Below are positions 1 to 50,351 of a DNA stretch of 50,351 bases, piece by piece. The notes beneath the pieces were generated by a model, which was given only the letters and a program-made list of their open reading frames with translations, made no database searches and had not been told where the DNA came from. The first letter of the stretch is position 1; every line of letters starts with the position of its first letter. The stretch spans positions 1 to 50,351 of the forward strand of contig CAIKAP010000133.1 of NCBI GenBank assembly GCA_903825435.1, written 5' to 3'. A program made the position numbers and the translations under genes. The stretch is from an uncultured Verrucomicrobiota bacterium. GTDB taxonomy: Bacteria > Verrucomicrobiota > Verrucomicrobiia > Palsa-1439.

Positions 1-225
1 CGAGTGTAGGGAAAAGATGGCGTTGAAGATGGTGGAAGATCGCGGTCAGTTCATGCATAACTCTGAGACGCTTCCCCTTGCATCCCGTTCAAATCCATCG
101 CCGAAAAAGCCCGCAAAAGCGAGTTTTGCAAGAACGTCAGATATAAGGTGCTTAACGGAATGCAACCCTATTACAATAGGTGGAATGCAGTTAAGTAAAC
201 TGTTGGCCATGAAAGGATAATGAAA

Positions 226-579
226 ATGAAAAGACTGCTTGCACTGATCATCTGTGCGTCGTTGACCTCGGTGTTTTCCCAAGACGCAAAACCGAAACCA
301 CAGAACCTGACGATGACGCTGGTGTGGATCGCCGATGCCGGGGTACCCAAACAGTATGTTTTCGTCGTCAATGGTGGTCCCAGCGAGCTGGCGTTCAAGA
401 CAGTGGAAGGATTGAAGGAATACCTGAAGGGCAGGCCCAATGGGTCTTCGCTCACCTGGGCGCCCAGTGATTGCCGGATCGGAAATGAGCCGCTCGTCGG
501 GTCGGACGAGGAGATGAAGAAGTTCAAGGAGTTCTGCGAGTCGATCGGAATCAAGTTCGCCTTGGTTCCAGCGGGATGA
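226..579 (+). CDS. small secreted protein of unknown function
   Basis: 117 residues when started at 226; an in-frame ATG at 220 would add two. The AAAGGA ribosome site at 212-217 lies 8 bases before 226 and too close to 220, so 226 is preferred. The protein opens with a signal peptide (MKRLLALIICASL, then a short SQDAK spacer). The mature part has VWIADAGVPKQYVFVVNGG and ends in an alternating charged segment near the C-terminus. I recognise no family. It converges on the URO-D gene with 31 bases between the stops. The 219 bases upstream hold no convincing gene. Export is inferred from the signal peptide only. Confidence 0.6.
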   Translation: MKRLLALIICASLTSVFSQDAKPKPQNLTMTLVWIADAGVPKQYVFVVNGGPSELAFKTVEGLKEYLKGRPNGSSLTWAPSDCRIGNEPLVGSDEEMKKFKEFCESIGIKFALVPAG

Positions 580-595
580 TGAAAGGCCAACAAGT

Positions 596-610
596 CGGTT
601 TTGTTCCGGC
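596..610 (-). repeat. dispersed CCGGAACA motif, copy 1
   Basis: On the minus strand this reads GCCGGAACAAAACCG, directly after the stop codon of the URO-D gene. With two further bases it shares a 17-base string (AAGCCGGAACAAAACCG) with the copy inside mrdA near 32656-32674. It is one of several copies in this window (see findings). Confidence 0.6.
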
Positions 611-1777
611 TTAGTAGAAACTCGCTTCGTAGGCGGCGTCGTACATCGCCACGATGTTTTCCGGTGGGACGCCGGCTTGGATGTTGTGGACGTTGTTGAA
701 GACGTAGCCACCGCCTTGCTTGAATTGCTCGACGTTGTGGCGGACGTGACGGGCAACTTCCTCGGGTTTGGCCACCGGCAGGATGTGTTGCGAATCGCAG
801 CCGCCGCCCCAGAAGACAACTTGTTTGCCAAACTGCGCTTTCAATTTCGTTGGGTCCATGTGGGCGGCGCTGATCTGGACGGGGTTGAGGATGTCGATGC
901 CGTTGTCGAGGAGTTCAGGGATGTAAACGTTGCAGTTGCCGCAGGTGTGGTACCAGATTTTTGCCTTGGTGCGGGAGCGGATGTACTGGACCAGCTTTTT
1001 GTGGCGAGGTTTGACGATATTACGGTAAAGTTCCGGGCTGAACAGCGGCCCGTCCTGTCCGGCGAGGTCATCGCCGATCATGATGACATCCACGACATCG
1101 CCGACTTCGTCGAGGAACAGGCGGAACCAGTCCATCCAGAACTTCAGCGTCTGGTCAATGAGCGCCTCGCAGAACGGTTGGTCGGTGAGTAGGTCGCAGA
1201 ACCATTGTTCCAAGCCGCGCATGTACCAGCAGAATTCATAGACGACCCCGGAGATGCCGCTGACGACAGCGTAGGGCGTTTCTTTTTTCATTGTGAGTGC
1301 GCGCTCGCGCAGGCCGGTAAAGCGGGTCGGGTCGTCGCCTTTGGGGAACGGATAGGCGGCGATGTCGGCAGTGGTGGCGTTGGCGAGCGGGTGATGCGTG
1401 ATGTCCATGTACAAGGGCGAGTCAGCGCACATGGACCAGGTGACGCCGAATTCGTCGGTGAGATCGTGCCAGAGTTTGCCGTCGCGCTGGTTCTGGACGA
1501 TGCCGCCCTTCCAACTGGCAGGCGCGTCGGCGCGGATGTAACGGGTGTCGATGTGAAATCGTTCGAGCACGGCCTCGCATGGTTGTGCGAGTTGCTGGAC
1601 GGGGTCGAGGATGGCGATCTTGTCGCGAATACTGAGATGCTTGAGGAGGCTGGCGTAGGCGACGCGGTGGATGCCGGTCTGGTTGCCGCCGAGGTCCATC
1701 GGGACGCGGTCGGGAATTTCGTGGTTGAGCGCCGCGAGGACGCGCTGGCGCGGGGTCATCGTTTCGTGTTTAGTCAT
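611..1777 (-). CDS. uroporphyrinogen decarboxylase (URO-D) family protein
   Basis: 388 residues. The start is typical of the family (TPRQRVLAALNHEIPDRVPMD). A HTCGNC motif near residue 280 and GGGCDSQ near 325 supply the His/Cys ligands seen in the MtaA/CmuA-like corrinoid methyltransferase branch of the URO-D superfamily. That makes true haem-pathway decarboxylation less likely than methyl transfer or another lyase-like role; the substrate is unknown. Such stand-alone members are common in Verrucomicrobiota and Planctomycetota, often next to sugar-catabolic genes, as here. A second Met at residue 7 is an alternative start. The gene is divergent from the membrane glycosyltransferase gene. Confidence 0.85.
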   Translation of the reverse strand: MTKHETMTPRQRVLAALNHEIPDRVPMDLGGNQTGIHRVAYASLLKHLSIRDKIAILDPVQQLAQPCEAVLERFHIDTRYIRADAPASWKGGIVQNQRDGKLWHDLTDEFGVTWSMCADSPLYMDITHHPLANATTADIAAYPFPKGDDPTRFTGLRERALTMKKETPYAVVSGISGVVYEFCWYMRGLEQWFCDLLTDQPFCEALIDQTLKFWMDWFRLFLDEVGDVVDVIMIGDDLAGQDGPLFSPELYRNIVKPRHKKLVQYIRSRTKAKIWYHTCGNCNVYIPELLDNGIDILNPVQISAAHMDPTKLKAQFGKQVVFWGGGCDSQHILPVAKPEEVARHVRHNVEQFKQGGGYVFNNVHNIQAGVPPENIVAMYDAAYEASFY

Positions 1778-1865
1778 AGCGTAGTCAGTATAGTAACCGT
1801 GTGTGGATTTTCAATCCCAAACTTGCTTCATGCGGCGGAGTCGGCTAAGAGCTTGGACTCATTTG

Positions 1866-3131
1866 ATGAACAACAAGCGATCATGGAGTTGGCAGGGGAT
1901 AGGCCTGTGTCTCTTGATCGCGGCGGCAGCGCTGCGGGTGTGGTGGGCATTGTACGCGAACTCGATGCCGTTCTCGGATTTCAAGCGGTACTTCGACATC
2001 GCCTCGGAATTCGCGCGCACGGGCAACCTTAGTTGCCATGGTCATCCGTTCGTATTCCAGTCGCCGGCGTATCCGCTGTTTCTCGGCGTTCTCTTCTGCG
2101 TGTTCTCGCCGAGTGTGCTGGTCGGGAAACTGGCCAATGCGGTGTTGGCGGTGTTGATGCTGGCGGTCTTCTGGAAGGTGGTTGAACGGCAGGACTTCTC
2201 GCCGTGGGCGCGGCTGCTGGCTTTGGCGGTCGTCGCGTTTTATCCGCCGATGATCTCGTTCGTGTCGGTGCTCGCGCAGGAGATGCTGGCGCTGCTTTTC
2301 GTGGTGCTAATTCTGTTGCTGGTGAAACGCGGAGGATTCCTGCTGGGGCTGTGCTGCGGGCTGCTGGCGTTGACCCGTCCGCAGTTCATCCTGTTACCGT
2401 TCTGCCTCGCGGGGCTGGGCTGGCTCTGGAAATGGTACAGCAAACAAGCCTGCGCGCTGTTGCTGGCCGGGTTCGCGCTCGTGCTCACTCCGTGGGTGGT
2501 GCGGAACTACAAAGTCTTCCACGCGTTCATCCCGACGACGGGACACAGTGGCTACGTCCTGCTGGTCAACAACAACCCGGCCAACCGCGTCGGTGTTTGG
2601 ATGCCGCTCTCGAAAATCGAGCTGACCAGCGAGCAGCGGGAAGTTTTCCGCGAGATGAGGGCGGAGTACCTGCTGGAGGAAGGCGACGAAGACTGGAAGG
2701 GCGTCGTCTGGACGCCCGCGCTCGACAAAAAAGTGTTTTGGGTGGCAGTGGACAACATCAAGAAACACCCGTTGCGTTTCATTGAGATGGGCTTTCGTCG
2801 GATTTGGAATACGTACTTCACCGGCGGCACCTGCGCCCTGTACTGGGCGTTCAACGGCGACAACCAAGCCGTGCCCATGTTGAATAATCTTACCGACTGG
2901 TCCGCCATCGTCATCTTTTCCCTGTCGCTTGTGGGCATCGTGGTCGTTGCGCGACAACGCGACCCCGTCCTGATCTGCGCGATTTTACTGTTCCTGATCG
3001 CGCTGCTGGCGATCTTCGTGTTTGAAGGACAAGGCCGGTATGCGTTGCCGGCGATGCCGGCGTCGGCTATTCTGATCGGCGCGGTCGCGGACCGCATCTG
3101 CCGTCGGCAAAACAAAACGGAGGAATCGTGA
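1866..3131 (+). CDS. polytopic membrane glycosyltransferase-like protein (GT39/ArnT-type fold)
   Basis: 421 residues from the ATG at 1866; a GTG at 1803 would add 21 uncharacteristic residues. There are about ten hydrophobic segments. An acidic first loop (SMPFSDFKRYFDIASEFARTG) follows the first membrane helix, with FQSPAYPLFLG after it, as in dolichyl-phosphate-mannose or ArnT-type GT-C enzymes, where a loop Asp is catalytic. TPWVVRNYKVFH in the middle is also typical of this class. It probably moves a sugar from a polyprenyl-phosphate carrier to a periplasmic acceptor (inference). Its stop overlaps the GTG start of the sulfatase by 4 bases, so the two are probably cotranslated. Confidence 0.75.
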   Translation: MNNKRSWSWQGIGLCLLIAAAALRVWWALYANSMPFSDFKRYFDIASEFARTGNLSCHGHPFVFQSPAYPLFLGVLFCVFSPSVLVGKLANAVLAVLMLAVFWKVVERQDFSPWARLLALAVVAFYPPMISFVSVLAQEMLALLFVVLILLLVKRGGFLLGLCCGLLALTRPQFILLPFCLAGLGWLWKWYSKQACALLLAGFALVLTPWVVRNYKVFHAFIPTTGHSGYVLLVNNNPANRVGVWMPLSKIELTSEQREVFREMRAEYLLEEGDEDWKGVVWTPALDKKVFWVAVDNIKKHPLRFIEMGFRRIWNTYFTGGTCALYWAFNGDNQAVPMLNNLTDWSAIVIFSLSLVGIVVVARQRDPVLICAILLFLIALLAIFVFEGQGRYALPAMPASAILIGAVADRICRRQNKTEES

Positions 3132-4516
3132 AGACACTCTTGGTCTGGCTGTTGTTGACGGGCGCGGCATTTGGCGCCGAGAAACTCAACATCGTGTTGA
3201 TCCTCGCCGACGACCTCGGCTGGCGCGATCTCGGTTGTTGCGGAAGCACGTTTTACGAGACGCCCGCGATTGACCGGTTGGCGGCGCAGGGAATGCGATT
3301 CACGCAGGCGTATGCCGGAGCGAACGTCTGTTCGCCGAGCCGCGCCGCCATCATGACCGGCAAATATCCGGCGCGGTTGCACACGACGAATTTTTTCGGC
3401 GGCCATCGTCGCGGCAAATTATTACCGCCCGAATATCAGGAGAAATTACCGGCGTCGGAGATTACCATCGCCGAAGCGTTGCACCGACAGGGCTACCGCG
3501 CCGGACATTTCGGCAAGTGGCATCTCGGCAACAAAGGTTCGCAGCCACAGGACTTCGGTTTCGAGACGGTCGTCGGTCTGGCAATGGGACCAGGAAAAGG
3601 TCCAGCCGACGATCCGCATTTCGCGCGGAAATTATCAGAGGCGGCGGTGAAATTCATCGAGGAGTCTAAGGACAAACCATTTTTCGTTTACCTGCCGTTG
3701 CATTCAGTGCACGTGCCGTTAAAGACGCGACCGGAGTTGCGGGAGAAATACGAAGCGAAGGCCGCAAAATTAACAGTGACCGGTCCGCGCGAGGTACCAG
3801 TCAACGATCACAAGGCTCGGGCGATACAAGATCATCCGGTTTATGCCGGCATGGTGCAGGAAATGGACGAAGCCGTCGCGCGCGTGTTGCGCGCGCTCGA
3901 CGAATTGAAACTCGCCGACAACACGCTCGTGCTTTTTAACTCCGACAACGGCGGTCTCAGCACCGCGGAAGGCTCGCCGACGTCGAACCTGCCGTTGCGC
4001 GGCGGCAAAGGCTGGAACTACGAGGGCGGTCTGCGCGTGCCGTTGATCGTGCGCCTGCCGGGCCGCGTGCCAGCGGGGACGACGTGCGATGTGCCGGTGA
4101 TTCACTGCGATTTTTATCCGACGCTGCTCGCGTTGGCCGGTTTGCCGGTGCCGCCGGAACAAAAGGTTGACGGTGTAAACATCGCGCCGTTGCTCGAACA
4201 AAAAGGCGGCATCGCGGAGCGGGCGTTATTCTGGCATTATCCGCACTATAGCAACCAGGGCGGTCGTCCGAGCGGCGCGGTGCGCGTCGGCGACGACAAG
4301 TTGTTGGAATTTTTCGAGGACAGCCACGTCGAAGAATACTATCTCGCAAACGACCTCGGCGAACAGCACGACCAGCCGAAACGCGCGGCGGAGCTGCGAA
4401 AAATGCTGATTGACTGGCGCACGTCGGTGGACGCGCAGATGCCGACGCCGAATCCGGAGCCGGTAGAGCCGTTCGGTCCGCAGGCTGTTTCGGGAAAAAA
4501 TAAAAATAAGAAATAA
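3128..4516 (+). CDS. secreted sulfatase (formylglycine-dependent)
   Basis: 462 residues, GTG start overlapping the previous stop (GTGA), preceded by GGAGG at 3119-3123. A signal peptide (KTLLVWLLLTGAAFGAE) leads into NIVLILADDLGW, whose Asp pair binds the active-site calcium. The sulfatase signature CSPSRAAIMTGKYP places the Cys converted to formylglycine at residue 68. GHFGKWHLG and LFNSDNGG are further conserved blocks. It should hydrolyse sulfate esters from a carbohydrate in the periplasm or outside. The maturation enzyme (FGE or anSME) is not in the window. It is followed by the DUF1080 and GH78 genes, which points to a sulfated glycan as substrate. The C-terminus ends in a Lys/Asn-rich tail. 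Confidence 0.93.
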   Translation: MKTLLVWLLLTGAAFGAEKLNIVLILADDLGWRDLGCCGSTFYETPAIDRLAAQGMRFTQAYAGANVCSPSRAAIMTGKYPARLHTTNFFGGHRRGKLLPPEYQEKLPASEITIAEALHRQGYRAGHFGKWHLGNKGSQPQDFGFETVVGLAMGPGKGPADDPHFARKLSEAAVKFIEESKDKPFFVYLPLHSVHVPLKTRPELREKYEAKAAKLTVTGPREVPVNDHKARAIQDHPVYAGMVQEMDEAVARVLRALDELKLADNTLVLFNSDNGGLSTAEGSPTSNLPLRGGKGWNYEGGLRVPLIVRLPGRVPAGTTCDVPVIHCDFYPTLLALAGLPVPPEQKVDGVNIAPLLEQKGGIAERALFWHYPHYSNQGGRPSGAVRVGDDKLLEFFEDSHVEEYYLANDLGEQHDQPKRAAELRKMLIDWRTSVDAQMPTPNPEPVEPFGPQAVSGKNKNKK

Positions 4517-4524
4517 GGATGACC

Positions 4525-5094
4525 ATGAAAATAGCAAAACTGTTCTGTATCGCGACGCTTGTGTGCGCCGCGGCAATCGCAGCCAACGAACGCGTCTCGC
4601 TGTTCGACGGAAAAACACTCACCGGCTGGACGGTGTTGACCTGCGAGGCAACCGTTGACAACGGTGAAATTTTCCTCAAGGCCGGTAATGGCATGGTTCA
4701 GACGGAACAGAAGTACGGCGACTTTATTTTCGAGTGCGAGTTCAAGGCGCTCAAGGCCGAGAAGTTCGACAGCGGCGTTTATTTCCGCTACGACACCATT
4801 CCTCCGAAACGCGCCTGGCCGGCTCGTTATCAAGTCAATTTGAAGGACGGCGACATGACCAACCTCGTCGGCGTCAAGGAAGCCAAGAGCGCCGACCTCA
4901 CCACGCATGGCGAGTGGAACCGCATGAAGCTGACGGTTCGCGGCACGCACGCCGAAGTCGAAGTCAACGGCAAGTTCGCGTGGAAGTTCGACGGTCTCGA
5001 AGGCCCGAAAGAAGGTTTCATTGGCTTGCAAGCCGAAGTCCCCGCCGGTGGCCAGTACCGGTTCCGCAACATCTTCATCACCGAGTTAAAATAG
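4525..5094 (+). CDS. DUF1080 (3-keto-disaccharide hydrolase-like) secreted protein
   Basis: 189 residues from 4525. The AAGGA ribosome site at 4515-4519 overlaps the ATG at 4519, so the ATG at 4525 is preferred. A signal peptide (KIAKLFCIATLVCAAAIA) precedes the domain start ERVSLFDGKTLTGWT, the hallmark opening of DUF1080. Later blocks YGDFIFECEFKA, DSGVYFRYD, GEWNRMKL and FIGLQAE follow the usual concanavalin-like order. Members act on 3-keto-glycosides or bind carbohydrate. It lies between a sulfatase and a rhamnosidase with gaps of a few bases, so a role in the same glycan breakdown is likely. Confidence 0.9.
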   Translation: MKIAKLFCIATLVCAAAIAANERVSLFDGKTLTGWTVLTCEATVDNGEIFLKAGNGMVQTEQKYGDFIFECEFKALKAEKFDSGVYFRYDTIPPKRAWPARYQVNLKDGDMTNLVGVKEAKSADLTTHGEWNRMKLTVRGTHAEVEVNGKFAWKFDGLEGPKEGFIGLQAEVPAGGQYRFRNIFITELK

Positions 5095-5101
5095 GATCGT
5101 G

Positions 5102-7423
5102 ATGTTCATAAAAACTTGGTTTCGCCTCGGTATTCTCGCGGCGATAGCAACGACTGCTTGCGCGGATCCGGCTAACTGTGCAGCAGGAATATTTGCGGCC
5201 GCTAAACTTCAGCCCGCCGATTGGCGCGGCCACTGGATCGGCGCGGATACTAATACCAACCATGGCGCTGTCTATCTGCGGCGAGAAATTGAGATCACCA
5301 AACCGGTGACGCAAGCGACGGTGTTTTTCTGCGGACTGGGATTTTCCGAATTGGCGGTGGACGGAAATAAAATCGGCGACTATGTGATTGGACCGGGGTT
5401 CACAACGTATGACAAGCGCGTGCAGTATCTCGCGTTCGACGTGACGGCGCGGTTCGCGACGACGGGGACCAAGACGCTTGATGTGATTCTTTCCGACGGT
5501 TGGTATGCGTTGGAACGCGATCCGTGGGTCCACAAGTTCGAGAAACGCGTTTACGTGGACAAACCGAAGCTGTTGCTCGACCTCCATCTCCGTCATGCGG
5601 ATGGCTCGGAGACGTTGATCGTTTCCGACGAGAACTGGCGCTGGTCCGACGGCGAGATCACGCGCAGTTGGATTGTACAGGAAGATATTGACCGTCGCAA
5701 AACCGGACGCAATTGGCGGCCGGTCGCGCTCGTGACCGGACCGACGGGTAAACTCGTTTGCCAACTTGAACCGTTCAACCGGATCGTCGAGGAAACACAG
5801 CCGGTCAGCATGAAATTCAACGTTGAGAAGAAATCATGCGTCTGGGATTTTGGCCGCGAGATCAACGGCTGGGTTCGCTTTTGCGCCGCCGGGCCGTCCG
5901 GGACGGAACTCAAGATCACAACGATCCCGACCGAGCCGCGTCCGCGCACCAGCCGGTTCATTCTCGCGGGCACGGGCGGAGAGGAATTGTACGAACCGCG
6001 TTTCTTCCATGCCGGCATGAGGCGAGTGGAGGTGTCCGGGTTGGTCTCGGAACCGGCCACGAACGATCTCGTCGGGTGCCAGATTTCTTCGATGTACACG
6101 CCGTCCGGCAGCTTCCGTTGTTCCGATGAATTGCAAAACTGGCTGAACGATTCCGCGCGACGCACGGTGGTATCGTACACGACATTTCTGCCGAACGATC
6201 CGGTTCGCGAGTGGAAGGCGTGGACGCAGGATATCGAGAACATGTTCCGGTCGGCGGTTTACCTGTTCGATTCGCAGACGATGTACGAGCGATGGCAGCA
6301 CGACCTGCTCGACGGCCAGCGCGCCGACGGCAACTGCCCGAACATCGCACCGGGCCCTTTTTTTGACAACTACAACAGTCCGTGGTGGGGCGGTTGCGTC
6401 GTCTGGTTGCCGTGGCACTGGTATCTTTATTATGGTGACGAGTCGCTGTTGCGTGAAAGCTACCCGGCGATGAAACGGTACGTTGACTATCTCGGCTCGG
6501 TCTCGAAAGATGGCCTGCAAGATTGGGGACTTGCCGACTGGTTGCCCGTCGAGGAAACACCGCGCGCGATCATCAATACACCGGCGCATTTTCTCTATGC
6601 CCAGATTGTCAGCCGCACCGCCACGCTGCTCGGCCAACTCGACGACGCGCGCCGGTACGCCGATGTTGCCGAGAAAATCCGCGCGGCGTTCAACCGAAAA
6701 TTTCTCGATCCTGCCACCGGGATCTACGGTCAACCTGGTTGGAAACCGAAGTGCGGCAACTGGAGACCACCGTTGCCATTGGAGCGATTGCACGAAGTCT
6801 GGTGGACCGGCGACCGTCCCTGCACGCAAGCCGGGCAGGTGCTGCCGTTGGCGCTGGGCATGGTGCCGACGGAACATCGTGCCGCCGTCGAGAAAGCGCT
6901 GCTGCGCGAACTCGCCGCGCACAAAAACCATCTCTCCACCGGTTTTGTCTCGACGCCGTATCTGTTGCAAGTTCTCGCCGATCTTGCGCCCGATGTCGGC
7001 TGGGCGATGACTTCAGCACGCGATTTTCCATCGTGGCACAGCATGACACGCGGCAGCGGCAACGATTTGATGAAAGAAACCTGGGCCGGTGGCCAGGCGT
7101 TAATGCCATCACTCGGCGGTAACATCGCCGCATGGCACACCGAGACGCTCGCCGGTATCCGTCCCGATCCGGACGGTCCCGGCTTCAAGAAAATCATCTT
7201 CAAACCCACCGTCGTCGGTGATCTGCACTGGGTGGAGTGCTGGTTTGATTCCCCGCAAGGCCGGATCGTCAGCAACTGGAAACGCGACGGCAATACATTT
7301 GCCTTCGACGTCACCGTGCCCGTCAACGCCACCGCAAAAGTATTCCTGCCGGAAGAAAACATCGCCCGCGAAGTCGGCCCCGGTCGTAACCATTTTCAAC
7401 ACACCTTGAAAGGAACACCATGA
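5102..7423 (+). CDS. alpha-L-rhamnosidase, GH78 family
   Basis: 773 residues from the ATG at 5102, with AGGA five bases upstream; a GTG at 5099 is the alternative. After a signal peptide comes the rhamnosidase N-terminal sandwich (WRGHWIGAD, VYLRREIEI, GFSELAVDGNKIGD, GPGFTTYDKRVQY). The (alpha/alpha)6 catalytic core includes FLPNDPVREWKAWTQD near residues 360-375, which matches the acid-bearing GH78 block, and a Trp-rich active-site strand near 427-446. A C-terminal beta-domain closes the protein (HTETLAGIRPDPDGPG). It should release terminal alpha-L-rhamnose. The ATGA overlap with the next glycosidase suggests coupled translation. Confidence 0.88.
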   Translation: MFIKTWFRLGILAAIATTACADPANCAAGIFAAAKLQPADWRGHWIGADTNTNHGAVYLRREIEITKPVTQATVFFCGLGFSELAVDGNKIGDYVIGPGFTTYDKRVQYLAFDVTARFATTGTKTLDVILSDGWYALERDPWVHKFEKRVYVDKPKLLLDLHLRHADGSETLIVSDENWRWSDGEITRSWIVQEDIDRRKTGRNWRPVALVTGPTGKLVCQLEPFNRIVEETQPVSMKFNVEKKSCVWDFGREINGWVRFCAAGPSGTELKITTIPTEPRPRTSRFILAGTGGEELYEPRFFHAGMRRVEVSGLVSEPATNDLVGCQISSMYTPSGSFRCSDELQNWLNDSARRTVVSYTTFLPNDPVREWKAWTQDIENMFRSAVYLFDSQTMYERWQHDLLDGQRADGNCPNIAPGPFFDNYNSPWWGGCVVWLPWHWYLYYGDESLLRESYPAMKRYVDYLGSVSKDGLQDWGLADWLPVEETPRAIINTPAHFLYAQIVSRTATLLGQLDDARRYADVAEKIRAAFNRKFLDPATGIYGQPGWKPKCGNWRPPLPLERLHEVWWTGDRPCTQAGQVLPLALGMVPTEHRAAVEKALLRELAAHKNHLSTGFVSTPYLLQVLADLAPDVGWAMTSARDFPSWHSMTRGSGNDLMKETWAGGQALMPSLGGNIAAWHTETLAGIRPDPDGPGFKKIIFKPTVVGDLHWVECWFDSPQGRIVSNWKRDGNTFAFDVTVPVNATAKVFLPEENIAREVGPGRNHFQHTLKGTP

Positions 7424-10245
7424 AACTTGGCGTCCTCGCGCTGACAACCTTGCTCGCTCTGCCGCTTCATGCCGACGACGAAATCAAAACGTTGCTCGAC
7501 CGTTGTTCGGTTACGGTCACGCAAGCGCACGCAGCAGTCGGCGGCTTCGCGACGATGAACAACTCGCCGGTGCTCGGCAACGGTTGTCTCATGGTCACCG
7601 TCGGCAGCGCGTCGAACTCGCTGACGCTTTACCTAGGTAAAACCGATTTCTGGATGGACAAACTCGGTAAAACCGAATGGCAAAGCGGCAACGTCCTCGC
7701 GGGCACGCTCACGATCCGGTTTCCGTCGCTCGCTGGCGCGGCGTTCAAGCAGGCGCAGGACATGCGGTTTGCGGAGACCCGCACCAGCTTCGGCGCGGTC
7801 GAGGTCCGCACCATCACGCCGCACAAAGCCGACAATTTTGTCGTTAACGATATCGTCAACAAGAGTTCCGGTAATGTTCCGGTTGAAATTGAAACGGCCA
7901 CCCAGCCGCACCGGAAGCCGGGAATCGTCTTCGAACTCGACTCTGGCCGCGACGGTGACATCGCGTGGGTGACGCGCAAGACGCCGAAGCCGGAGCCGCA
8001 CGGAGGCGAATTCCGGATGTGGGCTGCTATCGCCACGCGCGTCATTGGTCCCGCCGTCGCTGGCGAGAACACACGGCAGACGTTCACGCTCGCGCCGGGG
8101 CAGATCGCGCGCATCGTGACAAAAATCCACAGTACCGGCCTGCCTGTCACGCCGGATCCGGCGAACCCGCTGCCGTCGACGTTGGGCGCGCTGAAAACGC
8201 TCACGACGGACCAGGCGGAGGCGTCTCTCGCCGGGCACCGCGCGTGGTGGGACGGCTACTGGCGCAAATCCTGGGTGCGGCTCGACGCGGAGCCGCTGGT
8301 CGAGCGCGTTTACTACGGTGCGATGTACGTGCTCGGTTGCGCCGCGAAAGTCGGCCAGTGGCCCGCAGGTTGCAACGGCTGGCCGGTGGACGACGGTGTG
8401 CCGTGGGGTGGCGATTACCACTGGAACTACAACAATCAGGCAACGTTCTACAGCGTCTTCTCGGCGAACCGTGTCGAGTTGAGCGAACCATACGACCGCA
8501 CGGTGAATGCGGCAAATGAGTTTGGCAAGCAACAGGCCGCAGCGAAGAAGGCACCGGGTACACTCTTCTACATCGCGACGGCGCCTGGACATCTCAACGA
8601 GGCGATCACTGTCGACCAGAAGACGCACGCGGTCGAGGCAGCGTTGGTGCAGATCAACCACTGGTATTACACGCACGACATCGAGTGGATGAAGAAGAAC
8701 TACGCGTTCCTCAAGGACGTCGCGGCGTATTGGGACTGGGACCTGTTGCAACACAAACAGGCGGTGCGCGGTGAGTACTATCGCTACGTCATCGCCGACA
8801 GCGCGCCGATGGAACAAGCGGGCCGCGACCGCTTTAACGGCATCACCGGGCTGGCATTTCTCCGACGGTTTTATCGAGGCATGATTGACATCGTCTGCGA
8901 CCTTCACGCTGCCGGGGTCGAGACCGGCTACGGTTCCACCGACCTCGCACGCTGGCAGGATTTTCTTGATCGTCTCAGCGAATACCCGATGAGCTTCGCG
9001 TACGGACGAAAGGTGTTTGCATGGAGCGAACAATCGCTCAACCCGCTATTGACTGAACAGGATTGGATTTTGTACCCGGTGTTTCCCGCCGAACAGGTCG
9101 CGCTAAGTTCCGATCCCGAACTTCTCCGCGTCGCCCGCAATACGCTCGTCATCAAACCGCAATACTACGTTGAGTGGCTGAACAACCCGCCGCAGATTTT
9201 CTCCATCGCCGCCCGCCTCGCGCATCATCCGCCCGAAGTGTTAGAGCGTTTCAAGTGGTACTTCCGTGATCTTGGTATCAACAACTTCAAGAGCGGCGGC
9301 AGCAACACCGGGGGCTGCGGCATCGCCGAGTCCGTCAACAGCATGCTCCTCCAGAGCCACGAAGGTTTCCTCCGTCTCTTTCCCTGCTGGGACCGGCCCG
9401 ATGCGAAGTTCGTCACCATTCGCGCCGTTGGTGCGTTTCTCGTCAGCGCCGAAAAGAAAAACGGCGTCTGTCAGCCGTTCACCGTGCTCAGCGAGAAAGG
9501 CCGCCCGTGCAGCATCCTCAATCCGTGGCCTGGTAAGACGCTGAACGTCAACGGGGCCGAGGTTCACGGCGACCAAGTCTGCATGTTCCCGACCGAGCCG
9601 GGCAAGACCTACACCATCGCTCCGAAAGAACCGCTGCCCGTGTCGCTACCGCACTGGAACGCCGCGCTCTACAAACCCGTTGTCGTTTCCAGTAATCACC
9701 AGCCGCCGGACGAGAAGGACAACTGGGATGCCGCCAAGCTCACCGACGGCACTCGCATCAACACCAAGGCCGGCCATCGCGGCTGGTCGAGCGCGCTTCA
9801 CGACAAACCTGATGCCGCCGAGTGGTTGCAGGTTGACCTCGGCGGAGCCGTTCCCGTGAAGGCGATCAACCTCTGGCCGCTCGACCACGGAGACGCGTGG
9901 CAACACACGCATTGCTCGATGCCGTTCGTCACCAGCGACGAGATTGACCAGTCGTTCGACGGGTTCCCGCTCGACTTCTGCATCCTCGTCTCCCCCGACG
10001 GCAAGAAATGGAGCGTAGTCGCCCAGTGTGAGAACTACCGCAAACCAGTCATCGGTGCCGAGACCTCCGACCTCAAACCCGCCAACGTGACCGGCCCGGA
10101 ACAATTCACCTTTGGCGCTCGCCCTGTCCGCTACATTAAGGTCGGAGTTACGAAGCTGCGTAAGACCCGTTACTTCGGCAAATATGCCATGCAGTTGGCC
10201 GAGATCGAAGCCGTGCGCGACGACGTTATCGAGCCACAACAGTAG
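7420..10245 (+). CDS. secreted six-hairpin glycosidase (GH95-like) with C-terminal F5/8C domain
   Basis: 941 residues. A short signal peptide (KLGVLALTTLLALPLHA) is followed by an N-terminal beta-domain (SPVLGNGCLMVTVGS, LYLGKTDFWMD) like that of GH95/GH65-clan enzymes. The helical core carries PWGGDYHWNYNNQATFY near residue 327 and SGGSNTGGCGIAESVN near 630. Residues about 755-935 form a discoidin (F5/8 type C) module (LTDGTR, EWLQVDLGGAVPVKAINLWP, RYIKVGVTKL) for binding glycan. GH95 enzymes cleave alpha-L-fucose or galactose; the exact family and substrate here are uncertain. It overlaps the GH78 gene by 4 bases and ends the carbohydrate operon. Confidence 0.75.
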   Translation: MKLGVLALTTLLALPLHADDEIKTLLDRCSVTVTQAHAAVGGFATMNNSPVLGNGCLMVTVGSASNSLTLYLGKTDFWMDKLGKTEWQSGNVLAGTLTIRFPSLAGAAFKQAQDMRFAETRTSFGAVEVRTITPHKADNFVVNDIVNKSSGNVPVEIETATQPHRKPGIVFELDSGRDGDIAWVTRKTPKPEPHGGEFRMWAAIATRVIGPAVAGENTRQTFTLAPGQIARIVTKIHSTGLPVTPDPANPLPSTLGALKTLTTDQAEASLAGHRAWWDGYWRKSWVRLDAEPLVERVYYGAMYVLGCAAKVGQWPAGCNGWPVDDGVPWGGDYHWNYNNQATFYSVFSANRVELSEPYDRTVNAANEFGKQQAAAKKAPGTLFYIATAPGHLNEAITVDQKTHAVEAALVQINHWYYTHDIEWMKKNYAFLKDVAAYWDWDLLQHKQAVRGEYYRYVIADSAPMEQAGRDRFNGITGLAFLRRFYRGMIDIVCDLHAAGVETGYGSTDLARWQDFLDRLSEYPMSFAYGRKVFAWSEQSLNPLLTEQDWILYPVFPAEQVALSSDPELLRVARNTLVIKPQYYVEWLNNPPQIFSIAARLAHHPPEVLERFKWYFRDLGINNFKSGGSNTGGCGIAESVNSMLLQSHEGFLRLFPCWDRPDAKFVTIRAVGAFLVSAEKKNGVCQPFTVLSEKGRPCSILNPWPGKTLNVNGAEVHGDQVCMFPTEPGKTYTIAPKEPLPVSLPHWNAALYKPVVVSSNHQPPDEKDNWDAAKLTDGTRINTKAGHRGWSSALHDKPDAAEWLQVDLGGAVPVKAINLWPLDHGDAWQHTHCSMPFVTSDEIDQSFDGFPLDFCILVSPDGKKWSVVAQCENYRKPVIGAETSDLKPANVTGPEQFTFGARPVRYIKVGVTKLRKTRYFGKYAMQLAEIEAVRDDVIEPQQ
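7864..7882 (-). repeat. CCGGAACA motif pair, variant copy
   Basis: The + strand reads AGTTCCGG-TAA-TGTTCCGG: two 8-mers, the first with one mismatch, at the same 11-base spacing as the exact copies in larC and mrdA. It lies inside the GH95-like gene and could be chance on its own. Confidence 0.35.
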
Positions 10246-10576
10246 GGGTGGTGTGCTTTGTCGATAACCCATCCCGGCGAACGCCCCAAAGCCGGCTGTA
10301 ATTGGCGCGTTAACGAAAGGACAACATCGCCGGTCACACACCGTCAAATTTACAAAAGTTCACTTGTCGCTGTCACCGCCGACGGGGAAGACGAGATTCC
10401 AGTTCCGCTCCAGCTTAACTCCATTCGCAACGATTGCGCGAAGAACTTCGATGCCACTCTTGTGTGGGCGGTCAAGGCCGGTTTCGCCGGCGTCGCAGGA
10501 AATCGCGTTCATTATCAGAAGGAGAAAGGAAGTTCTCAACACTGAGCTTTCGGTGTATAAATCAAGTTGCAAACAA
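10246..10576. other. intergenic stretch, no convincing gene
   Basis: 331 bases between the glycosidase and the lipoprotein. Short open frames exist on both strands. The minus frame ending at 10360 gives a protein-like tail (IEVLRAIVANG, ERNWNLVFPVGGDSDK), which may be the relic of a lost gene, but no start, ribosome site or family could be assigned. No tRNA or clear terminator was seen. Confidence 0.4.
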
Positions 10577-10981
10577 ATGAAAGCCTGCACAATTCTCAGC
10601 ATGGTCTTAGTGGTCGCCTTGGCCGTCGGATGCAAACCATCGAGTGAGACCGCTTCTGCAAAAGAGGATCCGTCTGCATTTACGCCATTGACGGGGCGCT
10701 GGGTGCGGCCCGACGGCGGGTACATTCTGATGGTTAACCGCGTTGAGACGGATGGTAAGGTGACGGCCAGTTATTTCAACCCGAACTCGATTCGTGTATC
10801 GCGGGCGCAGGCGTCAGTGGTGGATGGCGTGCTAAAATTGTTCGTCGAGTTGACTGACGAAGGCTATCCTGGTTGTACGTACAAACTGACCTACGACAAA
10901 GCAAATAACCAACTGGCCGGTGTGTACTTTCAGACCGCAATGCAGCAGAGTTACGATATTGTCTTCGAGCGTGCACCATGA
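10577..10981 (+). CDS. small putative lipoprotein
   Basis: 134 residues from the ATG at 10577. The frame stays open upstream to 10364, but the extra residues are Arg-rich and would bury the export signal. The start MKACTILSMVLVVALAVGC looks like a lipoprotein signal with the lipidated Cys at 19, although the lipobox (AVGC) is not ideal. The mature part begins with a Ser/Glu linker and then forms a compact beta-rich domain (LTGRWVRPDGGYILMV, VTASYFNPNSIRVSRA, YKLTYDKANNQLAGVYFQ). That pattern resembles small proteins that report a formula such as lipocalin-like turnover domains, but no family is certain. No strong ribosome site is visible. Confidence 0.65.
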   Translation: MKACTILSMVLVVALAVGCKPSSETASAKEDPSAFTPLTGRWVRPDGGYILMVNRVETDGKVTASYFNPNSIRVSRAQASVVDGVLKLFVELTDEGYPGCTYKLTYDKANNQLAGVYFQTAMQQSYDIVFERAP

Positions 10982-11053
10982 TATGGTAACGGTCGAACCG
11001 GCGCCGCCACCAACCGCTTTTCCTTCTTCTCTACCTCGCGCGTCCGTAATGCG

Positions 11054-13198
11054 CTACCGCCAGACTGATAGGATGCTGGCGTAATCGTCGGTCCAGATGC
11101 GTGTATGCCGGTTTTGTTCCGGTTTCCGCCAGCGCAGATCCGTCAACAGCGGACCGAGGTATGCTTCCTCGCGGCACATCACAGCCCAACTCGATACGAA
11201 CACGCCACGTGCCCGGTTCTCGGCACTCACTGTGTCTTGCTCCTGCACCCGGCACGAGAGACCGGCGTCGCGTGCGAGCGCGGCGATGACCGGCTCCAGT
11301 TTTAGGTGGCGGTTGCTGAAATGGAAGATCAACCAGCCGTCGCGCTCCAAGCGGTCGAGGTACAACCGTGCCGCCTCCCGTGTCAGCAGGTGCATCGGAA
11401 TAGCGTCCGAGCTGTACGCGTCCAGCACCAGCACATCGAACCGCTCCGGCGACCGCTCCAGCGACAACCGAGCGTCGCCAAGCATCACCCTCACTTGGCC
11501 GCGGCAGTCCGCGAGGTACGTGAACAGCCGCGGGTCCCGCGCGATCCGTTCCACCACCGGGTCAATCTCGAAAAACGTCCACGTCTCACCCGGCGCCGCG
11601 TACGCCGCCACCGCGCCCGCGCCGAGGCCGACCGCACCGACTTTCGGCATCGGCCGTCCCGTCCGCCGCCACGCGGCAAACAAGTGGCCAATCGGACCGA
11701 TCCGCGAATAATAGCCGAGCGGCTCCCGTCGCTGGTCGGCTTCCATATTCTGGATTCCGTGCAACGTCGTTCCGTGTTCGAGCCGGTGGAACCGGTCCGC
11801 CACGTCCTTGCGCACCCGGTGGACGCCGAAGAAACTCCGCTCGAGCGCCAGCACCCGTGCCCGCTCGCCCGGCAACCACGTCGCCGCCGCGAACAACGCC
11901 GCCACCGCCAGCCCGAACCGCAGCGACCGTTTCCGCAGCATGAACACCACCGCCGCCGGCACCGCAAGCTTGATCAAGATCGCGTAGCCGGCCATCTCTG
12001 CCGGCCACTGGCGGACCCATTCGCCGAGCGCCCAGCCGCCAACGCCGAGGCCGGCGGGCCACGCGAAGTCCGACCAGCGCGGGCGCTCGATTCTCGATAC
12101 CAGCAGACAGACCAGCGCGACCGACACCGGGTACTCGATCACCCACCGGAACAAAACCGGAGCGAGCAGCGCGTTGAACACGCCGCCGAGCACGCCGCCG
12201 ACCGACACCCACCAGTAGAACTCCGTCAGCCGCTCCGCCGGCGGCCGGTCCGCGGCGAGTTGGCCGTGACATACCATCGCACCGATAAACAGCGCGAGCA
12301 GGTTCCACGCGCCGACCAGCACCACGCTGTGGCCGACCCGCATCCCGTACATCACCGTCAACGGCAACACGACCAACGGCAGCGCCACAGTCATCCAGTG
12401 CGGCTTCAACCACTGGCGTTGCGCGAACACAAGGATGAACGTCACGAGGTAAATCGCCAGCGGCACCACCCACAACAACGGCATTGCCGCCACCTCCATC
12501 GACAGATGCGTCGTCACGCTCAACATCAAGCTCGACGGCGCGAACGCCAGCGCCACCCAGCGCAGCCGTCTTCCCCACACAATCGGTTCCGCCGTTGTCG
12601 CGACAGGCACGTCCCGCCCGCGCCGCCACAACACCACCGCGCACACCGCCACCAGCGCCGCCAGCGCGACGTAGCCCGCGCTCCACCACCACGACTGCGC
12701 GCGCAGCCCCGACATCGGTTCGATCACCACCGGATACGCCAGCAGGCCGATCAAACTGCCCGCGTTGCTGGCCGCGTACAGCCAGTACGGATTCTTCGCG
12801 CCACACGACGCGAACCAGCGTTGCAGCAACGGCGACAACGTCGAGAGCGCAAAGAACGGCAGCCCCACCGTCGCCGTCATCACCAGCAACAACCACGGAA
12901 TCGGGTTCCGCTCCACCGGCGGCGTCCACCCCGCGCCGATCCCCACCGGCAACAACAAGAACGCCGACCCCATCAACGCCACCAGAAAAAGCGCCTGCCG
13001 GCGCGGACTCAGCCGCGTCGCGATCAAATGCGCCCCGCCGTAGCCCACCAGCAGCGCCGCCTGGTAAAACACCATCGCCGTGTTCCACACCGCCGGTGCG
13101 CCGCCGAGCCGCGGCAACACCATCCGCGCAAACATCGGCTCGACGATGAACAACAGCGCCGCCGCCAGGAAGATGGTGATCGCAAAGAGCGCCTGCAT
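11054..13198 (-). CDS. fused membrane transporter/spermidine synthase-like protein
   Basis: 714 residues from the ATG at 13198, where the first membrane helix starts (QALFAITIFLAAALLFIVEP); the frame is open further upstream but gives an Arg-rich leader. The N-terminal two thirds hold about 12 membrane helices with family blocks FARMVLPRLGGAPAVWNTAMV and YAASNAGSLIGLLAYP. The C-terminal third is a cytosolic Rossmann domain (VGLGAGAVAAYA, FFEIDPVVERIA, VLVLDAYSSDAIPMHLLT) like aminopropyltransferases. Such fusions are widespread but their substrate is not established. The gene is divergent from the ferritin-like/receiver gene and contains two CCGGAACA motif copies, one in each orientation. Confidence 0.85.
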   Translation of the reverse strand: MQALFAITIFLAAALLFIVEPMFARMVLPRLGGAPAVWNTAMVFYQAALLVGYGGAHLIATRLSPRRQALFLVALMGSAFLLLPVGIGAGWTPPVERNPIPWLLLVMTATVGLPFFALSTLSPLLQRWFASCGAKNPYWLYAASNAGSLIGLLAYPVVIEPMSGLRAQSWWWSAGYVALAALVAVCAVVLWRRGRDVPVATTAEPIVWGRRLRWVALAFAPSSLMLSVTTHLSMEVAAMPLLWVVPLAIYLVTFILVFAQRQWLKPHWMTVALPLVVLPLTVMYGMRVGHSVVLVGAWNLLALFIGAMVCHGQLAADRPPAERLTEFYWWVSVGGVLGGVFNALLAPVLFRWVIEYPVSVALVCLLVSRIERPRWSDFAWPAGLGVGGWALGEWVRQWPAEMAGYAILIKLAVPAAVVFMLRKRSLRFGLAVAALFAAATWLPGERARVLALERSFFGVHRVRKDVADRFHRLEHGTTLHGIQNMEADQRREPLGYYSRIGPIGHLFAAWRRTGRPMPKVGAVGLGAGAVAAYAAPGETWTFFEIDPVVERIARDPRLFTYLADCRGQVRVMLGDARLSLERSPERFDVLVLDAYSSDAIPMHLLTREAARLYLDRLERDGWLIFHFSNRHLKLEPVIAALARDAGLSCRVQEQDTVSAENRARGVFVSSWAVMCREEAYLGPLLTDLRWRKPEQNRHTRIWTDDYASILSVWR
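11108..11122 (-). repeat. dispersed CCGGAACA motif, in the spermidine synthase-like gene
   Basis: CCGGAACAAAACCGG on the minus strand, near the 3' end of the gene, encoding part of KPEQNR. The same peptide in the same frame is encoded by the copy in mrdA at 32656-32674. Confidence 0.6.
12146..12160 (+). repeat. dispersed CCGGAACA motif, inverted copy
   Basis: The exact 15-mer CCGGAACAAAACCGG on the + strand, so opposite in orientation to the copy at 11108-11122 and to the host gene. It lies in a membrane-helix region and encodes APVLFRW on the minus strand, so it is not tied to one reading frame. Confidence 0.6.
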
Positions 13199-13289
13199 CG
13201 GCCATCTTCTTAGCGACCCGGTTGCGCCGTGGCGAGCGAAAACGGTTGACTCGCCGCACGGTCGGCGGGATGTTCGGCGCCGCTGAACG

Positions 13290-14153
13290 ATGAACATCTC
13301 TGAGATCACCGCGCTGTTGCGCCCCATCGAGGAGGAAGCCCGCGGCGTCTACCGGGAACTGGCGGACGATTTCACCGCGCCGGCGTCGTTGCCGCCGTTT
13401 CTGCGCGCCCTCGCCGAGGACGAAGGCAAACACCTGGAACTGCTCGATACCGCCGAGAAACTGCTGCGGGAAACCGACATCACGACCACGGCGGGCTTGC
13501 GGTTCAGCGCCGCCGACAGCCGGCGGATGATCGCGACCTTGCGCAGCCTGCGCGACCGGGCCGCCGTCGGACGGTTGAGCGAGACGCAGTTGCTGGAGGG
13601 GATCATCGAGGCCGAGTTCTCGGAGTGGAACGACGTGTTCCTCTACGTCATGGCGCATTTCCGCCAGTTGGCGCCGAACTTCCAGCACTACGTCTCCATC
13701 GTCCAACAACATCGCCGCCACATCGAGGAGTACCTCTCGTCGCGGTCCGCCGAGATCCGTCCGCCCAACGCCGCGCGCGCACTGCCGCAGGTCTGGGAGG
13801 AACACATCCTGATTGCTGACGACGACGAGGTGCTGCGGCTGGTGCTCGGCGAGTTCCTGACGCGGCTCGGCAAAGTCACCACCGCCGCCAACGGCGCCGA
13901 AGCGCTGGCTCTGGTGTGGGAGAATTTCTTTGACGTGATCGTATCCGACGTGGACATGCCGGGCCTGACCGGCCTGCAACTGTTCGACGCCGCCACGCCG
14001 ACGGAACAACAGCGTTTCATCTTCATCACCGGCCTGCCCCGGCCGCAGTTGACGGAACTCTGCACACAGGGACGGGCGCAGATGTTGTTGAAACCGTTCT
14101 CGCTGGAGGAACTGCAGGAGGCCGTCGTCTCGGTGTTGAAGAAAGAAGGCTGA
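13290..14153 (+). CDS. ferritin-like (rubrerythrin-type) domain fused to response-regulator receiver domain
   Basis: 287 residues. Residues 1-150 form a four-helix bundle with diiron-type positions: Glu16, a Glu45-x-x-His48 pair in LAEDEGKHLELL, Glu107/Glu109, and HRRH at 141-144 where ExxH would be expected. Residues 172-286 form a receiver domain with the acidic pocket at 177-179, phospho-acceptor Asp220 (VIVSDVDMPG), Thr247 and Lys268 (LLKPF). There is no DNA-binding output domain. The bundle may sense oxygen, peroxide or iron, or may be only a scaffold, since the fourth-helix Glu is replaced. No kinase is adjacent. It converges on the M50 protease gene with two bases between stops. Confidence 0.8.
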   Translation: MNISEITALLRPIEEEARGVYRELADDFTAPASLPPFLRALAEDEGKHLELLDTAEKLLRETDITTTAGLRFSAADSRRMIATLRSLRDRAAVGRLSETQLLEGIIEAEFSEWNDVFLYVMAHFRQLAPNFQHYVSIVQQHRRHIEEYLSSRSAEIRPPNAARALPQVWEEHILIADDDEVLRLVLGEFLTRLGKVTTAANGAEALALVWENFFDVIVSDVDMPGLTGLQLFDAATPTEQQRFIFITGLPRPQLTELCTQGRAQMLLKPFSLEELQEAVVSVLKKEG

Positions 14154-14155
14154 GG

Positions 14156-15073
<918 letters not shown>

Positions 15074-15187
15074 AATCCACCACCGGCGTAACAGAGCCGC
15101 CCGCCCGATACAAGCGTTTTAACGATGCATCTGTGCTTGGCGTTCGGGCCCACTTCGGTTATCTTCTGCGGCAAAGGAGATCATGTC

Positions 15188-15748
15188 ATGAAACGTTTGA
15201 TACTCGCACTTTGCTGCATCGCCGCTGTCACCGCCGTGTTCGCCGCCGGCGCCAAGAAACCCGCCGACACGGGAAAAGCCGACAAGGAAACCACCGACAC
15301 CATCGAATTGTTCAAGAGAACCGACCCGGACATGGTGCTGTGGTTCACCAACGCCGCCGGCTACGCTGTCTTCCCCGGCGTCACCAAGGGAGCCATCGGC
15401 ATCGGCGCCGCGCACGGCACAGGCGAGGTGTTCGAGAAAGAGAAACTCATCGGCTCCGCCTCGCTCACGCAAGTCACGATCGGCTTGCAACTGGGCGGAC
15501 AGGAATACTCCGAGGTGATATTCTTCGAGACCAAGGCCGCGCTGTCCAACTTCACCAGCAACCAGCTCGCCATGAGCGCCGAACTCAGCGCCATCGCCGC
15601 CGCCGAAGGCGCCGCCACCCACGCCAGCTACCAACAAGGCGTGGCCGTGTTTACTCTCGCCAAGGGCGGCCTCATGTTCGAGGCCAGCGTCGGCGGACAG
15701 AAATTCAAGTTCACCCCGCTCGGCGAAACCAAGCCCGCGAAGAAATAG
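15188..15748 (+). CDS. SYLF (YSC84-like) lipid-binding domain protein, secreted
   Basis: 186 residues from the ATG at 15188, with AAAGGAGAT at 15173-15181 as ribosome site; an in-frame upstream start at 15125 would bury the signal peptide (KRLILALCCIAAVTAVFAAG). The SYLF domain is recognised from AAGYAVFPGVTKGAIGIGAAHG, a Gly-rich stretch followed by LTQVTIGLQLGGQEYSEVIFF. The last strand (GGLMFEASVGGQKFKF) is also typical. Members bind phospholipids or phosphoinositides; bacterial versions are usually periplasmic and their role is not settled. It stands alone and converges on apgM. Confidence 0.88.
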   Translation: MKRLILALCCIAAVTAVFAAGAKKPADTGKADKETTDTIELFKRTDPDMVLWFTNAAGYAVFPGVTKGAIGIGAAHGTGEVFEKEKLIGSASLTQVTIGLQLGGQEYSEVIFFETKAALSNFTSNQLAMSAELSAIAAAEGAATHASYQQGVAVFTLAKGGLMFEASVGGQKFKFTPLGETKPAKK

Positions 15749-15759
15749 CCAGACGGCGA

Positions 15760-16980
15760 TTACGCGCCGAACTTGTCGAACCGTTTCGCGTTGGCCTGCA
15801 TGTAACGGATCAGATACTTCGCCTCGAACACGCCAAGCGAACCGTGGTTTGCGGCGCGCTCCGTGAAACGCTCCATGCCGTCCCACCCGGCGATCTCGCC
15901 GGTGATCATCACCGGTTGCGGATGCCAACTGTGCCCCTTCACCGGCACCGGCGTCGAGTGATCGCCGGTAACGACGATCACGTAAGGATTCGCCGCAATG
16001 AGCGTGGCGAGCGCGGCGTCGGCTTCCTCGATGGCGGCTACCTTCGCCGCAAAATTTCCATCTTCACCGGCAGCGTCGGTCGGTTTGACGTGGATGAAGA
16101 GGAAGTCGTACATCTTCATCGCTTCGACGGCCATCTCCATTTCTTCCTGAAGGCTGTGCGCGCCTTCCAGCTTGGTCATGCCGACGAGCTGGGCGAGGCC
16201 CTTGTACATCGGATAGATGGCGATGCAGGCGGCCTTGAGGCCGTAGCGATCGGCGAAAGTCGGGATGTGCGGCTGGTGCGCGATGCCGCGGAGTAGGAAA
16301 CCGTTGGCCGGCTTGCAGTTTTTTAGCAGCGGCAACGCGAGCTTGTAGAACTCAGCGAGAACCTTGGCGGTCTTCTCGGTCTTCGGGTTTGACTCGACGG
16401 GCTTGGCGACGGCAATCGGTTGGCCTTCGCGGCCGGGATCGGAGTTGGTCAGCGGACCTTCGAGACCGGGGCCGCGGAGGACGACAACGAACCGGTGGCC
16501 TTTGCCGGCTTGGATGATGACGTCAACGTCGCCGATCTTCTTGATCTTCTTCTTCAGCAGGTCCACCTGTTTTTCGCAGACGCTGGTGTCAATGCGCCCG
16601 GCGCGGCGGTCGGTAACGAGGCCGTTGGCGTCGAGCGAGCAGAAGTTGGCGCGGGCGGCAACGTCGCCAGCTTTGAGGTCGATACCGACGCCGAGGGCTT
16701 CGATGACGCCACGGCCGACTTCGAATTCAAGCGGGTCGTAACCGAAGAGGCCGAGGTGCCCGGGGCCGCTGCCGGGGGTGATGGCGTGGGCGACGGGGAT
16801 CATGCGACCCATGGCGGATTTCTTCGCGAGTTTGTCGAGGTTCGGCGTCTTGGCAACTTCGAGCGGCGTTTGGAAATTCGTCGTCTCGGTGGCGATGTCG
16901 CCGACGCCGTCAAAGACGACAAGGGCGATCTTGCTGTTGTTGGCGATGGTCAGGTTTTTGTACACGTTGTCGAGGTTCAT
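15760..16980 (-). CDS. apgM: 2,3-bisphosphoglycerate-independent phosphoglycerate mutase, archaeal type (ApgM)
   Basis: 406 residues, with AAGGAGAT just upstream of the ATG. It belongs to the alkaline phosphatase-like superfamily: ALVVFDGVGD at 19-28, the active-site loop TPGSGPGHLGLFGYDP near 68-83, RANFCSLD, RGPGLEGPLTNSDPG, and the metal-binding VVTGDHSTPVPVKGHSWHP near 340. It interconverts 3- and 2-phosphoglycerate in glycolysis and gluconeogenesis in the cytosol. The length fits the family (about 400). The archaeal-type enzyme is common in Planctomycetota/Verrucomicrobiota, so this is not strong evidence of recent transfer. The gene is divergent from the histidine kinase gene. Confidence 0.93.
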   Translation of the reverse strand: MNLDNVYKNLTIANNSKIALVVFDGVGDIATETTNFQTPLEVAKTPNLDKLAKKSAMGRMIPVAHAITPGSGPGHLGLFGYDPLEFEVGRGVIEALGVGIDLKAGDVAARANFCSLDANGLVTDRRAGRIDTSVCEKQVDLLKKKIKKIGDVDVIIQAGKGHRFVVVLRGPGLEGPLTNSDPGREGQPIAVAKPVESNPKTEKTAKVLAEFYKLALPLLKNCKPANGFLLRGIAHQPHIPTFADRYGLKAACIAIYPMYKGLAQLVGMTKLEGAHSLQEEMEMAVEAMKMYDFLFIHVKPTDAAGEDGNFAAKVAAIEEADAALATLIAANPYVIVVTGDHSTPVPVKGHSWHPQPVMITGEIAGWDGMERFTERAANHGSLGVFEAKYLIRYMQANAKRFDKFGA

Positions 16981-17074
16981 TTGTTATCTCCTTAAATTTG
17001 GCCTTGAACCGGCTGATTATTCGCGCCATCGTGGCACACATCCGCGACCGTTGTCAAAGCGGAAAACTAAACAC

Positions 17075-18244
17075 GTGAAAGCCACCTTTCTGGATAAACT
17101 GATTGACCGGCTCGACCGGGTGGACCCGCAGAGCTTGCAGAGCTTTGTCTTGAAGCTGTCGCGCGAGAAAGGTTTTCTCGAAACGCTCTTCAATACCATC
17201 CAGGAAGGCATCATCGTCGCCGACGCCGACGGTCGCATCCGCTACATCAACGCCGCCGCCTGCGACCTACTCGGCATCCCGTCCGACAGCGCCGAGGGCG
17301 AGTTGCTCTCGCGTTACCTGCGCGACCTCAACTGGCAGAAAATTTGGTCCGCCGACAAGGAGGAATGGAGCAAGGTACTCACGCAGGAACTCGAAGTGTT
17401 CTACCCGCGCCAGCGATTCCTCAATTTCTACATCGTACCGCTGCTCGACGAAGCCCATTCCGTCGTCACCGGTCTCGCTGTCATCCTGCGCGACGTGACC
17501 GAGACGCGCAGACGCACAGAGACGACCATCGAGTCGGAAAAGATTTCCGCACTCACGTTGCTGGCCGCGGGCGTGGCCCACGAGATCGGCAATCCGCTGA
17601 ACTCGCTGAACATTCACCTCCAGTTGATGGAACGCGAGCTGAAGAACCTTCCAGCGAAGAAAGCCCAACGGCTCCGCGACGACATCCGGGTCGCCCGCGA
17701 CGAGATTCAGCGGCTCGACCGCATCATCAACCAATTCCTGCACGCCGTCCGTCCGACCAAGCCCGACTTGCAACGCGCCTCGCTCAACGATGTCGTTACC
17801 GAGACGCTTGTGCTGCTGGAACACGAGCTCGCCAGCCGCGACATCTTCGTCGAGCAGGAACTCGCTGACGAGCTACCGAAGACGCTCGTGGACCAGGCAC
17901 AGCTCAAACAGGCTTTCTACAACGTCATCAAGAACGCCCTCCAAGCGATGCGCGCCGGCGGCATCCTATGCGTCCGCACCGAGGTAACTGACACACAGGT
18001 CATCGTCTCCTTCATCGACACCGGCCAGGGCATCACGCCGGAACAGATTGGTCGGATCTTCGAGCCGTACTACACGACGAAAAAAGAAGGCAGCGGTTTG
18101 GGCCTGATGATTGTCCAACGTATTGTGCGTGAACACGGCGGCACCATCGAAGTCGAAAGCAACGTGGGCCGCGGCACGACCTTCCGCATCAAGTTGCCGA
18201 TCTACGAGAAGCGGACAAGGTTGCTGGAAGAGAAGAACAAATGA
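17075..18244 (+). CDS. PAS-containing sensor histidine kinase, NtrB-like
   Basis: 389 residues from the GTG at 17075. The frame is open back to 16778, but that part lies under the divergent apgM gene. A PAS domain at about 35-145 (NTIQEGIIVADADGRIRYIN) is followed by the phospho-acceptor helix AAGVAHEIGNPLNSL with His169. The ATPase domain has the N box (FYNVIKNALQAM), G1 (FIDTGQGI) and G2 (GSGLGLMIVQRIV). No membrane segment is seen, so it is cytosolic. The ATGA overlap with the next gene pairs it with the sigma-54 activator. The signal is unknown. Confidence 0.92.
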   Translation: MKATFLDKLIDRLDRVDPQSLQSFVLKLSREKGFLETLFNTIQEGIIVADADGRIRYINAAACDLLGIPSDSAEGELLSRYLRDLNWQKIWSADKEEWSKVLTQELEVFYPRQRFLNFYIVPLLDEAHSVVTGLAVILRDVTETRRRTETTIESEKISALTLLAAGVAHEIGNPLNSLNIHLQLMERELKNLPAKKAQRLRDDIRVARDEIQRLDRIINQFLHAVRPTKPDLQRASLNDVVTETLVLLEHELASRDIFVEQELADELPKTLVDQAQLKQAFYNVIKNALQAMRAGGILCVRTEVTDTQVIVSFIDTGQGITPEQIGRIFEPYYTTKKEGSGLGLMIVQRIVREHGGTIEVESNVGRGTTFRIKLPIYEKRTRLLEEKNK

Positions 18245-19599
18245 ACGAACCGACTGTATTGGTGGCCGACGACGAACGCGGCACCCGCGAGGGCCTGGAA
18301 CGCGCGTTGCAGGACCGCTACGCCGTTCTCGTCGCCCAGGACGGGCAGAAGGCGCTCCAGTTCCTGGAGGCGCAGCACGTGGACGTGTTGATCACCGACC
18401 TCAAGATGCCCGGCCTCGACGGCATGACGCTGTTGAAGCGTGCGATGACGTTGCAGAAACCCCCGGTCTGCATCGTGATGACGGCGTACGGCTCTATCGA
18501 GAGCGCCGTCGAGGCGATGCAGGCGGGCGCGTACCATTACCTGACCAAGCCGAACATCAACCTCGACGAACTCGAACTGGTCATCCAGCGCGCGCTCGGC
18601 ACGCGACTGGTCGAGGCGGAGAACGTCAACCTGCAAGAACAGCTCGACCGGAAGTTTGGCATGAAGAACATCATCGGCGAATCCGTCGCGATGCATCAGG
18701 TGTTCGACATCGTGCAGCAGGTCGCGCCGACCCGCGCGACGGTGCTTGTGTCCGGCGAAACCGGCACTGGCAAGGAACTCATCGCGCACGCCATCCACAA
18801 TCTTTCCTCGCGCAAGAAAGGCCCGTTCATCGCCGTCCACGCCGCGGCGTTGCCAAGTGCGCTTCTCGAGAGCGAGATGTTCGGCCACGAGAAAGGTTCC
18901 TTCACCGGCGCCATCGAGCAACGGATCGGACGGTTCGAGCTGGCGAACGGCGGGACGTTGTTCCTCGACGAGATCGGCGAGTTGGAGCCGCAGATGCAGG
19001 TGAAACTGCTCCGTGTACTGGAGGAGCGCGCGTTCGAGCGGGTCGGTGGACAAAAGACGATTGAAGTGGACGTCCGCCTAATCGCCGCGACGAACAAGGA
19101 TTTGAAGAAACAGGTGGCCGGGGGCAAGTTCCGCGACGACCTCTTTTACCGGCTCAGCGTGGTGACAATCGGGCTGCCGCCATTGCGCGAGCGTCGCGAC
19201 GACATCCCGCTGTTGGTGTCGGCGTTCCTGCAGCAGTGCAGCGAGGACAACAACAAGAACGTGACCGAGCTGACGCCGGATGCGATGAACGTGTTGATGG
19301 CATACGACTGGCCGGGCAACGTCCGCGAATTGCGCAACGCCATCGAGCAGATGATCGTGCTGTCGCGCAGCGAGAAGCTGTCGTTGCGCGACGTGCCGGC
19401 CGGCATCCGCGGCGGCGCGGACCTGACGAAGATCTCGGTCGTGCGTAACGGCATGACGGTCGAGGAAGCGGAGAAGGAATTGATCGTGCAGGCGTTGAAG
19501 GAACTGAATGGCAACCGGACGAGGGCGGCGGAGAAGATCGGCATGAGCCGGCGGACACTGCACCGGAAATTGAAGCGATACGGATTGGAAGAATTATGA
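18241..19599 (+). CDS. sigma-54-dependent response regulator, NtrC family
   Basis: 452 residues with the full NtrC layout. The receiver domain spans 1-120 with phospho-acceptor Asp53 (LITDLKMPG). The AAA+ domain has Walker A GETGTGKE, the sigma-54 contact loop FTGA (here GSFTGAIEQ), Walker B TLFLDEIGEL and RLSVVTIGLPPLRERRDDI. A Fis-type helix-turn-helix closes it (NRTRAAEKIGMSRRTLHRKL). When phosphorylated by the upstream kinase it should open sigma-54 promoters. It overlaps both neighbours by 4 bases (kinase before, GT39-type protein after). I found no convincing -24/-12 site in the nearby gaps. Confidence 0.95.
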   Translation: MNEPTVLVADDERGTREGLERALQDRYAVLVAQDGQKALQFLEAQHVDVLITDLKMPGLDGMTLLKRAMTLQKPPVCIVMTAYGSIESAVEAMQAGAYHYLTKPNINLDELELVIQRALGTRLVEAENVNLQEQLDRKFGMKNIIGESVAMHQVFDIVQQVAPTRATVLVSGETGTGKELIAHAIHNLSSRKKGPFIAVHAAALPSALLESEMFGHEKGSFTGAIEQRIGRFELANGGTLFLDEIGELEPQMQVKLLRVLEERAFERVGGQKTIEVDVRLIAATNKDLKKQVAGGKFRDDLFYRLSVVTIGLPPLRERRDDIPLLVSAFLQQCSEDNNKNVTELTPDAMNVLMAYDWPGNVRELRNAIEQMIVLSRSEKLSLRDVPAGIRGGADLTKISVVRNGMTVEEAEKELIVQALKELNGNRTRAAEKIGMSRRTLHRKLKRYGLEEL

Positions 19600-21458
19600 G
19601 CGAGAAAGAAACGGGTTACGGTTTTGTTACAGCTGGCGAGTCGGAGGACTTGAAGGTCCAAAAGGCCGTCTGGCTGATGGACGTTGGTGTCGGCAAGAAG
19701 TTCATTCTGTGGGGTGGCGCAGTGTTGCTCGCTATGGCGTTGAGCTTGTTGTACACCTCGAACCAGTTCCGCGGTCTGGAGCGAGGCGAGGCGATGGATA
19801 TGGCGCAACTGGCCCGCAACATCGCCCACGGCCAGAGCTTCACCACCTACGTCATCCGCCCGCTGAGCCTCTGGCAGTTGGAGAAACACGCCGCCGACCA
19901 TAATCCTCGCTTGATGAATCACCCAGACCTCTACAACCCGCCGCTCTATCCGCTGATGCTGGCTGCGTTGTTCAAGCCGCTACCGGTGTCGCTGTTCGAA
20001 TTCAAACAGACCGACGTGATCTTCAAGCCCGAACGCTGGGTCATTCTTCCGTTCAATCAGATCTGCATGCTTGCCAGCGTGTTGTTGGTTTATTTTTGGG
20101 CGCGACGGCTGTTCGACGAGCGCGTGGCGATCGCGGCATCGCTGCTGTTGTTGTTTTCTGACACGCTCTTATTCTTCAGCATCTCGGGGCTGCCGACGAG
20201 TTTTCTGATGTTGTTGTTCCTCGCCGCGCTGTATTGCCTCTGGCTGGCGGACGAACACTGGCACCCGGATGCGACGGAGGGCGCGCCACGTCGCGCGTGG
20301 GTCGGCTGGCTGCTGGTCGCGGCCAGCGCAGTGTTGATGGGGTTGTGTTTCCTGACGCGGTACACGACGGCGTTCCTGTTCGTGCCGGTGGTGGTGTATG
20401 CGGCGTTTGTCTGTCGCGGCCGCGGCGTGGTCGTCGGGACGCTGTTGTACATACTGATCTACGCGGCGGTGATCACGCCGTGGCTGGTCCGCAACACCGC
20501 CCTGTGCGGTTCGCCGTTGGGTATCGCCTACTGCGATTTCGCCGGCGGCATCTCGCCTTCCATGTACCGTCCCAATTTCGATCACGCCTTTGAAATCTCC
20601 CCAATGGGCACGCGGCTTGTGGCACAGTCGCGAGGCTGCTTGGTGGAGTCATTCAAGCAGATCAGCTCCGATTTCCTAATTTTCTTCTTCTTGGTCGGCT
20701 TGCTGTATGGATTTCGGCGTGCGACGACGATGCGGCTGCGCCGGCTGGTCTGGGGCGGTTTGGCCTGTGCGATGATCGGCTTGTCGTGTCTCGTGCTGTT
20801 TCCCGAAGCCAACGAGGGTCCGCGCCGGTTCATCCAGGGCAGTAACCTGCTGGTGTTGTTCCTGCCGCTGGTGGCGGTGTACGGCACAGCGTTTTTCTTC
20901 CTTTTGCTGGATCGGATCAGTTTTCCCGCGCGGCTGCTGCGGTGGGGTGTGATCATGTTGTTCGGGCTGCTCAACATGGCCCCGCTGCTCTACTCGCTGG
21001 CACCGCCGCGGCGCGGGCCATATCCGTACCCGCCGTATTGCTCGTTCTACACGGGGCTGGCTGCGAGCTGGTTTGGCAAGGACGAAGTCGGCGCCAGCGA
21101 CATGCCGTGGACGATGGCCTGGGTTGGTAATCTCCGCACCGTTTGGCTGCCGACCACCGCCGAACACCTGGCGTTGATCCACGACCACGTCGCCCCCAAG
21201 GGAGTTGCATTTATCCTGTTGACGCCGCATTTTCTTGACCAGAAATTTCAGAGCGACCTGACCAAGGGCGAGTTCAAATCCTGGTTCGCTGTCATCAGCG
21301 GCCGGGTGCCGCCGAATTTCCCATTGAAGACCGTCACGCTTTTCCCGCCTTCGGGCGAACAGATTCTCTACGCCGACCGCGCCCGCTGGGCCGACAAGCA
21401 AATCGGCGAGGCGCCCACCGGCAAGAAGAAGGAAGACAAACCCGCCGAGAAAAAGTAA
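19596..21458 (+). CDS. large polytopic GT39/ArnT-type glycosyltransferase-like protein
   Basis: 620 residues. A soluble N-terminal stretch of about 35 residues precedes the first helix (FILWGGAVLLAMALSLLY). The first outer loop carries acidic residues (RGLERGEAMDMAQLARNIAHG) and HPDLYNPPLYPLMLAAL, the layout of GT-C enzymes using polyprenyl-phosphate sugars. About a dozen membrane helices follow, then a periplasmic tail with a Lys/Glu-rich end. It overlaps the response-regulator stop by 4 bases, so it is cotranscribed with the two-component pair. Acceptor and donor are unknown. Distinct from the similar protein at 1866-3131. Confidence 0.75.
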   Translation: MSEKETGYGFVTAGESEDLKVQKAVWLMDVGVGKKFILWGGAVLLAMALSLLYTSNQFRGLERGEAMDMAQLARNIAHGQSFTTYVIRPLSLWQLEKHAADHNPRLMNHPDLYNPPLYPLMLAALFKPLPVSLFEFKQTDVIFKPERWVILPFNQICMLASVLLVYFWARRLFDERVAIAASLLLLFSDTLLFFSISGLPTSFLMLLFLAALYCLWLADEHWHPDATEGAPRRAWVGWLLVAASAVLMGLCFLTRYTTAFLFVPVVVYAAFVCRGRGVVVGTLLYILIYAAVITPWLVRNTALCGSPLGIAYCDFAGGISPSMYRPNFDHAFEISPMGTRLVAQSRGCLVESFKQISSDFLIFFFLVGLLYGFRRATTMRLRRLVWGGLACAMIGLSCLVLFPEANEGPRRFIQGSNLLVLFLPLVAVYGTAFFFLLLDRISFPARLLRWGVIMLFGLLNMAPLLYSLAPPRRGPYPYPPYCSFYTGLAASWFGKDEVGASDMPWTMAWVGNLRTVWLPTTAEHLALIHDHVAPKGVAFILLTPHFLDQKFQSDLTKGEFKSWFAVISGRVPPNFPLKTVTLFPPSGEQILYADRARWADKQIGEAPTGKKKEDKPAEKK

Positions 21459-21468
21459 GGAACCACCC

Positions 21469-22227
21469 GTGGACTCCACCCCCGACATCCTCGTGAGCGC
21501 CGTGCTCGCGTTCGGCCTTGCTCTGGCCGGCGGCGCCGTCAGCACGCGCGCCGTCGTGTCGCACCAGCGCTTGTGCGCGATGATCAGTCTCGCGGCGGGG
21601 ACGTTGCTGGGAGTGACGCTGTTCTCGATTTTACCAGAAAGTTTCGAGGCGATGCGCTGGTGGGAACTGGCGCTTGCGGTAGGGTCCGGCTACGCTGTGT
21701 TCTGGCTGCTGAGCCGGTACGTGTTCCACGTCTGCCCCGCGTGCGCGGCGAGCCATTTCGACGAAACGACAACACACCATTTCAGCGAGATCGCCGTCGC
21801 GCTCGTCATCGCGCTGGCCGTCCACAGCACGATGGACGGCGTGGCGCTGGCGGCAGGACACGAGGCGCGCGGGCGAATGGATTTGTCCATGTTGGTGGCG
21901 GTGTGCGTCCACAAGGTGCCGGAGGGCCTGGCGCTGGGCGCGTTGCTGCTTGGCGCGGGATTGCGTCGCTCGCGCGTGCTCGTGTGGGTCGCCGCCGTCG
22001 AGGCCACCACACCGCTCGGCTGCGCACTCGGCCTCTGGGGACTGCGCCACGTCAACGAGTGGTGGATCGCCGCCGTGCTCGCCCACGCCGGTGGCGGCTT
22101 TGTCTATCTGGCCGCGCACGCCATACTCGGTGAGTTGATGAAACACGGCAAGGCCACCGTGCTGGGCGCGTTCGTCGCGGGCGTAGCGTTGATCGTGGCG
22201 TTGAACCTGTTGGTGCGACTGCTGTGA
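21469..22227 (+). CDS. ZIP family metal transporter
   Basis: 252 residues, GTG start with AAGGA upstream. Eight hydrophobic segments are visible. The family metal-site helices are clear: LAVHSTMDGVALAAG (usual HN..DG pattern) and VCVHKVPEGLALGALL (HKxPEG). A short loop with CPAC and HFDETTTHHF precedes the first of these and could bind metal. It should import zinc or another divalent cation into the cytosol. The stop overlaps the GTG of the next gene by 4 bases. Confidence 0.9.
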   Translation: MDSTPDILVSAVLAFGLALAGGAVSTRAVVSHQRLCAMISLAAGTLLGVTLFSILPESFEAMRWWELALAVGSGYAVFWLLSRYVFHVCPACAASHFDETTTHHFSEIAVALVIALAVHSTMDGVALAAGHEARGRMDLSMLVAVCVHKVPEGLALGALLLGAGLRRSRVLVWVAAVEATTPLGCALGLWGLRHVNEWWIAAVLAHAGGGFVYLAAHAILGELMKHGKATVLGAFVAGVALIVALNLLVRLL

Positions 22228-22724
22228 AACGGCTGCTTCTCGTTCTGACGCTCATAGTTACCGCGTTGCTGACGACGCTGGCCTGGCTCCGCACCAAGGA
22301 GGCGCACGCGTTCTCGCAGCAGTACCGCGTCCATACGTTTGCCGGGACAAACTACGTCCTCCAACTCACCTCCACCACGATTGGACGCGTTCACACCAAC
22401 TTCATCATCATCCTTGCCGCCCGTCTGGAGAACCCGAACCCGTTTGAGGCCGTGCTGGAACGAAAGTGGTTTGTGATGACCGACCACGACCGCGACTACT
22501 ACCAGCCGTCCACCAACGGCACCCAGGCCGCGCTCATCCGGCTGCCGCCCCACGGTGTGGTGGACCGCGAGCTGTTTTCCTACACCGTGCCCGGTGACAG
22601 TTTTGAGGGCGCGCTGGCACTCATGGCGGGCCACCAATATCTGGTCCTCGTCAAGACGCGCCAGCCGTACCAGCCCAAGCTTGGCGACGGTGAGTTCATC
22701 ACCTTCCACCGCCGCAACTGGTAA
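22224..22724 (+). CDS. membrane-anchored protein of unknown function
   Basis: 166 residues, GTG start in a GTGA overlap with the ZIP gene. One N-terminal membrane helix (LLLVLTLIVTALLTTLAWL) is followed by a soluble beta-rich domain (TNYVLQLTSTTIGRVHTNF, LARLENPNPFEAVLERKWFVMTD split by short loops). The domain resembles a small immunoglobulin-like fold such as those following a membrane anchor, but I cannot name a family. It lies directly before the DUF4230 gene (10-base gap), so the two probably act together at the membrane. Confidence 0.75.
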   Translation: MKRLLLVLTLIVTALLTTLAWLRTKEAHAFSQQYRVHTFAGTNYVLQLTSTTIGRVHTNFIIILAARLENPNPFEAVLERKWFVMTDHDRDYYQPSTNGTQAALIRLPPHGVVDRELFSYTVPGDSFEGALALMAGHQYLVLVKTRQPYQPKLGDGEFITFHRRNW

Positions 22725-22734
22725 GGAGATCGCT

Positions 22735-23328
22735 ATGAAAAAACTCAGCAATCTCGCCGTCTTTGCCGTCATCGCGGCACTGGCCGCCATCGTGTTGTAC
22801 CAACGCTACTTCTGGCCCGGCCCGAACCGGATCACCCGCACCGTGGACACCCCGGCGATGCTCCAACAAATTCAGGCGCTCCAGGAACTCGCCACTGTCA
22901 AGTACACACTACAGAAAGTCATCGGCCTTGAGGAAGAAAAAGTTCCGTTCGGTTCAGAGAGCGTGATGATGGTTGTGCTAGCCCACGTCAAGGCCGGTGT
23001 GGACTTGCGTGCGTTGACGCCGTGCGACGTACAGATCGGCGCCGATAAACAAATCACCCTGCGCCTTTTGGCGCCGAAGATTCTGGACATCTACATTGAC
23101 GACAAACAGACCAAAGTCTATCATCGCTCGAAGACGTGGTGGACGCCGTGGGTGCCGAATAATCCCGCACTCGAACAACAAGTCCGCCAGGCCGCGCTTG
23201 AATCCGTCCAGCTTGCGGTCACGCAGAGCGGCATCCTCAGTAACGCGCTGGTCAACGCCGAGACAGCGCTTCGCGCTTTCCTTCAAACCGCCGGGTTCGA
23301 GTCGGTCACGTTCACGTCTTGGCCTTAA
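22735..23328 (+). CDS. DUF4230 family membrane-anchored protein
   Basis: 197 residues from the ATG at 22735, with AAGGAGAT just upstream; the frame is open to 22555 but that overlaps the preceding gene. One N-terminal helix (LAVFAVIAALAAIVLYQRYF) anchors the protein. The soluble part (LQELATVKYTLQKVIGLEE, VVLAHVKAGVDLRAL, ITLRLLAPKILDIYIDDKQTKVY split over the strand order) matches the DUF4230 pattern. Function is unknown in the family. It ends the operon that starts with the histidine kinase. Confidence 0.8.
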   Translation: MKKLSNLAVFAVIAALAAIVLYQRYFWPGPNRITRTVDTPAMLQQIQALQELATVKYTLQKVIGLEEEKVPFGSESVMMVVLAHVKAGVDLRALTPCDVQIGADKQITLRLLAPKILDIYIDDKQTKVYHRSKTWWTPWVPNNPALEQQVRQAALESVQLAVTQSGILSNALVNAETALRAFLQTAGFESVTFTSWP

Positions 23329-23794
23329 CTGGCGGCCGTATTACTTGTGCGGGTGAGATACTTGAATCACAGAGGAGGGAAGTTGATGAAGGTATTGCCT
23401 GTCGAGCGTTTTGGGAGTCGTCGTCGAAAAAAGACGGCGTTCAACGCGATATGTTTGAGTATTGGTTGCGTGATGGTGGTGCAAACTTCAAGAAATACTT
23501 TTGCAAGCGGTGCGAAGTGCCGATCAAAATGGGTGGCGTTGATACGGTCGGAGGTTGTGCGCTCGCAAGATCCTCGGCATGTTCGTGCGGGTAGCTAAGT
23601 TTCTGATAGTCGCAACCCCCGTCGTTCTCTTCATTCTGATTGTCATCGGCATCATCACTGCGACTATTTTATCAGACAATGTATGGAACACAGTGAGATT
23701 TGTCGCCGACGATGGTTTTGACCACACGTGGTGGCGACCACTAACTTCACGATTGCGTCCAACACCCAACTTTGCCAGACTGCCAATCGCAGCT
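23329..23794 (+). pseudogene. decayed or frameshifted coding remnants between DUF4230 and sulfatase genes
   Basis: 466 bases with protein-like pieces in three + frames and no intact gene. A good ribosome site (AGGAGGGA, 23373-23380) precedes an ATG at 23386 that opens a 70-residue Arg-rich frame. A second frame encodes FKKYFCKRCEVPIKMGG, a zinc-ribbon-like piece, and ends at 23594. A third frame from 23579 encodes a membrane helix (FLIVATPVVLFILIVIGIITA) that runs straight into the sulfatase frame. Read together these suggest one or two small membrane-protein genes broken by frameshifts. A single real small gene at 23386-23598 cannot be ruled out. Confidence 0.35.
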
Positions 23795-25207
23795 ATGAAA
23801 AACATCTTCCTCTACAAACTCTTTGCCATGGCTCTCGCCGCGCTGACGCTTACGGGTATGGGGCGTGCCGCCGAGATTCGCCGTCCGAACATCGTTTTTG
23901 TGCTTGCCGACCAATGGCGTGCCCAAGCGACTGGTTACGCCGGCGATCCGAACGTCAAGACACCTTACCTCGACCGTCTTGCTGCGCAGGGAATCAACTT
24001 TGTAAACGCTGTTTCCTGTTGCCCTGTCTGTACGCCGTACCGTGCTACACTAATGACTGGACAGTACCCGACTACACACGGATTGTTTATCAACGATTTA
24101 CATTTGGCCGACAGCGCCGTCACGATGGGTAAGCTGTTCTCTACCGCCGGCTATGACACTGCGTACATTGGAAAATGGCACTTGAACGGCAACGGTCGCG
24201 AAAAATACATTTCATCTGTGCACCGACAGGGTTTCAAATACTGGAAGGTGCTGGAGTGTACCCACGATTACAACCATTCCAAGTATTTCGACGGCGACGA
24301 CCCAACACCTCGGTACTGGCAAGGCTATGACGCCATCGCGCAAACCAAGGATGCCCAGCAATACATCCGCGATCACGCTAATAGTGATCGCCCGTTCCTG
24401 ATGGTATTAGCGTGGGGTCCGCCACACTATCCGTTCTCTGGTGCACCCATACGGTACACAAAAATGTATCAGCGGGACAAAATCATTCTGCCCAACAACA
24501 TTCCGTCAAGGTTGCGAGCAGATGCTCAGGCGAAAGCCTGTGGCTACTACGCACATTGCACGGCGCTCGATGACTGTATGGGCGAGTTGTTAAAGACACT
24601 CGACGATACCAAGCTGGCAGACAATACCATTATCGTCTTCACCTCCGATCATGGAGAAATGCTTGGTTCGCACGACATCAAGCCGTCACAAAAACAGGCC
24701 TACTGGGACGAATCCATCCGCATCCCCTTCCTGCTCCGCTGCCCCGTCGTGCGCTCTCGCAAACTTACGCTACCGCTCAACACACCTGATATCCTGCCAA
24801 CTTTGCTGTCGTTGAGCGGCATCGAAATTCCCAAGCTAATCGAAGGCACCGACTACTCCGCACTCGTTCACGGAGGCCAGGAGCCATCCGACGCAGCGGC
24901 CCTCATTATGTCGGTTTCGCCGTTCGACGTTTACGCCAAAAGCCCCGAGTACCGCGGCATCCGCACCGCTCGCTACAGTTATGTCCGCCGTCTTGATGGT
25001 CCTTGGTTATTGTTCGACAACCAAACTGATCCCCTCCAACAAACCAACCTCATCAACGCCGCCGCGTATTCCAGTTTGCAGCATCAGCTTAACGCGCAAC
25101 TAGCCGAAAAACTCAAAGTCATCCATGATGACTTTCGCCCGCGCGAATTTTACATTAAAAAGTGGAATTATAATGACTCACTTGGGCCGAATGGCGCTGT
25201 GCGCTAG
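23795..25207 (+). CDS. secreted sulfatase (formylglycine-dependent), second
   Basis: 470 residues from the ATG at 23795, which begins a signal peptide (KNIFLYKLFAMALAALTLTG). NIVFVLADQWR supplies the metal site, here DQ rather than DD. The signature CTPYRATLMTGQYP places the formylglycine Cys at 79, preceded by an unusual CCPVC cluster. GKWHLNGNG, VFTSDHGEMLGSHD and a C-terminal RTARYSYVRR block are typical of the choline-sulfatase/N-sulfoglucosamine sulfohydrolase-like branch. It is not in the same subfamily as the sulfatase at 3128. The composition looks lower in GC than its neighbours. It converges on the SOD gene. Confidence 0.92.
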   Translation: MKNIFLYKLFAMALAALTLTGMGRAAEIRRPNIVFVLADQWRAQATGYAGDPNVKTPYLDRLAAQGINFVNAVSCCPVCTPYRATLMTGQYPTTHGLFINDLHLADSAVTMGKLFSTAGYDTAYIGKWHLNGNGREKYISSVHRQGFKYWKVLECTHDYNHSKYFDGDDPTPRYWQGYDAIAQTKDAQQYIRDHANSDRPFLMVLAWGPPHYPFSGAPIRYTKMYQRDKIILPNNIPSRLRADAQAKACGYYAHCTALDDCMGELLKTLDDTKLADNTIIVFTSDHGEMLGSHDIKPSQKQAYWDESIRIPFLLRCPVVRSRKLTLPLNTPDILPTLLSLSGIEIPKLIEGTDYSALVHGGQEPSDAAALIMSVSPFDVYAKSPEYRGIRTARYSYVRRLDGPWLLFDNQTDPLQQTNLINAAAYSSLQHQLNAQLAEKLKVIHDDFRPREFYIKKWNYNDSLGPNGAVR

Positions 25208-25219
25208 GTGTGGGCGTTG

Positions 25220-25810
25220 CTACTTCTTCGCGGTGTTGTAGCGCGCAGCAACCGCGTCCCAGTTGACAAGATTCCACCAGGAGCCAACATAGTCGGCGCG
25301 GCGGTTCTGGTACTTGAGATAGTAGGCGTGTTCCCAGACATCGCAGGTCAACAGCGGCACATCGCCGGCGGTCATCGGGTTGGCGGCGTTGCCGGTCTGC
25401 ACGACGGCAAGTGCGCCGTCTTTCTTCTTCACGAGCCAGCCCCAGCCAGAGCCGAATTGAGTGACGGACATCTTGGAGAGCTGTTCCTTGAAACCGCCGA
25501 AGTTGCCGAAGGACTTCTCGATGGCGGCGAGTAGTTCGCCCTTGGGTTCGCCGCCGCCTTGCGGCTTCATGCCTTCCCAGTAGAACGTGTGGTTCCAGAT
25601 CTGGGCGGCGTTGTTGAAGATCTGGCCTTGCGCCTTGAGGACAATCTGGTCCAGCGATAGTTCGGCAAACTCGGTGCCGGGCACCAGTTTGTTGAGGTTG
25701 TCCACGTAGGTCTGGTGGTGTTTGCCGTGGTGAATTCCCACGGTGGTGGCGTCAATATGCGGCTCCAGCGCGTCGAGTGCGTACGGCAGTTTCGGCAGTT
25801 GATGTACCAT
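25220..25810 (-). CDS. sodB: superoxide dismutase, iron type
   Basis: 196 residues from the ATG at 25810, with AAGGAA upstream; an in-frame extension to 25882 overlaps the divergent gene. Metal ligands are His27, His74, Asp157 and His161 (DVWEHAYY). Gln70 in NNAAQIWNHTFYW and the absence of the Gln in the later Mn-type loop point to an iron enzyme. It converts superoxide to oxygen and peroxide in the cytosol. Length is normal. Fe/Mn preference is inferred from these residues only. Confidence 0.95.
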   Translation of the reverse strand: MVHQLPKLPYALDALEPHIDATTVGIHHGKHHQTYVDNLNKLVPGTEFAELSLDQIVLKAQGQIFNNAAQIWNHTFYWEGMKPQGGGEPKGELLAAIEKSFGNFGGFKEQLSKMSVTQFGSGWGWLVKKKDGALAVVQTGNAANPMTAGDVPLLTCDVWEHAYYLKYQNRRADYVGSWWNLVNWDAVAARYNTAKK

Positions 25811-25901
25811 GAGGGTATTCCTTTCGGGTTTGTTGGACAGGAACGTAGTCCGCGCAGGCGGGCTTGTCAACGTGACGGACATCCTCTATGTTGCGCGCGC
25901 C

Positions 25902-26138
25902 ATGGATTGGCTGATTCACCACGCCAAACGCGTCGCCCGCATCACCGCAGGCGTCGTGGTCGTCATTGCCGGCATCATCATGGCAATCCCGGGCGTGCCG
26001 GGACCGGGTTTGCTGGTGATTTTCATCGGACTCAGTATCCTCGCGGTGGATTTCGTCTGGGCGCACCGGCTCAAGACAAAGATCCAGGAGAAAACCAAAA
26101 ACGTTGTAAACAAGATGCGCGGGAAGAAACAACCCTAG
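25902..26138 (+). CDS. PGPGW-type small membrane protein
   Basis: 78 residues from the ATG at 25902. The family pattern is clear: ITAGVVVVIAGIIMAIPGVPGPGLLVIFIGLSILA, read in two overlapping hydrophobic segments with the central PGPG turn, followed by DFVWAHRL and a Lys-rich tail. Members are two-helix inner-membrane proteins of unknown role. The gene is divergent from sodB and shares the CTAG at its stop with the convergent GT2 gene. Confidence 0.8.
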   Translation: MDWLIHHAKRVARITAGVVVVIAGIIMAIPGVPGPGLLVIFIGLSILAVDFVWAHRLKTKIQEKTKNVVNKMRGKKQP

Positions 26139-26872
26139 CGCGCCGCCTTGTCGTACCAGTGTTCGCAGTAGTCCTTGCTGCGAATCTTCTTCTGGAGACC
26201 GAATCCGAACCCGATCAGTTTGACGATCATTTCCCATAGCGGCGTCTGGTCAAGCTTGCGCGTCGATGTGATGATCCAGCCCTTCTTGATCAACTCGAAC
26301 TTCTGACCGCGCGGCTTCCCGATCTTCTTGAGGTCGTACGCCAGTTGCACATCCTCCGCAGCGTAAATGCTTTCGTCGAACCCGCCGAAGCCCTCGAAGT
26401 CCGCCTTCCGGCAATGCATCATCCCGACGCCGACCCGGCTGAATGTGACGTAGATACCCCAGATGAAATAGAAGAAACTGATCTTGAAGTTCCGCCGCTC
26501 CGGCTCGATCCACGTCCCGCCCCCGGCAATCTTCGGGTCTTCCAAGTGATCGTGGATCAACACCAGCAGGTTCTCCGTGACTTGGTTGTCCGCGTCGCAA
26601 AACGCGATGTACTTCCCTCGTGCCGCCTTCACACCCGCGTTGCGGGCCTTGCCGATGTTGTTGACCGGCTCAAACACCACCGTCGCGCCGCACTCCCGTG
26701 CGATCGCGCCCGTGCGGTCGGCGCTGTTGTTGTCCACCACCACAATCTCCGCCATCGCACCCCGCTCGCGCTCGTAGAACGTGGCCGCGCGCCGCAACGA
26801 CTCGATCGCGCGCGCGATGCACTTCTCCTCGTTCCACGCTGGGACGATCACCGATAGCGTCGGCCCGCTCAT
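26135..26872 (-). CDS. family 2 glycosyltransferase
   Basis: 245 residues. A GT-A fold: SVIVPAWNEEKCIARAI at 7-23, VDNNSADRTG, GKARNAGVKAARG and the metal-binding DAD in YIAFCDADNQVTE. The second half has IAGGGTWIEP and FGGFDESIYAAEDVQ, with a weak hydrophobic helix (FKISFFYFIWGIYVTF) that may sit on the membrane. It should transfer an activated sugar to a lipid or glycan acceptor. It is the last gene of the larB operon, overlapping the trm112-like gene by 4 bases. Confidence 0.9.
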   Translation of the reverse strand: MSGPTLSVIVPAWNEEKCIARAIESLRRAATFYERERGAMAEIVVVDNNSADRTGAIARECGATVVFEPVNNIGKARNAGVKAARGKYIAFCDADNQVTENLLVLIHDHLEDPKIAGGGTWIEPERRNFKISFFYFIWGIYVTFSRVGVGMMHCRKADFEGFGGFDESIYAAEDVQLAYDLKKIGKPRGQKFELIKKGWIITSTRKLDQTPLWEMIVKLIGFGFGLQKKIRSKDYCEHWYDKAAR

Positions 26873-27042
26873 TTCCCTTGTGGCTTCTCCGCCTCGTCAA
26901 TCAGCATCACCGGGATGCCGTCGCGGATGGGGTAGCGCAAACCGCACGTCGCATTCTGGCAGACGAGCTTCTCGCCCTCCAACTTCACCGGCGACTTGCA
27001 CTTCGGGCACGCCAATATCTCCAGCAATTCCTTGTCAATCAT
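26869..27042 (-). CDS. Trm112-like zinc-ribbon protein
   Basis: 57 residues from the ATG at 27042, preceded by AAAGGAGAC. The sequence IDKELLEILACPKCKSPV opens the Trm112p/UPF0434 domain, followed by LVCQNATCGLRYPIRDGIPVML, so four Cys bind one zinc. In other organisms Trm112 activates methyltransferases; bacterial versions are often next to glycosyltransferases or lpxK, as here with GT2. It overlaps larC and GT2 by 4 bases on either side. Confidence 0.9.
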   Translation of the reverse strand: MIDKELLEILACPKCKSPVKLEGEKLVCQNATCGLRYPIRDGIPVMLIDEAEKPQGK

Positions 27043-28199
27043 ATCGTCTCCTTTGCCGCTGCCGCATAGACCTCGCGCACTGGCACGTTCGCCAATGCCG
27101 CCGCCCGCTTGCACGACTCGTACTCTGGCGACCGCATCACCACCTTGCCGTTCAACCGTCCCACCTTCACCTCGATCTCACCGAAGCGCGTCGCCACCCG
27201 CACGATCTCCCGCGCCAGCTTCCGCCGCCGCGCCTCGTGGATGCGCACACCGAAACTCGTCGTATGCGTCAACACCAGTTCTGCAAACCGGTCCGCGTCG
27301 CCCGACTCGCACAACACCGTCAGCAACGTCCCCGGCCGGTTCTTCTTCATCTGGATTGGCGTCAGGAAAACGTCCAGCGCGCCTGTCGCCAGCAACCGTT
27401 CCATCACATCGCCGAACCACTGCGGGTTCATGTCGTCAATGTTCGCTTCGATCACCGCCACCGAATCCGACTCCGCAGCCGTTGCCGCCGTGCCGAGCAC
27501 CGCCCGCAACACATTCGGTGTCGTCACCGACTCCCGCGTCCCCGCGCCGTACCCGATCTTCTCCACCGACATCGCCGGCATCGGGCCGAACGTCGCGCAA
27601 AACTCCGCCAACAACGCCGCGCCCGTCGGCGTCACCAACTCACTTTGTTCCGGAGATGTTCCGGTCGGCACGCCCTTCAACAACTCCAGCGTCGCCGGTG
27701 CCGGAACAGGGAATCGTCCGTGCGCCGTCTCGACAAACCCGCTGCCCAGCGGCGGCGGCAACGCCACCACCCGCTCGACGCCGAGCAGTTCCATCGCGAC
27801 GCATGCGCCGACGATGTCCACAATCGAATCCACCGCGCCGATCTCGTGGAAATGGACTCGCTCGATTGGAATCCCGTGGACTTTCGCCTCCGCCTCGCCA
27901 ATCCGGCGGAAAACCCTCAACGCCCGCTGTTTTGCCGGCGCGGAAATTCCGCTCCGCTCGATCATCGCCACGATGTCCGTGAGGCCGCGGTGATGGTGAT
28001 GCTCGTCGGCGACACACTCGAATTGTGTTCCGGAAATGTTCCGGCTGATCACGCGCCGCGCTTCGACACGAAACCCGTGCAGATTGAGCTTCGCCAGTTC
28101 ACCGCGCAACGTCTCCAGCGGCAACCCGAGGTCGAGCATCGCGCCGAGAAACATGTCGCCGCTGATTCCAGAAAAACAATCGAGGTAGAGCAGTTTCAT
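27039..28199 (-). CDS. larC: nickel pincer cofactor biosynthesis protein LarC
   Basis: 386 residues in one frame. LYLDCFSGISGDMFLGAMLD at the start, a His-rich ADEHHHHRGL near 65-74, VHFHEIGAVDSIVD near 115, and SELVTPTGAALLAEF are LarC (DUF111) hallmarks. The C-terminal half (NIDDMNPQWFGDVMERLL) is the CTP-using/Ni-inserting domain. LarC puts nickel into the pyridinium dithiocarboxylate precursor made by LarB and LarE. Unlike Lactobacillus plantarum, where larC is read by frameshifting, this copy is continuous. larE and larA are not in the window. Two CCGGAACA motif pairs lie in the gene. Confidence 0.94.
   Translation of the reverse strand: MKLLYLDCFSGISGDMFLGAMLDLGLPLETLRGELAKLNLHGFRVEARRVISRNISGTQFECVADEHHHHRGLTDIVAMIERSGISAPAKQRALRVFRRIGEAEAKVHGIPIERVHFHEIGAVDSIVDIVGACVAMELLGVERVVALPPPLGSGFVETAHGRFPVPAPATLELLKGVPTGTSPEQSELVTPTGAALLAEFCATFGPMPAMSVEKIGYGAGTRESVTTPNVLRAVLGTAATAAESDSVAVIEANIDDMNPQWFGDVMERLLATGALDVFLTPIQMKKNRPGTLLTVLCESGDADRFAELVLTHTTSFGVRIHEARRRKLAREIVRVATRFGEIEVKVGRLNGKVVMRSPEYESCKRAAALANVPVREVYAAAAKETI
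27646..27664 (-). repeat. CCGGAACA motif pair in larC, 3' copy
   Basis: The + strand is TGTTCCGG-AGA-TGTTCCGG, two exact 8-mers 11 bases apart. On the minus strand it encodes GTSPEQ, in the short variable loop just before the conserved SELVTPTG block. A single CCGGAACA also occurs at 27701-27708 on the + strand. Confidence 0.6.
28026..28044 (-). repeat. CCGGAACA motif pair in larC, 5' copy
   Basis: The + strand is TGTTCCGG-AAA-TGTTCCGG. On the minus strand it encodes RNISGT. ISGT is conserved in LarC, so part of the match could come from protein constraint. The codons used (ATT, GGA, ACA) look uncommon for this GC-rich gene, which argues against constraint alone. Confidence 0.5.
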
Positions 28200-28792
28200 G
28201 TGTTTCTGCCATCAATCCAAAGTTGATGTTCAATATTCAGCAAGGGCTGTCCACCACACCATTCACGAAGTTGCACCTGAAACTGAAAATACTCTTCGTA
28301 ATTCCACATGCTCCATGGCTTGTCTGGTTTTGGTATGCCCTTTTCCGACAGTTGATCGAGAACGATGTTATCTATTGGCATATGGCAAAAGTCGTATACG
28401 GGCTGAAATCCCGGTACACGCTTTTCACCACACGCAAAGATATTCTTAAAGGCTATGTTGATCCACTTTTGAGATTGTCCGTCATAAAAGCGGAAACGAC
28501 CACGATGAAACAATCCAATTAACGCCGTGCTTAGCTCGCGATGCCAGAGATCAAACGATCTCTGCGTTTTAGGTGATTGGACGGCGAGCTTTTTGAATTC
28601 CGACAGAACTTTCGCGAAGGCATTCTCGTGAATCTTATCTTTGTTCTTCATCTGTCCAAACCCGTGCATGGTGCGGCAGAAGTCGAGATAGGGTGCACTG
28701 ACACAAGCTTCCAAGTATTCATCTTCCTTGCATGGACCATACACAACCTGAACCAAAAACTTCTCGTAATCAGGTTTCGGATATCGCTTCAT
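28196..28792 (-). CDS. unknown conserved-looking protein inserted between larB and larC
   Basis: 198 residues, start and stop each in a 4-base ATGA overlap with larB and larC. I do not recognise a named domain. Visible features: a Cys-containing N-terminal part (VYGPCKEDEYLEACVSAPY), then WHRELSTALIGLFHRGRFRFYDGQSQKW, an aromatic-rich core (split here: RGRFRFYDGQ, KWINIAFKNIF), PGFQPVYDFCHMPIDN, and a C-terminal EYFQFQVQLREW. It looks soluble and mostly helical. Base composition is visibly more AT-rich than larB and larC. It is not part of known lar pathways, so it looks acquired. Confidence 0.8.
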   Translation of the reverse strand: MKRYPKPDYEKFLVQVVYGPCKEDEYLEACVSAPYLDFCRTMHGFGQMKNKDKIHENAFAKVLSEFKKLAVQSPKTQRSFDLWHRELSTALIGLFHRGRFRFYDGQSQKWINIAFKNIFACGEKRVPGFQPVYDFCHMPIDNIVLDQLSEKGIPKPDKPWSMWNYEEYFQFQVQLREWCGGQPLLNIEHQLWIDGRNT

Positions 28793-29544
28793 TTCTCCGC
28801 CAACCGGTTCATGAGGCTGGCGGCGTAGCCGGCGCCGAAGCCGTTGTTGATGTTGACGACGGTGATGCCGCTGGCGCAGGAGTTGAGCATCGCCAGCAAC
28901 GCAGCGATGCCGCCGAAGCTGGCGCCGTAACCGACGCTGGTTGGGACGGCAATGACGGGCTTGTCGACGAGGCCGCTGACGACGCTCGGTAGCGCGCCTT
29001 CCATTCCGGCGACGACGACAAGGACATTCGCGGCGAGCAGTTCCTCGTTGACGGCCAGCAGCCGGTGTAGACCGGCGATGCCTACATCGTAAAAGCGGCT
29101 GACGTTGTTGCCCATGACATCAGCGGTGACGGCGGCTTCCTCGGCGACGGGAATGTCGGTCGTACCGGCGCAGAGGACGGCGATGATGCCATTGCGTTTC
29201 GGCAGCGCGCGCTTGGTGACGGTAACGGCACGTGCCTCGGCGTGATGGTGCGCTTTCGGGAAGGCGCGGCGCAGGGCGCGGACGATGTCGGGTGCGCAGC
29301 GGGTGGCGAGCAGGTTGTCGTTATTGGCCAGGATGGCGCGGGCGATCTTGACGACCTGGATGGGTGTCTTGCCTTCGCAGTAGATGACTTCGGGGAACCC
29401 TTTCCGCAGCGTCCGGTGGCCGTCCACGCGGGCGAACTCAAGGTGGTGGGTGCCGAGGGATTTCAGTTGGCGCACGGCGTCGGCGGTTTTGAGTCGGCCC
29501 GCCTGGACGTCGTCGAGCAGTTGGATGAGCCGGGATTCGTTCAC
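28789..29544 (-). CDS. larB: nickel pincer cofactor biosynthesis protein LarB
   Basis: 251 residues. The C-terminal half is the AIR-carboxylase-like domain: IIAVLCAGTTDIPVAEEAA, RFYDVGIAGLHRL, VLVVVAGMEGALPSVV and AVPTSVGYGASFGGIAALL. An N-terminal helical part (LDDVQAGRLKTADAVRQL) and EVIYCEGKTPIQV are also typical. LarB carboxylates and hydrolyses nicotinic acid adenine dinucleotide, the first step of nickel-pincer cofactor synthesis. It is the first gene of a five-gene operon coupled by 4-base overlaps. A 57-base gap with a strong palindrome separates it from rng upstream. Confidence 0.95.
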   Translation of the reverse strand: MNESRLIQLLDDVQAGRLKTADAVRQLKSLGTHHLEFARVDGHRTLRKGFPEVIYCEGKTPIQVVKIARAILANNDNLLATRCAPDIVRALRRAFPKAHHHAEARAVTVTKRALPKRNGIIAVLCAGTTDIPVAEEAAVTADVMGNNVSRFYDVGIAGLHRLLAVNEELLAANVLVVVAGMEGALPSVVSGLVDKPVIAVPTSVGYGASFGGIAALLAMLNSCASGITVVNINNGFGAGYAASLMNRLAEK

Positions 29545-29562
29545 AGCGCCATGGTAGCAGGG

Positions 29563-29594
29563 GAGTCGGGGACGGGCAAGCCCGTCCCCGACTC
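29563..29594. repeat. perfect 32-base palindrome between rng and larB
   Basis: GAGTCGGGGACGGGC-AA-GCCCGTCCCCGACTC: a 15-base stem with a 2-base loop. It sits between the rng stop and the larB start. No U-run follows on the minus strand, so it is more like a REP-type element or mRNA processing/stability hairpin than a classical terminator, though it could weaken read-through into larB. Confidence 0.8.
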
Positions 29595-29601
29595 ATAATC
29601 A

Positions 29602-31206
29602 TTATTCGAGATCGTTGCCGGTGACGGCGTCGGTGATTTTGAATTGCTCGAAGTGGAACGCGGGGTCGGCGCGGAAACTGAGTTTGCCGCTGAGTTTCTT
29701 TTCCAATTCGATGAGGAGCGTCTCGTCCTCGGTGCGAAGCCGGTTCAGAACTTCGGGGTGGACGTAAATCCGGATGTGCGGTTGTTCGGTTTGTCCTTTT
29801 TCGCGTTGGCGTCGGAGGACTTCGCTGATTTTACGCTGGATTTCGACGGACATCGAGAGCGCGCTCTTGACCATGCCTTTGCCTTTGCAGTACGGACAAT
29901 CTTCGTACACGGCGCTGACCATGCTCTCGCTGTGACGCTGGCGCGTCATTTCGAGGAGGCCGAGCTGCGAGATGGGGAGAATGCGCGTCTTGGCTTTGTC
30001 GCGCTTCACGCCGTCGCGCATTCTTTGGTGGACTTGTTGTTGGTCGCGGCGGTGGCGCATGTCAATGAAGTCAACGACGAGGAGACCGCCGATGTTGCGG
30101 AGGCGCATCTGTCGGCAGATTTCTTCGGCCGCTTCGAGGTTGGTTTGGAGGATGGTGGTGTCGAGGTCTTTTTGTGATTTGTGTCGGCCGGTGTTGACGT
30201 CGATGGAGACTAGCGCTTCGGTCTCGTCAATGCAGATGTAGCCGCCACTCTTCAGCCAGACTTGGCGGCGGAATGCGTTTTCGATTTGGCGTTCGACGTT
30301 GAACTTGGTGAAGATCGGCGTCGGTTCGTTGTAGTAACGCGCTTTACCGCGGGAGCGGATGCTGATCTGGCCGATCATGCTGCGGATGCGGTCGTAGGCG
30401 GCTTCGTTGTCAACGACGATGCGGTCAATTTCCTCGGTGAGAAAATCGCGGACGGTGCGCTCGATGAGGTCGGGTTCCTGAAAGACGCAGCAGGGTGCGG
30501 GAACGGTTTTGATTTTTTCTTCGACCTGTTTCCATGTCTGGAGCAAAAGTTCGATGTCGCGAATGAAGTAGCGTTTCTTTTGTCCTTCGCCGACGGTGCG
30601 GACAATGACGCCCATGCCTTCAGGGAGTTTGAGTTCAGCGACGATTTTTTTGAGTCGCTGGCGTTCTTTCTCGTTGTCAATCTTGCGCGAGATGCCGCGC
30701 GACGGATCGAAGGGCATGAGGACGAGGTAACGGCCCGGTATGCTGATGTTGCTCGTGATGCGCGGGCCTTTGGTGCCGATGGGGCCTTTGACGACCTGTA
30801 CGATGACTTCGGAGCCGGGCGGGTACATTCGCGGAATGTCGTTCTGGCTGATTTTCTTTTGCGGCTGCCGCTGCACGCCCGGTATCTCGACGAGGTCAAC
30901 GCGTTCGGCGAGCGACTCGGGGATGATGTCCCAGTAGTGCAGAAACGCGTTTTTGTCGAAGCCAATGTCAACGAACGCGGCTTTGAGGCCGGGTTCGAGA
31001 TTCTTGATCTTGCCTTTGAAGATGCTGGCAACGATGCGTTTTTCCGTGGTTCGTTCGATGGTGAATTCTTCGAGCTGGCCGTGTTCCATGACCGCGACGC
31101 GGTTTTCGAGGGCCTCGGCGTTGACGAGGATTTCCTTGTGCGTCAGCTTGCGCCGGCCGAGCAGGAGTTCTTCGCCTTTTTGTATCAGTTTCTTAATCGC
31201 TTCCAT
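29602..31206 (-). CDS. rng: ribonuclease E/G family endoribonuclease
   Basis: 534 residues, the length of RNase G or a short RNase E. An S1 domain near the N-terminus (IFKGKIKNLEPGLKAAFVDIG), the DNase I-like catalytic block with SIDVNTGRHK near 335 and VVDFIDM near 377 carrying the metal-binding Asp pair, and the zinc-link CPYCKG near 437 are all present. No Arg-rich degradosome scaffold follows. It processes rRNA and decays mRNA. It lies 3 bases after rodA, a common partnership with rod-shape genes. Confidence 0.95.
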   Translation of the reverse strand: MEAIKKLIQKGEELLLGRRKLTHKEILVNAEALENRVAVMEHGQLEEFTIERTTEKRIVASIFKGKIKNLEPGLKAAFVDIGFDKNAFLHYWDIIPESLAERVDLVEIPGVQRQPQKKISQNDIPRMYPPGSEVIVQVVKGPIGTKGPRITSNISIPGRYLVLMPFDPSRGISRKIDNEKERQRLKKIVAELKLPEGMGVIVRTVGEGQKKRYFIRDIELLLQTWKQVEEKIKTVPAPCCVFQEPDLIERTVRDFLTEEIDRIVVDNEAAYDRIRSMIGQISIRSRGKARYYNEPTPIFTKFNVERQIENAFRRQVWLKSGGYICIDETEALVSIDVNTGRHKSQKDLDTTILQTNLEAAEEICRQMRLRNIGGLLVVDFIDMRHRRDQQQVHQRMRDGVKRDKAKTRILPISQLGLLEMTRQRHSESMVSAVYEDCPYCKGKGMVKSALSMSVEIQRKISEVLRRQREKGQTEQPHIRIYVHPEVLNRLRTEDETLLIELEKKLSGKLSFRADPAFHFEQFKITDAVTGNDLE

Positions 31207-31209
31207 GTT

Positions 31210-32325
31210 TTAGTAGTTCCTTCTGTGAATCCAGATGTTTTGCAATAACCCAAGCGCGGTCATGCTGACCAGCACAAACGAGCCGCCGTAACTCAATAAC
31301 GGCAGCGGCACACCCGTCACCGGCATCAAGCCGATGGTCATGCCGATGTTGACGAACACGTGGAAGAACAGCATCCCCACGATTCCCGTCGCCAACAACG
31401 CTCCGAGCCGGTCGCGCGCGTCGGCTGCGATTCGCAGCCCGCGCCACACCACCACCGCGTACAACCCCACCACGCACGCGCCGCCCGCGAATCCTTTCTC
31501 CTCGGCGATCACGCTGAAGAGAAAATCGTTGGGCGTCACCGTACGCGGTAAATACCCCAGCAGGTTTTGCGTCCCCTGCAGGTAGCCTTTACCAGTCACG
31601 CCGCCACTTCCGACGGCTATCAATGACTGGTTCAAGTTCCATCCAGCGCCTAGCGGGTCACGGTTTGGATTCAGAAAAACCGTCAACCGCTCGCGCTGAT
31701 ACTTCTTCATGTGCCACCACGCCACCGGCGTCAGGCACAAACCCATCAACGCGACCAGCGCGAGGTGTTTCCCCCTCGCACCGGCCACGAACAACATCCC
31801 GAATACAATCGGGACCAACGTCAACGCCGAGCCGAGATCCGGCTCGACCAAAATCAACACCAGCGGCACGCCCATCAACGTCACCGCGCCCAGCACCGTG
31901 TTCCAACGTCGCCGCTGTTCCGTCGTGCGATGAAATAGGTAGTACGCCAACCCGATAATCACCGCCAGCTTCGCCACCTCGGCCGGTTGGATGCCCATCC
32001 GTCCCCAGCCGAGCCAGCGACGCGCGCCGTAAACTTTCACGCCGATCACCAGCACCAGCACCAACGACAGAATCGCCAGTACGTACCACACCGTCGCCCA
32101 CTGGCAGATCAACCGGTAATCCACCGCCGCCACCGCGATGTAGAACGCCAGACCGACGGCGAACCAGAACAACTGTTGCCGGTAGAACTGCGGCATCGGT
32201 TGCCCCGGCCCGCGGTACGACGCGCTGTAGATGAAGCTGATGCTCATCACCGCAAGCGCCGCCATCGCCGCGAACAACACCCAATCCATCCGCTTGAACA
32301 ACGGGAAGGTGCGGTTAGTCGGCAT
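31210..32325 (-). CDS. rodA: rod shape-determining SEDS glycosyltransferase RodA
   Basis: 371 residues from the ATG at 32325; a longer open frame upstream lies under mrdA. About ten membrane helices. SEDS hallmarks are ARRWLGWGRMGIQPAEVAKL, LILVEPDLGSALTL, GAGWNLNQSLIAVGSGG, NDFLFSVIAEEKGF and the final TGVPLPLLSYGGSF. It polymerises lipid II into glycan strands together with PBP2. It overlaps the end of mrdA by 11 bases. Confidence 0.95.
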   Translation of the reverse strand: MPTNRTFPLFKRMDWVLFAAMAALAVMSISFIYSASYRGPGQPMPQFYRQQLFWFAVGLAFYIAVAAVDYRLICQWATVWYVLAILSLVLVLVIGVKVYGARRWLGWGRMGIQPAEVAKLAVIIGLAYYLFHRTTEQRRRWNTVLGAVTLMGVPLVLILVEPDLGSALTLVPIVFGMLFVAGARGKHLALVALMGLCLTPVAWWHMKKYQRERLTVFLNPNRDPLGAGWNLNQSLIAVGSGGVTGKGYLQGTQNLLGYLPRTVTPNDFLFSVIAEEKGFAGGACVVGLYAVVVWRGLRIAADARDRLGALLATGIVGMLFFHVFVNIGMTIGLMPVTGVPLPLLSYGGSFVLVSMTALGLLQNIWIHRRNY

Positions 32326-34183
32326 ACGTCGCACCTCCGCTCGCGCGTTCCGCTGACTTCCCATAAATTCCAGCAAAGATTTGTCCCGCCACCGGCGCCG
32401 CCGTGTGACCGCCGCTGTCGCCTTGCTCGAACACCACCGCCACCGCCACCTGCGGCGCCTCGTACGGCGCAAAACCGATGAACCACGTCCGCTTGATCCG
32501 ACGCGTCGCGCCGTCCACGCGGATGTCGGCCTCCGCCGTGCCGGTTTTGCCGGCCACGCTGAGCCCTTTGACGGCTGCGCTGTGACCCGTGCCGCCGACT
32601 TCCTGTACCGACGCCAACATCGCCTGACGGACGAACTCGAAATGAGGCGACGAAATGTTCCGGTTTTGTTCCGGCTTCGTTTCGCTGACGACGGTGCCGT
32701 CGGCCGTCTCGATCCGGCGCACGACAAACGGTCGCCACAACGTTCCGCCGTTGGCCAGCGCGGCGGTGGCGCGCGCCATTTGCAGCGGCGTCGCGAGAAG
32801 AAAACTTTGTCCGATGGACATCTGCGCGGTGTCGCCGTCCCACCAGCGTTCGCCGTAGTGCATCCGTTTCCAGGCGGGAGTCGGCACGAGACCACCGACC
32901 TCTCCGCTCACGTCGAACCCGCTCGCCTGGCCGAGACCGAACGCGACGGCCATCTTGGAAATGTTTTCCGGTTTTGTCGTCATGCCTTTCTCGTAGAACC
33001 AGACGTCGCACGACAACCGGATCGCGCCCGCAGCGTCAACGCGGCCGTGTCCGCCTTTGCTCCAGCATCGGAACGAGCGGTTGCCGATTTGCAGCGAACC
33101 TTCGCAGTTGGCGGTGTCGGTCGGCTTGACGATGCCGGAGTCGAGCGCGGCAAGCAACGTCACCGGCTTGAACGTCGAGCCGGGCGCGTAGCGTGCGCCG
33201 ATGGCGCGGTTCAGCAGGGGACTGGCCGGGTTGCGCAATACCCACGCGACTTCCTCGGCGGGCGCGCCGGGCGTGAACAGGTTCGGGTCGAACGTCGGTC
33301 GGCTCGCCATCGCGAGCACTTCGCCGGTGCGCGGGTCGAGCACAACGGCGGCGGCGCGCAGCTCGGCGCCGCCGGACAACGGCGCGTGGTCGAGCGCGTT
33401 CTCGACGATGCGCTGGATGTTGGCGTCAATCGTCAACGTCACGCGGTCGCCGCGCTCGGCGGGCTTGAACCCGACTTCGCCGACGCTGCGGCCGGTGGGA
33501 TTGACGCGGATGGTGCGTCCGCCGGGTGTGCCGCGGAGCGCTTCGTCGCAGGTTTTCTCGATGCCTTGTTTGCCGGCGGTGTCGGCTTGGTAATAATAAA
33601 ACTCGTCGGCGTCCTCGTCGGCCGGTTGCTCGGCCTGACCGGCGAAACCGAGCAGGTGCGCGGCGAGCGAGCCGTTCGGATACTGGCGAACCGGTGACGC
33701 GACGAGATCAACTGCCGGCAGTTGCGCGGCGCGCTCGGCGAAGAGCGCTTGCGTCTGCGGCGGCAGGTCGTGCCAGACGGTGAGCGGCAGCGGACGGCGC
33801 TTCTGGTAGTGCGTCCGGATTTCGTGCTCGGTCAACGTCACCGGCATCTTCATCGTTTCGGCGAGCACGGCGAGGTTGGAGCTGACGACTTGGTAGATGT
33901 CCTGCCGTTTCGAGCCGCGAAGCTGGTCGAGGTAAATGACGACGTCGTGACTGGGCCGGTTGTTGGCGAGGATGACGCCGTGCCGGTCAACGATGTCGCC
34001 GCGCGCCGACGGCATCCGGATGCGGCGGAGCGATTGGGCTTGTTCGCGCGTGCCGTACGCCTCGGCGTTGAGGACCTGGACGCGGAACAGCGCGAGCAAC
34101 AAGAGCAGTAGCCCGGTGGCGATGATGACGCCGAAAATGCGAAGGCGCGGGTTGGTGTCGCTCGATGACGCGGAGACGATCAT
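32315..34183 (-). CDS. mrdA: penicillin-binding protein 2 (elongasome transpeptidase)
   Basis: 622 residues from the ATG at 34183, which overlaps the mreD stop by 4 bases. One N-terminal membrane helix, a dimerisation region (PSARGDIVDRHGVILANN), then the transpeptidase with STFK near 335 (catalytic Ser), the SCD triad member in LSCDVWFYEKG and KTG near 543 (VAGKTGTAE). It cross-links peptidoglycan with RodA during lateral growth. A CCGGAACA motif pair at 32656-32674 encodes the odd stretch KPEQNRNIS, in a loop between conserved blocks. Confidence 0.95.
   Translation of the reverse strand: MIVSASSSDTNPRLRIFGVIIATGLLLLLLALFRVQVLNAEAYGTREQAQSLRRIRMPSARGDIVDRHGVILANNRPSHDVVIYLDQLRGSKRQDIYQVVSSNLAVLAETMKMPVTLTEHEIRTHYQKRRPLPLTVWHDLPPQTQALFAERAAQLPAVDLVASPVRQYPNGSLAAHLLGFAGQAEQPADEDADEFYYYQADTAGKQGIEKTCDEALRGTPGGRTIRVNPTGRSVGEVGFKPAERGDRVTLTIDANIQRIVENALDHAPLSGGAELRAAAVVLDPRTGEVLAMASRPTFDPNLFTPGAPAEEVAWVLRNPASPLLNRAIGARYAPGSTFKPVTLLAALDSGIVKPTDTANCEGSLQIGNRSFRCWSKGGHGRVDAAGAIRLSCDVWFYEKGMTTKPENISKMAVAFGLGQASGFDVSGEVGGLVPTPAWKRMHYGERWWDGDTAQMSIGQSFLLATPLQMARATAALANGGTLWRPFVVRRIETADGTVVSETKPEQNRNISSPHFEFVRQAMLASVQEVGGTGHSAAVKGLSVAGKTGTAEADIRVDGATRRIKRTWFIGFAPYEAPQVAVAVVFEQGDSGGHTAAPVAGQIFAGIYGKSAERASGGATYAD
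32656..32674 (-). repeat. CCGGAACA motif pair in mrdA
   Basis: The + strand is TGTTCCGG-TTT-TGTTCCGG. The minus strand reads GCCGGAACAAAACCGGAACATTTC, the fullest version of the repeat, and encodes PEQNRNIS. A degenerate relative (GAAATGTTTTCCGGTTTTGT) lies at 32958-32977 of the same gene. Confidence 0.65.
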
Positions 34184-34647
34184 GCGTGACGAGACCTCCA
34201 CTTGGTGTAGTCGAGCGCGAAGAAGACGAACGGCGCGACGACGGCGCTGAGCGCGGCGAGCAGGAAAATCTTCGGCACGGCGCCGTTGAATCCGGCGGTG
34301 GCGCAGGCGAAGAGTGACGCGGCGACGCTGGCGGCTGCGCCCGCGAGCATTTGCATCCAGAGCCGTTCGCGGTCGAACGTGTGGCGGAGTGGGATGAACG
34401 CGAAGGTGGCGAGCGCGTACGCAGCGCCGGTGTTGCCGAACGGCGCGGCGGAGAGCGCGTCCTGCAACAAGCCGGCTAGCACGGCGAGCGCGATGACCCA
34501 CCGGCGATGACGGAAGGTGAGCGCGCCGTAGGCGACGAGCGCGGGGAGAAACTCGAAGCGGATACCGCCGAGCCACCAAGCGGTTGGGAGCCGCGCTTGG
34601 AGCGCGGAGAGCAGGAGAGCGGCGCCGGTGATGAGGAGGAAGTTCAT
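34180..34647 (-). CDS. mreD: rod shape-determining protein MreD
   Basis: 155 residues with five or six membrane helices and little else, as usual for MreD. GLLQDALSAAPFGNTGAAYAL in the middle matches the family's conserved GxxxDxxsxxpfG pattern. It connects MreC to the membrane part of the elongasome. It overlaps mreC and mrdA by 4 bases, and identification rests strongly on its position. Confidence 0.9.
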   Translation of the reverse strand: MNFLLITGAALLLSALQARLPTAWWLGGIRFEFLPALVAYGALTFRHRRWVIALAVLAGLLQDALSAAPFGNTGAAYALATFAFIPLRHTFDRERLWMQMLAGAAASVAASLFACATAGFNGAVPKIFLLAALSAVVAPFVFFALDYTKWRSRHA

Positions 34648-35423
34648 TGGATGATGACCATCACTTCCTCCAACCGCCGGAAATCGGCGGCGGGTTTGAG
34701 TTCGACGTTCTGGTACATGCCTTGCGGGTCAAGGTCGGCGTCGGTGACGGTGCCGATGAGGATGCCGCGCGGGAATACGCCGCCGAGGCCGGAGGTGTAG
34801 ATGGCGTCACCGATCTTGACGTTGCTCTTGCGGTCAACGAACGACATCTGGAGGCGCGGTTCGCGGGTGAGGGCGATGTTGGCGCCGCTGACGATGCCGG
34901 GTTCGCGCGTGGTTTCGAGGAGCGCGCCGGATTTGCAGGTGGGGTCGAGGAGAAGAAGGACGCGGCTTTCGCCGGGGGTGACGCTGATGGTTTTGCCGAC
35001 GAGTCCGCTGGCGCTGAGGACGGGTTGGTCGGGGCGGATGCCGTCGGCGCTGCCGCGGTCAATCTGGATGCTCTTCCACCAGTTGGAGGCGTCGCGGCCG
35101 ATGACGCGGGCGCCGACGGTCCGCCACGGGGCGGCTTGCTTGATCTGGAGGAGGGCGCGGAGTTGCTGGTTCTCGGCACGTTGGTGCTGGAGCTCGGTGA
35201 TTTGGCGGCGGAGGGCGTTGTTGTCGTCGTGAAGCTTGGTGTTGTCGTCGGCGAGTTGGGAGTGGGTGCGGATGACGGGGATAAGGTTGGCGAAGCGTTC
35301 GAATGGGGTGGCGAGACGGATAAAAAAGACGCGTAAGCCTACGCCGAAGGCGGTCGGTTGGCCGAGCAACAATGCCCAAGCCAGTACGAACAGACCGATG
35401 ATTACAAAATTCTCTCGCTTCAC
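34644..35423 (-). CDS. mreC: rod shape-determining protein MreC
   Basis: 259 residues: one N-terminal membrane helix (FVIIGLFVLAWALLLG), a coiled coil (residues about 55-95, LADDNTKLHDDNNALRRQI), then two beta-barrel domains with ARVIGRDASNWWKSI, IDRGSADGIRPDQPVL and GLVGKTISV. MreC is the periplasmic organiser that activates PBP2-RodA. It follows mreB by 52 bases. Confidence 0.95.
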   Translation of the reverse strand: MKRENFVIIGLFVLAWALLLGQPTAFGVGLRVFFIRLATPFERFANLIPVIRTHSQLADDNTKLHDDNNALRRQITELQHQRAENQQLRALLQIKQAAPWRTVGARVIGRDASNWWKSIQIDRGSADGIRPDQPVLSASGLVGKTISVTPGESRVLLLLDPTCKSGALLETTREPGIVSGANIALTREPRLQMSFVDRKSNVKIGDAIYTSGLGGVFPRGILIGTVTDADLDPQGMYQNVELKPAADFRRLEEVMVIIQ

Positions 35424-35475
35424 CTAATATTGCCGCCGTGGCGGCCTCAACAATGCGAGTGTGGGGCAGGGAAGA

Positions 35476-36504
<1,029 letters not shown>

Positions 36505-36558
36505 CTAAATTGTCAGTTCTCCCAAGCGTCCTCCTTGAGGCCGTAAGTTGCACTCCTT

Positions 36559-37428
36559 TTACCGCTTGCGACCGCCAGCGTCAAGCGAGGATTTGACGGT
36601 GCGCTTCAACGTCTGGGAGGCGCTTGTACACAGCATGTCGCCGCCAAGGATGATCGGCAGGCATTCTTTGCCGGCGCCAATGATGATGACTTTTGCGTTG
36701 GGGCTTTCGGCGATTTTGAGAGTAGCCTCGATGCCTTTCCAGCGGAGCAGATTTTCGTTGATGCCGTCGGAGACGATCTTCTGAAAGGCCGCAATGCCTT
36801 CGCCTTCGATCCGCCGGCGTTCGGCGTCCTGTTTTTCCTTCTGGAGTACGAACTCCATTCGAGCCGCGTCTTGTTCGGCGCTGAGTTTCTCCTCGATCGA
36901 GGCTTGGAGCTTTGCCGGTAATTTCACGGAGCGCAGCAACACGGTTTCGACTTTGACGCCGCGGGGCTCAACGGCCTTGACCACGTACCGGTCAATGTCG
37001 GCACCCATCTTCTCGCGCTCGGCGGAGTAGAGGGCTTTTGCCTGATAGGAACTGGTCACCTCGCGCACGGAGCTGCGGACATTCGGTTCGACGAGAATGG
37101 ACTCGTAGTTTACTCCCGCGGTTTTGTACACATCCACTGCCTTGAGGGGATCGAGGTGAAACAGCACGCTGATCTCCAGATGCACGACCAACCCTTCGCT
37201 CGACGGCGTGTCCATGACCTCCTTGATCTTGCGGGTCTGCACCGACATCCGTTCCACCTTCAACAACGGATTCACAAAGTGCAACCCCGGCGGCAACGTC
37301 TGGTCCTTGACGCTGCCAAACAAATCCTGAATACCAACGTGCCCGGCGGGAACCGTCTTGATCGCGGAGGTTAGTAGCAGGCCGAGAACGACAAAGACAA
37401 CCAACGAAAGGATGGCGCGTGTTTTCAT
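36559..37428 (-). CDS. SPFH/prohibitin-family membrane protein
   Basis: 289 residues. One N-terminal anchor (ILSLVVFVVLGLLLTSAI) is followed by the SPFH domain (TVPAGHVGIQDLFGSV, LPPGLHFVNPLLKV, EGLVVHLEISVLFHL) and a coiled coil rich in Glu/Lys/Arg (about 195-235). A short C-terminal region ends in basic residues. Members form ring-like microdomain scaffolds. It is upstream of mreB in the same orientation; cotranscription is possible but not shown. Confidence 0.9.
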   Translation of the reverse strand: MKTRAILSLVVFVVLGLLLTSAIKTVPAGHVGIQDLFGSVKDQTLPPGLHFVNPLLKVERMSVQTRKIKEVMDTPSSEGLVVHLEISVLFHLDPLKAVDVYKTAGVNYESILVEPNVRSSVREVTSSYQAKALYSAEREKMGADIDRYVVKAVEPRGVKVETVLLRSVKLPAKLQASIEEKLSAEQDAARMEFVLQKEKQDAERRRIEGEGIAAFQKIVSDGINENLLRWKGIEATLKIAESPNAKVIIIGAGKECLPIILGGDMLCTSASQTLKRTVKSSLDAGGRKR

Positions 37429-37479
37429 AACGCCCGCAGCCTAGCAGAACGTTCCCCTCGTTGTCGAGTGTCGGCGCGA

Positions 37480-38886
37480 TTAGAACTTGGCCTGCACGCC
37501 GACGGAGACGAGTTGATGATCGAACTCGCGGTAGTACGACGGAGTGGAGAGACCGTCAACCGCATTGCGTCCGAGATCGTAGGAGTATGAAAAGTCCGCG
37601 CTGAAGTGGGCATTGAAGGCGTATCGCAACCCGGCCGAAACGGTGTACTGCAAGTCGTTGCGGAGATTGGTCGGCGCGGTGGTGGGAGTGCTCTTGCCAG
37701 CGCTGTAGCTCAGGCCGCTGGTGTAGTCGGCACCGAGCAGGCGCAGGCCGAGGTTGCCGGAGAGCTTGTCGTTGAATTTGCGACGGTAGTTCAGGTCGTA
37801 GGTGCTTTCGAAAGTGGGCACCATGCCGGTACCGGAGACCCATGGGGACTGTCGGTAGTTGAACGTAATCGTGTCCTGCTTGGAGAGTGTCGCAGTCAGC
37901 GCCGCCTCGCCGTAGTAGGTCGTCGGGGTCCGGTCCCTGACCGGAGCAGAACTGCCGTAACGGCGGAAGTCTGGGCCGCCCTGAAGTTTAATCTCCAGCC
38001 AGTTGAACGGCTTGCCTTCGATGCCCAGCAGTGCGCGCTGATAACCGCTGCCGGCACTCTGGTTATATTTGTCTATGGCCGGCGAAAGTGTCTGCTGGTA
38101 TTGAGAACCGTAACGATAGCCCGCCGTCACGGCCAGGTCTTTGTTCAGCTTATAACCCAGATCGGTGCCGCCGTTGACATCATAACGGTCTGCATAATTC
38201 TGGTAACCGGTGAAACCAGCGAGCTGCTTGGTGTCCAGGTCATAAAAAAGCAGCGAGGCCGTTGGTCTCACAAACCACTTCTCCTGGTCATACCGGAGCG
38301 TGAGGGTGCTGCGGTCCTGCAATTGTTGCCGTCGTTCGCGGGAGGGGGCGTAACCGTACGCGCTCCGGTAGTTGCCCGGATACACCGGCGCGTACTTGTT
38401 GCCGTCAATATAATTGAAGGTGTTGTCCAACTGGAACGAAAAGTTGGCCATCTTGCCCTTGGCCGCTGTACCAATGCGGTGGTTGCTGTAGTTTTCCGAA
38501 GAAATCTCGTGGTAGAAAACAACATCGGGCGCGTAGCTCAGCGTCAGGGATTGCAGGGCGTCTTGGTTTCCAAGCAGCGGGACAAAATCGAAACCGATTT
38601 TGGGTGATATCGTCGTGAGGAACGAACTGACATTCTTCAATGCCGCCACACTTCCCACCGGCACTTTGTAAGGCGCCAGAACGGGAGCGCCCGCAAGAAA
38701 AATATTGTCGTCGTAGCTTTCCTTGATGCCGATGGACAAGTCCGTCAGCCAGGCGGGTTTTTGACACGGTTTCGTCTCCGCCGGTTTGACCGGCTTGGCG
38801 GCGTCATCGGCTCGCAGGTTGGGTTGATTCACGAATAACAGCGATGTCGCGATGAGAGCGGCCAAAACTTGTATGGTATTTTTCAT
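37480..38886 (-). CDS. outer-membrane beta-barrel protein
   Basis: 468 residues. A signal peptide (KNTIQVLAALIATSLLFVNQ) and a short Pro/Lys linker precede alternating amphipathic strands ending in aromatic residues, and the chain ends with VGVQAKF, the C-terminal Phe expected by BAM. Segments such as LTLRYDQEKWFVRPTASLLFYD and FNAHFSADFSYSYDLGRN show 2-residue periodicity. About 16-18 strands can be counted loosely. This type is common in Verrucomicrobiota, with unknown cargo. It stands alone. Confidence 0.8.
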   Translation of the reverse strand: MKNTIQVLAALIATSLLFVNQPNLRADDAAKPVKPAETKPCQKPAWLTDLSIGIKESYDDNIFLAGAPVLAPYKVPVGSVAALKNVSSFLTTISPKIGFDFVPLLGNQDALQSLTLSYAPDVVFYHEISSENYSNHRIGTAAKGKMANFSFQLDNTFNYIDGNKYAPVYPGNYRSAYGYAPSRERRQQLQDRSTLTLRYDQEKWFVRPTASLLFYDLDTKQLAGFTGYQNYADRYDVNGGTDLGYKLNKDLAVTAGYRYGSQYQQTLSPAIDKYNQSAGSGYQRALLGIEGKPFNWLEIKLQGGPDFRRYGSSAPVRDRTPTTYYGEAALTATLSKQDTITFNYRQSPWVSGTGMVPTFESTYDLNYRRKFNDKLSGNLGLRLLGADYTSGLSYSAGKSTPTTAPTNLRNDLQYTVSAGLRYAFNAHFSADFSYSYDLGRNAVDGLSTPSYYREFDHQLVSVGVQAKF

Positions 38887-38964
38887 ATTCCCCTCAAAAA
38901 GAACCAGCTAGTTGAACCAACGACTGCATACTAGGAATGTTACGATTTCGTGACAACAACAATC

Positions 38965-39813
38965 CTACCGCCGCCACGCCACGTCCGCCGCCACCGCCGC
39001 AAGGAACACCACACTGATGATCGCGTTCATCCGGAAGAACGCCACGTTCAAACTCACCGGGTCCTGCTTTCGTGCCAGCGCGTGTTGCACAATCAGGCAT
39101 GCCGCAATCACTGCCAGCCCCGCGTAAAACAGCCAGCCCATTCCCGCCACACGGCCGAACGCCAGCAAGGCCGCCACCATCGCCGCGTGCGTTGCGCGCG
39201 CGATCCACAAACTGCCCGCGATGCCGAACCGCACCGGCAACGAGTGCAATCCCAACGCCTTGTCCGCTTCGTGATCCTGCGTCGCGTAAATGATGTCGAA
39301 CCCCGTCAACCACAACACTACCGCCACCGCCAGCACCACCGGCGGCCACGCCAGTTCACCGCGCACTGCCAGCCACGCCCCGACCGGCGCCACCGCCAGC
39401 GCCACGCCGAGAAACACGTGCGACAACGACGTGAACCGCTTCGTTACCGAATAGAAAAACACGATCGCCAGCGCCACCGGCGACAGCGCGAAACAAATCC
39501 GGTTGATGAACCACGTCGCCGCCACAAATCCCGTCGCCGCCACAATCACCACGCCCCACGCCGACGCCAGCGTGATTGCGCCCGACGGCAAGTGCCGTTG
39601 CGCCGTTCGCGGGTTCTGCGCGTCAAACTTGCGGTCCACGATCCGGTTGAATCCCATTGCTGCCGTTCGCGCGCCGACCATCGCCGCCAAAATCAACCCA
39701 AACAACCGCCAGCCCGGCCAACCGCGGGCCGCCACCGTCATTGAGGCCAACGCAAACGGCAACGCAAACACCGTGTGCGAAAAACGGACGAACTCAAGAT
39801 ACTTGCGGATCAT
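38965..39813 (-). CDS. ubiA: UbiA-family polyprenyltransferase (MqnP/UbiA-like)
   Basis: 282 residues with eight or nine membrane helices. The two Asp-rich prenyl-diphosphate sites are FNRIVDRKFDAQNPRT (Asn56, Asp60, Asp64) and DIIYATQDHEADKALGLHSLPVRFG near 170. LPSGAITLASAWG and VFFYSVTKRFTSLSHVFLG are typical of the ubiA-like clade found with futalosine menaquinone genes. It attaches a polyprenyl tail to an aromatic quinone precursor. Whether it serves menaquinone or ubiquinone is not decided by the sequence. Its start overlaps the unknown gene upstream by 4 bases. Confidence 0.88.
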   Translation of the reverse strand: MIRKYLEFVRFSHTVFALPFALASMTVAARGWPGWRLFGLILAAMVGARTAAMGFNRIVDRKFDAQNPRTAQRHLPSGAITLASAWGVVIVAATGFVAATWFINRICFALSPVALAIVFFYSVTKRFTSLSHVFLGVALAVAPVGAWLAVRGELAWPPVVLAVAVVLWLTGFDIIYATQDHEADKALGLHSLPVRFGIAGSLWIARATHAAMVAALLAFGRVAGMGWLFYAGLAVIAACLIVQHALARKQDPVSLNVAFFRMNAIISVVFLAAVAADVAWRR

Positions 39814-40412
39814 TTTGCCGCCCGGTTCATTTCCGCAATAGCTTCGCTTGTGCTATCAAGGAAGTTGGCAAGACGAGTCATGACGTTCTTGAGATTGCGT
39901 AGGTCAACCCGTGTCAACGCATGCAATGTCTTCTGTTGCTTAGTATCGACCGGGTAGCGGAATTCCTGAGCCGATGCATCAACCCTATTGAACTTCGAAA
40001 TGCAGTTCTCTGCCGCTATCATTTCTTTCCCAACTTGCGCGGGGAATAGGCCCTCGATCACAGTACGCGCATCTTCCCATAGTTTCAGTAGGTCGTGGCA
40101 ACCAAGGAGACCGGCGTGTTTGAGAGTACATCTTCGCCCCTCACAGATGATGTCCTTAAGGATCAACTCCAAGTAATGGCGGTAAAGGAATCCTATAGGA
40201 AACATATCAAAATCGGGATAACGAGTCTTCCTTCTGATGGCACACGCTACTACACGGTCAGCCGCTTCCTTGTAGGCGCATGCATAAACACCAAACGTGC
40301 GGTGAGTCATGTCGAGGCGAGCTTCATGTCGAGGGTTCTTCGACGCGACAAACGGTTCATCGCCCGCTTTCGGCCAATTAAGCTTTGGAATGCCCAATGA
40401 TATTTTTCTCAT
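39810..40412 (-). CDS. helical protein of unknown function, HEPN-like pattern
   Basis: 200 residues from the ATG at 40412, with GGAGGAAC upstream; an in-frame extension reaches 40529 but overlaps the kinase gene. The protein is mainly helical. FPIGFLYRHYLELILKDII followed after a short loop by CHDLLKLWEDA resembles HEPN-type proteins, and RRCTLKH fits an Rx4H spacing, although not at the usual place. No named family can be given. It lies 19 bases after the FHA-kinase gene and overlaps ubiA by 4 bases. Base composition is lower in GC than ubiA, as in the kinase gene, so both probably arrived together. Confidence 0.75.
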   Translation of the reverse strand: MRKISLGIPKLNWPKAGDEPFVASKNPRHEARLDMTHRTFGVYACAYKEAADRVVACAIRRKTRYPDFDMFPIGFLYRHYLELILKDIICEGRRCTLKHAGLLGCHDLLKLWEDARTVIEGLFPAQVGKEMIAAENCISKFNRVDASAQEFRYPVDTKQQKTLHALTRVDLRNLKNVMTRLANFLDSTSEAIAEMNRAAK

Positions 40413-40431
40413 ATACGTTCCTCCAGCCTTT

Positions 40432-43400
40432 CTAACCAACTCCAAAAGGCGGCGGCTCTGTCCAAGTTGCCGCCATCTTCTCCAGTTCTCGGCGAACTCC
40501 TTCTGGCCGCAGCCAACCGTAACCGGCACAACCCAGCGTGTATAGCAGGTGTTTGAAGTCGTCTTCGTTAAATTTAGGCTTGCCGATGCGGGTTAGGCCG
40601 TCGTCAGCAACAGGACAGTGCAAGACAAGGAAGTTGCGTAAGTGGGGTGCGGCACTGTCATCCCAATCTGCCATTGGTTTCACATCCAATTCCCAATCCA
40701 GCGTCCACAACCGTAGAATTCCGTCACCGCTTCCCGCCAACGCATATCGGCCATCAATGCTCAGACAAACAGAACGGATTCCATGTGTGTAGTGTTCGAA
40801 AAGAGTTTGAAGGCACCGTCCGCTAACTACTTCCCATAACCGTATTGTATCATCCATACTTCCTGACACCACATACCGACCATCGCTGCTAAAGCATACT
40901 GACGTGACTATATCAGTGTGCCCTCGCAAAACTTGCAGGCACCGCCCAGTGGCCACCTCCCACAACCGAAGGGTTTTGTCTTCACTTCCCGACAACGCAT
41001 ACTGACCATCATTACTCAGACAAACGGAACAAATATGCCGAGTATGTCCCTGAAAAATCCGTAGGCACCGGCCACTGGTTACCTCCCAGAGCCGTAATTT
41101 TTCATCCCAGCTTCCCGACAGCGCATACCGAACATCATCGCTTAGATAGACCGAGGTGATGACGTTTGCGTGTTCCTCGAATGTTTTCAAGCAGCGTCCA
41201 CTTGCCACCTCCCAGAGCCGCAGGGTCTTGTCATAACTTCCCGATAATGCATATCGGTTGTCGGCGCTTAGACAAACGGAAGTGATAATTCCTGTGTGTC
41301 CGTCAAATGTTCGCACGCATTGACCACTCCTAGTATCCCAAAACTGTAGCTTGCTACGGTCTGTCGTGAACACGTAACGACCATCACTACTTAGGCACAC
41401 TAAAGCGCCGCTCTCTCTGAAGGCGGAGAAGCGCATAAATCCCTCAAGAACCCGCACGCATTGTCCACTGGCTACTTCCCACAACCGTAGCGTCTTGTCT
41501 TCACTTCCAGACAACGCATATCGCCCATCAGCACTCAGACAAACCGACAGGATGCCGTGAGTGTGCCCACAGAGAGTCTGTTCAACCCACCCGCAGATGA
41601 ACTCACGTTTGGGTAGGCGAGAGTATAGACTCTGCCATATATCCACTACTGTCTTCGTCCTTTGGTGGCCACAAAGTGCTCTCGCCTGACGGATTGCATT
41701 AACAGTCTCTTGCATACGGTCTTCAGACAAGGCTTGCTTAGCCTGTTCAAGAAAACCCTCAAATTGAACCGTGATCGTATTCAGTTTGGCTGTCGCTACA
41801 ACTTGGCAGAGCATCCAAGGGGCGACGTAACTAGGTTGGTGCACTATTTCCCAGAGGCGTAGCGTCTTGTCTTCACCCCCAGACAATGCATACCGGCCAT
41901 CGCGGCTGAAACATCCTGAATTGATTCCGTCTGTGTGCCCTTCGAATGTTTTCAGGCATCGTCCACTGGTTAGCTCCCAGAGCCGTAATGTGTGATCATT
42001 GCTCCCCGACAGCGCATGCAAACCATCCGTGCTCAGAGAGACAGACCAAACTGAATTAGTGTGTCCCCGCAGAACTCGAAGGCACCGCCCGCTGGCTGTC
42101 TCCCAAAGTTGTAATGCATGATCCTTGCTTGCGGACAATGCATACCGACCGTCGCCGCTCAGACAAGCCGAGAGGTTATATCCTTCGAATGTTTTCAGGC
42201 ATCGTCCACTGGCTACCTCCCAAAGTCGCAGGCCATCAAAACTTCCCGACAAGGCATACCGCCCATCTGCGCTCAGAGAGACTGACAGGACTGCATCACT
42301 GTGTCCCTCAAAAACCCGCACACAGCGCCCACTTGCCACTTCCCACAACCGCACCTTGTGATCTGTGCTCCCCGATAAAGCATACCGGCCATCATCGCTC
42401 AGAGAAACAGAGCAGATCAAAATACCCTTACCTTGAAAAACACGGAGACACCGTCCACTGGTTACTTCCCATAGTCGCAGGCCGCCACTACTTCCGGACA
42501 AGGCATACCGCCCATCGCTGCTCAGACACACCGACATGACCCAATCAGTATGGCCTTCGAAAATCCGGAGGCACCGCCCGCTGCCTACTTCCCATAGTCG
42601 CACAGTCTTGTCATAACTTCCGGACAAGGCATACCGTCCATCGGTACTCAAACAGACCGAAGACACGCGTTTTGTGTGACCCTCAAAAGTTCGCAGGCAG
42701 CGACATGACCAAGCGAGAGAACTTTGGGCTAAAGCTAGTAGTGTGTCGATTCCCGGATGCTGGTTGCTCGACTTCCCTAAATCGGTCAACAGTCCAACTG
42801 TTTCTTCGGCATCACCACTCTCAAGTTTTACTTGGGCCACCATCAGTGTGGAATACCATGTTGGCGAATTCACACCAGCCTTGCGCAATCGCCACACAAG
42901 TGCCCAATCATCAGTTCGGGCGTTGCGCCATTCGTGCAATCCGGAGTTGTAGATTGATTCCAAGTGTTGCGGGTCCACCTTGAGCGCCTCTTGCCAAGTT
43001 TGTTCGGCCTGTTCTGTCCGTCCCAAGTCTAACAAGGAGAGCGCACGATTGTTCAGGCTGTCTGCCAGATGCTCGGTGAGCTTCGGCTCTGGCCGGGCAT
43101 ACGGTTGACCGCCCTGAGTTTCATAGATCGCTAAGAGTGCGGTTGCGATTTCCAACATGTTCTTGGGGCGGTCTGCGGGACGAAATTGGAGGCAATGTTC
43201 AAGCAACTGTGCCAACTGCTTCGGCATCCTGATCGGAAGTTTCCGCCCGAATAATCCCCGGTGCTCCTTTAGAACCTGTCCAGCTTGGAAACCATATTGC
43301 CAAGTGATTTGGCCGGTGAACATGTGCAGCACTGATACGGCCCAACTCCAGACATCGGTGCTACGACTCAATTTGACGCGCTCTTCACTTGGGACACCTT

Positions 43401-44373
43401 CGGCACGTTGCTTGGCCGCCTCAACTTGCTCCGGCGAACAGTACGGGAGGGTGAAGTTGCCGGCCATCGTGACCAAATTGCCATCGCCAGTGGTGATGTT
43501 CTCCGTAACAACCGGTTTTGACCTCGCCAAGCCGAAGTCCGACACCTTGGCGATGCCGTCGGGGGTCATGAGGACGTTGAGTGGTTTGACATCTTGGTGA
43601 ACGATGCCTTGTTCATGTGCGGCGTGGAGCCCCCATGCAAACTGGATGGCCACATCGAGAATCTGTTCGAGCGTTGTCAGTTTCTTCTGGGCGATCCACT
43701 GGTGAAGCGTGCCGCCGGAGACGTACTCGGCGAAGATGCGCGGGATGCCGCCGATGGTGCGAACGTAGTGGCACTGGACGATGTTGGGATGGAGGTCGAG
43801 GTTGACCCACGTTTCGGCTTCGCGGATGAAGTTCTCGACTGCCTTTTCGTCATCGAATAACTTTGGCAGTGGACTTTTGACCGCCAAGTCCATGTTCCAG
43901 CTTTTGTGGTGCACCTTATAGACCTTGCCGAATCCTCCTTGTCCGAGCAGGCCGGTCACTTCATAGATGCCGAGGATGGTGTCGCCGACCTTCCATTCTA
44001 CCGTCGCAACAGTCTCACCGAACGCTTCCTTGAGCACACCGGAAACGGAAGTCGTGTCCGCCGACTCGAACAGGAACACCACCTTGCCTTCCGCGCCAAA
44101 TTCGATTTTGTCGTTCGGTTGAAGGGGTGCCGGTGCGCTGAGCTTGTGGCCGTTGACGAAAGTGCCGTTGCGGGATTGCAGGTCAATCAAGTACAGCTTC
44201 CCGTCTTTACCGACTGCAACCTGCGCGTGCTTGCGCGAGACGAGCGTGTGCGAGATGACCAACTCCGATTCCTTCGGGTCGCGACCAATGACAAGTCCCT
44301 TGGTCGGGATTGCCACGCGCATTCCCGACATTTCACCAACCTGCCCAATCAGATAGCCAACGATCTCGCTCAC
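40432..44373 (-). CDS. FHA-Ser/Thr kinase-TPR protein with two WD40 propellers
   Basis: 1,313 residues from the GTG at 44373; a TTG at 44415 would add 14. Order: FHA domain about 18-105 (VIGRD, SRKHAQV, NGTFVNG); Ser/Thr kinase about 135-408 with GQGGFG at 144-149, Lys166 in LAVK, catalytic loop VHQDVKPLN (HQD replaces the usual HRD, so Arg is missing) and DFG at 279-281; TPR-like helices about 434-545; seven WD40 repeats; a helical linker of about 85 residues; seven more WD40 repeats; and a tail (HLLYTLGCAGYGWLRPEGV). No membrane helix is seen. It probably phosphorylates a partner in a phosphothreonine-linked assembly. Composition looks lower in GC than radC. Confidence 0.9.
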   Translation of the reverse strand: MSEIVGYLIGQVGEMSGMRVAIPTKGLVIGRDPKESELVISHTLVSRKHAQVAVGKDGKLYLIDLQSRNGTFVNGHKLSAPAPLQPNDKIEFGAEGKVVFLFESADTTSVSGVLKEAFGETVATVEWKVGDTILGIYEVTGLLGQGGFGKVYKVHHKSWNMDLAVKSPLPKLFDDEKAVENFIREAETWVNLDLHPNIVQCHYVRTIGGIPRIFAEYVSGGTLHQWIAQKKLTTLEQILDVAIQFAWGLHAAHEQGIVHQDVKPLNVLMTPDGIAKVSDFGLARSKPVVTENITTGDGNLVTMAGNFTLPYCSPEQVEAAKQRAEGVPSEERVKLSRSTDVWSWAVSVLHMFTGQITWQYGFQAGQVLKEHRGLFGRKLPIRMPKQLAQLLEHCLQFRPADRPKNMLEIATALLAIYETQGGQPYARPEPKLTEHLADSLNNRALSLLDLGRTEQAEQTWQEALKVDPQHLESIYNSGLHEWRNARTDDWALVWRLRKAGVNSPTWYSTLMVAQVKLESGDAEETVGLLTDLGKSSNQHPGIDTLLALAQSSLAWSCRCLRTFEGHTKRVSSVCLSTDGRYALSGSYDKTVRLWEVGSGRCLRIFEGHTDWVMSVCLSSDGRYALSGSSGGLRLWEVTSGRCLRVFQGKGILICSVSLSDDGRYALSGSTDHKVRLWEVASGRCVRVFEGHSDAVLSVSLSADGRYALSGSFDGLRLWEVASGRCLKTFEGYNLSACLSGDGRYALSASKDHALQLWETASGRCLRVLRGHTNSVWSVSLSTDGLHALSGSNDHTLRLWELTSGRCLKTFEGHTDGINSGCFSRDGRYALSGGEDKTLRLWEIVHQPSYVAPWMLCQVVATAKLNTITVQFEGFLEQAKQALSEDRMQETVNAIRQARALCGHQRTKTVVDIWQSLYSRLPKREFICGWVEQTLCGHTHGILSVCLSADGRYALSGSEDKTLRLWEVASGQCVRVLEGFMRFSAFRESGALVCLSSDGRYVFTTDRSKLQFWDTRSGQCVRTFDGHTGIITSVCLSADNRYALSGSYDKTLRLWEVASGRCLKTFEEHANVITSVYLSDDVRYALSGSWDEKLRLWEVTSGRCLRIFQGHTRHICSVCLSNDGQYALSGSEDKTLRLWEVATGRCLQVLRGHTDIVTSVCFSSDGRYVVSGSMDDTIRLWEVVSGRCLQTLFEHYTHGIRSVCLSIDGRYALAGSGDGILRLWTLDWELDVKPMADWDDSAAPHLRNFLVLHCPVADDGLTRIGKPKFNEDDFKHLLYTLGCAGYGWLRPEGVRRELEKMAATWTEPPPFGVG
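40690..42710 (-). repeat. 14 WD40-coding repeats of about 125 bases in two blocks
   Basis: Unit consensus at protein level: RCLRxFEGHTxxVxSVCLSxDG then RYALSGSxDKTLRLWEVASG. Seven units lie at about 41840-42710 and seven at about 40690-41580, separated by a non-repeat linker of about 260 bases. Units are similar at DNA level too (for example CTTCCCGACAACGCATA-like strings recur), so recombination between units is likely. Unit 5 of the first block and unit 2 of the second are irregular. Confidence 0.9.
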
Positions 44374-44434
44374 GCCCCGTGATTGTAGCCAGCCGTTCCA
44401 ATCGTCGCCAGCCAAAACCGGAACATGGCGCCGG

Positions 44435-45181
44435 TCAGAGCAGGCCGATTTCCTTGAGGCTGACGAAGTCAGTGTCGCGTCCGGCGGTGCGGCGGCCGAG
44501 GATGATGTGGTCGTGAACGTTGATGCCGAGCAGTTCGCCGGCTTTGACGAGGCGCTTGGTGATGGCGATGTCTTCGCTCGACGGCGTCGGGTCGCCGCTG
44601 GGGTGGTTGTGCGCCAGAATCACGTAGGCGGCGGAGGCGGTGATGGCATCCTTGAAGACTTCGCGTGGCTCGACGATGCTGGCGTTGAGTGAGCCGAGCG
44701 AGACGGCGCAGGTCTTGATGAAGGCGTTCTTGGTGTTGAGGAGGATGACGCGGAACGATTCACGGTCGAGCAGCCGCATCTCCTCGCGCACCAGTTCGGC
44801 GGCGTCGGCCGGCGTGGTGATGATCGGCTGGCGTTCGTGCACGCGTTCCCGCAAATGGCGCGCCAGCGTGAACGCGGCCTTCAGTTGGACGGCCTTCGTC
44901 TGGCCGACGCCTTTGACTTTCGCCACTTCGCCAAGCGGCGCGCGCGCCAGCGCATCGAGCGTGCGGAACTTCTTGATGAGTTCCTGAGCGACCTGTACCG
45001 CGGACATCCCCTTCGTGCCGGTGCGCAACAGGATCGCGATCAACTCGGCGTCGCCCAGCGCTTCCGGACCAAGTCGCGCGAGCCGTTCGCGGGGACGATC
45101 ATCCGCCGGCATGTCGCGGATCATGTAACGGAATTCCGGTCGGGCCTCGCCGATTCGCGGACGGGATTGGTCTTCGTTCAT
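44435..45181 (-). CDS. radC: RadC family JAB-domain protein
   Basis: 248 residues. An N-terminal helix-hairpin-helix part (RERLARLGPEALGDAELIAILL, VKGVGQTKAVQLKAA) precedes the JAB/MPN domain with the metal motif HNHPSGDPTPSSED near 193-206. GSLNASIVEPREVFKDAI is the usual block before it. The name suggests DNA repair, but the role is still unclear in bacteria. Its start overlaps the hflX stop by 4 bases. Confidence 0.95.
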   Translation of the reverse strand: MNEDQSRPRIGEARPEFRYMIRDMPADDRPRERLARLGPEALGDAELIAILLRTGTKGMSAVQVAQELIKKFRTLDALARAPLGEVAKVKGVGQTKAVQLKAAFTLARHLRERVHERQPIITTPADAAELVREEMRLLDRESFRVILLNTKNAFIKTCAVSLGSLNASIVEPREVFKDAITASAAYVILAHNHPSGDPTPSSEDIAITKRLVKAGELLGINVHDHIILGRRTAGRDTDFVSLKEIGLL

Positions 45182-46467
45182 TCCCTCTCCATTTCCGTCA
45201 CGAACGGCGTCAACTCACTCGCCAACACCTTCGGGATTTGCGCTTTCAACACCACCTTGTCATCCACGTCCTCGCGGGCGGTGACGTGGCCGCTGCGGTA
45301 GATCAGCGCGATCGTCTTCAACCGCTGTTGGGGGATCGAGAGCGTGACGTTGACGCGGCGGTCGGCCAGACAATTGGCGATCTCGTGGAGCAACTCGGTG
45401 AGGTTATCGCCGTTCTTTGCGGAGATCGGCACGGCACGCGGGTACTCACGCAGGAATGTTTCCAGCGTCGGCGCTTCGGCGTCGAGTTTGTCCCGCTTGT
45501 TGAGCGCGAGCACCGTCGGTTTGCCGTTGGCGTTGATTTCTTCCAGCACGACCTCGACGGCCTTGATCTGGTCGCGCGCCTGCGGATGGCTCACGTCCAC
45601 GACGTGCAACAGCAGATCGGCATCGGCCACTTCCTCCAAGGTCGCCTTGAACGACTCGATCAGGCCGTGCGGCAGCTTGCGCAGGAACCCGACCGTGTCG
45701 CTAAGCAAAATATTCTGGTTGTTTGGCAACCGGACCTTGCGCGTCGTCGGGTCGAGTGTCGCGAAGAGTTTGTCCTCGGCCAGCACGTTCGCGCCGGTCA
45801 GCGCGTTGAGCAGCGTACTCTTGCCGGTGTTCGTGTAGCCGATGAGCGAGACCACCGGCCAGTGCAACCGTTGCCGGCCGCTCCGCTCGATGCGCCGGTT
45901 CTTTCGGACTTCCTCCAGGTCGCGTTTTAACCGCGTGATCTTTTCCTGGACGCGGCGACGGTCCACTTCGAGCTGTGTTTCACCGGGACCGCGCGTGCCA
46001 ATGGCGCCGTTTTGCCGCGACAAGTGAGTCCACATGCCGGTCAGTCGCGGGAGCATATATTCAAGCTGTGCCAGCTCGACTTGGATCTTGCCTTCGCGAG
46101 TCCGGGCGCGTTGCGCGAAGATGTCGAGGATGAGTTCGGTGCGGTCGAGCACCTTGACCTTCGCGCCGAACACCTCGCCGAGGTTGCGTCCTTGGGCGGG
46201 GGAAAGATCGTCGTCGAAGACAACGAGGTTGGCGGATTTCTCCTTGCAGAACGCGGCAATCTCGCTCGATTTGCCGCTGCCGATGAACGTGGCCGGGTTT
46301 GGCCGGTCGCGTTTCTGTTTGATGACTTCGAGAACTTCCGCCCCGGCGGTGCGGACGAGTTCGCGTAGTTCCGCGAGAGAATCTTCCAAGGCCCAGTGGT
46401 CGTGCCCCGACCGTTCCAAACCTACCAATACGGCGCGTTCCTGTAGTTCGGCCTGCGTGTCGTGCAT
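45178..46467 (-). CDS. hflX: ribosome-associated GTPase HflX
   Basis: 429 residues from the ATG at 46467. The N-terminal HflX domain has NPATFIGSGKSSEIAAF and VVFDDDLSPAQGRNL, then GTRGPGETQLEVDRRRV. The GTPase has G1 GYTNTGKST near 208-216, DTVGFLRKLPHGLIESF and NKRD. It splits stalled or stressed ribosomes. The start lies 2 bases after the stop of a truncated miaA, the usual partner of hflX. A longer frame upstream overlaps that fragment and was not used. Confidence 0.95.
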   Translation of the reverse strand: MHDTQAELQERAVLVGLERSGHDHWALEDSLAELRELVRTAGAEVLEVIKQKRDRPNPATFIGSGKSSEIAAFCKEKSANLVVFDDDLSPAQGRNLGEVFGAKVKVLDRTELILDIFAQRARTREGKIQVELAQLEYMLPRLTGMWTHLSRQNGAIGTRGPGETQLEVDRRRVQEKITRLKRDLEEVRKNRRIERSGRQRLHWPVVSLIGYTNTGKSTLLNALTGANVLAEDKLFATLDPTTRKVRLPNNQNILLSDTVGFLRKLPHGLIESFKATLEEVADADLLLHVVDVSHPQARDQIKAVEVVLEEINANGKPTVLALNKRDKLDAEAPTLETFLREYPRAVPISAKNGDNLTELLHEIANCLADRRVNVTLSIPQQRLKTIALIYRSGHVTAREDVDDKVVLKAQIPKVLASELTPFVTEMERE

Positions 46468-46469
46468 CT

Positions 46470-46643
46470 TCAACTTGTCTTCAGTTCCTCCAAAATTCTT
46501 TGTGCGGTTTTCGTCGGCGGTTCGTTCGCCGCCACCGCGACCCAACGTAGCCCCGGTTCGTGCCGAAACCAAGTCATTTGTCGCTTCGCCAACTGACGGG
46601 TGCGCACCTTAATGATGATCGCTACCGCCTCGGCCTTCAAGAC
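46470..46643 (-). pseudogene. miaA: miaA 3' remnant (tRNA dimethylallyltransferase C-terminus)
   Basis: 57 codons plus stop. The reading VRTRQLAKRQMTWFR is the conserved C-terminal signature of MiaA, which modifies A37 of tRNAs reading UNN codons, and the frame ends two bases before hflX as in the usual miaA-hflX order. Upstream the frame meets TGA at 46644-46646 and then TAG, and no other frame continues the homology, so about 80 percent of the gene is missing. The homology break is near 46645. A complete miaA could exist elsewhere. Confidence 0.8.
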
Positions 46644-46667
46644 TCAAAAGGAAACCTAACCGGATAG

Positions 46668-46814
46668 ACAGCAAATTACTTGGACAGAATTCAAATCTTC
46701 AACCGCCGTGATGAATTGTTGGGATGGTATGACCAAGGCAAAAATGTCACTTTCAATCGTAGAGGAGAGAGGATTGGAATTGGAAACGTGGTCACTCGAT
46801 TGTTGTCTTTTTAA
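46668..46814 (+). pseudogene. fragment of a protein C-terminus
   Basis: An open stretch from after a TAG at 46665 to the TAA at 46812. It reads YLDRIQIFNRRDELLGWYDQG then TFNRRGERIGIGNVVTRLLSF. The FxRRxELLGWYD...TFxRRGxRIGxGN pattern looks like a real repeat-bearing protein end, not random AT-rich sequence, but no ribosome site or good start exists (TTG at 46680). The family is not recognised. Confidence 0.4.
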
Positions 46815-47061
46815 TTCTGTCGTAACTTGCTTCTGCTGCTAACAATTTACAGAATCTTCTGTGGCAAAGGTATGCTATAAAAAGAAAAACCAACCCCAAA
46901 ATCTGTTTTCGTTTATCGGTTGTGCTCCCCTCATTGCCTTTCAGCACAGCACGCGGCCATCTCCTTCAGAAATCGCTCGCTCTTGAGCACTTTCTTCTTC
47001 CACCCAATCGCTAAAAATTGAGTTGATCGTTCATCCCCCTCTTTTCTCAAAAACCTAGAGA

Positions 47062-47075
47062 AAGGGCGAGCCCTT
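47062..47075 (-). terminator. possible intrinsic terminator
   Basis: A small hairpin, AAGGGC-TC-GCCCTT on the minus strand, followed by TTCTCTAGGTTTTTG. It lies 11 bases beyond the stop of the 68-codon minus-strand frame. The stem is short and the T-run is interrupted, so support is modest. Confidence 0.4.
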
Positions 47076-47085
47076 CAGAGCTTCC

Positions 47086-47292
47086 TTAAATGTAGTATCT
47101 CTTGCTTTTTGCATTCTCTTCTTTTTTTCGTGATGCAGAGGCATTGTCCCCTTTGCTCTTAAGAATTCCCGACAACGCCAGGCAAATAGTGGAAACTCCA
47201 ACAATGATGCATCCTACAACTATTTGGTTGTTGTGCAGCCAATTTGAAACGTCGCGAAAGAGATCCTGATTCACAAGCGAACTATCTAACAT
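47086..47292 (-). CDS. possible small single-helix membrane protein
   Basis: 68 codons. A central membrane helix (IVVGCIIVGVSTICLALSGIL) is flanked by a polar N-terminus (VNQDLFRDVSNWLHNN) and a Lys/Glu-rich C-terminus. No strong ribosome site precedes the ATG (GTGAGAA only). A hairpin 11 bases after the stop slightly supports expression. It could be part of a lost mobile element or toxin-like cargo, but nothing in the sequence proves this. Confidence 0.4.
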   Translation of the reverse strand: MLDSSLVNQDLFRDVSNWLHNNQIVVGCIIVGVSTICLALSGILKSKGDNASASRKKEENAKSKRYYI

Positions 47293-47389
47293 TTCTCACT
47301 AAACAAGACGCGAAAAAAGGCGCTCCTCCCGCTGGCGTTTTCACAAAACATTTAGACCTAACGGGCTTTCACATTTAGTTTTCCGTTGA

Positions 47390-47494
47390 ATGCACGAAGA
47401 AATCCTGTTCACCCATTTTACTAAACAGGGATACAAAGGCTACGATTCGCCGTTGACAAAGCTGGCGGTTGACGGGCATCGTGCCGTGCAATGA
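47390..47494 (+). CDS. short frame coupled to lolC, perhaps the 3' remnant of a lost gene
   Basis: 34 codons from the ATG at 47390; the TGA at 47492 overlaps the lolC ATG as ATGA, the same coupling used by intact genes here. The last part reads GYKGYDSPLTKLAVDGHRAVQ in two segments. No ribosome site is seen and a TGA lies directly before the ATG. It is most simply the tail of a gene once upstream of lolC whose main body was lost with the miaA front half. A functional micro-ORF controlling lolC is possible. Confidence 0.35.
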   Translation: MHEEILFTHFTKQGYKGYDSPLTKLAVDGHRAVQ

Positions 47495-48729
47495 CGCGAC
47501 TTCCCTTTGAGCTTTTCCTCGGATTCCGGTATCTGAAGCCGAAGCGGACGTTCGTGTCTGTCATCACGCTGATCTCGCTGGCGGGTGTCATCATCGGCGT
47601 GTGGGCGCTCATCGTCGTGATCTCGGTGATGAGCGGGTTCGACCGCGAGTTGCGCGGTAAACTTATGGGTATGCACGCCCACGTCAATGTCACCGGCGGC
47701 GTGATCCCGAAGGGCGAGGAATTGACGGCGTCGCTCCTGAAAGAGCCGCGAGTGAAGGCGGCGTCGCCGTTTGTGATGGGGCTGGTGCTGCTCGAGTTCA
47801 ACAAGCGTGTCGCCACGCCGTACCTGAAGGGGATTGACCCGAAACGCGAAGTGCAGGTCAGCAAGCTCGGCGAGTACATCGCCGACGGCCGCGGCAAGCT
47901 CGATCTCGATGGCGAGAAAGTCGTCATCGGCCGCGAGATGGCGTCGCAGTGCGGCATCTATCTTGGTGACAAGATCACCGTCTATTCGCCGCGCACCATC
48001 GAGAAGAAAGGCGAGGAAGTTTATCTCCCGATGGAGTTAACCGTCACCGGCATCTTCCACTCCGGCATGTTCGAGTACGATGTTGGCCTTATCTTCACCT
48101 CCGTGGAAACAGCGCAGGAACTCTACAACCTCCACAACGAAGTTCACGGCATCGAGTTGATGACCGACGACCCGTTTGCCGGGGCGAAGGAAGTCGCCGA
48201 CAACTTGAACAAGAAGCTGCCCATCGGATTGCGCGCGCAGACGTGGGCCGAGCAGAATCAACGCATCCTCGGCGCCATTCAGGTCGAGAAGGCGACGATG
48301 TTCTTTATTCTGTTGCTGCTGGTGGTGGTGGCGGCGTTCTGCATCATGAGCACGCTGATCACCTCGACCGTCCAGAAGACGCGCGAGATCGGCGTCCTCA
48401 AGGCGCTCGGTGCGACCGGTGGCCAAATCTCGCGGTTGATTCTCGTCCAAGGTTTTATTGTCGGCGTGTTCGGCGTGCTGGTCGGCGCCGGGTTGGGCTT
48501 GCTGACCATTCACAACTTGACGCCGATTCAGGATTTTCTTTCCCGCGTGCTCGGCGTCGAGGTGTTTCCGCGCGAGATTTACAACTTCACACAGATCCCT
48601 GCGCACCTCGCGTTGCGCGACGCGCTGACCATCACCGTCTCGGCCTTGTTGATCTGCACGCTCGGCGGCTTGATCCCCGCGCTCTGGGCCGCCAAGCTCG
48701 AACCCGTGGAGGCGTTGCGCCATGACTAG
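47491..48729 (+). CDS. lolC: lipoprotein-releasing ABC transporter permease LolC/LolE type
   Basis: 412 residues. FELFLGFRYLKPKRTFVSVITLISLAGVIIGVWALIVV (read as two pieces) is the LolC/E opening with the first membrane helix. A large periplasmic domain follows, then three helices after residue 268 with STVQKTREIGVLKALGAT and EPVEALRHD at the end, typical of FtsX-fold permeases. With LolD it extracts mature lipoproteins from the inner membrane. Only one permease gene is present, so it probably forms a homodimer (LolF-like). No ribosome site is evident; coupling to the preceding short frame may help. Confidence 0.92.
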   Translation: MTRLPFELFLGFRYLKPKRTFVSVITLISLAGVIIGVWALIVVISVMSGFDRELRGKLMGMHAHVNVTGGVIPKGEELTASLLKEPRVKAASPFVMGLVLLEFNKRVATPYLKGIDPKREVQVSKLGEYIADGRGKLDLDGEKVVIGREMASQCGIYLGDKITVYSPRTIEKKGEEVYLPMELTVTGIFHSGMFEYDVGLIFTSVETAQELYNLHNEVHGIELMTDDPFAGAKEVADNLNKKLPIGLRAQTWAEQNQRILGAIQVEKATMFFILLLLVVVAAFCIMSTLITSTVQKTREIGVLKALGATGGQISRLILVQGFIVGVFGVLVGAGLGLLTIHNLTPIQDFLSRVLGVEVFPREIYNFTQIPAHLALRDALTITVSALLICTLGGLIPALWAAKLEPVEALRHD

Positions 48730-49399
48730 CCCGATCCTCACCGCGAGCGGTCTCCGAAAAATCTACACGATGGGCAAACGCGCCGTCGAAGTCCTTCAAG
48801 ACATCAACCTCGAAGTACGCTCCGGCGAAGTGCTCGTCATCGTCGGTGCCTCCGGCGCCGGCAAGAGTACCCTGTTGCACCTGCTCGGCGGCCTCGACAC
48901 GCCCACCGCCGGCGAAGTGATAATGGACGGCAAATCTCTGTTCCAGAAATCCGCCGCCGAGCGCACGCGCTTGCGCAACGAACAGATCGGATTTGTTTTC
49001 CAATCCTACAACCTCCTGCCCGAACTCGACGCGTTGGAAAATGTCTGCCTGCCCGGCCTGCTTGGTGCGCGCCGCACTGACGGCTTGGTGGAGCGGGGGA
49101 CGGACCTGCTCAAGGCCGTCGGCCTCGGCGACCGCCTCGAACATCGCCCAACGGAGTTGAGCGGCGGCGAACAGCAACGCGTCGCTATCGCGCGTGCGCT
49201 GGTGAACCAGCCGGGCCTGTTGTTGGCCGACGAACCGACCGGGAACCTCGATTCCAGGACCAGCGAAGCCATCCTCGACTTGCTTTGGCGTCTTCATACC
49301 GAACACAACACTACGATGATCATGGTGACGCACGACGAGCACATCGCCAAACGCGGTGAACGCATTCTGGAGATCAAAGACGGCAAGATCGTCAGCTAA
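48722..49399 (+). CDS. lolD: lipoprotein-releasing ABC transporter ATPase LolD
   Basis: 225 residues, overlapping the lolC stop by 8 bases. Walker A GASGAGKST at 42-50, Q-loop VFQSYNLLPELDALENV, signature LSGGEQQRVAIARAL near 142, Walker B LLLADEPTGNLD near 163, and the switch His in MVTHDEH. It powers lipoprotein release to LolA. The length and the NLLPELDALENV block are those of LolD rather than MacB. Confidence 0.95.
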   Translation: MTSPILTASGLRKIYTMGKRAVEVLQDINLEVRSGEVLVIVGASGAGKSTLLHLLGGLDTPTAGEVIMDGKSLFQKSAAERTRLRNEQIGFVFQSYNLLPELDALENVCLPGLLGARRTDGLVERGTDLLKAVGLGDRLEHRPTELSGGEQQRVAIARALVNQPGLLLADEPTGNLDSRTSEAILDLLWRLHTEHNTTMIMVTHDEHIAKRGERILEIKDGKIVS

Positions 49400-49506
49400 C
49401 TTGCTCATGCACTTACATTGTTTGACTTTCTCTGGTGCCATCCTTGAGCATGGCTTCTGGCTTTACGTTTGGCGCATTCGCTGTGGAATAAACGAATTTT
49501 TCAATA

Positions 49507-49538
49507 GGGGTATGCACTATAATACTCCAGCGTACCCC
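49507..49538. repeat. short inverted repeat before the IS1595-like remnant
   Basis: GGGGTA (49507-49512) and TACCCC (49533-49538) face each other about 20 bases before the first transposase codon. It could be part of the left end of the IS1595-like element, but no matching right end lies in the window. Confidence 0.35.
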
Positions 49539-49556
49539 ATAGTAGTGTTGGCGTGA

Positions 49557-49787
49557 ATGCCGGACTACCCCAAGACGGTGTTGGAATTGCATGACCCATT
49601 TCACAACGAGGCCGCTTGTCGCGACTACTTGGGAAGGTTACGCTGGCCGCATGGGTTTGTCTGCCCACGGTGTTAGGGCAGCGAGTCGTGGTAGACATTT
49701 CGCGGTCTGTTCTGCTGCCACACCTGTCAACATCAGGCTTCAGTGACCACGGGAACGCTCTTTGCCGACACCAATCACAGAAAGAGC
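49557..49787 (+). pseudogene. IS1595-family transposase N-terminal fragment
   Basis: Starting at the ATG at 49557 the frame gives DPFHNEAACRDYLGRLRWPHG, FVCPRC, a second CHTC pair and QASVTTGTLFADTNH, the zinc-ribbon N-terminus of IS1595 transposases. Two in-frame TAG codons (49674-49676 and 49692-49694) interrupt it, and the DDE catalytic part is absent: the homology ends near 49787, where the second transposase begins. TAG ends normal genes elsewhere in the window, so recoding is not a good explanation. Confidence 0.8.
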
Positions 49788-50231
49788 GGTTCACTTACCA
49801 CATCAACCTCGATTAGCGTGTCCGCCCCAACCATCCGCTACGCGCCCTCCACAAGCAGATTGATTTCACCTTCATCCGCGCCGCCGTCGCCAAGCGACAC
49901 GGGCGCAATGGCAACGAGTCGGTCGATCCCGCCATCATTCTCAATGTGATGTTCCTGTTGTTCTACGACAACGTCGCCAGTGAGTGTGAATTGATGAAGA
50001 TCGCCACGGAACGGCTCGATTACCTCTGGTTCCTAGGGCTACGAACTCGATGCTGTCGTGCCGCATCACAGCGTGCTCTCGAAGGCACGGCGGCGGCGGT
50101 TGTGGCGGGTCCAGATCCAAGACTGCCTGATCGCAGGGATCCAGAACATTCGGATCCTACTCAAACCGCGTCGTCCATTGGCGCAAACCAATGCGCAGGC
50201 GCAACGCAGCGCACGGAGTGGTGAAAATCGG
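49784..50231 (+). pseudogene. IS1182-like transposase remnant with internal deletion
   Basis: RFTYHINLD, an in-frame TAG at 49815-49817 where Gln is expected, then RVRPNHPLRALHKQIDFTF, VDPAIILNVMFLLFYDN and ERLDYLWFLG match the DUF772-type N-terminus of IS1182-like transposases. A one-base frameshift near 50037 leads to GYELDAVVPHHSVLSKARRR in the next frame. That frame then passes straight to LWRVQIQDCLIAGIQNIRILLK, which resembles the extreme C-terminus, so the catalytic middle is deleted at an Arg-coding repeat (GGCGGCGGCGG). Non-functional. No gene was recognised from 50231 to the window end. Confidence 0.7.
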
Positions 50232-50351
50232 TTGTTGGTAGCTCGACATTGCTGGGAGTCGTTGCACTGTGGCTCTGGGCGTAGCCACCAACCGATCAAT
50301 GTCACATTCAGTGAAAACTAAAACCCTGTGAGCATCCCTTGAAACACCACC

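Follow-up and report, generated by a model that had tools for sequence, protein, structure and literature searches.

The window, that is, the whole stretch of 50,351 nucleotides that was analysed, carries on its minus strand a single open frame from 44373 to 40432 for a protein of 1313 amino acids, and the plus strand is rich in stop codons there. The parts of the protein stand in the order FHA-kinase-TPR-WD40(7)-linker-WD40(7)-tail. A mechanical ORF call begins upstream at TTG 44415; the start was set at GTG 44373 because the relatives begin at the matching residue. Directly downstream lies a small gene, here called D1, and both genes are bounded by radC and ubiA. The features are as follows.

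44435..45181, minus strand: radC, bounds the insertion site upstream and lies outside the system (comparison with G001, a genome of the same genus)
40432..44373, minus strand: FHA-kinase-TPR-twin-WD40 protein, 1313 aa, GTG start (start from alignment with L013 and L014)
44095..44292, minus strand: FHA domain (aa 28-93; Pfam FHA E=4e-20), intact phosphothreonine-binding motifs
43162..43965, minus strand: Ser/Thr kinase domain (aa 137-404; Pfam Pkinase E=5e-39 and catalytic residues)
43591..43599, minus strand: HQD catalytic triplet (aa 259-261; sequence reading)
42715..43080, minus strand: TPR-like helices (aa 432-553; Pfam TPR_1 E=3e-7), low-confidence helices in the model
41845..42705, minus strand: WD40 propeller A, seven blades (aa 557-843), 28 strands (blade count and model)
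41617..41820, minus strand: three-helix linker (aa 852-919; model), 11-37% identical to relatives
40687..41601, minus strand: WD40 propeller B, seven blades (aa 925-1229), 28 strands (blade count and model)
40435..40686, minus strand: conserved tail at the C-terminus (GYGWLRPEGVRRELEKMA), a signature of the family that no Pfam model covers
39810..40412, minus strand: D1, HEPN-like partner of 200 aa; starts 19 bp downstream of the kinase stop and overlaps the ubiA start with its own stop codon
38965..39813, minus strand: ubiA, downstream edge of the insertion site and outside the system, directly after radC in G001

The first-pass annotation had read an FHA domain, a Ser/Thr kinase, TPR helices and WD40 repeats in one chain, and Pfam matches confirm all four, with E=1.7e-132 for WD40. 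The FHA domain keeps all motifs of a phosphothreonine reader, namely IGRD (GR), SRKH (SxxH), SRNGT (NGT) and FVNG (VNG). The protein is soluble, without a transmembrane segment; its hydropathy over 19 residues peaks at 1.07. In both the window and L013 the start codon is preceded by a TACAAT box that ends 8-9 bases ahead of it, which may point to a shared promoter and to an mRNA with no or nearly no leader.

The catalytic loop of the kinase is HQDVKPLN (aa 259-266), in agreement with the annotated HQD triplet, and the enzyme is thus not of the RD type with an HRD loop. It is probably an active non-RD kinase, because all the other catalytic residues of the Hanks-type set are intact: the P-loop GQGGFGKV, the VAVK Lys (DLAVK), the alpha-C Glu (IREAE), DFG (SDFGLA), the catalytic Asp and the Asn. 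Through this loop the kinase might be constitutively active, as the first-pass annotation suggested. HQD is no peculiarity of this gene. It is the rule of the family described below, being found in 7/9 members (6/8 relatives), with HRD in L015 and HLD in L040, while among six other kinases in the window genome four have HRD, one HCD and one HLD. With GFG in place of DFG and a degenerate P-loop, the L040 protein is a probable pseudokinase. Plant immune receptors typically have kinases of the non-RD type, a parallel that is an analogy only.

Fourteen WD40 blades can be counted, seven with ends at aa 594-841 and seven with ends at aa 965-1223. An AlphaFold2 model of aa 410-1313, built from two aligned sequences, has 28 strands in aa 557-843 and 28 in aa 925-1229, and in each set six full blades stand between a single leading strand and three closing strands. 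A leading strand that completes a blade with the closing strands is the usual overlap closure of WD40 propellers. The predicted structure therefore contains two closed propellers, each of 7 x 4 strands, and the proposed arrangement of 7 + 7 blades around a helical linker holds in the model. Three helices lie between the propellers (aa 852-919) and three more form the tail. The pLDDT is mostly 80-94 in the propeller blocks, is weaker in blade 9 and is low in the TPR, linker and tail; with a pTM of 0.40, the model does not fix the mutual placement of the domains or of the two propellers. In a Foldseek search with the model, the first match was 2ymu, a highly repetitive propeller, the second was 3shf, full-length Apaf-1, and a lower-ranked match was 1nr0, a two-propeller Aip1 homologue.

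The core of kinase, TPR, propeller, linker and propeller recurs in eight other proteins, which rules out a unique architecture. These are encoded at L013 (the G003 locus, on a named Verrucomicrobiia MAG contig), L014, L015, L016, L039 (two copies, G544), L040 (G582) and L041 (a mobilizable Nostoc plasmid). Within the class of the window genome the family was found in 5/384 genomes, the window genome included; beyond the class, three copies occur in two further genomes of the phylum, and 1/149 genomes of the class of G544 has a member. The family is rare and patchy in its spread. The GYGWLRP tail is kept by all members except L040, and no relative was confirmed when the tail was searched in IMG/VR viral contigs. 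The blade number departs from 7 + 7 in L013, which has 7 + 6 blades, and in the Nostoc protein, whose first propeller is shortened. The N-terminus is more variable: an FHA domain is present in the window protein, L013 and L014, L016 and L039 have a zinc-ribbon-like N-terminus with sub-threshold Pfam scores, and L015 and L041 have only the kinase there. As read from these sequences, the N-terminal part is exchangeable, with FHA, a zinc ribbon or nothing in front of the kinase. Behind the kinase gene of L041 comes one for an FHA-kinase; therefore, the FHA domain fused in the window protein occurs in trans there. Fusions of a kinase with WD40 or TPR arrays are frequent among Planctomycetota and Cyanobacteria (PMC5587647, PMC11032199). 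The first-pass annotation had named kinase-WD40 proteins as known in PVC bacteria and cyanobacteria and had called the arrangement with an N-terminal FHA domain less usual, a judgement borne out both by its frequency in the class and by the literature, in which no paper describing an FHA-kinase-TPR-twin-propeller protein was found.

In the window protein, the blades are more alike among themselves than they are to blades of the relatives. Their mean identity is 0.61 within the protein and 0.47-0.53 to the blades of relatives, and 12/14 have their best match inside the same protein, with one tie and one exception. The same pattern is seen within L013 (0.62) and L039b (0.67). Between the window protein and L013 or L014, the kinase is 73% identical and propeller B 43-45%. 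These comparisons support concerted turnover of the blades, by which the putative recognition part would change fast. Recent amplification of blades in the window gene is ruled out, since they are about 61% identical. Concerted evolution would be compatible with changing selection on a recognition surface, a view put forward for repetitive propellers of prokaryotes (PMC9218822), but gene conversion alone could suffice.

In G001 there is no insert, and radC runs four bases (GTGA) into ubiA; in the window the kinase gene and D1 lie exactly between them. The D1 stop overlaps the ubiA start (ATGA) in both genomes with the pair, the window genome and G003; the latter also has the order kinase-D1-ubiA but different genes upstream. 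Seven further ubiA loci were recovered in the family, and none has the pair. GC3 is 0.575 for the kinase gene and 0.527 for D1, as against 0.72-0.83 for six neighbours (radC, ubiA, hflX, mreB, mreC and a porin-like gene), and the genes around the pair in the window are housekeeping genes. Because the insertion between radC and ubiA is precise and GC3 lies far below that of the neighbours, the two genes are, on the evidence of position and composition, a foreign and horizontally acquired cassette. A comparison of neighbours across genomes, suggested in the first-pass annotation as a way to a conserved partner, did yield one: D1 stands beside the kinase in two genera, yet in two genomes only. 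The D1 of L013 is 61% identical to that of the window. Both genomes belong to one family, and the pairing may be a single event. The acquired cassette, the HEPN-like downstream partner and the exchangeable N-terminal modules are points that the earlier annotation does not contain.

D1 has no describing family in Pfam, NCBIfam or PADLOC, and a PDB profile search gave no significant match. Across 26 D1 sequences Pro72, Glu82, Leu83, Lys86, His106, Arg152 and Tyr153 are invariant, and the motif order ExxxK, HDL, FRYP matches that of HEPN (PF05168) proteins. An hhalign comparison with HEPN gave P=1e-4 and a probability of 57% over the three motifs, as against P=0.45 and 0.26 (probability 0.1-0.2%) for two controls; the Pfam HEPN match is weak and limited to 5/26 sequences. 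An AlphaFold2 model of D1 from two sequences had a pLDDT of 46 and was unusable for a fold search. The Arg of FRYP is conserved, but no conserved His follows 5-7 residues on, and RNase activity of D1 is doubtful because the histidine of the Rx4-6H motif of HEPN RNases is missing. Relatives of D1 occur in 223 plasmid records and in 9/384 genomes of the class; in Verrucomicrobia they are often solitary, and none was found in phage records. D1 belongs to an unnamed, plasmid-borne and putatively HEPN-related family.

Nineteen D1 plasmid loci, a sample chosen by hand, were inspected for their neighbourhoods. At 6/19 a large same-strand gene lies 13-106 bp upstream, encoding GajAB, SduA, PDC-S31 (DUF2971), PDC-S33 (RelA/SpoT), DUF6035 and a Tle1-like lipase, respectively; the others comprise three fusions and loci with mostly a small ORF or nothing upstream. 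Relatives of D1 thus stand directly behind Gabija (GajAB), Shedu (SduA) and two candidate defence genes (PDC-S31/DUF2971 and PDC-S33/RelA-SpoT). Genes of defence type make up 4/6 of these upstream genes and 3/20 of a control set of other upstream genes from the same plasmids (one-sided P=0.028 for this hand-picked sample), a modest excess that is suggestive. Around the kinase relatives, a PDC-S31 (DUF2971) gene abuts the kinase convergently in L014, and the L039 cluster contains a DUF2971-like gene. The gene after the kinase in L015 carries RNSIVHG, which fits the HEPN Rx4-6H signature, where a polar residue follows the Arg (PMC3710099); no relationship to D1 was found for it. In at least 4/7 relative loci (L014, L016, L040 and L041) the kinase has neither D1 nor an HEPN-like gene next to it, the adjoining gene in L041 being the FHA-kinase, with none seen in L016 and L040.

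Mobility, presence/absence polymorphism, blade turnover and the kinds of neighbours lead us to favour, tentatively, a horizontally acquired two-gene conflict module, whose likeliest targets are phages or other mobile elements; within it we infer the ligand, the direction of regulation, the output and the immune role. The two propellers would form a soluble sensor for an invader- or damage-derived ligand, and the TPR and linker helices would relay its binding to the kinase. The HQD kinase might then phosphorylate itself and its partners, the FHA domain could dock the resulting phosphothreonines for assembly or recruitment, and the co-encoded D1 would carry the output, kept in check or set free through phosphorylation or binding. 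Counting against this module are the housekeeping genes around the pair, the occurrence of the pairing in two genomes only, the different neighbours of other relatives, the modest size of the excess of defence genes behind D1 and the missing Rx4-6H histidine in D1. That such modules make up a new immune class, in which a non-RD sensor kinase, with twin propellers as a fast-evolving receptor and an N-terminus that reads phosphothreonine, signals to an HEPN-like effector D1 shared as a general partner with Gabija, Shedu and several candidate defence systems, seems to us rather unlikely. An ordinary accessory signalling kinase, which would regulate stress or growth once its propellers detect a metabolite or protein complex of the cell itself, with D1 as an unrelated hitchhiker, is a possibility to be taken seriously, if somewhat doubtful. 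It would suit the many kinase-WD40 and kinase-TPR fusions without a shown immune role (PMC5587647, PMC11032199), the kinase loci that lack D1 or an HEPN-like gene and the lone D1 genes of Verrucomicrobia, but it does not account well for a cassette of foreign composition that is polymorphic within a genus, for rapid blade turnover or for repeated neighbours from candidate defence families.

D1 might also be an HEPN toxin silenced through phosphorylation by the upstream kinase as its antitoxin, the pair acting as a toxin-antitoxin-like stabiliser. The gene order, with the enzyme first and the HEPN-like gene 19 bp behind it, is that of MNT-HEPN pairs, in which the modifying enzyme is proposed to silence the HEPN toxin (PMC3710099), and both the invariant Tyr of FRY in D1 and the plasmid-rich spread of its relatives would agree with this. 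D1 is, however, also found behind non-kinase enzymes (Shedu nuclease and Gabija) and alone, it lacks the Rx4-6H histidine, and a 14-blade sensor is far bigger than an antitoxin requires, all of which makes such a stabiliser improbable. Regulation by the kinase and D1 of the adjacent menaquinone-pathway gene ubiA, translationally coupled to D1, is suggested by the overlap of the D1 stop and ubiA start in both pair-bearing genomes; it becomes very improbable in view of the seven further ubiA loci recovered, which lack the pair, and of the other kinase relatives, all of which are located elsewhere.

Kinase-WD40 proteins are abundant in bacteria, and their ligands and targets are almost unknown. 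The conflict-module reading offers a mobile member that is present or absent within one genus and has a defined downstream partner, so that the question becomes testable with two genes. As a shared accessory gene, the D1 family may be a more novel part than the kinase protein, and D1, should it serve unrelated defence operons as a general accessory, would be an unnamed part of bacterial immunity.

Among known systems, PADLOC mad6 of MADS (E=4e-53, aa 121-438) and PD-T4-6 show similarity to the window kinase domain. Membership in either is ruled out as the match is limited to that domain, and no other mad gene adjoins, the neighbours being radC, hflX, ubiA and D1. IRE1 and RNase L offer an analogy in that a kinase is coupled with an HEPN-type module, their KEN nuclease being an HEPN domain (PMC3710099), whereas the HEPN-like partner in the window is a separate gene without the canonical catalytic His. 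Apaf-1 and fungal HET-type NLRs likewise place a WD40 sensor on a signalling core, which in the window is a kinase without an NTPase/oligomerisation domain. WRAP propeller proteins (Dunin-Horkawicz 2014, cited in PMC9218822), for which a role in prokaryotic innate immunity is proposed, likewise have repetitive WD40 blades with turnover inside the gene, and the top Foldseek match, 2ymu, is a highly repetitive propeller as well. Their core is TIR or caspase and their blades are near-identical, whereas the window protein has a kinase core and blades of 61% mean identity, short of near-identity though higher within than between proteins. The kinase-WD40 and kinase-TPR proteins of Planctomycetota and Cyanobacteria (PMC5587647, PMC11032199) are similar too: as in the window protein, the kinase is on the N-terminal side, the arrays are on the C-terminal side and the spread is scattered. 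The window protein is a variant of these known kinase-WD40 proteins, differing from them in the FHA domain before the kinase, the presence together of TPR and two full propellers, the absence of a transmembrane helix, the conserved tail and the HEPN-like partner gene.

In the window, and likewise in L013, a Verrucomicrobiia contig with a kinase relative and D1, a TACAAT box stands upstream of the kinase gene with its end 8-9 bases from the start codon, which suggests that the kinase transcript is leaderless or nearly so.

Window 44382-44387 (-), TACAAT box
L013 5986-5991 (+), TACAAT box
L040 6942-10739 (+), WD40-kinase family member
L039 (G544) 3456-7100 (-), WD40 kinase
L039 (G544) 11696-15358 (-), WD40 kinase
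L039 (G544) 10903-11709 (-), gene sharing bases with the end of one WD40-kinase gene

The L040 member is probably a pseudokinase, because GFG replaces DFG and the P-loop is degenerate. The two L039 kinases are 65% identical and have zinc-ribbon-like N-termini; between them lie a DUF2971-like gene, an uncharacterised one and a further kinase with repeats, and an FHA-kinase and a PP2C-like phosphatase adjoin the cluster. The product of the overlapping gene contains a GNISKHN motif and has no match in Pfam or PADLOC.

D1, directly behind the window kinase (39810-40412, -), belongs to an unnamed HEPN-like family with relatives in 223 plasmid records. Among plasmid loci L061-L066 and L074-L086, several carry Gabija, Shedu, PDC-S31, PDC-S33, DUF6035 or Tle1-like genes immediately before the D1 relative, and three family members (L080, L082, L083) form part of larger proteins. 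In L071 (G084), two copies of a D1 relative spaced about 4.9 kb apart (about 5.3-13.2 kb) are each adjoined by the same transposase-like gene, an arrangement resembling a duplicated mobile element.
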